DNA of 32,805 bases from Flavobacteriales bacterium (lineage in GTDB: Bacteria > Bacteroidota > Bacteroidia > Flavobacteriales_D > Sanyastnellaceae), in NCBI GenBank assembly GCA_023264155.1, contig JALQTD010000009.1, forward strand, positions 1 through 32,805, in the 5' to 3' direction. The translations under genes were made by a program, and so were the position numbers. The notes under the pieces are model-generated. The model was not told the origin of the DNA, did not search any database, and saw only the letters and a program-made list of their open reading frames with translations. Below are positions 1 to 32,805 of the stretch, in pieces (position 1 is the first letter of the stretch; every line of letters starts with the position of its first letter).

Positions 1-1385
1 AGCGGCGTACCGATGGCGTCCTGCCGGCGGTAGCGGCGCCCGATGGCGTCCTTCTCGTCGTACTGCACGTTGTGGTTCAATTGCAACAAGGCCAACACCT
101 CGCGCGCCTTTTCCGGCAGCCCGTCCTTCTTGATCAACGGCAACACCGCCGCCTTCACCGGCGCGAGGGCCGCCGGGATGCGCAACACGGTCCGCGTGGA
201 GTCGTCCTCCAGCACCTCCTCCTCGTAGGCCGCGCTGAGCGTAGCGAGGAACATCCGGTCGAGGCCGATGGACGTCTCAATGACGTACGGCACGAAGCTC
301 TCCTTTGTCTCGGGGTCGAAGTAGCGGAGCTTGCGGCCGCTGTGCTCCTCGTGTTGGCGCAAATCGAAGTCCGTCCGCGAGTGAATGCCTTCGAGCTCCT
401 TGAAGCCCATGGGGAAGTTGAATTCGATGTCGCAGGCCGCGTCGGCGTAGTGGGCGAGCTTCACGTGGTCGTGGAAGCGGTGCATGTCCTCGCCGAGGCC
501 GAGCGCCTTGTGCCACTTGAGGCGCGCTTCCTTCCAGTACTCGTACCACTCGGTCTGCGTGCCGGGCTTGATGAAGAATTGCATCTCCATTTGCTCGAAC
601 TCCCGCATCCGGAAAATGAACTGGCGCGCGATGATCTCGTTGCGGAAGGCCTTTCCGATTTGGGCAATGCCAAACGGCAGCTTCATCCGACCGCTTTTCT
701 GCACGTTCAAGTAGTTCACGAAAATGCCCTGCGCCGTCTCGGGCCGCAAGTAGATGATGCCCGAATCGCCGGAAACCGCGCCGAGCTCGGTTTTGAACAT
801 CAGGTTGAACTGGCGGACGTCGGTCCAGTTGCGGCTGCCGGTTTCTGGGTCCGCGATGCCGAGCTCCTCGATGAGGGCCTTGACGGCTGCGAGGTCATCG
901 GCTTCCATGGCCGACTTGAAGGCCGCGTTGATGCGGTCGATTTCCTTTTGGCGGTCGAGCACGCGCTGGTTGGTGGCGCGGAATTCGGCCTCGTCGAAGG
1001 CCTCCCCGAAGCGCTTGGCCGCCTTGTCGATGTCCTTGCGGTTCTTCGCTTCGATCTTTTCGATGTAATCCTCGATGAGGACGTCCGCGCGGTAGCGCTT
1101 CTTCGAATCCTTGTTATCGATGAGCGGATCGTTGAAGGCGTCCACGTGCCCGCTGGCCTTCCAGGTCGTCGGGTGCATGAAGATGGAGGCGTCGATGCCG
1201 ACGATGTTTTCGTGCATCCGCACCATGGCCGTCCACCAGTAGTGCTTGATGTTGTTCTTCAGCTCGGCGCCGAGTTGGCCGTAGTCGTAGGCCGCGCTCA
1301 GGCCGTCATAAATTTCGCTCGAAGGGAAGACGAAGCCATACTCTTTGGCGTGGCTGATGACCTTTTTCAACAAATCGTCGCTCAT
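1..1385 (-). CDS. glyS: Glycyl-tRNA synthetase, alpha2 class II type (3' end outside window)
   Basis: This enzyme charges tRNA-Gly with glycine in the cytoplasm. The translation starts MSDDLLKKVISHAKEYGFVF and follows the single-chain, homodimeric (eukaryote/archaea-like) GlyRS. The N-terminal class II core contains DYGQLGAELKNNIK and RPETAQGIFVNY; motif 2 is GKAFRNEIIARQFIFRMREF; a middle stretch rich in charged residues follows (about residues 85-135). The last visible residues, GRRYRRQDAIGTP, lead into the anticodon-binding domain, which is cut off by the window edge. About 461 codons are visible. The start at 1385 is the family start, and a Bacteroidota-type -7 box lies 24 nt upstream. 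It is divergent from gpsA across a 120-nt gap. Identification is firm; the symbol follows the glyS/glyQS usage for this type. Confidence 0.95.
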   Translation of the reverse strand, partial: MSDDLLKKVISHAKEYGFVFPSSEIYDGLSAAYDYGQLGAELKNNIKHYWWTAMVRMHENIVGIDASIFMHPTTWKASGHVDAFNDPLIDNKDSKKRYRADVLIEDYIEKIEAKNRKDIDKAAKRFGEAFDEAEFRATNQRVLDRQKEIDRINAAFKSAMEADDLAAVKALIEELGIADPETGSRNWTDVRQFNLMFKTELGAVSGDSGIIYLRPETAQGIFVNYLNVQKSGRMKLPFGIAQIGKAFRNEIIARQFIFRMREFEQMEMQFFIKPGTQTEWYEYWKEARLKWHKALGLGEDMHRFHDHVKLAHYADAACDIEFNFPMGFKELEGIHSRTDFDLRQHEEHSGRKLRYFDPETKESFVPYVIETSIGLDRMFLATLSAAYEEEVLEDDSTRTVLRIPAALAPVKAAVLPLIKKDGLPEKAREVLALLQLNHNVQYDEKDAIGRRYRRQDAIGTP

Positions 1386-1409
1386 GGAAAGGGGGGCATT
1401 TTTCGCCCG

Positions 1410-1417
1410 CAAAGGTA
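1410..1417 (-). promoter_or_regulatory. -7 promoter box of glyS
   Basis: Read on the minus strand the sequence is TACCTTTG, an exact match to the Bacteroidota sigma-A -7 consensus TAnnTTTG. It lies 24 nt upstream of the glyS start. No TTG at the expected -33 spacing is visible, so only the -7 half is supported. Confidence 0.6.
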
Positions 1418-1491
1418 GTTTGCAACGGCGAGTTGAGCGCTTGGTTTGCACCGGGTTTTGGCAGGCCAAATCCCGCAACACCTCCTTCCCT

Positions 1492-1499
1492 TACCTTCG
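1492..1499 (+). promoter_or_regulatory. -7 promoter box of gpsA
   Basis: TACCTTCG differs from TAnnTTTG at one position and ends 6 nt before the gpsA ATG at 1506. Transcription from it would begin at or very near the start codon. I see no clear -33 TTG at normal spacing. Confidence 0.45.
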
Positions 1500-1505
1500 C
1501 ACCCC

Positions 1506-2504
1506 ATGGCGAACTCCCCTCGAATCGGTCTCCTCGGCAGCGGAAGCTGGGCGACGGCCATCGCAAAGATGCTCCTTTCGAATACCGAAGAACTCAACTG
1601 GTGGGTGCGGCGCGAGGAAACCGCCGAGTACCTGTCCATGTTCGGCCGCAACCCGCATTACATCCAAAGCATCTCCTTCATCCCGACGCAACTCAACGTT
1701 TCGACGGACATGCAGGAGGTGATCGATGCCTCGGACATTTTGATTTTTGCCATTCCGAGCATCCATTTGGACCAAATCATCAAAAAGTGCCAACCGAAGC
1801 GGCTCGAAAACAAGGTGATTTTCAGCGCCATCAAAGGCATGGTGGTGGAATACGACAGCATCCCCGCGCGCTACATCCACAAGGAATTCGGCACGCCGTA
1901 TGACCAAATCGGGATGATCGCCGGCCCCTGTCACGCCGAGGAAGTGGCCCGCGAAAAGCTGTCGTACCTGACCATCGCCTGCCCCAACAAGGAGCACGCG
2001 CGCACCCTCGCCGACCTGCTCGCCACGCCTTACATCCGGACGGAAATCAGCGACGACGTCATCGGAGCGGAACTCGCGGCGGTGCTCAAGAACGTCTACG
2101 CCATCGCCGCCGGCATCGCCCACGGCCTCGGCTACGGCGACAACTTCCTGAGCGTCCTGATTTCCAATGCTTCCCAGGAAATGAAGTCCTTCCTCGCCGC
2201 CGTCCATCACCTCGACCGCGACGTGAAGGCCAGCCCCTACCTCGGCGACCTCCTCGTGACGGCGTACAGCCCGCACAGCCGCAACCGCACGCTCGGCACC
2301 ATGATCGGCAAGGGCTACAGCGTCAAGGGGGCGATCATGGAGATGGACATGGTTGCAGAAGGATACAACGGTGCGCAGGGAATTCACCGAATGAACAAGC
2401 ACTTCCAAGCGCACCTGCCCATCGCCGATGCGGTCTACCGCATCCTCCACGAGAAGATGTCCCCGGTGATTGAGATGCGGTTGCTCACGGATCAGCTGAG
2501 CTGA
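1506..2504 (+). CDS. gpsA: Glycerol-3-phosphate dehydrogenase [NAD(P)+]
   Basis: It reduces dihydroxyacetone phosphate to sn-glycerol 3-phosphate in the cytoplasm, feeding phospholipid synthesis. The 332-residue product has the N-terminal dinucleotide-binding loop GLLGSGSWATAIAK (from residue 8), the substrate-site segment AGPCHAEEVAREK, the catalytic lysine K195 in AAVLKNVYAIAAGI, and the C-terminal NRTLG and VAEGYNGAQGI motifs of GpsA. The frame is open upstream to an ATG at 1446, but only the 1506 start places the Rossmann strand at the family position, and the promoter box sits just before it. Length is normal for the family. Identification is firm. Confidence 0.96.
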   Translation: MANSPRIGLLGSGSWATAIAKMLLSNTEELNWWVRREETAEYLSMFGRNPHYIQSISFIPTQLNVSTDMQEVIDASDILIFAIPSIHLDQIIKKCQPKRLENKVIFSAIKGMVVEYDSIPARYIHKEFGTPYDQIGMIAGPCHAEEVAREKLSYLTIACPNKEHARTLADLLATPYIRTEISDDVIGAELAAVLKNVYAIAAGIAHGLGYGDNFLSVLISNASQEMKSFLAAVHHLDRDVKASPYLGDLLVTAYSPHSRNRTLGTMIGKGYSVKGAIMEMDMVAEGYNGAQGIHRMNKHFQAHLPIADAVYRILHEKMSPVIEMRLLTDQLS

Positions 2505-2547
2505 ACCCCGGCTTTTTTGCTTCGGCGCGAGAGCAACCTTACCGGTT

Positions 2548-2555
2548 TATTTTTC
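2548..2555 (+). promoter_or_regulatory. Possible -7 promoter box of the T9SS cargo gene
   Basis: TATTTTTC matches TAnnTTTG at seven of eight positions and lies 13 nt before the ATG at 2569. No -33 TTG lies at usual spacing (nearest is 28 nt away), and no gpsA terminator hairpin is visible in the 64-nt gap. Confidence 0.35.
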
Positions 2556-2568
2556 GTTACTTGAAGGC

Positions 2569-5500
2569 ATGAACCTCAGCCGGTTGATTTGGGTTTGGAT
2601 GGCGGTGGTAGGGGCCTTTCAGGTCGCTCCGGCGGTGGCGCAGCGCGTGGTTCGGGCGGATCACGCACCGAGGGGCGCTGTTTTTATTCCAAATGGCAAC
2701 CAATGGCCGCAGGAGGTGGTGGGGCGCATGGACCTTTCCACGGGTTGGTTGTGGCTCGATCGCGGGGGGTGGACGGCCGAAGTGCGCGGTCCGGGGTATG
2801 AAATCTTGTCGCAGCACGGCACGCCGTCGGCTTTGGCTTCGCATGTTTGGCGGGTGCGGTTTGAGGGGGGTGCGGCGGATGCTCCTTCGGAGTGGCGGGG
2901 GCGTCGATCGGCCGAGCGGGTGAACTATTACCTGTCCGATGACCCTGCGGAATGGGCGGAAGGGTTGGTGCCCGCGGCGGAGCATTCGCGCGAGGTGTGG
3001 CCGGGGGTGCAGGCCGTGATGCGCGGAGGGCGCAAGGTGAAATACGAGTTCAAGGTGGCGCCGGGGGCGGATCCGTCGGTGGTGGTGTTGCGGCATGAGG
3101 GAACGACGCCGGTGTTGCAGGCCGACGGTTCGCTGCTGCATGTGTTGGGCCCGCAGGAAGCGCCGTGGGGCAGCATTGTGGAGGGGGTTCCGTTTGCGTA
3201 CCAAATGAACGGTTCCCGCATCGAGGAGGTGGTCTGCTCCTACGTCGTCGACGGCCCGCGCGTCCGCTTCGAGCTCGGCCCGTACGACCCCGACCGCGAA
3301 CTCGTCATCGATCCGGACCTCGTGTTCGCGACTTACATCGGCAGCACGGCGGACAGCTGGGGCGTAACCGCGGGATACGACGACGACGGCCGCCTGATCG
3401 GCGGGAGCGGCGTCCTGGGGGCCGGCTACCCTACAACCCCGGGAGCTGTCAGCACAACTTATGCAGGGGGCACCTTCGACATCGGCATCACGTACTTCTC
3501 GGCGGATGGATCCGACGTGGAGGTGAGTACCTACATCGGAGGTTCCGAAATGGAATACCCGCACAGCATTGTCAACGATGCCGAGGGCGACATTTTCATC
3601 ATGGGGACCACGGGCTCGGCGAATTTTCCGGTAACGGCTGGGGCGTATGATGCGACGTACAATGCGGGGCCGTTGGTGAATTTGGCTGGATACCACTTCT
3701 ACGGACAGCACAACAACGGGTGCGACTTGTACGTGGTCAAGCTGTCGGGCGCGACCGGGGCGATGCTCGCCGGCACCTTCGTCGGCGGGACGGGCAACGA
3801 TGGGATCAACATCGCCACGGAGCTGAACTACAATTACGGGGACGTCTGCCGGGGGGAAATCGCGGTGGATTCGGAGGGGCGGCCGTGGGTGGCGTCGACC
3901 ACGCGGAGCGCCGATTTCCCGCTCGTGCAGGCCTTCGACCCGGCGCTGGGTGGGGCGACCGATGCGGTGGTGTTCCGGCTGTCAGCGGATTTGGCGGATC
4001 TGGAGTTTTCGAGCTACCTCGGCGGATCGAACGACGATGCGGGGTACGCCCTGCAGTTCGCTTCGGACGGTTCGGCGGCGTACATCACGGGGGGGACGCG
4101 GAGCACGGATTTCCCGGGCACGGCGGGCGGCGCACAGCCGGCGCATGCCGGGGGCATCGACGGGTTTGTGACGCGGCTGGTTCCGGCGGGCGACGGGAGT
4201 TGGGATCCGGATGGGGCCACGTATGCGGGTTCGTCGGCCTATGACCAGTGCTACTTCGTCCAGCTGGATACGGAGGACCGGCCTTACGTTTATGGCCAAA
4301 CCACCGGCACGTTGCCCCTCGTGGGCGCGGTTTACAGCGCGAATCCGAATGGGTCGAGCTTCGTGCAGCGGCTGGCTCCGGATTTGAGTGGCGTGGAGTT
4401 TCGGACGCGGGTGGGTTTGGCCCAAATCGGAATCGACATCTCCCCGACGGCCTTCCTCGTCTCCGATTGCGACGAAATCTACCTCAGCGGCTGGGGCGGC
4501 GACACGAACAACAACTCGCCGTACGCGGGTTCGTCCACCACATCGATGATGCCGACCACGCCGGATGCCGAGCAGCTCGGGACGGATGGGAGCGACTTCT
4601 GGCTCGGGGTGTTGGCGCCCGATGGCACGGATTTGACCTATGGTTCATTCTTCGGCGGTCCGTTTTCGAACGAGCACGTCGACGGAGGAACGTCGCGGTT
4701 CGATAAGGACGGCACGATTTACCAGGCCGTGTGCGCCGGTTGCGGGGGCGGAGACGACTTCCCGACGACGGACGGAGCGTGGAGTGAGCTCAACCTCAGC
4801 ACCAACTGCAACCTCGGGGTCTTCAAGTTCAACCTCGGGGCGCTCGTGGCGGACATCGACATCGAGGCGCCGGACGTGATTTGTCCAGGCGAGCCCATCA
4901 CGTTTGTGAACCAAAGCCTGGGCGGCAACACGTACGAGTGGTTCTTCGGCGACCTCAACACGAGCCTCGAGGAAAACCCGGAGTACACCTACCTCGAGAG
5001 CGGGGAGTGGGATGTGATCTTGGTGGTCAGTTCGGATGCGGGGTCCGAGGGCTGCCTTGAGCCGGATACGGCCTTTGCTACGGTGTTCGTCGAGTCGCTG
5101 CCGACGCCTTCGGTCGATGAGGTGGGCCCGATTTGCGACGGCGAGTCTGTTCAATTGCAAGCCTGGGGCGGCGAAACCTTGACGTGGCTGCCTGACCCGA
5201 CCCTCGACGATCCTTCGAGCCCCACCCCTACCGTGACCCCGACAGAGACGACGACCTACACGGTGGAGGAAGAAAATGCGTGCGGCGCAGCGACGGCTTC
5301 GGTTACCGTGACGGTTGGGGTGCTCGAGGTGGAGGCGACCCCCGTGGCTACGTCGATTTGCCTCGGCGACGTGGTGGAGATCGGGGTCAGCGGCGTGGAG
5401 CCGGGCGCGGAAGTGGTTTGGTCCCCCACCGGCGGCCTCGGTTCGCCCACTGCCGCCACTACCTCCGCTTCGCCCACCGAAACGACGCTCTACACGGCGC

Positions 5501-6522
5501 TGGTCACCGATGCCATCGGGTGCGAAGGCGAGGCGACCGTCAACGTGACCGTGGTGCCTTCGGCGCCGGGGGGGGAGGTGTATCCGGATGTGACCTTGTG
5601 CGAAGGGCAGGGGACGTGGCTGACGGCTTCGGAAGGGGACACGTACCTGTGGTCGCCGGCGGATTTGGTCAGCAATCCGCTGGCTCAGGAGGTCTATGTG
5701 CAGCCCGGTGTGGAGACGACGTTTTCGGTGGCGATTGCGAATTTGTGCGGGGTGGGCGTGGATTCGGTGACGGTCAATTTCGTGTCGCCGGAGGTGTCGG
5801 CCGCGGGGGGCGGGTGGATGTGCCGAGGGGAGACCATGACCTTGGAGGCCTCGGAAGGGGTGGTGTATTCGTGGCAGCCCGCGGCCTTGTGTGGTACGCC
5901 TTCGATGCAGGCCACCACGGTTTTTCCGGTGGAGAGCACCACGTTCACGGTCTTTGTGACGGATGCTTTCGGGTGCACGGCGAGCAGCACGCTGGAGGTG
6001 GGGGTTTGGCAGCCGCCTTACGTGGATGCTGGGCCAAACCGCGAACTCGACTGGCTCGATGACGCCCGCCTTTTCGGCACGGCCGAAGGCGATTCCTCCT
6101 GGTGGAGTCCGGCCGAGCTCCTGAGCTGCTCGGTGTGCCCGACCCCCGAACTCCTGTCCTCCGAGCCCGGCTGGTACGTCCTCTCATCCATCTCGGACGA
6201 GGGTTGCATCGGCCGCGACAGCGCCTTCGTTGACGTGTACTACCCGATTTACGTGCCCAACGCGTTCACCCCCAACAACGACGGGGTCAACGACGCATTT
6301 TTCGTAGAAGGGGTGGCCCCCCGCGGGTACCTGATGGAGATCTACAACCGGTGGGGCGCCTTGGTGTTCCGGAGCGAGGATCCGCTCGAAGTTTGGCAAG
6401 GCAACGACCAGCAATCGGGAGGGGAGCACTATGTTCCGGATGGGGTGTACTCGTGGCGCGTGCGCTACGAATTGCGCGACGGTCCGCGGTGGGCGCAGGG
6501 ACACGTGACGTTGATTCGCTAA
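2569..6522 (+). CDS. Giant secreted T9SS cargo: DUF7948-like/SBBP propeller, PKD, Ig-like repeats, type B sorting domain
   Basis: This 1317-residue protein should be exported by Sec and then sent through the type IX secretion system to the cell surface or outside. Order seen: signal peptide about 1-25, ending AVAQ; an N-terminal domain with FIPNGNQWPQEVVGR, typical of the DUF7948 family; a region of about residues 245-740 with repeated YIGGS/YLGGS and DFP segments like SBBP beta-propeller repeats; a PKD domain near 765-850; four tandem Ig-like units (about 845-1145); then a C-terminal domain from about 1223 opening VPNAFTPNNDGVNDAFF and containing EIYNRWGALVF, diagnostic of the type B (gliding-motility-associated) T9SS sorting domain. 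Function of the cargo is unknown; adhesion or surface-layer roles are typical of such architectures. Base composition swings along the gene (see findings). It seems to be its own transcript, with the next promoter after its stop. Confidence 0.9.
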   Translation: MNLSRLIWVWMAVVGAFQVAPAVAQRVVRADHAPRGAVFIPNGNQWPQEVVGRMDLSTGWLWLDRGGWTAEVRGPGYEILSQHGTPSALASHVWRVRFEGGAADAPSEWRGRRSAERVNYYLSDDPAEWAEGLVPAAEHSREVWPGVQAVMRGGRKVKYEFKVAPGADPSVVVLRHEGTTPVLQADGSLLHVLGPQEAPWGSIVEGVPFAYQMNGSRIEEVVCSYVVDGPRVRFELGPYDPDRELVIDPDLVFATYIGSTADSWGVTAGYDDDGRLIGGSGVLGAGYPTTPGAVSTTYAGGTFDIGITYFSADGSDVEVSTYIGGSEMEYPHSIVNDAEGDIFIMGTTGSANFPVTAGAYDATYNAGPLVNLAGYHFYGQHNNGCDLYVVKLSGATGAMLAGTFVGGTGNDGINIATELNYNYGDVCRGEIAVDSEGRPWVASTTRSADFPLVQAFDPALGGATDAVVFRLSADLADLEFSSYLGGSNDDAGYALQFASDGSAAYITGGTRSTDFPGTAGGAQPAHAGGIDGFVTRLVPAGDGSWDPDGATYAGSSAYDQCYFVQLDTEDRPYVYGQTTGTLPLVGAVYSANPNGSSFVQRLAPDLSGVEFRTRVGLAQIGIDISPTAFLVSDCDEIYLSGWGGDTNNNSPYAGSSTTSMMPTTPDAEQLGTDGSDFWLGVLAPDGTDLTYGSFFGGPFSNEHVDGGTSRFDKDGTIYQAVCAGCGGGDDFPTTDGAWSELNLSTNCNLGVFKFNLGALVADIDIEAPDVICPGEPITFVNQSLGGNTYEWFFGDLNTSLEENPEYTYLESGEWDVILVVSSDAGSEGCLEPDTAFATVFVESLPTPSVDEVGPICDGESVQLQAWGGETLTWLPDPTLDDPSSPTPTVTPTETTTYTVEEENACGAATASVTVTVGVLEVEATPVATSICLGDVVEIGVSGVEPGAEVVWSPTGGLGSPTAATTSASPTETTLYTALVTDAIGCEGEATVNVTVVPSAPGGEVYPDVTLCEGQGTWLTASEGDTYLWSPADLVSNPLAQEVYVQPGVETTFSVAIANLCGVGVDSVTVNFVSPEVSAAGGGWMCRGETMTLEASEGVVYSWQPAALCGTPSMQATTVFPVESTTFTVFVTDAFGCTASSTLEVGVWQPPYVDAGPNRELDWLDDARLFGTAEGDSSWWSPAELLSCSVCPTPELLSSEPGWYVLSSISDEGCIGRDSAFVDVYYPIYVPNAFTPNNDGVNDAFFVEGVAPRGYLMEIYNRWGALVFRSEDPLEVWQGNDQQSGGEHYVPDGVYSWRVRYELRDGPRWAQGHVTLIR
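5101..6000 (+). repeat. Four tandem Ig-like protein repeats inside the T9SS cargo gene
   Basis: Four units of about 75 residues each begin with a hydrophobic-Cys-x-Gly signature (ICDGES, ICLGDV, LCEGQG, MCRGET). Each continues through a tryptophan-proline strand (TWLPDP, VWSPTG, LWSPAD, SWQPAA) and ends in a TTT/TTL-type strand before the next unit. They are degenerate at DNA level, so they are domain repeats and not recent DNA duplications. Confidence 0.75.
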
Positions 6523-6527
6523 AGGGC

Positions 6528-6558
6528 TTGCGCAGACCCCGCGTGCAGCGTACTTTCG
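6528..6558 (+). promoter_or_regulatory. Promoter of the HU-CCDC81/SPOR gene
   Basis: A TTG at 6528-6530, a 20-nt spacer and TACTTTCG at 6551-6558 fit the Bacteroidota pattern TTG-N17-23-TAnnTTTG with one mismatch. The box ends 7 nt before the ATG at 6566, so the mRNA would have almost no leader. Confidence 0.55.
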
Positions 6559-6565
6559 TGGCCTT

Positions 6566-7588
6566 ATGGCCTTCATCGATTCCCATCTTCACCGGTTGGT
6601 TTTGGTCCACGATTGCTTGGTGATCCCAGGCTTGGGGGGCTTTGTGTGCAACCAACAGCCGGCGCGCTTTGACGAGGCGGCGAATGAATTGGTGCCGCCG
6701 CGGCGGGCGATCCAGTTCAATGAGCGGTTGCTGCACAACGATGGGGTGCTGGCCCACGCCGTTGCGGTGGCCGAGGGGATGCCGTATGCGGCGGCGTTGC
6801 AAGCGGTGGAAGAGGAGGCTGCGCAGCTGCGCCAAACCCTGCATCACCAACGCTCCATCTCCCTACCCCATGTAGGCCGGCTCTTCATCGGCGAAAACGG
6901 CGCCACTCAATTCATGGCAGAAGCGGAATTGGAGCGCCTCCTGAGCGGCTTCGGTTTGCAGCGCATCCCCCTGAAGCCGGTGGTGCGCCCTGTCGAGGAG
7001 ACTCCCGTCGTGGCGATTTCAACGCCGGTCCGCTGGCCGCGCATCGCAGCTGCCATCGGCCTGCCGTTGATTGCCGGTGGCATGTGGTGGATGAGCGCAA
7101 CGGGCGAAGTGGACGCGCTGAGCTTGGTACCCCGTTGGGACCGTCCTGCGGCTACCACGGCTTATGCACCGGCTGCGCCGATCGAGCTGCTGCCCGCGTT
7201 GGCGGATCGCCAGGGGTATGAAGCGGTCATGGACCACGAGGGCGAAGCGGTGTTGCGCTTTGATTTTGAAGCGGACGATTTGTCGCCTGAAGGTGTGCGC
7301 ATTTGGGTCGGCGATGCCCATGCCGAACCGGCCACTCCTGAGCCGGCTCCTGCACTGACTTGGGACGCCTCGGCCTTCGCCTTGGTGGCGGGTGCCTTCT
7401 CTCAAGAAGCCAACGCCCAAGGCCACGCGGCTCAACTGGCCACTTCCGGTCTTCAACCCGAAATCCACCGCATCGGCGCCTTGCATTTTGTTACGGTTGG
7501 CCTGTTCACCGTGGAAGGTGACGCCCGTGCGGCACTCGCTCATGTGCGCTCGGTCGGGCACGAAGCGGTGTGGATGAAGCGGTTGTGA
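6566..7588 (+). CDS. HU-CCDC81 domain / transmembrane / SPOR domain protein
   Basis: The 340-residue protein has three parts. Residues 1-120 match the bacterial HU-CCDC81 pair of domains seen in Bacteroidota, with VIPGLGGFV, VPPRRAIQFNERLLHNDG and ISLPHVGRLFI. A single membrane segment follows at about 160-176 (IAAAIGLPLIAGGMWWM). A C-terminal SPOR-like domain at about 269-340 (ALVAGAF ... VTVGLFT) would bind denuded septal peptidoglycan. The expected topology is cytoplasmic N-terminus and periplasmic SPOR domain, which suggests a link between a cytoplasmic, possibly DNA- or filament-binding module and the cell wall at division. That link is inference; no member function is established here. 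Its stop overlaps the next gene by up to 19 nt. Confidence 0.85.
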   Translation: MAFIDSHLHRLVLVHDCLVIPGLGGFVCNQQPARFDEAANELVPPRRAIQFNERLLHNDGVLAHAVAVAEGMPYAAALQAVEEEAAQLRQTLHHQRSISLPHVGRLFIGENGATQFMAEAELERLLSGFGLQRIPLKPVVRPVEETPVVAISTPVRWPRIAAAIGLPLIAGGMWWMSATGEVDALSLVPRWDRPAATTAYAPAAPIELLPALADRQGYEAVMDHEGEAVLRFDFEADDLSPEGVRIWVGDAHAEPATPEPAPALTWDASAFALVAGAFSQEANAQGHAAQLATSGLQPEIHRIGALHFVTVGLFTVEGDARAALAHVRSVGHEAVWMKRL

Positions 7589-8235
7589 ACCCGACGGTTC
7601 AACTTGATGCCCTGATCCTCGATTTCGGCGGGGTGCTCTTCCCCATTGATTACGATGCCCCCGTTCGGGCTTTTGAGGCGCTGGGGTTCGCGGATTTCGC
7701 CGCGTTCTACCACCAAGCGACGCAACACCCTTGGTTCGACGACCTGGAAGTGGGGGCCATGGAGGAAGGGGCTTTCCTCGAAGCGTTGCAATCCCGGTGC
7801 CGTGTAGGAACGACTTCAACGGATGTGCGCAAGGCGTGGAACAGCATCCTGTTGCGCATGCCGCCCGAGCGGTTGCCTGAGTTGGAGGCCCTGTCGCAGA
7901 ATACCCAACTATTCTTGTTCAGCAACACCAATGCCATTCATGCGTTGGAATTTGAACGCCGGTTGGCCGCTGATGGCTTGCTCGCGCCGTTGCGGGTCTG
8001 CTTCCAAGCGGTGCATTACTCGCACGTGCTTGGGCTACGCAAGCCGCATCCCGACTCGTTTTCAGCCCTGTGCGCTCGCCACGGCTTGTCGCCCTCCCGC
8101 ACGGGTTTTGTTGACGACAGCTTGCACCACGTGGAGGGTGCCCGAGCGGCCGGGCTCCACGGGTTGCATTTTCACCCTGATGCAGGAATGTCCTTGCCCG
8201 CCGCCATCGCAGCTGCGGGGTGGCGGTTCAATTGA
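7570..8235 (+). CDS. HAD-superfamily hydrolase (YihX-like, DxG motif I)
   Basis: The 221-residue product is a haloacid-dehalogenase-like hydrolase, probably a small-molecule phosphatase. Motif I is LDFGGVLF, with nucleophile D18 and glycine where most HAD phosphatases have the second Asp; this DxG(G/N)V form is characteristic of the YihX/epoxide-hydrolase N-terminal branch. Motif II is FSNTN (S118), motif III GLRKPHP (K158), motif IV GFVDDS (D182, D183). The cap is helical. Two starts are possible: ATG 7570, overlapping the previous gene by 19 nt, or GTG 7585, overlapping its TGA; the second leaves a short N-terminus and is also reasonable. Translational coupling to the SPOR gene is likely either way. 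Substrate unknown. Its stop overlaps the convergent gene by 8 nt. Confidence 0.85.
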   Translation: MDEAVVNPTVQLDALILDFGGVLFPIDYDAPVRAFEALGFADFAAFYHQATQHPWFDDLEVGAMEEGAFLEALQSRCRVGTTSTDVRKAWNSILLRMPPERLPELEALSQNTQLFLFSNTNAIHALEFERRLAADGLLAPLRVCFQAVHYSHVLGLRKPHPDSFSALCARHGLSPSRTGFVDDSLHHVEGARAAGLHGLHFHPDAGMSLPAAIAAAGWRFN

Positions 8236-8665
8236 GGTGCACGCCGTTTTTGGCGGCTACCACGGCATTCCAGCGCGCTTCATCCACCGGCTGTGCCCCT
8301 TGCTCAAGCAGGAGGAAAATCTCACGGCCACGGGCTTCTTCCTCAAAGGATTTCGACCCTTCATACCATTCAGCTGCGCCTGAGGCGGCATCGACTACGC
8401 AGCGCAGCAACTGGGCTTCATGCGAACCGAAGTAAAAGAGCCACGCCTCGTGTTCCGAACGTCGCTCGAGGTAGGTGATTTTCGAGGTTGCTCGGTCCCA
8501 AAACCCCTCACTGAACTCCTCAATCAACTCGCTCACACGGGGATCATCCGCCGCCTTCCACCGCTCCCAATCTCCGGCCGTCACGCCAGATTCCGCCAAG
8601 AATTGAATCAAGTCGCTTTCAACCTCTTCCAACTCTTCCCGCGTCAACGTCCGGTACCGCTTCAT
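8228..8665 (-). CDS. Conserved Bacteroidota protein of unknown function (DUF6495-like)
   Basis: The 145-residue acidic, soluble protein starts MKRYRTLTREELEEVESDLI and continues with FLAESGVTAGDWERWK and a C-terminal half containing EAWLFYFGSHEAQLLRCV. It has no signal peptide or membrane segment. The N-terminal pattern (MKxYRxLTxEELEELExxFIxFL...I.A.EWxxxK) recalls the small Bacteroidota family DUF6495; I recall this from memory and it needs a profile search. The start at 8665 overlaps the peptidase stop as ATGA, so it is translationally coupled as the last gene of the four-gene run. Longer in-frame upstream starts lie inside the peptidase gene and look spurious. Confidence 0.7.
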   Translation of the reverse strand: MKRYRTLTREELEEVESDLIQFLAESGVTAGDWERWKAADDPRVSELIEEFSEGFWDRATSKITYLERRSEHEAWLFYFGSHEAQLLRCVVDAASGAAEWYEGSKSFEEEARGREIFLLLEQGAQPVDEARWNAVVAAKNGVHLN

Positions 8666-10854
8666 TCCGTGATGCCTTCCAATTGCAGCAGGAACGCATA
8701 TTCCATGGCCACTTCCTTGTAACGTTGGAATCGGCCTGATGCGCCGCCGTGCCCGGTTTCCATGTTGCAATGCATGATGAGGAGGTTGTCGTCGGTTTTC
8801 ATCTCCCGAAGTTTGGCTACCCACTTCGCGGGTTCCCAATACTGCACCTGGCTATCCCAATACCCCGTTGTCACCAAGGTGTGGGGGTAGGCCTTGGCCT
8901 CGACATTGTCATACGGGCTGTATTGCATGATGTAATCGAAGTAATCCTTCTGCTTCGGATTGCCCCATTCATCGAACTCGCCGGTGGTCAGTGGAATGCT
9001 CTCGTCGAGCATGGTGTTGATCACATCCACAAAGGGCACCGCAGCGATGATGCCGTTGAACTGATCAGGCGCCATGTTCATCACCGCGCCCATGAGCAAA
9101 CCGCCGGCCGAACCGCCCATGGCATACATGTGCTCGGGGCTCGTGAATCCTGCCTCCACCATGGCTTTGCCGCAATCGATGAAATCGGTGAAGGTGTTCA
9201 TTTTGTTGAACAACTTGCCATCCTCATACCAGTGGCGCCCCATTTCTTGACCGCCACGGATGTGTGCAATGGCATACACAAACCCCCGGTCCAACAAGCT
9301 CAATCGGGTGCTCGAGAACCCCGCATCCATGCTATAACCATAGCTGCCATAGGCGTACAGGAGGAAGGGGTTTTCGCCATTCCGTTCAACCCCTTTGCGG
9401 TACACAATGGAAACAGGCACGGAAGTGACCCCATCGCGAGCAAGGACCATCATGCGTTCGCTCGCGTAGTTGGCGGGATCGAACGTTCCCCCGAGGACTT
9501 CTTGTTGCTTGAGCAACTCCGTTTTTTGGGTGTTCATGTCGAACTCGAACACCGAGTTGGGGGTGGTCATGGATGTGTAGCCGTAGCGCAGCACGTCCGT
9601 TTTGAAATCGGGGTTTGCCCCGATATAGGCCATGTACGCCGGATCATTGAATTCCAGGTAGAAGTCCCGTTCTCCGTCCCAACTCTTGACGCGCAGTTGG
9701 GTCAAGCCGTCCGTCCGTTCTTCAATCACCAAGTAGTTTTCGAACAACTCCACGCCTTCGAGCAAGGTGTTGTCCCGGTGGGGAAGGACATCTTCCCAGT
9801 GCGCGTAGGTGGTCTGGTCGAGGGGGGTGCGGACGAGCTTGAAGTTCTTGGCGTCGCGGTTCGTGGTGATGTAGAAGTGTTCACCGAAATGTTCCACCCC
9901 GTATTCCAAATCCCGTTCCCTCGGTTGGATGATCCGCCAGTCCCCCTCCGGTGTGTTCGCGTCCAAAACCCGCCATTCCGTGCTCACCGTGGAGTAGCTG
10001 GAAATCATCAAGAAAGCATTGCTCTTGGATTTGCCCACGCCACAGCTGAACGTTTCATCGGTCTCTTCGTAAACCAACTCATCGGCTGAGGCGGGCGTGC
10101 CGAGGATGTGCTTGTAGATGCGGTAGGAGCGCAGGGTAACGGGGTCCTTCTTTGTGTAGAACAAGGTTCGGTTGTCGTTGGCCCAAGTGGCCCCGCCGGT
10201 GGTGGCTGGGATTTGGTCAGCAAGCAACTCACCGGTCTCCAAGTTCTTGACGAACAGCGTGTACTCCCGCCGGCTGACCGTGTCCACCCCGTAAACGAGC
10301 AGCGTGTTGTCCGGGCTCACGCTCCGGCCGCCCACCGCGTAATAGGCGTATCCTTCGGCCAAATCATTGACATTCAGCATCACCTGCTCTTCCGCCTCCA
10401 TGCTTTCCAAGCGGCGGCAATGCAGGGCATATTCCTTGCCCTCCTCGTAACGGGTGTAGTACCAGTACCCGTTGTCCTTGACCGGAACACTCGCGTCATC
10501 CTGCTTGATGCGGCCGACGATCTCGTCGTAAAGCGCCGATTGCAACCCCTCCGTGGACGCCATGACCTCTGCCCGGTAGGCGTTCTCTGCGTTCAGGTAA
10601 TCCAGCACATCCTGCGTCTGCGCGTCCGGGGTTTCTGCCTCCTTTTGCGCGTCACTCAAGCGCATCCAGTGGTAATCATCGTGCAGCGTGAGGCCGTGGA
10701 TGGAAGTCTCGTGTGCGACTTTCTTGGCGCTTGGCGAAGCGCTGAATGCACCTTCATTCAAGGCGGCAGAAGAGGATGAGTCCATGGGAGCAGGGTTCGT
10801 GCAAGCAGCTGCAAAGATAGCAGCAACAGCAGAGGCGGTGAGGGTCCGATTCAT
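8662..10854 (-). CDS. S9A family prolyl oligopeptidase / oligopeptidase B-like lipoprotein
   Basis: This 730-residue serine peptidase cleaves short peptides. The beta-propeller (about residues 70-440) precedes an alpha/beta-hydrolase domain. The nucleophile is S582 in GGSAGG, with D667 in GYWDSQVQYW and H702 in GHGGASGR completing the triad at family spacing; YGSYGYSMDAGFS and HIRGGQEMGR are typical of oligopeptidase B. The N-terminus (ASAVAAIFAAAC) looks like a lipoprotein signal with the lipid-anchored Cys at 18, placing the enzyme in the periplasm or outer-membrane space instead of the cytoplasm where E. coli PtrB acts. Its ATG overlaps the kdsB TGA by 4 nt and its stop overlaps the next gene by 4 nt. 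Peptide scavenging is a likely role. Confidence 0.93.
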   Translation of the reverse strand: MNRTLTASAVAAIFAAACTNPAPMDSSSSAALNEGAFSASPSAKKVAHETSIHGLTLHDDYHWMRLSDAQKEAETPDAQTQDVLDYLNAENAYRAEVMASTEGLQSALYDEIVGRIKQDDASVPVKDNGYWYYTRYEEGKEYALHCRRLESMEAEEQVMLNVNDLAEGYAYYAVGGRSVSPDNTLLVYGVDTVSRREYTLFVKNLETGELLADQIPATTGGATWANDNRTLFYTKKDPVTLRSYRIYKHILGTPASADELVYEETDETFSCGVGKSKSNAFLMISSYSTVSTEWRVLDANTPEGDWRIIQPRERDLEYGVEHFGEHFYITTNRDAKNFKLVRTPLDQTTYAHWEDVLPHRDNTLLEGVELFENYLVIEERTDGLTQLRVKSWDGERDFYLEFNDPAYMAYIGANPDFKTDVLRYGYTSMTTPNSVFEFDMNTQKTELLKQQEVLGGTFDPANYASERMMVLARDGVTSVPVSIVYRKGVERNGENPFLLYAYGSYGYSMDAGFSSTRLSLLDRGFVYAIAHIRGGQEMGRHWYEDGKLFNKMNTFTDFIDCGKAMVEAGFTSPEHMYAMGGSAGGLLMGAVMNMAPDQFNGIIAAVPFVDVINTMLDESIPLTTGEFDEWGNPKQKDYFDYIMQYSPYDNVEAKAYPHTLVTTGYWDSQVQYWEPAKWVAKLREMKTDDNLLIMHCNMETGHGGASGRFQRYKEVAMEYAFLLQLEGITE

Positions 10855-11588
10855 GCGTCAAAATTAGGGGGAATGAGGTGGGCCAAATCCTCTGGCGTAT
10901 CCACCGCAGGTGTTTCATGGGAAGTCAATCCAACATCAATGCGCCAGCCGTGTTCCAACCAGCGCAATTGCTCGAGCCGCTCCCGTCCTTCCAGCGGCGT
11001 GGGATGCAGTTCTACCAGCGCTTCGAGGGCTGTCCGGGTGAAGGCATACAGCCCGATGTGCTTGTTCCACGGCCCCGCCCCAAATGGAATCGCCGAACGC
11101 GAGAAATAGAGGGCGCGCCCTTTGTGGTCGCACACCACCTTGACGCGGTTGGGGTCGTTCAGCCCGGCAGCCTCGGGTGGCATCGCTTTGGCGAGGGTCG
11201 CCACGGCTGCACTGGGCTTTTGGATGAGCCGGGCCAAATCCCGCAGCTGGTCCGGATGCACATACGGCTCATCCCCCTGCACGTTCACCACCGCCCCCGC
11301 CACCTTGCCGGTCTCCTCCTCCCAAACCCGCAGCGCATCGAAGCACCGAAATGTTCCATTCGGGCAATCCGGATCGGTCATGATGGCCCGTCCGCCATGT
11401 TGTTCCACCACTGCCGAAATGCGTGGGTCATCGGTGGCCACGAGGACCTCATCGAACACGCCGGCCGCTTGTGCCCGATGCATCACACGGACCACCATGG
11501 GCAGGCCGTGCACATCTGCCAGCGGCTTGCCCGGGAAGCGGGTCGAACCGTAACGGGCGGGAATGATGGCAAGCAGGGAAGTGGGCAT
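10851..11588 (-). CDS. kdsB: 3-deoxy-manno-octulosonate cytidylyltransferase (CMP-KDO synthetase)
   Basis: It activates KDO with CTP to CMP-KDO, the donor used to attach the inner core sugar to lipid A. The 245-residue product has the nucleotide-binding N-terminus IIPARYGSTRFPGKPLA (residues 8-24), the ATDDPRI segment, VVNVQGDEPYV, and ALYFSRSAIPFG, all KdsB signatures. Length is normal. It sits between a TonB receptor, whose stop it overlaps by one base (TAATG), and an S9 peptidase (ATGA overlap), an unusual setting since kdsB is more often beside other LPS genes. A cytoplasmic enzyme; identification firm. Confidence 0.96.
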   Translation of the reverse strand: MPTSLLAIIPARYGSTRFPGKPLADVHGLPMVVRVMHRAQAAGVFDEVLVATDDPRISAVVEQHGGRAIMTDPDCPNGTFRCFDALRVWEEETGKVAGAVVNVQGDEPYVHPDQLRDLARLIQKPSAAVATLAKAMPPEAAGLNDPNRVKVVCDHKGRALYFSRSAIPFGAGPWNKHIGLYAFTRTALEALVELHPTPLEGRERLEQLRWLEHGWRIDVGLTSHETPAVDTPEDLAHLIPPNFDA

Positions 11589-13987
11589 TACTCGATTGTG
11601 TAGGTGTACATGAAGCTGATGAGCCGGGGGTCTTCAATGGCCAATGGCCGGATTGCGTATTCCCGGTTGGTGGCGTTGCTAACGATGAGTGAAACCCCAT
11701 GCCGTTCGCCGGCTGTGTACCCTACCCGCACGTCCCAAATCCAAGGCAGTTTGGGGTGATCTGCAAGCCAATCCCGCAGCCCCCAATCGACGAATCCATA
11801 GCGCTCAAAGGCAACGAAGGCATCGTCGAAATTTGCAAGCGCGGATTGGTACCGCCCCGAAACTCCAATCCTCCAACGGCCGCGTTCGGCTTGAACGTCA
11901 AGCCGAACCAAGTGCGGCGAACGGTATTTCAGTTGAACCCCCAGGGTGTCGCCCGCCCGATTCGTGTAGGCGATCGTGTCTGAACTGGTGGCCAAATACG
12001 TGGCTTCCAACCCGCCCAAGCCTTGCCCATAATCGTAATCCGGCGTGGTGGACATCGGTCGGGTGAACGTGTAGCCGGTGATGAAATCCACCTTGGTTTG
12101 ACCCCATTCCAAGCGGCCTGTGAAGCTCACCTCGGCCCCTGTTACCCGGCTCGAGCCTGTGTTCTTGCTCGTGAAGCCCAATCCACCGAGCGGATCGGTG
12201 GGTGCTCCCCACTGGCCGAAGGTAAACTCGATGAAATCGTGGTATCGTTGATCAAAAACCGCAGCGTCGATGAACCCTTTCAACCCGCCCCATCGAACCC
12301 CTTGCTTGATGCCGAATTCAGCTGACCACGAAGACTCGGGCAGGAGGGTCTCGTTCGGATAAACTTGCAGCGTACCCAACCCCGTTCGGATGTACAACTC
12401 CGCGATGGTCGGAAAGCGGAATCCTTGCCCGAAACTCCCGCGCAGGTAGGTCGCTTGGCCCGCCTGAAAATTCGCTCCTGCTCGGAAAACCGGTTTACTC
12501 GACACCAAACCGTTCACATCGAAGTGCTCGTAACGCACGCCAGAAGAGAGGTTCCACCGTTCAGCAATGGCCGCATCGGCCTGCAGGTAGGCTGAGGCAT
12601 TCAGGGCTTGGTTGGCACCATTGGTGGCCCCACCGCTGTATAGTTCTGCCTCGCTCCAGGTTTGCTGACCCACCAGCCCCCCTGTCAGGTGGAGCCCCGG
12701 CAATTGCACACGATCGCCCGTCCAATGCACTTGGTATTCCGTGTACAAGACATCGGAAGCGTTGCTTTGGTTGTTGTCATTTTCATTCACCAAATGCTGC
12801 CACCTTGCCCGTACATCGTGCCGAACGCCACCCGGCGTGAGGTAGCTCAAAAACGGATCCACCGTGCCGGCGGTTTGGATGGTGCGGGTAGCGGACCCGC
12901 CGTCGGCATGGTAGATGGAATCGGGGGCGTGCGCCCATATCAAGGTGGCAAGCGCGTTGCTCCGTTGCCAATTCGTTCGCAACCCGTATTGCAATCCCTC
13001 CACGCCCGTGTCCCGTCGCCGGAGGTTCACGTTCATGCGTCCCCTTGCCTGGCTGGCATACCGGTCAACCGTGAGCGGCGCGTAGTGGGATGGGTAGGTG
13101 GTGTCCATGGGTGCTAGAGCGCCTTGATCTCCGAGCAGGTTGGCACCGATGACCACATCCCAAGCACCGAGTTGTTGGCTGTGCAACAGCCGGATGTTGG
13201 TTTGTTGCGGCGTGCCCTCCCACGTTTTTGCTTCGGCGGTTTGAGGCGTGGAAAAGGCGCCGTGTTGAAGGCTCACGCGCGTGAGCGGGCGCGCATCCGG
13301 GTACCTTGTTCGGATGTTGATGACGCCGCTGAGGGCCGCGCTGCCGTAAAGCACGGAGGAGGCTCCTTTGATGATTTCGATTTGTTCCAAGTTTTCGAGC
13401 GGCAAGAAGCCCCAAGTAGGTCGGCCTGCGTCGCCTGAAAGGATGGGGAGGTCATCCACCAAAATCATCACCCGCGACCCAGCCCCGTAGCTGAACCCAC
13501 TTCCGCTTCGGATTTGCGGCTCGCCATCGACAAAACTCACTCCGGGATTCTGCTGCAATGCGGTTTCAAGCGAGGTGGTCCCTCGGGATTCGACCACCCG
13601 CGGTGGCAGCACATCGAGGGAAACCGTAACCGACGCGGCCTGCTGTTCGAATCGGCCCGCCGAAACCACTACCGCGTCAATGGCCGAAACGTCTGATTTC
13701 AATTCAATTTGAATCGGAGACAGGTCGGTGATGGTGCGGGTGGTGGGGGTGGTGCCGATGAAGGTGGCGCGCAACGTACAGGGGAGTTCACCAGGCAATG
13801 AGAGGGTGAAGTTGCCCGCCGGGTCGGACGCCGCATGGGCCTCGGCAGCGCCGCAGGTGCACGTGAGGTGGGCTCCGGGCAGGGGTTCATTCGATTCGGA
13901 TTGAACGACGGTTCCGGACAGGGTTTGGCCTGCCGCAAACTGAGCGGCAAAGAGCAAGCCTAACGTGGAAATCAATCGGTACAGCAT
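11588..13987 (-). CDS. TonB-dependent outer-membrane receptor with carboxypeptidase-like N-terminal extension
   Basis: A 799-residue outer-membrane transporter. After a signal peptide (about 1-20, ending AAG) comes a CarboxypepD_reg-like domain (TLSGTVVQSESNEPLPGAHL) carrying three cysteines, C43, C45 and C70, that are odd for an exported domain. The plug domain includes LETALQQNPGVSFVDGEPQIRSG and VMILVDDLPILSG, then EIIKGASSVLYGSAALSGVINI; the rest is a 22-strand-type barrel. The start at 13987 gives the signal peptide; in-frame ATG codons upstream give no sensible leader. Substrate cannot be read from sequence; vitamin B12/BtuB-like and siderophore receptors have similar plugs. It is the first gene of a four-gene, fully overlapping run. 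No SusD partner is adjacent. Confidence 0.9.
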   Translation of the reverse strand: MLYRLISTLGLLFAAQFAAGQTLSGTVVQSESNEPLPGAHLTCTCGAAEAHAASDPAGNFTLSLPGELPCTLRATFIGTTPTTRTITDLSPIQIELKSDVSAIDAVVVSAGRFEQQAASVTVSLDVLPPRVVESRGTTSLETALQQNPGVSFVDGEPQIRSGSGFSYGAGSRVMILVDDLPILSGDAGRPTWGFLPLENLEQIEIIKGASSVLYGSAALSGVINIRTRYPDARPLTRVSLQHGAFSTPQTAEAKTWEGTPQQTNIRLLHSQQLGAWDVVIGANLLGDQGALAPMDTTYPSHYAPLTVDRYASQARGRMNVNLRRRDTGVEGLQYGLRTNWQRSNALATLIWAHAPDSIYHADGGSATRTIQTAGTVDPFLSYLTPGGVRHDVRARWQHLVNENDNNQSNASDVLYTEYQVHWTGDRVQLPGLHLTGGLVGQQTWSEAELYSGGATNGANQALNASAYLQADAAIAERWNLSSGVRYEHFDVNGLVSSKPVFRAGANFQAGQATYLRGSFGQGFRFPTIAELYIRTGLGTLQVYPNETLLPESSWSAEFGIKQGVRWGGLKGFIDAAVFDQRYHDFIEFTFGQWGAPTDPLGGLGFTSKNTGSSRVTGAEVSFTGRLEWGQTKVDFITGYTFTRPMSTTPDYDYGQGLGGLEATYLATSSDTIAYTNRAGDTLGVQLKYRSPHLVRLDVQAERGRWRIGVSGRYQSALANFDDAFVAFERYGFVDWGLRDWLADHPKLPWIWDVRVGYTAGERHGVSLIVSNATNREYAIRPLAIEDPRLISFMYTYTIE

Positions 13988-14101
13988 GTGCGTAAATTCA
14001 ACCCATGCAAGTTGCGACATCTTGGAGGAATCCCATTCAACGACCACAAATTATGCGCCTACGTTCATGAGTTTTGTGGCGGTCATGCGGTCGCAAGGGG
14101 G

Positions 14102-14109
14102 CATGTTTG
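14102..14109 (+). promoter_or_regulatory. Weak -7 candidate for dprA
   Basis: CATGTTTG matches TAnnTTTG at seven of eight positions, 19 nt before the chosen dprA ATG. A TTG lies 25 nt upstream, longer than usual. The 141-nt divergent region 13988-14128 should also hold the promoter of the TonB receptor gene; the best minus-strand candidate (14047-14054, ATAATTTG) is imperfect. Confidence 0.25.
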
Positions 14110-14128
14110 CATCGTAAACGAATGGCAC

Positions 14129-15181
14129 ATGGACAGGCGAGCAGGATTGTGGGGGATGACCCAGCTGAAGGGCATGGGGCTGGTGAAGGCGCGGCGGGCG
14201 TTGGCGGAGGCGGGCGATGTGCACGAGCTGTTGCGCCGCCATGCGCACCGATTGCCTTTTCCGCTCGCCGATCTCGATGAGCGATGGCAGGGGGTGGAGG
14301 CGCGGACACGGGCGTGTGGCGGGCAGGTGGTTTCTTGGGATGAACCGGCTTATCCGCATGGCTTGTCGCAGTTGGTGGATGCGCCTCCCTTGCTTTTTTT
14401 CAAAGGCCAAACCCCAGCATTCAACCCACCCCTCATCGCCGTCGTAGGCACGCGCAGGTGCACCGACGACGCGGCACGCTGGGCGTACCGGTTTGGGGCG
14501 CACCTCGCTAGCCACGGAGCGACCCTTGTCAGTGGCTTGGCGATGGGCATCGACATTGCCGCTATGCGGGGCGCCCTTGACGCGGGCGGTTCGGTGGTTG
14601 CTTGCCTCGGGCACGGGTTGGAGCGCATTCACCCCAAGGGCCATCGGAAGTGGGCCGAAGCGATGTTGGAACGGGGGGCGTTGGTGACGGAGTATCCGGT
14701 GGATACACGGGTTGATCGCTGGCATTTTGCACACCGCAACCGCATTGTTGCGGGTCTTGCGAGCCACACCGTGCTGGTTCAAAGTCCGGCCCACGGAGGC
14801 GGGATGATCACGGCACGGCTGGCCTTGGAATATGACCGGGAATTGACGGTGTGTCATCCCGCTGATGAGCGCGCGGTTTGGGATGGAAATCGCCACTGGA
14901 AGGACCAAGGCGCACCAGCCATCGAAGTGCCTGAGGCGTTTGAATGGCGGGGCATGGGACCGCATCAACCGGGTCCCGCTCGCGCCCTCCCACCGCCGGG
15001 CTTGGTTAGCACCTGGATGGCCCTTCAAGGAAGCGGCGGTTGCTCGGTGGAGGCGTTATCTGAAGCCGTGAACGAGCCGAGCAACCGCGTGCGACGTCAG
15101 CTGTTGGCGCTGGAACTCGGAGGTTGGGTCCGTCGTGCCCCTGGAAGTTGGTTTGTGCCAGTTGAATCACCCTCCACATGA
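14129..15181 (+). CDS. dprA: DNA-processing protein DprA
   Basis: DprA protects incoming single-stranded DNA during natural transformation and loads RecA on it. The product (350 residues from this start) has an N-terminal helical region, then the Rossmann-like DNA-binding core with IAVVGTRRCTDDAARWAY, LVSGLAMGIDIAA, VACLGHGLERIHP, and HFAHRNRIVAGLA followed by SPAHGGGMITARLAL. The C-terminus is the small winged-helix DprA_WH (STWMALQGSGGCSVEAL to QLLALELGGWVRR). The frame is open upstream to an ATG at 13988, but that would run through the TonB receptor's promoter region; starts at 14129 or 14156 fit the family. The last 85 nt overlap the convergent antiporter gene. Confidence 0.92.
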   Translation: MDRRAGLWGMTQLKGMGLVKARRALAEAGDVHELLRRHAHRLPFPLADLDERWQGVEARTRACGGQVVSWDEPAYPHGLSQLVDAPPLLFFKGQTPAFNPPLIAVVGTRRCTDDAARWAYRFGAHLASHGATLVSGLAMGIDIAAMRGALDAGGSVVACLGHGLERIHPKGHRKWAEAMLERGALVTEYPVDTRVDRWHFAHRNRIVAGLASHTVLVQSPAHGGGMITARLALEYDRELTVCHPADERAVWDGNRHWKDQGAPAIEVPEAFEWRGMGPHQPGPARALPPPGLVSTWMALQGSGGCSVEALSEAVNEPSNRVRRQLLALELGGWVRRAPGSWFVPVESPST

Positions 15182-16503
15182 TCATCCAGTTCCAGTGCAG
15201 CGGTGCCCGGTTCGCGCGGAATTTCCTTCACTCCGAGCCCGTGCTGCACCAAGGCGACCGTCATGACGATGCTGGTGACCAGAATGACGACGAGCAGGAT
15301 GCCTTGGTCAAAGTTGGCCTGCACGTATTCGGGGTAGGAGCTCTGGATTTGGAAGAACAACAAGATGGTGATCAAACCCCGCGGCGCGATGTAAAGCAAG
15401 GGGAACATGGCGTCGCGCTTGAAAAGCAACAAGAACAAAAACCGGGTGGCAAACAGGATTACACAAATGATCAGGCCTTCGGTAATGACCTGCAGATCGC
15501 TCAAGGCAGCCAAGCTCACGGTCATCCCAAACAGCACGAAGAAAAAAGTGCGAATGACAAAGGCGCTTTCGAGGGTGAGCAGGTGATAGTCGTGGTGCAA
15601 GGCGCTCATCCGTTTGTCATCCAACAAGTTCGCGGGCCAGCTTGTACCGTCATCGGACCGCTTGCGATTGAACCAATTCCCGATGCGGCTGTTCCGCAGC
15701 ACGTTGCCCCAATTCGGGAAGAACAGCCGGTGGTTGTTGAGCATCAAACCGAAAATCAGGATGAGGATCAAGGGGCTGAGGTGCAGCAATTTTTGGATGG
15801 AATAAATGAGCAACAGCACGGCAATGCTCAGAAACAGCTTGACCGAGCTCGTGATTTTTTGCAAGACCCAAACCAGCAAATAACTCACGAGGATGGCGAT
15901 GATCAAGGTCAAAAACAGGTTCGATCCAATGCTCAGGAGCACCTCTTGCGCCGACGCCGATTCGGAATTCCCCAACAGCAGGTAAAACGCCATGATGCCG
16001 AAGATGTCGGAGAAGGTGCTTTCGTAGACCATGAACTCCTTGGGGTCGTGGTGCAAGCCGCCTACGCTCGGAATGATGATGGCACTGCTCATGATAGAGA
16101 GCGGAATGCCATAGACCAATCCTTCGAAGAAAGGAATCCCCATGCTCACACCCAAAAACCAGGCGATGGCCAAGGAACTGCCAATCAGAGCGAGCAATGC
16201 GATGGAAGCGCTCTTGATGATCAGGGGGCGCTTGTCCCGCGTGAGTTGCAGGTCCAAAGCGGCCTCCAAAACGATGAAAATCAACCCCACTGTTCCGAGC
16301 AATTCCAAGACCAGCCCTTCAAAGGGAATGGATTGGAGGCCCATGGCATTCAGGCCCTGGCGAATGGCCACGCCCATGCCGATGAGCACGAGCACGCTGG
16401 GAATGTTCGTCCGCTTCGCAAGCAGGTTCGCGAAGTACGAAAGGATGATGACCAGCGATCCGCCGATGACCAGCCCGTATGCGTTGATGTCGGAGACGTT
16501 CAT
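15097..16503 (-). CDS. Cation:proton antiporter (Na+/H+ exchanger family, PF00999-like)
   Basis: A 468-residue inner-membrane protein with about 12 hydrophobic segments. Recognisable exchanger elements are the N-terminal LAKRTNIPSVLVLIGMGVAI, the acidic EAALDLQL segment after TM3, and YESTFSDIFGIMAFYLLL, which corresponds to the ion-binding ES..ND region of CPA1 antiporters with Ser for Asn. YIAPRGLITILLFF corresponds to the PRG motif after the later helices. It likely exchanges Na+ or K+ for protons; the ion cannot be told from sequence. The last 28 or so residues are hydrophilic, non-family (from about HVEGDSTG) and are read antisense through the end of dprA, suggesting a lost stop codon. 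It follows rseP by 30 nt and is probably cotranscribed. Confidence 0.85.
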   Translation of the reverse strand: MNVSDINAYGLVIGGSLVIILSYFANLLAKRTNIPSVLVLIGMGVAIRQGLNAMGLQSIPFEGLVLELLGTVGLIFIVLEAALDLQLTRDKRPLIIKSASIALLALIGSSLAIAWFLGVSMGIPFFEGLVYGIPLSIMSSAIIIPSVGGLHHDPKEFMVYESTFSDIFGIMAFYLLLGNSESASAQEVLLSIGSNLFLTLIIAILVSYLLVWVLQKITSSVKLFLSIAVLLLIYSIQKLLHLSPLILILIFGLMLNNHRLFFPNWGNVLRNSRIGNWFNRKRSDDGTSWPANLLDDKRMSALHHDYHLLTLESAFVIRTFFFVLFGMTVSLAALSDLQVITEGLIICVILFATRFLFLLLFKRDAMFPLLYIAPRGLITILLFFQIQSSYPEYVQANFDQGILLVVILVTSIVMTVALVQHGLGVKEIPREPGTAALELDDHVEGDSTGTNQLPGARRTQPPSSSANS

Positions 16504-16533
16504 GCCAACCTGCTCGCGGGGAGCAATTTCAGT

Positions 16534-17871
16534 TTATCCGAATTGGCCGGTAAAGACACGGAACAAGTCGTTCCCCATGGCCAGGACCATCACCAACAGG
16601 AGGAAGATGAAACCGGCGACTTGCGCAATTTCCAGCAGCTTTTGAGGCGCGGGTTTGCCCACGATCATTTCGTAGAGCAAGAACATCACGTGTCCGCCAT
16701 CCAAAGCCGGGATGGGCAACAAGTTCATGAAGGCGAGGATGAGGGAGAAGAAGGCGGTGTTCCGCCAAAAAATCTGCCAATCCCACCCGGCATCAAAGAC
16801 GCTGCCGAACGTGACGAGGCTGCCCACTTGGGTCACCCCCGACTTGGACGCAAGGAAACGCAGCGAGAGAGCGTATTCGCGGATGGTTCCCCAAGCGGTG
16901 GTGAACCCGCCCGAAATGGCTTCGCCGATGGAATAGTCGATGTGTTCAAAAGCGATTTCGGGGAACGCCGAAAACGACGCGCTGATGAATCCCAAAGCAC
17001 CGGTGGAATCCGTCATGACAGCGAGTTCACGCTGCGTGCCAAGGGAATCCTCCACCACCGCAACGAACGGGGTGCTGGGGTTGGCACGTAAAGTACCCAC
17101 GACCTCGTCGAAGAACAGGGTGGGCCGACCATTCAGGGAAACGAACCGATCGCCTGGATGCAGTCCCGCCTTTTCCGCGGGGGACGCGGGGGAAATGCGT
17201 TCAACGACACAAGGACGACGGGGCAGGAATGGCCGCCGCACGCTGCGATCCACCATGTCCTGTCCGAGGTCACCCGACATGGGCAACGTGATTTCGGCTC
17301 CGTCGCGCAGCACTTTCACTTCAGTTACGTCTTCGAAAAAGAGGGCTTGTCGCAGGGCGTCGAAGTCGGGTGCTTTTTGGCCATTCACCTCCAACACGTG
17401 ATCCCCGTTCTCGAGACCCCAATGCGCCACCTCCTCATTGACTTCGATGCCGTAAGGCATGTTCTGCATCGGCAACACGTCTTCCCCCCAAACCCCGAGG
17501 ACGCCCGCGTAAATCACAAAGCCGAGGATCAAGTTCACGATGATTCCGCCCAGCATGATGATCAGCCGCTGCCATGCGGGCTTCGAGCGGAACTCCCAGG
17601 GTTGGGGTGGTTGCGCCATTTGCTCCGTGTCCATGGACTCGTCAATCATTCCGGAAATCTTCACGTAGCCGCCCAGGGGAAGCCACCCCAACCCCCACTC
17701 GGTTTCCCCGATTTGTTTTTTGTACAGCGAAAACCAAGGGTTCATGAACAGGTAGAACTTCTCGACACGCGTGTTGAAGCGCCGCGCCGCGAGGTAGTGC
17801 CCCAATTCATGGAGGAAAATCAAGAGTGAAAGGCTCAAGAGAAGTTGAGCTGCTTTGATGAGGGCGACCAT
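16534..17871 (-). CDS. rseP: RIP metalloprotease RseP (site-2 protease)
   Basis: A zinc intramembrane protease of the inner membrane that cleaves anti-sigma factors and remnant signal peptides. The 445-residue product has the active site HELGH (H21, E22, H25) in TM1, LPLGGYVKISGM, then a membrane segment (MLGGIIVNLILGFVIYAGV). Two PDZ-like periplasmic domains follow (about 145-210 with LENGDHVLEVNG, and 225-300 with AGLHPGDRFVSLNG). The C-terminal NLLPIPALDGG supplies the third zinc ligand D391. A perfect -7 box lies 20 nt upstream of its ATG. The bond with the downstream antiporter is by transcription only. In many Bacteroidota rseP follows dxr; here that gene is absent. Confidence 0.95.
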   Translation of the reverse strand: MVALIKAAQLLLSLSLLIFLHELGHYLAARRFNTRVEKFYLFMNPWFSLYKKQIGETEWGLGWLPLGGYVKISGMIDESMDTEQMAQPPQPWEFRSKPAWQRLIIMLGGIIVNLILGFVIYAGVLGVWGEDVLPMQNMPYGIEVNEEVAHWGLENGDHVLEVNGQKAPDFDALRQALFFEDVTEVKVLRDGAEITLPMSGDLGQDMVDRSVRRPFLPRRPCVVERISPASPAEKAGLHPGDRFVSLNGRPTLFFDEVVGTLRANPSTPFVAVVEDSLGTQRELAVMTDSTGALGFISASFSAFPEIAFEHIDYSIGEAISGGFTTAWGTIREYALSLRFLASKSGVTQVGSLVTFGSVFDAGWDWQIFWRNTAFFSLILAFMNLLPIPALDGGHVMFLLYEMIVGKPAPQKLLEIAQVAGFIFLLLVMVLAMGNDLFRVFTGQFG

Positions 17872-17891
17872 GGGGTGAGTTTCGTGAAGGA

Positions 17892-17899
17892 CAAATTTA
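17892..17899 (-). promoter_or_regulatory. -7 promoter box of rseP
   Basis: On the minus strand this is TAAATTTG, an exact TAnnTTTG match, 20 nt before the rseP ATG. No TTG at -33 spacing is seen. The 130-nt divergent region also holds a 10-bp palindrome GGTTGCAACC at 17926-17935, of doubtful meaning. Confidence 0.6.
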
Positions 17900-17985
17900 G
17901 GGTGAACGCAGGGTGCCTGCCGCAGGGTTGCAACCTTTAACGGACCTTTGCGCCGATTCGGCGGCTTCGGTTGCCGCGGTTTGCC

Positions 17986-17993
17986 TAATCTTG
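17986..17993 (+). promoter_or_regulatory. -7 promoter box of the penicillin-binding protein gene
   Basis: TAATCTTG matches TAnnTTTG at seven of eight positions and ends 8 nt before the ATG at 18002. No well-spaced -33 TTG is visible. Confidence 0.4.
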
Positions 17994-18001
17994 TAGTCGG
18001 A

Positions 18002-20470
18002 ATGGGAGCGAAACAGAAAAAGAAAGCAGCACCGAAGAAGGGCGCTTATCGGTTCGGGCGCCAGGCGCGTTGGTTGTGGTTTTTGGGCCTCGCTCCGTTG
18101 GCGGGTTTGGCGGGCTTGGTGTTGTTGGCTTCGTTGGGCGAATTGCCGGACACGGAGACGCTCGCCAATCCAAAGACCGATTTGGCAACACGGGTGTACT
18201 CGTCTGATGGGCGGGTCATCGGGCGCTACTACGCCGAGAACCGCTCAGATGCGCGGTATGATGAGCTACCAGAACACTTGGTCGGCGCCTTGATCAGCAC
18301 GGAAGATGCGCGTTTTGAGTCGCACAGTGGGTTGGATTTCATCGGTTTGGCTCGGGCCATTGCTTTCATGGGATCGCGCGGCGGGGGCAGCACCATCACG
18401 CAGCAGCTGGCCAAATTGCTCTTCACCGAGTCGTACGACCAAACCAGCCTCATCGAACGGGCGGTATTGCAAAAGCCCCAAGAATGGATCATCGCTGCCC
18501 GCCTTGAGCGCCACTACACAAAGGGTGAAATCGTCGCCCTCTACTTGAATCGATACGATTTTCTAAACCAAGCGGTGGGCATCAAATCGGCTGCGAACAT
18601 CTACTTCGACAAGGACGTTGATGAGTTGAACATTCAGGAGTCTGCGATGCTTGTGGGCATGCTGAAGAACAGTTCGTTGTTCAATCCGATGCGTCGGCCG
18701 GAAATGGTTTTGGACCGCCGCAATGTGGTGTTAAGCCAAATGGTCAAGTACGACCGCCTGACCCGTGACGAGTACGACTCCCTCAAGGTGTTGCCCCTGG
18801 GGCTCAATTTCCAACGCGTCTCCCACGACGAAGGCATTGCGCCCTATTTCCGCGAGGAATTGCGCGGGGAATTGAAGCGCCTCCTTGCGGCAAAAGACGC
18901 AAACGACCAGTTCATCATTCGCAAAGCCGATGGCGCCCCATATGATCTGTACCGAGATGGCATTCAGGTGTTTACCACCATTGACAGCCGGTTGCAGAAA
19001 GCAGCGGAAGAGGCGGTTTATGAGCACTTGGCAGGCGAATTGCAGGCGACTTTGGACCGGGACTTGAGGCGCCGGTCTAAATCGGAGTGGCCCTTTTACT
19101 CGGGCATTGACCGCAAAACGCGGGACGCCATCATGGACCGCGCGGTGCGTGAGAGCGAGCGGTATTTGGTTGCTTCTGGCAAGCTGTGTCCGGAGTGCAA
19201 GCGGCCCGGTTTTTACGTGCGCAAGCAGTCGAGCGAAGGCGGTGAGCCGCGTTGGCTTTGCGACCCTGACAAGGGGGGGTGCAGCCACACGTGGCCACGG
19301 CGATCGGAGTCGGAAATCGAAGAAGCGTTCAACACGCCGGTGCCCATGCGTGTGTTCGCGCATGGCGGGGCCGTTGACACCGTGATGACCCCCTTGGATT
19401 CCATTCGCTACCGCAAGCATTTCCTGCATGCGGGGCTGATGTCCATCGAGCCGCAAACCGGTCACATCAAGGCCTGGGTGGGCGGCATCGATTACCGTCA
19501 CTTCAAGTTTGACAACGTTTCGCAAAGTCGCCGGCAGGTGGGGTCGATATTCAAGCCCTTCGTTTACGCTACAGCGCTGCGCTATGGCATGAACCGGTGC
19601 ACCGAGATCCCGAACCAAAAAATCTGCATCGAAATGCCGGATGGCCAGCCCGATTGGTGTCCGGACAATTCCGATTTTGAATACGGTGACATTGTGACCC
19701 TCGAATACGCTTTGGCGAATTCGATGAACACGGTGACGGCAAAACTCATCAAGGACTTCGGTGCTCGAAGGGTAGCCGAGTTGGCCTATGCCTTGGGCAT
19801 CGAGTCGGAAATCCCCGAAGTGCCTTCCATTGCGCTCGGAGCAGCCCAATTGACCCTGAAGGAAATTACGTCAGCCAACGCGGCGTTGGTCAATGGCGGC
19901 GTGTATGTCCGACCGACTTACATCGCACGCATCGAGGACAAGTTTGGCAACGTCATTTACTCGCCTGAACCGGAGATTCACCAAGGACTTGACGCCCGCA
20001 CCGCGGCGACCATCGTCGAAATGATGAAGGGGGTGGTCGATGGCGCTTACAGCATTGAGACGGGTAAGCGCAAGGGAACGGGGATCCGCCTCCGCATGGA
20101 CCTTGATTCGCGCGATTACGATGGCCTGACGATTCCGATGGCCGGAAAAACGGGGACGACGCAGAGCAACACCGATGGGTGGTTCATGGGGTTGACCCCG
20201 GACTTGGTGACCGGGGTGTGGGTCGGCGCCCAAGATCCAGCGGTCCGTTTCAGCACCACCACCTACGGGCAGGGAGCCAACACGGCCTTGCCGATTTTTG
20301 GGTTCTACATGAAGAAGGCGCTGGCGGATCCGCGGATCGGTCTGAGCGGCGATGATTTCACCTTGCCGGCGTCGATGGGCGTGGATTCACTTGATTGTGA
20401 AGCGGGCCAAAACCTGCGCCTCCCACCCTTCGGCAACCCGAACGATGTGGACGATGGCTTGTTTGATTAA
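18002..20470 (+). CDS. Class A penicillin-binding protein (GT51 + transpeptidase) with a four-Cys insert
   Basis: This bifunctional enzyme polymerises and cross-links peptidoglycan in the periplasm. The 822-residue product has a basic cytoplasmic tail (MGAKQKKKAAPKKG), one membrane anchor at about 23-45, and a GT51 glycosyltransferase with E101 in EDARFESHSGLD and GGSTITQQLAK. The transpeptidase has S515-I-F-K518, S574-M-N576 and K716-T-G718. Between the two domains lies an insert with C396-P-E-C399 and C420-x6-C427, arranged like a zinc ribbon. The ATG at 18002 is chosen over an upstream TTG at 17948 because the tail and anchor then have PBP1A proportions and the promoter box lies between them. 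Identified as PBP1A-type (mrcA/ponA); it is followed 18 nt later by scoA. Confidence 0.95.
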   Translation: MGAKQKKKAAPKKGAYRFGRQARWLWFLGLAPLAGLAGLVLLASLGELPDTETLANPKTDLATRVYSSDGRVIGRYYAENRSDARYDELPEHLVGALISTEDARFESHSGLDFIGLARAIAFMGSRGGGSTITQQLAKLLFTESYDQTSLIERAVLQKPQEWIIAARLERHYTKGEIVALYLNRYDFLNQAVGIKSAANIYFDKDVDELNIQESAMLVGMLKNSSLFNPMRRPEMVLDRRNVVLSQMVKYDRLTRDEYDSLKVLPLGLNFQRVSHDEGIAPYFREELRGELKRLLAAKDANDQFIIRKADGAPYDLYRDGIQVFTTIDSRLQKAAEEAVYEHLAGELQATLDRDLRRRSKSEWPFYSGIDRKTRDAIMDRAVRESERYLVASGKLCPECKRPGFYVRKQSSEGGEPRWLCDPDKGGCSHTWPRRSESEIEEAFNTPVPMRVFAHGGAVDTVMTPLDSIRYRKHFLHAGLMSIEPQTGHIKAWVGGIDYRHFKFDNVSQSRRQVGSIFKPFVYATALRYGMNRCTEIPNQKICIEMPDGQPDWCPDNSDFEYGDIVTLEYALANSMNTVTAKLIKDFGARRVAELAYALGIESEIPEVPSIALGAAQLTLKEITSANAALVNGGVYVRPTYIARIEDKFGNVIYSPEPEIHQGLDARTAATIVEMMKGVVDGAYSIETGKRKGTGIRLRMDLDSRDYDGLTIPMAGKTGTTQSNTDGWFMGLTPDLVTGVWVGAQDPAVRFSTTTYGQGANTALPIFGFYMKKALADPRIGLSGDDFTLPASMGVDSLDCEAGQNLRLPPFGNPNDVDDGLFD

Positions 20471-20488
20471 CATTCGAATTGAATTGAA

Positions 20489-21196
20489 ATGGCGATAACG
20501 AAGACCGTAAGGGATGCGCAGCAGGCGTGCGAAGGGGTGCAGGACGGCATGACCCTGATGCTGGGCGGATTTGGATTGTGTGGCATTCCAGAGCATTCCA
20601 TTGCGGAACTGCAGCGCCTCGGGGTCAAAGACCTCGTTTGCATTTCCAACAACGCTGGGGTGGATGATTTTGGGCTGGGTCGGTTGTTGCAAGGGCGCCA
20701 AATCCGGAAGATGATCTCCTCTTACGTCGGGGAGAACGACGAGTTCGAGCGGCAGATGCTGTCGGGTGAATTGGAGGTCGACCTCATTCCCCAGGGTTCC
20801 CTCGCCGAGCGCTGCCGGGCTGGCGGAGCGGGCATTCCCGCTTTTTTCACCCCGGCGGGCTATGGCACCGAGGTGGCCGAAGGCAAGGAGGTTCGGGAAT
20901 TCGATGGCAAGCCGCACATCCTCGAAACCGCGCTCACGGCTGATTTCGCATTTGTGAAGGCCTGGAAGGGGGATGCCGCGGGCAATTTGGTTTACAAGGC
21001 GACTGCGCGCAACTTCAACCCGATGATGGCCATGGCCGGTCGCATCACGGTGGCGGAAGTGGAGCATTTGGTCCCAGTCGGCGAACTCGATCCCAATGAA
21101 ATCCACACCCCGGGCATTTTTGTCCAGCGCATCTTCGAGGGCGCCAACTTTGAAAAACGCATTGAACAGCGCACGGTCCGCCCTGCCCAATCTTGA
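20489..21196 (+). CDS. scoA: Succinyl-CoA:3-ketoacid CoA-transferase subunit A
   Basis: Together with ScoB it moves CoA from succinyl-CoA to acetoacetate, letting the cell use or make acetoacetyl-CoA. The 235-residue product is a family I CoA-transferase alpha chain: LGGFGLCGIPEHSI near residue 25, then ISNNAGVDDFGLGRLL, ISSYVGENDEFER, GSLAERCRAGGAGIPAFFTPAGYGT and AFVKAWKGDAAGNLVYKATARNFNP. Length is standard. It lies 18 nt after the penicillin-binding protein gene and 4 nt before scoB; whether it shares the upstream transcript or has its own promoter is not clear from the short gap. Confidence 0.96.
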   Translation: MAITKTVRDAQQACEGVQDGMTLMLGGFGLCGIPEHSIAELQRLGVKDLVCISNNAGVDDFGLGRLLQGRQIRKMISSYVGENDEFERQMLSGELEVDLIPQGSLAERCRAGGAGIPAFFTPAGYGTEVAEGKEVREFDGKPHILETALTADFAFVKAWKGDAAGNLVYKATARNFNPMMAMAGRITVAEVEHLVPVGELDPNEIHTPGIFVQRIFEGANFEKRIEQRTVRPAQS

Positions 21197-21200
21197 GCCC

Positions 21201-21854
21201 ATGTTAACGAAAAACGACATCGCCAAGCGCATCGCGCAAGAGGTACAGGACGGCTGGTACGTGAACTTGGGAATCGGCATCCCCACCCTCGTAGCGAATT
21301 ACATCCCCGACGGCATGGAAGTCGAATTCCAATCCGAAAACGGCATCTTGGGCATGGGGCCCTTCCCGGTGGAAGGCACGGAGGACGCGGATTTGATCAA
21401 TGCGGGCAAGCAGACCATCACGGCCATGCCGGGCGCGGTTTACTTCGACTCAGCCACGTCGTTTGCCATGATCCGTGGACGGCACGTGCAATTGACGGTG
21501 CTGGGTGCCATGGAAGTCAGTGCCACGGGCGACATTGCGAATTGGAAAATTCCGGGCCACATGGTCAAGGGGATGGGGGGAGCAATGGATTTGGTGGCGA
21601 GCGCGGAGAACATCATTGTGGCCATGATGCACACGAACAAGCGGGGTGACTCCAAGCTCTTGCCGGCCTGCTCGCTGCCGCTGACGGGCGTGGGATGCGT
21701 GCGCCGTGTTGTCACCAACTTGGCTGTGTTGGACATCCGTGACGGTGCATTTCACTTGGTGGAGCGTGCGCCAGGGGTTTCAGTTGAAGAAATCCAACAA
21801 GCGACTGCGGGTTCCCTCGTGGTGCCGGATCAAGTGCCCGAGATGGCGCTTTGA
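21201..21854 (+). CDS. scoB: Succinyl-CoA:3-ketoacid CoA-transferase subunit B
   Basis: The beta chain carries the catalytic glutamate, here E46 in FQSENGILGMGPFP, which forms the glutamyl-CoA thioester. The 217-residue product begins MLTKNDIAKRIAQEVQDG and has the typical VNLGIGIPTLVANYI, SFAMIRGRHVQLTVLGAMEVS and VKGMGGAMDLV segments. An in-frame ATG at 21096 lies within scoA; the start at 21201 matches the family and gives a 4-nt gap after the scoA stop. Its stop lies one base from the stop of convergent folB, leaving no space for a terminator between them. Confidence 0.96.
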   Translation: MLTKNDIAKRIAQEVQDGWYVNLGIGIPTLVANYIPDGMEVEFQSENGILGMGPFPVEGTEDADLINAGKQTITAMPGAVYFDSATSFAMIRGRHVQLTVLGAMEVSATGDIANWKIPGHMVKGMGGAMDLVASAENIIVAMMHTNKRGDSKLLPACSLPLTGVGCVRRVVTNLAVLDIRDGAFHLVERAPGVSVEEIQQATAGSLVVPDQVPEMAL

Positions 21855-21855
21855 A

Positions 21856-22212
21856 TTAGCCCTTCAGGACGACGGCAACGGCGTTCACATCGCCCCCGAT
21901 CGGCGGAGCGAACTTCGTCACTTTCACTTGAAACTGGTGGGCATCTGGCCACTGTGCCCGCAAGCCATTGATGATGCGTTGGGCCACATGTTCAATCAGC
22001 TTTGAACGAATGGCCATTTCCCGGGCTACGATGCGGTGTACGTCGCAATAATCCGCCGTTGCTGCGAGGTCATCGGTTGCTCCAGCCAGTTTCAAATCCA
22101 TCTGAATGATGACATCGACGCGGTAATCTCCCCCGATGCGCGCTTCCTCTTCCATGCACCCGTGGTGGGAACGGAATCGGAGGTCGTTGATGTGGATTTC
22201 GCCGACGCTCAT
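21856..22212 (-). CDS. folB: Dihydroneopterin aldolase
   Basis: It converts 7,8-dihydroneopterin to 6-hydroxymethyl-7,8-dihydropterin and glycolaldehyde in folate synthesis. The 118-residue product has the family N-terminus IHINDLRFRSHHGCMEEEARIGG with the substrate-anchoring Glu at 22, the middle DLAATADYCDVHRIV and LIEHVAQRIINGL, and catalytic K100 in VTKFAPPIGG. Length is normal. The ATG overlaps the gltX stop by 4 nt (ATGA), so the pair is translationally coupled, an arrangement that joins tRNA charging and folate supply only by position. Confidence 0.94.
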   Translation of the reverse strand: MSVGEIHINDLRFRSHHGCMEEEARIGGDYRVDVIIQMDLKLAGATDDLAATADYCDVHRIVAREMAIRSKLIEHVAQRIINGLRAQWPDAHQFQVKVTKFAPPIGGDVNAVAVVLKG

Positions 22213-23732
22213 GCTTCCTTCATCGCTTGGATGAGCTGCATTCCAGCGGTCACCCGTTCCTGCGTTTCTTCCTTTCCAACAAAGGCTGCGAAGTCGAACA
22301 TGGAAGGACCTCCGCCCTCACCTGTCAATAGGATGCGGAAGGGCAAAAGCACCGCGCCAAAGCCGACTTCCTTTTCTTCCAAGTACGCTTTGAACGCAGT
22401 TTCAATAGAGGTTGAATCAAAGGAATCCAGTGCGTTCAATCGTTCCATCAGCCCGATGATGAGCGCGCCCGTTTCGTCCTTCCAACGCTTCCGTACGAGC
22501 TTTTCATCGAAGGAGGTAGGCCGTTCCCAGAGCCACGCATGGTTCCAGATTTCATTCAAGAATGAAACCCGTTCGATCATGAGCTCGATTACGGTTTGGC
22601 AGGTTTCCACTCCCCATTCAATCCCATCGGGTCGTGAAGCATGCAAAGCCTCGGCGAGTTGGCCGATGGGCTGGTTGCGCAAATGCTGCTCGTTGAACCA
22701 TTTGGCCTTGTCCGGATTGAAGCGAGCACCGGATTTCACCACCCGGTCGAGGCTGAAGGCTGCAGCCGCCGCTTCCATGGAGAAGACTTCTTGTTCGGTT
22801 CCCGGATTCCAACCGAGCAGGAGCAGCATGTTGGTGAATGCTTCGGGCAGGTAACCGGATTCGCGGTAGCCGCTGGATTTGGCCCCTGAGACAGGGTCGG
22901 TCCACTCCAATGGGAACACCGGGAATCCGCCCTGATCGCCATCGCGCTTGCTCAGCTTGCCATTGCCGGTGGGCTTCAAAATCAACGGCAAATGCGCAAA
23001 TGACGGCGCTTTCCAGCCAAACGCTTCGTACAACATGGCGTGCAATGGGGCGCTCGGGAGCCACTCCTCACCACGGATTACGTGGGTGATGCCCATCAGG
23101 TGATCGTCCACCACATTGGCGAAGTGGTACGTCGGCAGCCCGTCTGCTTTCATCAGCACCTTGTCGTCGAGGACAGCTGTTGAAATGCGCACTTCCCCCC
23201 GGATGAGGTCATTGAGGACCACGTCTCGGACGTCATCAGGCATGCGGAATCGGATGACAGCGGGGTGCCCTGCCGCCTCAAGCTCCACTACCTCTTCCGC
23301 GCTGAGCGTCAAGCTATTTCGCATGGTTCCACGCGTTTTTGCGTCGTATTGCCACACCTGCCCTTGCGCCTCAGCCGCTTTCCGCAAGGCATCCATTTCT
23401 TCGGGCGTATCGAAGGCTTTGTAGGCCAAACCCGCTTCCATCAAACCCGCCAATTGCTCCCGATAGCATTCCGTCCGCTCGCTCTGGCGATATGGCCCGA
23501 CCTCGCCACCCGCCCCGACGCCTTCGTCCACCTCGATTCCGCACCAGCTCAGTGCTTCCAAGATGTAGCTTTCGGCACCGGGTACGAAGCGTTTTTGGTC
23601 GGTATCCTCAATCCGGAGCAAGAACTTCCCTCCGTGGTGGCGGGCGAACAGGTAGTTGTACAACGCGGTGCGAACTCCACCCATGTGGAGGGGCCCCGTG
23701 GGACTCGGTGCAAAGCGAACGCGGACGCTCAT
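22209..23732 (-). CDS. gltX: Glutamyl-tRNA synthetase
   Basis: A class I synthetase charging tRNA-Glu. The 507-residue product starts MSVRVRFAPSPTGPLHMGG, with the HIGH-type motif H16-M-G-G, then RIEDTDQKRF, and the KMSKS-type loop K259-L-S-K-R in NGKLSKRDGDQGGFPVFP. The helical anticodon-binding part runs from about 330 to the end. Whether it charges only tRNA-Glu or also tRNA-Gln cannot be read from the sequence. It has a -7 box 25 nt upstream of its ATG, and lies divergent from ssb across 154 nt that hold a perfect palindrome. Confidence 0.96.
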   Translation of the reverse strand: MSVRVRFAPSPTGPLHMGGVRTALYNYLFARHHGGKFLLRIEDTDQKRFVPGAESYILEALSWCGIEVDEGVGAGGEVGPYRQSERTECYREQLAGLMEAGLAYKAFDTPEEMDALRKAAEAQGQVWQYDAKTRGTMRNSLTLSAEEVVELEAAGHPAVIRFRMPDDVRDVVLNDLIRGEVRISTAVLDDKVLMKADGLPTYHFANVVDDHLMGITHVIRGEEWLPSAPLHAMLYEAFGWKAPSFAHLPLILKPTGNGKLSKRDGDQGGFPVFPLEWTDPVSGAKSSGYRESGYLPEAFTNMLLLLGWNPGTEQEVFSMEAAAAAFSLDRVVKSGARFNPDKAKWFNEQHLRNQPIGQLAEALHASRPDGIEWGVETCQTVIELMIERVSFLNEIWNHAWLWERPTSFDEKLVRKRWKDETGALIIGLMERLNALDSFDSTSIETAFKAYLEEKEVGFGAVLLPFRILLTGEGGGPSMFDFAAFVGKEETQERVTAGMQLIQAMKEA

Positions 23733-23756
23733 GGTGATCGGTTTTCGATGAGTGCG

Positions 23757-23764
23757 CGAAGATA
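23757..23764 (-). promoter_or_regulatory. -7 promoter box of gltX
   Basis: The minus strand reads TATCTTCG, one mismatch from TAnnTTTG, 24 nt before the gltX ATG. A -33 TTG is not evident. Confidence 0.45.
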
Positions 23765-23817
23765 CATCGGCGGTTTGAGCGGACGCCGGTGAATTCCGAC
23801 CGGACGTTTGTGCATTC

Positions 23818-23836
23818 AGCCGTAACCGTTACGGCT
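23818..23836. promoter_or_regulatory. Perfect 9-bp-arm palindrome in the gltX/ssb divergent region (operator-like)
   Basis: The sequence AGCCGTAACCGTTACGGCT has arms of nine bases that are exact reverse complements around a single central C. It lies 51 nt before the ssb ATG and 54 nt upstream of the gltX -7 box. It is not followed by a T-run, so it is not a terminator. A TTG at 23840-23842 directly follows and could be the -33 element of the ssb promoter, although a good -7 box downstream is not visible. An operator for a dimeric regulator is the best guess. Confidence 0.5.
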
Positions 23837-23886
23837 CGGTTGCAAGGGGCCTCGCAAATTCGCTTCATCATTCAAAACCAAACACA

Positions 23887-24246
23887 ATGAATGCATTGCG
23901 AAACAAAGTCCAGCTGATTGGACGGTTGGGAAAGGACCCTGAGTTGGTCCAGTTTGAGGAGGGAAAAACCAAGGCGAGCTTCCCCCTTGCGACGAACGAA
24001 GTGTACAAAAACCCATCGGGTGAGCGCATGGAGCGCACCCAATGGCACGACGTCGTGGTGTGGGGAAAACTCTCGGAAGTGGCGGCAAGCTACCTCCAGA
24101 AAGGCTCGGAAGTGGCGGTTGAGGGGCGGTTAACCTACCGCACTTACGAGGACGCCGAAGGCCATACCCGCTACGTTACAGAGGTGGTTGCGAGCGAGTT
24201 GTTGTTGCTCGAGAAGCGATCTGAGGGGAAGGAAGTGGAGGCCTGA
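23887..24246 (+). CDS. ssb: Short single-stranded DNA-binding protein
   Basis: The 119-residue protein is a single OB fold, from NKVQLIGRLGKDPELVQ through KASFPLATNEV, TQWHDVVVWGKLSEVAASYLQKGSEVAVEGRL, to TRYVTEVVASELLLLEK. These are SSB family signatures for ssDNA binding as a tetramer. It ends soon after the fold (EGKEVEA) and has no long linker or acidic DxDxPF tip, so it would not recruit partner proteins as canonical SSB does. A second, full-length SSB elsewhere in the genome is likely. A strong hairpin terminator follows at once, so this is a single-gene transcript. Confidence 0.9.
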   Translation: MNALRNKVQLIGRLGKDPELVQFEEGKTKASFPLATNEVYKNPSGERMERTQWHDVVVWGKLSEVAASYLQKGSEVAVEGRLTYRTYEDAEGHTRYVTEVVASELLLLEKRSEGKEVEA

Positions 24247-24252
24247 GGTGGT

Positions 24253-24297
24253 GGGGACGTCTGGAGGGGTGCTACCCCCGAGGGCGTCCCCTTTTTT
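24253..24297 (+). terminator. Rho-independent terminator of ssb
   Basis: GGGGACG at 24253-24259 pairs with CGTCCCC at 24285-24291, with an additional inner GGGGT/ACCCCC pairing, followed directly by TTTTTT at 24292-24297. It starts 7 nt after the ssb stop. Confidence 0.85.
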
Positions 24298-24377
24298 GGT
24301 CCTTGCTGCGCTTTCGAACCGAGGTGGTCGGTTGGTTGTTTCAGTGTTGTTGGTATGGTGGACGGTCCGCGCCCGCC

Positions 24378-24385
24378 TATCTTTG
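24378..24385 (+). promoter_or_regulatory. -7 promoter box of the sdhCAB operon
   Basis: TATCTTTG is an exact TAnnTTTG match, 21 nt before the sdhC ATG at 24407. TTG triplets at 24347-24352 lie 25-28 nt upstream, slightly beyond the usual spacing. The 160-nt gap also contains the ssb terminator. Confidence 0.6.
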
Positions 24386-24406
24386 CAACGAACGAACTGA
24401 GACACC

Positions 24407-25111
24407 ATGAGCAATAAGGGCTTGTTTCCGACTTCCTTGTCGAAAAAGTATGCGATGGCCGCGACCGGCCTGTTTCTGTGCCTCTTCTTGGTCGGGCATT
24501 TGTTGGGGAACCTGCAATTGTTCATCCCAGGAGCGGAGGGCAAAGAGGCGTTCAACGCCTATGCGTTGTTTATGACCACCTTTCCGTTGGTGAAGGTGCT
24601 GAGTTACCTGACCTATTTCGGTATTTTGCTGCATGCCGTGGACGGCATCTTGCTCGCCCGTGCGAACCGCGCCGCGCGCCCGGTGCGTTACGCGAAAGAG
24701 AACGGCGCTGCAAACGCGGGATGGAGCAGCCGCAACATGGCCTTGCTCGGGACCATCGTGCTCGCCTTCATCGCGGTGCACATGCAGAACTTTTGGTACG
24801 TCATGCATTTTGGTGAACCCGGAATGTACAGTTTGGCCTCTGGAGAGGAGGTGAAGGACTTGCACCAAGTGGTCATGGACTTTTTCGGTCCAGCAAACAG
24901 CATGGCCATCGCGGCGGTAGCCTTCTATTTGCTGGCGCAGGCAGCCATCGGGTTCCACTTGTGGCATGGGTTTGCTAGCGCTTTCCAATCGTTTGGCTTG
25001 CGTTCTGCGAAATACACGCCATGGATTGAACGGGTGGGCCAAGCGTTCAGCGTTTTGGTGCCTTTGGCCTTTGCGGTCATTCCTGTTTACCTCTACATCT
25101 CTCAGCATTAA
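24407..25111 (+). CDS. sdhC: Succinate dehydrogenase/fumarate reductase cytochrome b subunit
   Basis: The membrane anchor of complex II, carrying quinone and haem sites. The 234-residue product has five hydrophobic segments, the B-type (Wolinella/Bacillus-like, single anchor subunit, two haems) topology: [21 protein letters not shown] near residue 15, [56 protein letters not shown] and a last segment near the C-terminus. Histidines in GHLLG, LLHAVDG, VHMQNF and GFHLWHG are the likely haem ligands. It starts the operon and is followed 14 nt later by the flavoprotein gene. Confidence 0.93.
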
Positions 25112-25125
25112 TTCACGACGCAGCC

Positions 25126-27123
25126 ATGTTAGAATCGAAAATTCCTCAAGGCCCGATTGCCGAAAAGTGGACGAATCACAAGAATTCGATCCGGTTGGTC
25201 AATCCAGCGAACAAGCGGTTGATCGACGTGATTGTCGTGGGAACGGGATTGGCTGGAAGTTCAGCCGCGGCCTCCTTGGCCGAGATGGGGTACAACGTGA
25301 AGGCCTTCTGCTTTCAAGACTCCCCACGCCGTGCACACTCCATTGCTGCGCAGGGTGGTATCAATGCCGCTAAGAACTACCAAAACGACGGCGATTCCAC
25401 CTACCGTTTGTTCTATGACACGGTGAAGGGTGGTGACTACCGGAGCCGCGAAGCGAACGTGTACCGTTTGGCCGAGGTTTCCGCGAACATCATCGACCAA
25501 TGCGTGGCGCAAGGGGTTCCGTTTGCACGGGACTATGGTGGCCTGTTGGACAATCGCTCCTTCGGTGGGGTGCAGGTTTCGCGGACATTCTACGCCAAAG
25601 GCCAAACCGGACAGCAGCTGTTGTTGGGAGCGTATTCCGCCCTCAGCCGCCAAATCTCAAAAGGCAAGGTGCAGTTGTTTAACCGTCACGAAATGATGGA
25701 TGTGGTGATGGTGGACGGGAAATGCCGTGGCATCATTGCCCGCAACCTAGTTACTGGCGAAGTGGAGCGCCACGGCGCGCACGCGGTGGTGTTGGCTTCT
25801 GGTGGATACGGAAACGTGTTCTTCTTGAGCACCAACGCCATGGGCTCCAATGTGTCGGCGGCTTGGAAGGCGCATAAAAAAGGCGCGCACTTTGCTAACC
25901 CGAGTTTCACGCAGATTCACCCCACTTGCATTCCGGTTTCGGGTTCGCATCAGTCGAAGCTGACCTTGATGTCCGAGTCCCTCCGGAACGATGGGCGCAT
26001 CTGGGTACCGAAGAAGAAAGAGGATGCTTTGGCCATTCGGGAAGGGCGATTGCGTCCGGTTGATTTGGCCGAAGAAGACCGCGATTATTACCTCGAGCGC
26101 CGGTACCCAGCGTTCGGTAACTTGGTTCCCCGAGACGTGGCTTCGCGGGCAGCGAAGGAGCGGTGCGATGCGGGCTTCGGTGTGAATGAAACGGGGGAAG
26201 CTGTGTTTTTGGACTATGCCAGTGCCATCGAACGTTACGGCAAGACCGAGGCCAACATCCAAGGCATCGATTCGCCGTCCAAAGCGCAAATCACCGAACT
26301 CGGAAAGGCTGTGGTCAAGGCGAAGTACGGCAACCTGTTCGATATGTATCAGCAAATCACTGCTGATAATCCGTACGAGACACCGATGAAGATTTACCCT
26401 GCGGTGCACTACACCATGGGTGGCTTGTGGGTTGACTACAATTTGATGACGGCTGTTCCCGGTCTTTACGCAGCAGGAGAGGCGAATTTCTCAGACCATG
26501 GTGCGAACCGACTCGGGGCGTCGGCCTTGATGCAAGGCCTTGCTGATGGCTATTTCGTGCTGCCATACACCATCGGCGATTACTTGGCAGATGACATCCG
26601 GACCGGACCGATTTCCACGGATCATCCGGCTTTCGTTGAAGCGGAAAAATCCGTTACCGAACGCATCAACCACTTCTTGAACAACAACGGGGATACCCCG
26701 GTGGACGATTTCCACCGCCGGTTGGGTTTGATCATGTGGAACAAATGTGGCATGGCGCGGAATGCGGAGGGATTGAAAGAGGCGATTCAAGAAATTCGGG
26801 CGTTGCGGGAGGAGTTTTGGCAAAAGGTCCGCGTGCCGGGAACGGGCGATCAATACAATCCTGAACTGGACAAGGCAGGTCGGGTTGCCGACTTCCTGGA
26901 GTTGGGTGAGTTGATGTGCGTGGATGCGCTGGCCCGCGAGGAATCATGTGGTGGCCACTTCCGCGAAGAGCATCAGACCGAAGAGGGTGAGGCCCTTCGG
27001 AATGACGAAGAATTCACGTTTGTGTCGGCATGGCAGTACACAGGCGACCCTTCCGAGGCGAAGTTGGAGAAAGAAGAATTGGTTTACGAAAACATCGAGC
27101 TGAAGCAACGCAGCTACAAGTAA
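25126..27123 (+). CDS. sdhA: Succinate dehydrogenase/fumarate reductase flavoprotein subunit
   Basis: The catalytic subunit oxidises succinate to fumarate (or the reverse) on the cytoplasmic face of the inner membrane. The 665-residue product has the FAD-binding loop [12 protein letters not shown] (from 38), the flavin-attachment region HSIAAQGG with H71, THE substrate-site segments FTQIHPT and [13 protein letters not shown], and [30 protein letters not shown]. The helical domain with [12 protein letters not shown] and the C-terminal ELKQRSYK tail belong to the longer Bacteroidota form. It sits between sdhC and sdhB with gaps of 14 and 7 nt. Whether the complex works as oxidase or reductase cannot be told from sequence. 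Confidence 0.96.
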
Positions 27124-27130
27124 TCACACC

Positions 27131-27880
27131 ATGAACTTGACGTTGAAGATTTGGCGCCAAAACGGCCCAACAGACAAAGGACGGATGGAAACCTACCCGG
27201 TTTCAGGAATCTCCGAGCACATGTCGTTCTTGGAGATGATGGACGTGCTGAATGATCAGCTCGTTCGGGACGGGAAGGACCCGATTGCATTCGACCACGA
27301 TTGCCGCGAAGGCATTTGCGGGATGTGCTCCATGTTCATCAATGGGGAGGCTCACGGCCCGGGTCGCGGAGTGACCACCTGCCAGTTACACATGCGCTCC
27401 TTCAAGGACGGTGATACCATCTACATCGAGCCTTGGCGTGCGAAGGCGTTCCCGGTCATCAAGGACCTCGTGGTCGACCGCAGTGCGTTCGATCGCGTAA
27501 TCCAAGCCGGGGGGTACGTTTCCGTCAACACTTCCGGCAACACGATCGACGCGAATGCCATACCGATTCCCAAGCCGGATGCAGATGAGGCGTTCAATGC
27601 GGCGACGTGCATCGGATGCGGGGCGTGTGTCGCCACGTGCAAGAACGCTTCGGCCATGTTGTTCGTGTCAGCTAAAGTTTCGCAGCTTGCTTTGTTGCCA
27701 CAAGGGCAGCCAGAGCGCGACATTCGGGTGAAACGGATGGTTGAGCAAATGGACAAGGAAGGCTTTGGAAACTGCACCAACACGGGCGCCTGTGAGGTGG
27801 AGTGTCCGAAGGGCATCAGCTTGTCGAACATCGCTCGCATGAACCGGGACTTTTTGTCTGCTTCGTTGAAAGGAGAATAA
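27131..27880 (+). CDS. sdhB: Succinate dehydrogenase/fumarate reductase iron-sulfur subunit
   Basis: It relays electrons from FAD to the quinone site. All cluster ligands are visible in the 249-residue product: the [2Fe-2S] cysteines C58, C63, C66 and C84 (CREGICGMC...TTC); then [11 protein letters not shown] (C160, C163, C166, C170) and [12 protein letters not shown] (C215, C221, C225) for the [4Fe-4S] and [3Fe-4S] clusters. It ends the operon; the next element is a tRNA gene with its own promoter after 47 nt. No hairpin terminator follows the stop. Confidence 0.96.
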
Positions 27881-27906
27881 GAACACCTTTCTGCGTGGAA
27901 GCGCCT

Positions 27907-27914
27907 TAAATTTG
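27907..27914 (+). promoter_or_regulatory. -7 promoter box of tRNA-Pro
   Basis: TAAATTTG is an exact TAnnTTTG match, 13 nt before the first base of the tRNA. No well-spaced TTG is seen. Confidence 0.6.
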
Positions 27915-27927
27915 CGACCACTGTTGA

Positions 27928-28001
27928 CGGGATATAGCGCAGCCCGGTAGCGCGCTTCGTTCGGGACGAAGAGGCCGCAGGTTCGAATCCTGCTATCCCG
28001 A
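27928..28001 (+). tRNA. tRNA-Pro (anticodon CGG)
   Basis: The 74-nt gene folds as a full cloverleaf. The acceptor stem is CGGGATA/TATCCCG; the D stem GCGC/GCGC holds loop AGCCCGGTA; the anticodon stem CTTCG/CGAAG holds loop TTCGGGA, giving anticodon CGG at 27962-27964 for codon CCG; the T arm is GCAGG-TTCGAAT-CCTGC. C1:G72 with A73 is a proline identity feature. The 3' CCA is not encoded, since the next bases are CTG. A hairpin terminator follows. Confidence 0.97.
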
Positions 28002-28008
28002 CTGTCAG

Positions 28009-28047
28009 AAAAAGCCCCTCACCTGTTGAGGGGCTTTTGACTTTTTT
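28009..28047 (+). terminator. Terminator after tRNA-Pro
   Basis: GCCCCTCA at 28014-28021 pairs perfectly with TGAGGGGC at 28027-28034 around a 5-nt loop. TTTT and then TTTTTT (28042-28047) follow. Five As flank the left arm, so it could also stop minus-strand transcription. Confidence 0.88.
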
Positions 28048-28063
28048 GTCAGTTTCATGACCG

Positions 28064-28091
28064 TTGCAATGTGGATGAAATCGTATCTTGC
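28064..28091 (+). promoter_or_regulatory. Promoter of the metal-binding protein/TonB receptor pair
   Basis: TTG at 28064-28066, a 17-nt spacer and TATCTTGC at 28084-28091 fit TTG-N17-23-TAnnTTTG with two mismatches in the -7 box. The box ends 4 nt before the ATG at 28096, so the mRNA would be essentially leaderless. Confidence 0.45.
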
Positions 28092-28095
28092 CCCC

Positions 28096-28437
28096 ATGAA
28101 ACATTTGATCGCCTTCACATTGATGGTCGCTGCTCTCGGAGTTCAAGCGCAAAAAGTTGAAACCAGTTTCAGGGTCGAAGGGGTTTGTGGCATGTGCGAG
28201 GCGCGGATTGAAGGAGCATTGGATGTCCACGGCGTGGTCTCGGCGGAATGGGACCGCGAATCGAAAATGCTGACCGTGGTCTACAAGGAAAAGCAAATCT
28301 CTGAAGCGACCTTGCATGATTTGATCCATGCGGTCGGCCATGATACATCCACGGGGAAGGCGACGGATGAGGAGTACGCGGGCCTGCACGGGTGTTGCAA
28401 GTACCGCGAAGGCGCCAGCTGCACGAAGCATGAGTAA
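28096..28437 (+). CDS. Secreted heavy-metal-associated (HMA) domain protein
   Basis: The 113-residue protein has a signal peptide (about 1-19, ending VQAQ) and one HMA fold, with metal-binding CGMC (C31, C34) in VEGVCGMCEARIEGAL. The beta-strand VVSAEWDRESKMLTVVY and the last helix complete the fold. The C-terminal tail has more possible ligands: H98, C100, C101, C109 and H112. Exported HMA proteins of this type are usually copper or similar soft-metal binders. The start at 28096 gives a normal signal peptide; ATGs at 28057, 28069 and 28075 would spoil it. The last 8 nt overlap the TonB receptor start (ATGAGTAA), which suggests the two act together in metal uptake or sensing at the envelope. 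Confidence 0.87.
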   Translation: MKHLIAFTLMVAALGVQAQKVETSFRVEGVCGMCEARIEGALDVHGVVSAEWDRESKMLTVVYKEKQISEATLHDLIHAVGHDTSTGKATDEEYAGLHGCCKYREGASCTKHE

Positions 28438-30793
28438 AACCTGTGCGGTCCGGGCTGGTTTAGCGGTTTTCCTGAGCGCCGCATTGGTTGCTACGGGATG
28501 GGCTCAGCGGACAAAAGGGAAGGTTTACGAGGAAACGGGGACATATGAGTTGAAGCATGTGCCGATGCCTGGCGCCCATGTCAGGGTTTTGCATGGTGAT
28601 CAAATTGCGGTTACCGATGGCTTCGGCGTATTTGAGTTGGAAGGGTTGGCCATCGGAGACACCATAGAGGCCTCCATGGTCGGTTATGAGCCCTCTGGAT
28701 GGGTGTGGGAAGGGGAGCGGTTCATCGAGCTGGTGTTGCGGCCGGGTGTGGTGTTGGGAGCGGCCGAAGTGGTCGCTGAGCAGCGGCCGAGCAGCCTGTC
28801 CTTGATGAATGCCTTGAATGTCCAAACCTTGAACCGGGCGGAATTGGTCAAGGCTGCGTGCTGCAATTTGTCCGAAGCGTTCGAGACGAATGCCTCCGTT
28901 GACGCGTCTTTCACGGATGCGGTCACCGGAACGCGCCAAATCCGCATGCTCGGACTCGACGGCAAATACACGCAACTCCTCGTCGACAACCTGCCCGGGC
29001 CCCGTGGCCTATCCGTTGTTCAGGGCTTGCTGCTCATTCCGGGAGATTGGGTCAACAGCATCGCCATTTCCAAAGGCGCAGGCTCCGTGTCCGGCGGTTA
29101 TGAGAGCATCACCGGCCAGATCAACGTTGCCCATAAAAACCCCATGAACGCCGATCCCTTCCACGCCAACCTCTACCTCAACGGGGCCGGTCGCATGGAA
29201 TGGAATCACGTCAGCACGCACGCCGTCAGCCGCAGGTGGAAAACAGCGGTGTTGAGCCACGCGCTTTACAACGGCCGGGTAAACGACCGCAACGGCGATG
29301 GCTTCCTTGACACGCCGCTCCAACGCCATTTGGTCCTCCGAAACGAATGGAAATTCACGGGCGACCGTGGGATCCGAGGCGAGTACGCGGTGTCGGGCGC
29401 GACAACGGAACTTGTTTCAGGCATGGCCGATGGGGTGGCTGATGAGGCGGTTTGGTCCCAATTGGATGCGTGGCAAGCAAGCGACGGCATGGAAGGGGTG
29501 TGGCGCGGAACCTCCTTCATAGAGCGCGCTGAGGCCAGCGCGAAAACGGGCTACGTGTTTCCCGATGCGGAATGGCGAAGCATCGGTACCCAATTCAACG
29601 CGTTGCATCACCGGACCTGGCACAACATGGGCGGAAATCGGTACGATGGCACGGAGCGCATGTTCCGAGGCAACATCCTCTATGCCGGCCGCCTAGCTCC
29701 GGAACACCACACCTTCACGACGGGCGCCAGTTATGTTTACAACGACTTCAATGAATCGGCGGAATGGGCGGATTCGGCGGCGGTGAACTGGTCGCGCACC
29801 GAGCGCGTGCCGGGGGCCTTTTTCGAGTACACGTTTGATGACGAGCGGCGCTGGAACGTGGTAGCAGGTCTGCGGGCCGATGCCCACAACCTCTACGGCC
29901 GGTTTGTGTCCCCGCGCCTGCATGCCCGATTCAGCGTCACGGATGCCTTGTCGTTGAAGGCCTCGGCCGGACGCGGCTTGCGCGTGCCCAATCCGCTCAT
30001 GGAGCAGTTGGGCCCTTGGGCGAGCCGGCGGACTTGGCTGACCTGGCAGGGCGATCAAGTCGCTCCGCTGCAGCTATTGGACATCCGTCCCGAGCAGGCC
30101 ACGAACGTGGGGTTGAATGCCACGGCGGCTTTTAAGTTGAATCACCGGGATGCAAGCTTGGCATTCGATGCGTATTGGACGGAATTTTCGAACCGTTTGG
30201 TGGTGGACATGGACTATGACCCTTCGAAGATCCTGCTGTACAATTTGGAAGGCATTTCGCGGTCCAAAACCGCTCAAGTCGAGTTCGATTGGTCCGCCCA
30301 CCGCCGCTTCGATGTCCGCCTTGCCTACCGTTACGTGGATGCCGTGACCGACCGCCTGCAGCCCGATTACCGCCGCGACCCGTTCGTTTCGCGTCACCGC
30401 GGTTTTGGCCAAATCTCGTACGCCAGCCGCACCAGCGAGCAAGGCAGCCAATGGCGCGTGGACGCCACCCTGCAGTGGGTCGGTGCCCAACGCCTGCCCT
30501 CTACGGCCGCCAACCCCGAGCCCTTCCAACAGCCCGAAGTGGCGCCAGACTTCACCCAATTCAACCTCCAAGCGTCGCGGGATTTTTCGCGCAACGCGAG
30601 CGCCTACTTGGGCGTCGAAAACGTCATGAACGTGCGCCAGGAGCGGCCGATCATTGCAGCCACGGCGGACGAGGGGGATTTCAATAACTACTTCGACGCG
30701 AGCTTGGTCTACGGTCCGATTTTCGGCCGCATGGTGTATGCGGGATTGCGTTGGCGGATTGCGCCCCTCGATTCAAAAGGTGGATCGTTTTAA
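28430..30793 (+). CDS. TonB-dependent outer-membrane receptor, probably for a metal (copper) ligand
   Basis: A 787-residue outer-membrane transporter with a signal peptide (about 1-26, ending GWAQ) and a CarboxypepD_reg-like domain (30-105). The plug domain opens with AELVKAACCNLSEAFETNAS, which carries an adjacent cysteine pair (C144-C145), followed by TDAVTGTRQIRMLGLDGKYT and KGAGSVSGGYESITGQINV; a barrel reaches the C-terminus. This plug, with CC before the NLSE segment, is characteristic of a Bacteroidota receptor subfamily found beside HMA proteins. The substrate is inferred from that context. The start overlaps the HMA gene by 8 nt; the frame is open upstream but inside that gene. Its 3' end overlaps convergent dnaE by 21 nt. 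GC skew swings along the gene as in the T9SS cargo. Confidence 0.88.
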   Translation: MSKTCAVRAGLAVFLSAALVATGWAQRTKGKVYEETGTYELKHVPMPGAHVRVLHGDQIAVTDGFGVFELEGLAIGDTIEASMVGYEPSGWVWEGERFIELVLRPGVVLGAAEVVAEQRPSSLSLMNALNVQTLNRAELVKAACCNLSEAFETNASVDASFTDAVTGTRQIRMLGLDGKYTQLLVDNLPGPRGLSVVQGLLLIPGDWVNSIAISKGAGSVSGGYESITGQINVAHKNPMNADPFHANLYLNGAGRMEWNHVSTHAVSRRWKTAVLSHALYNGRVNDRNGDGFLDTPLQRHLVLRNEWKFTGDRGIRGEYAVSGATTELVSGMADGVADEAVWSQLDAWQASDGMEGVWRGTSFIERAEASAKTGYVFPDAEWRSIGTQFNALHHRTWHNMGGNRYDGTERMFRGNILYAGRLAPEHHTFTTGASYVYNDFNESAEWADSAAVNWSRTERVPGAFFEYTFDDERRWNVVAGLRADAHNLYGRFVSPRLHARFSVTDALSLKASAGRGLRVPNPLMEQLGPWASRRTWLTWQGDQVAPLQLLDIRPEQATNVGLNATAAFKLNHRDASLAFDAYWTEFSNRLVVDMDYDPSKILLYNLEGISRSKTAQVEFDWSAHRRFDVRLAYRYVDAVTDRLQPDYRRDPFVSRHRGFGQISYASRTSEQGSQWRVDATLQWVGAQRLPSTAANPEPFQQPEVAPDFTQFNLQASRDFSRNASAYLGVENVMNVRQERPIIAATADEGDFNNYFDASLVYGPIFGRMVYAGLRWRIAPLDSKGGSF

Positions 30794-32805
30794 TTGCGCC
30801 CCGCTGCTTCGCGCGCTCGGCACATTGCGTCGGCGGCTCGTGGGTTTGCGGTTCACTTGCATCGCCGTGTCACCTTCTGCATATCGCGGGTCCGGGATGT
30901 AGTCGAGTTTTTCCATGGCCGACGCTTCGATGTGGACGCATCCGTACTCTTCTCGAACGGGGCCTGTGATTTGGTAAATGCCCCGCCCCCGGAACGCATG
31001 CGTTCGCAGTGCCGGGGGGAAATGCACGGTGTCCAACCAGTCGCCGCGGGCATCGACGAAGCAGCCGAAGCACATCCGCTCCCCCCGCGAAGTTTGGGTT
31101 TCCTTGACGGTCACCAAGTACCCCACGCCCGTCACCACTTGCCCAAGCCGCCCCTGCATTCCGCGGGCAGGAACCGCGTGGCGGGCCTGGGCTTGAGCGG
31201 CGGGTGTGAGCAGTGAGAAGGGGGAGCACAGTGGGAACCCGAACAACTCGATTTGGTCAAAGGCGTCTTCCAAATGCCCACTTTCCAAATCCGGCAACTC
31301 AAACGTGCGGGAGTTTTGCGCAAACAATTGCGGCTGGTGCTCGGTCCCCCGCCCATGCCCTAGCAGGAAATGCGCCTCCCACAGCAAGGCTTGCTTCGTC
31401 GCTCCCGTAAAACGAAAACCGCCCGCCCGAATGAGCAACACGAGCTGATCCAAGGTGACGGGAACGCGTTCCACGAATTCGCTCAGCGACCGAAAAGGGC
31501 CGTGGAGCTGCCGCTCACGCATCCACAACCCGACCCCTTCGGCCTCCGCTCCGCTCACCAAGTTGAAGCCCAGCACCAAGGCGCCATCCACCACGTCCGC
31601 TTCCCATCCACCCCGGTTGACACACGGCTCTTCGATGCGCGCGCCGAGCATGCGGGCTTCGTGGACGTAGAATTCGGTGCGGTAAAATCCCCCGAAGTTG
31701 TTGATGCAGGCAGCCATGTATTCCAGCGGCCAATGCGCTTTCAAGAAGAGGCTCTGGTAGCTCTCCACGGCATATGATGCGGAGTGCCCCTTGGCGAAGG
31801 CATAACCGGCGAAGCTCTCCACTTGCCGCCAAACTTCCTTCGCTTCTTCCGGCCGCCTCCCACGCGCCACGGCCTTTTGCTGAAAAAGTTGGGCGGCCTG
31901 GGCGAATTCATCGGTTGACCGGAATTTGCCGCTCATTCCCCGCCGCAGGACATCGGCTTCCCCGAGGTCGAGTCCTGCGAAGTGGTGGGCGACTTTGATG
32001 ACGTCTTCTTGGTACACCATCACGCCATAGGTCTCAGGCATGAGCTCGAGCAACACAGGATGCGCATCGCCCCGACGTTGGGGGTGCCGGTGCCGCTCGA
32101 TGTACGCCTTCATCATCCCGCTTTTTGCCACGCCCGGCCGGATGACGGAACTCGCAGCAACAAGCCCGAGGTAGGTGTCGACCTGCAGTTTCTTTAACAG
32201 CATGCGCATGGCTGGGGATTCGACATAAAAGCAGCCGATGGCTTCAGCCCCACGCAGCATGACACGGATTTTTGGATCCTCCTTGAAGCGGCGCATGTCG
32301 TGGATGTCGATGCGCTTCGCTGCGTCCGGATCACTCCGTTCGATGAAACGCATGGTGTCCCGGATCTTCCCCAATCCGCGCTGGCTGAGGATATCGAACT
32401 TGTACAGCCCGACATCCTCTGCCACCAGCATGTCGAATTGGGTGGTGGGAAAACCCTTGGGGGGCATGAACGTCGCACAATAGCGGTGAATGGGTTGGTC
32501 GGCGATGAGCAAGCCACACGCGTGAATGGTCAGGGCATTGGGTTGGTCTTTCAGCAAGCCCGCATACTTGATGACCAAACGCTCCAATTCATCGAGGCGA
32601 TTGGGATCAAACCGCCCATCCGCCAACACATCGATGTCGGCCTTCGGCAGCCCAAACACCTTCCCCAACTCCCGCACCACAGCCCGGTACTGAAATGTGC
32701 TGTACGCTCCCACCAGCGCCACGTGATCGAACCTCCTGAAGATGTAGGCCGTCACATCATCCCGGTCCGTCCATGAAAAGTCGATGTCAAAGTCCGGCGG
32801 ATTCT
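30773..32805 (-). CDS. DnaE-type DNA polymerase III alpha subunit, error-prone (DnaE2/ImuC-like) form; 5' end outside window
   Basis: About 676 residues are visible, from the catalytic palm to the C-terminus. The first codons read NPPDFDIDFSWTDRDD, containing the PDxDxD metal-binding aspartates of bacterial C-family polymerases. Then come YRAVVRELGKVFGLPKADID, the HACGLLIAD segment, FDILSQRGLGKIRDT, VASSVIRPGVAKSGMM, YGVMVYQEDVIKVAH and FAKGHSASYAVESYQSLFLKAH. Helix-hairpin-helix and OB-fold regions follow, with a basic serine-rich tail. The short length after the palm and the lack of a long C-terminal tau-binding region suggest the second, error-prone DnaE of Bacteroidota instead of the replicative one. 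The frame continues past the window end, so an apparent start at 32755 (GTG) is internal. Its 3' end overlaps the TonB receptor gene tail to tail by 21 nt. Confidence 0.85.
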   Translation of the reverse strand, partial: NPPDFDIDFSWTDRDDVTAYIFRRFDHVALVGAYSTFQYRAVVRELGKVFGLPKADIDVLADGRFDPNRLDELERLVIKYAGLLKDQPNALTIHACGLLIADQPIHRYCATFMPPKGFPTTQFDMLVAEDVGLYKFDILSQRGLGKIRDTMRFIERSDPDAAKRIDIHDMRRFKEDPKIRVMLRGAEAIGCFYVESPAMRMLLKKLQVDTYLGLVAASSVIRPGVAKSGMMKAYIERHRHPQRRGDAHPVLLELMPETYGVMVYQEDVIKVAHHFAGLDLGEADVLRRGMSGKFRSTDEFAQAAQLFQQKAVARGRRPEEAKEVWRQVESFAGYAFAKGHSASYAVESYQSLFLKAHWPLEYMAACINNFGGFYRTEFYVHEARMLGARIEEPCVNRGGWEADVVDGALVLGFNLVSGAEAEGVGLWMRERQLHGPFRSLSEFVERVPVTLDQLVLLIRAGGFRFTGATKQALLWEAHFLLGHGRGTEHQPQLFAQNSRTFELPDLESGHLEDAFDQIELFGFPLCSPFSLLTPAAQAQARHAVPARGMQGRLGQVVTGVGYLVTVKETQTSRGERMCFGCFVDARGDWLDTVHFPPALRTHAFRGRGIYQITGPVREEYGCVHIEASAMEKLDYIPDPRYAEGDTAMQVNRKPTSRRRNVPSARSSGAQLKRSTF

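Follow-up and report, generated by a model that had tools for sequence, protein, structure and literature searches.

A zinc-ribbon-like insert between the catalytic domains of class A penicillin-binding proteins in Bacteroidia

In E. coli, the ODD domain of PBP1A binds LpoA and the UB2H domain of PBP1B binds LpoB, and a docking function has also been proposed for group-specific regions of class A penicillin-binding proteins (PBPs) (PMC4632607). Another lineage-restricted insert, the GI domain of C. difficile PBP1, is needed for function by a mechanism that the source leaves unsettled (PMC12539705). Structural zinc in PBPs has a precedent that we found in class B enzymes only, namely A. baumannii PBP2 and C. 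difficile PBP2, PBP3 and SpoVD, where Asp, Cys and His ligands lie inside the transpeptidase domain beside the active site (PMC9974482, PMC9334274). Zinc ribbons such as those of RPB9/TFIIS, eIF2-beta/eIF5, topoisomerase I and the recombinases are cytoplasmic or nuclear and mostly related to nucleic acids or transcription.

The PBP1A-like protein described here, encoded in a 32,805-nucleotide stretch of Flavobacteriales DNA (the window), carries a four-cysteine insert that can be set beside each of these systems. The insert shares with ODD and UB2H that it is non-catalytic, lies in or near the inter-catalytic region and is limited to some lineages (PMC4632607), but it is smaller and probably metal-stabilised. 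With the GI domain it shares a small, globular build and a position close to the GT-TP linker in a class A PBP; the available part of that source describes GI from some Bacillota families only and mentions no zinc site, and we compare the two by description without suggesting homology (PMC12539705). The insert would resemble the class B sites in giving a periplasmic or extracellular PBP a structural zinc whose ligands and spacing vary, whereas it stands as a separate unit between the domains. Finally, the insert shares with the known zinc ribbons two cysteine knuckles about 20 residues apart, predicted short beta strands, and Gly and aromatic residues at corresponding positions, but it sits inside a periplasmic cell-wall synthase. 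No description of a ribbon in a class A PBP was found in the open-licence full-text literature; fold and enzyme are each known, but we found no account there of the two together, of how this pairing has spread through Bacteroidia or of its gain and loss in the manner of a module.

The synthase and its four-cysteine insert

The PBP gene (Table 1) opens with an ATG, and a start at the in-frame TTG at 17948 would lengthen the protein by 18 residues; ATG numbering is used unless stated. No second full-length copy was found in the genome it comes from, whose completeness is 87.6%. Pfam places both catalytic domains in one chain, with PF00912 at 172.2 bits (cut-off 27) and PF00905 at 79.5 bits (cut-off 22.1), and the catalytic motifs are intact, as E101 of GT51 together with S515-x-x-K518, S574-x-N576 and K716-T-G718 is invariant across a 36-row alignment; the protein is by these features a class A PBP. 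The best NCBIfam model, PBP_1a_fam (TIGR02074), scores 454.2 bits, below its curated cut-off of 508.75, and for this reason we call the protein PBP1A-like and not a member of TIGR02074. By the positive-inside rule, all domains that follow the single N-terminal helix would sit in the periplasm. The full-length AlphaFold2 model (pLDDT 79) aligns to A. baumannii PBP1a with a Z of 46.8, an alignment dominated by the catalytic domains.

Table 1. Features of the PBP gene, in window positions (residues in ATG numbering)
Feature	Position	Strand	Basis
Class A penicillin-binding protein (PBP1A-like), 822 aa	18002..20470	+	ORF, Pfam, NCBIfam, alignments, AlphaFold2 model
Single N-terminal membrane helix, aa 21-44, after Lys/Arg-rich N-terminus	18062..18133	+	sequence, model helix 21-44
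GT51 transglycosylase domain (Transgly), aa 70-247	18209..18742	+	Pfam PF00912, E 9.5e-51
Zinc-ribbon-like insert, core aa 393-431, G-K-x-CPEC-x-RP ... C-x6-C-x3-W	19178..19294	+	sequence, alignments, model
First knuckle C396-P-E-C399	19187..19198	+	sequence; C-x2-C in all intact inserts
Second knuckle C420-x6-C427	19259..19282	+	sequence; C-x2-C, C-x4-C or C-x5/x6-H in other families
Transpeptidase domain, aa 482-734, S515-x-x-K518	19445..20203	+	Pfam PF00905, E 3.3e-22; invariant motifs
C533, C542, C553 in transpeptidase domain	19598..19660	+	alignment of 127 proteins

No domain is called by Pfam between Transgly and Transpeptidase, and neither ODD nor UB2H appears among the Pfam matches of the protein up to E 10. 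It is in this interval that the motif C396-x2-C399-x20-C420-x6-C427 lies, with its codons at 19187-19189, 19196-19198, 19259-19261 and 19280-19282. A sequence-only reading of this DNA had placed these four cysteines between the GT51 and transpeptidase domains; its residue numbers are exact and the Pfam boundaries bear out the placement, whereas the span it gave, 19190-19282, ends correctly but begins one codon late. The ligands (396-427) fall outside the transpeptidase domain and at least 88 residues before S515, and thus do not match the class B type of zinc site.

Elsewhere in the window, an M50 site-2 protease with PDZ domains (RseP-like; 16537-17871, minus strand) adjoins the PBP gene in divergent orientation. 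The product of 6566-7585 (plus strand) combines two CCDC81-like bacterial HU domains with a SPOR domain and may link DNA-binding-like with peptidoglycan-binding parts, and 2569-6519 (plus strand) encodes a probable type IX secretion (T9SS) cargo of 1317 aa with DUF7948, PKD and a CHU_C type IX secretion signal.

Fold, ligands and the case for a metal

The insert is modelled at pLDDT 78-86 within the full-length AlphaFold2 structure and, when taken alone (67 aa, 20 rows), at pLDDT 88 with three short strands. VIA-align returned 33 rows at Z of at least 2 for this small beta domain, nearly all of them zinc-ribbon proteins, among them eIF5, eIF2-beta, RPB9, RPA12, C11, Rpp21, TopoI and Dof. The top match reaches a Z of 3.7 with an rmsd of 2.6 over 45 residues, a low value that is usual for such a small domain, and it is the consistency of the match list that supports the predicted fold, the scores being low. 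For the isolated insert, no Foldseek match was significant (best E 0.24). In a profile search of PDB sequences, GATA fingers ranked at the top, the best sequence having an E of 1.4e-5 as the sum over its two fingers; zinc-binding ribosomal proteins came next, and no solved PBP was among the matches. No Pfam zinc-ribbon model exceeded its cut-off; the window insert came closest to Zn_ribbon_recom (20.5 bits against 25.3), and other members of the insert family gave scattered weak matches to several zinc-ribbon families. One of 32 members weakly matched a rubredoxin-like Pfam model (E 0.036) and the site has two CxxC-type knuckles, as would suit an iron site of the rubredoxin kind. The zinc-ribbon Pfam matches are, though weak, more numerous and better, the structure matches are mostly zinc ribbons, and neither a C-x6-C knuckle nor Cys-to-His variants are rubredoxin-like, so that we regard iron in place of zinc as very improbable.

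Conservation among relatives bears on the ligands directly. All 60 genomes searched around the window hold a matching PBP, and the fetched loci of near relatives follow the pattern GK-x-CPxC-x-RP-xx-YI ... C-x6-C-xxx-W. Across 26 relatives, where the insert is only 37-70% identical, every one of the residues G, C, P, C, R, P, Y, C, G, C and W is retained, a conservation far above chance. The wider tree set comprises 60 proteins with inserts of 28-61 residues, and 58 of these retain all four ligands; G393 and R401 are identical in 58 of 58, and Pro/Arg402, Tyr405 and Trp431 are kept in most. The two exceptions are L166, truncated and with two cysteines, and L009, an otherwise intact gene in which the last cysteine has become arginine, although the other 8 of 8 PBPs read in its genus keep four. 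The cysteines are thus co-conserved in Bacteroidia, as the zinc-ribbon reading had called for, and loss has almost always been of the whole module, with L009 as the one instance of the single-ligand loss that was held to count against a metal site. A one-off assembly artefact was considered and ruled out, as the insert recurs in a genome of the same genus at 86% identity and in dozens more, and a thioredoxin-like CPxC redox motif was ruled out because the proline varies (CGNC, CANC, CHNC).

The spacing of the ligands is informative. The first knuckle is C-x2-C in every intact insert, while the second, in the tree set, is C-x6-C in 30 proteins, C-x4-C in 21, C-x2-C in five and C-x5/x6-H in two. 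Such shifts in spacing around constant ligands are usual in zinc knuckles. In family f13, C-x2-C...C-x5-H was found in 6 of 6 PBPs read, from two genera, and family f12 also has His for Cys at the fourth ligand; histidine can be a zinc ligand but cannot form a disulfide.

These observations have to be weighed against the possibility that, in an oxidising periplasm, the four cysteines are paired in two structural disulfides and hold no metal. The PBP is an exported protein, the periplasm of Bacteroidota does form disulfides, as documented in Flavobacterium (PMC12635249), and of 20 relatives eight were found to have a DsbA-family protein and none VKOR. The same PBP moreover has a second probable pair, C542-C553, of which both positions are cysteine in 54 of 127 aligned Bacteroidia PBPs and neither in the other 73, never one alone; this is the pattern expected of an evolving disulfide pair, and that of the ribbon cysteines is different. 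The histidine at position four in f13 and f12 would strand one cysteine unpaired, the four-ligand set is kept although the second knuckle changes its spacing, and four genomes of 97-99% completeness with intact ribbons (G003, G005, G010 and G012) have neither DSBA nor VKOR at cut-off, though other oxidases are possible there. With the structural matches being mostly zinc ribbons as well, we hold paired disulfides to be improbable. Because the second-knuckle spacing varies, f13 has exchanged Cys for His and the C542/C553 pair evolves differently, a metal is favoured, and the four ligands very probably hold one metal ion, most likely zinc, that would stabilise the mini-domain; L009, with one ligand gone from a gene otherwise intact, is the counterpoint. 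The insert is thus likely a structural zinc ribbon in the periplasm, and the disulfides, redox sensor or metal sensor that the sequence-only reading had listed beside zinc binding appear less likely.

Separately, C533 and C799 (codon 20396-20398) are present together in 123 of the 127 aligned PBPs, and C533, C542, C553 and C799 probably form disulfides near the transpeptidase active site.

Distribution and history of the module

A profile search for the insert in 395 Bacteroidia genomes found it in 42. The matches of 39 of the 42 lie within reading frames of 488-911 aa and 30 of 30 fetched ones are PBPs, which speaks against a domain common to other proteins. PBP1A-like proteins with a four-ligand insert occur in 17 of about 65 sampled Bacteroidia families, nine of them in the order of the window (f1, f2, f3, f4, f6, f8, f10, f12 and f13) and eight in other orders (f17 in part, f21, f25, f35, f36, f45, f58 and f66). 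The insert is missing from three families of the window's own order (f5, f9 and f11), from most other families read, and from the proteins of a Chitinophaga-labelled MAG and of Sphingobacterium, and f7 keeps a truncated remnant with two cysteines. In a phylum-wide sample of 395 genomes, which was pre-filtered and held few carrier families, PBPs with the insert came from the window's family f1 only, together with one 37-aa frame that we take as a chance match; for wide occurrence outside Bacteroidia this is a weak negative.

The insert occupies one fixed column range throughout, with 41-61 residues in place of a loop of 13-16, and nearly all ribbon-less proteins have a clean 13-16-residue loop at the site. 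On a tree of 120 PBPs calculated with the insert columns removed, the ribbon falls mainly on one well-supported branch (SH-aLRT 99) whose 59 rows comprise 49 with the ribbon, nine with none and one partial; several lines within it have dropped the whole module, and the small family f35 stands outside. Seven changes of state suffice when the partial ribbon is counted as a ribbon, against a mean of about 40 for shuffled labels. Constraining f35 to group with the other ribbon PBPs costs 72.5 log units (p-AU 0.068), and a single origin is disfavoured but not rejected. Since several lineages do without it, the ribbon is not required for class A PBP catalysis as such.

Three further families (f22, f24 and f74, proteins L187, L241 and L220) hold unrelated inserts of 80-108 residues at the exact ribbon site, charged, helix-like and lacking cysteine, and from these the site appears to be a place for module addition. 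Ribbon-bearing and ribbon-less PBP1A-like genes coexist in seven genomes (G038, G039, G045, G049, G050, G056 and G057), and those of G056 stand in tandem (L231 with L180, G056:C11:21760-24030 and 24211-26826). The tandem duplicates L261 and L260 (G787:C125:113-2482 and 2685-5087) are PBPs that each carry the ribbon in its Cys-Cys-Cys-His form.

A model for the role of the ribbon

We propose a model in which a zinc-stabilised periplasmic ribbon is used as a docking or regulatory module of the synthase, and we put the probability of this reading as a whole at roughly 0.6. A small C4-type ribbon would be built into the hinge region between the GT and TP domains on the periplasmic side, where one metal ion, most likely zinc, would stabilise the mini-domain. 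A partner, perhaps an outer-membrane lipoprotein or a division or elongation protein, may then bind to the surface of the ribbon, or the ribbon may instead fix how the two catalytic domains are placed relative to each other. In either case its role would parallel those of ODD and UB2H, domains unrelated to it, in PBP1A and PBP1B of E. coli. The docking or regulatory part is suggested by analogy and by position, the ribbon lying in the stretch in which lineage-specific modules of class A PBPs are found. Indeed, the alignment to P. aeruginosa PBP1a runs up to residue 357 and resumes from 494 (TTG numbering, +18 relative to ATG), and facing this stretch, which holds the ribbon, the P. aeruginosa protein has an unalignable region of similar length. 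Taken by itself, a role of the ribbon as a lineage-specific module for docking or regulation has about an even chance of being correct. A bolder version, that this is an old periplasmic zinc-ribbon family which would make the main bifunctional synthase of many Bacteroidia zinc-dependent and would dock a candidate envelope regulator as the counterpart of the Lpo-PBP1 systems, is one we put forward as tentative.

The ribbon may, however, do no more than stabilise a surface loop, with neither partner nor regulatory role. The zinc site of A. baumannii PBP2 is mainly structural (PMC9974482), and the whole-module losses indicate that the ribbon can be dispensable, but its near-invariant non-ligand residues and its retention over many families suggest more than a stapled loop, and we judge this explanation rather unlikely. 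Somewhat less likely still is a redox or zinc-availability switch, in which oxidation or the loss of zinc would unfold the ribbon and change the activity of the synthase. Exposed C4 zinc sites can be redox-sensitive, and the ribbon-less paralogue present in seven genomes could in principle substitute under zinc scarcity. A redox-sensor role has also been speculated for the active-site zinc of the C. difficile class B PBPs (PMC9334274). In f4 and f10, however, the paralogues belong to old, separate lineages, and the tandem arrangement in G056 argues against opposite regulation of the two copies.

The model of a zinc-stabilised docking or regulatory module bears on the control of class A PBPs in Bacteroidota, which is not described in the literature we found. 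A conserved domain in the place where E. coli has an activator docking site would give a direct handle on that control, and in many Bacteroidia the ribbon is a candidate site for the control of wall synthesis or for docking. Furthermore, if the ribbon holds zinc, wall synthesis would be tied to the supply of that metal in a phylum and a PBP class other than those reported so far.
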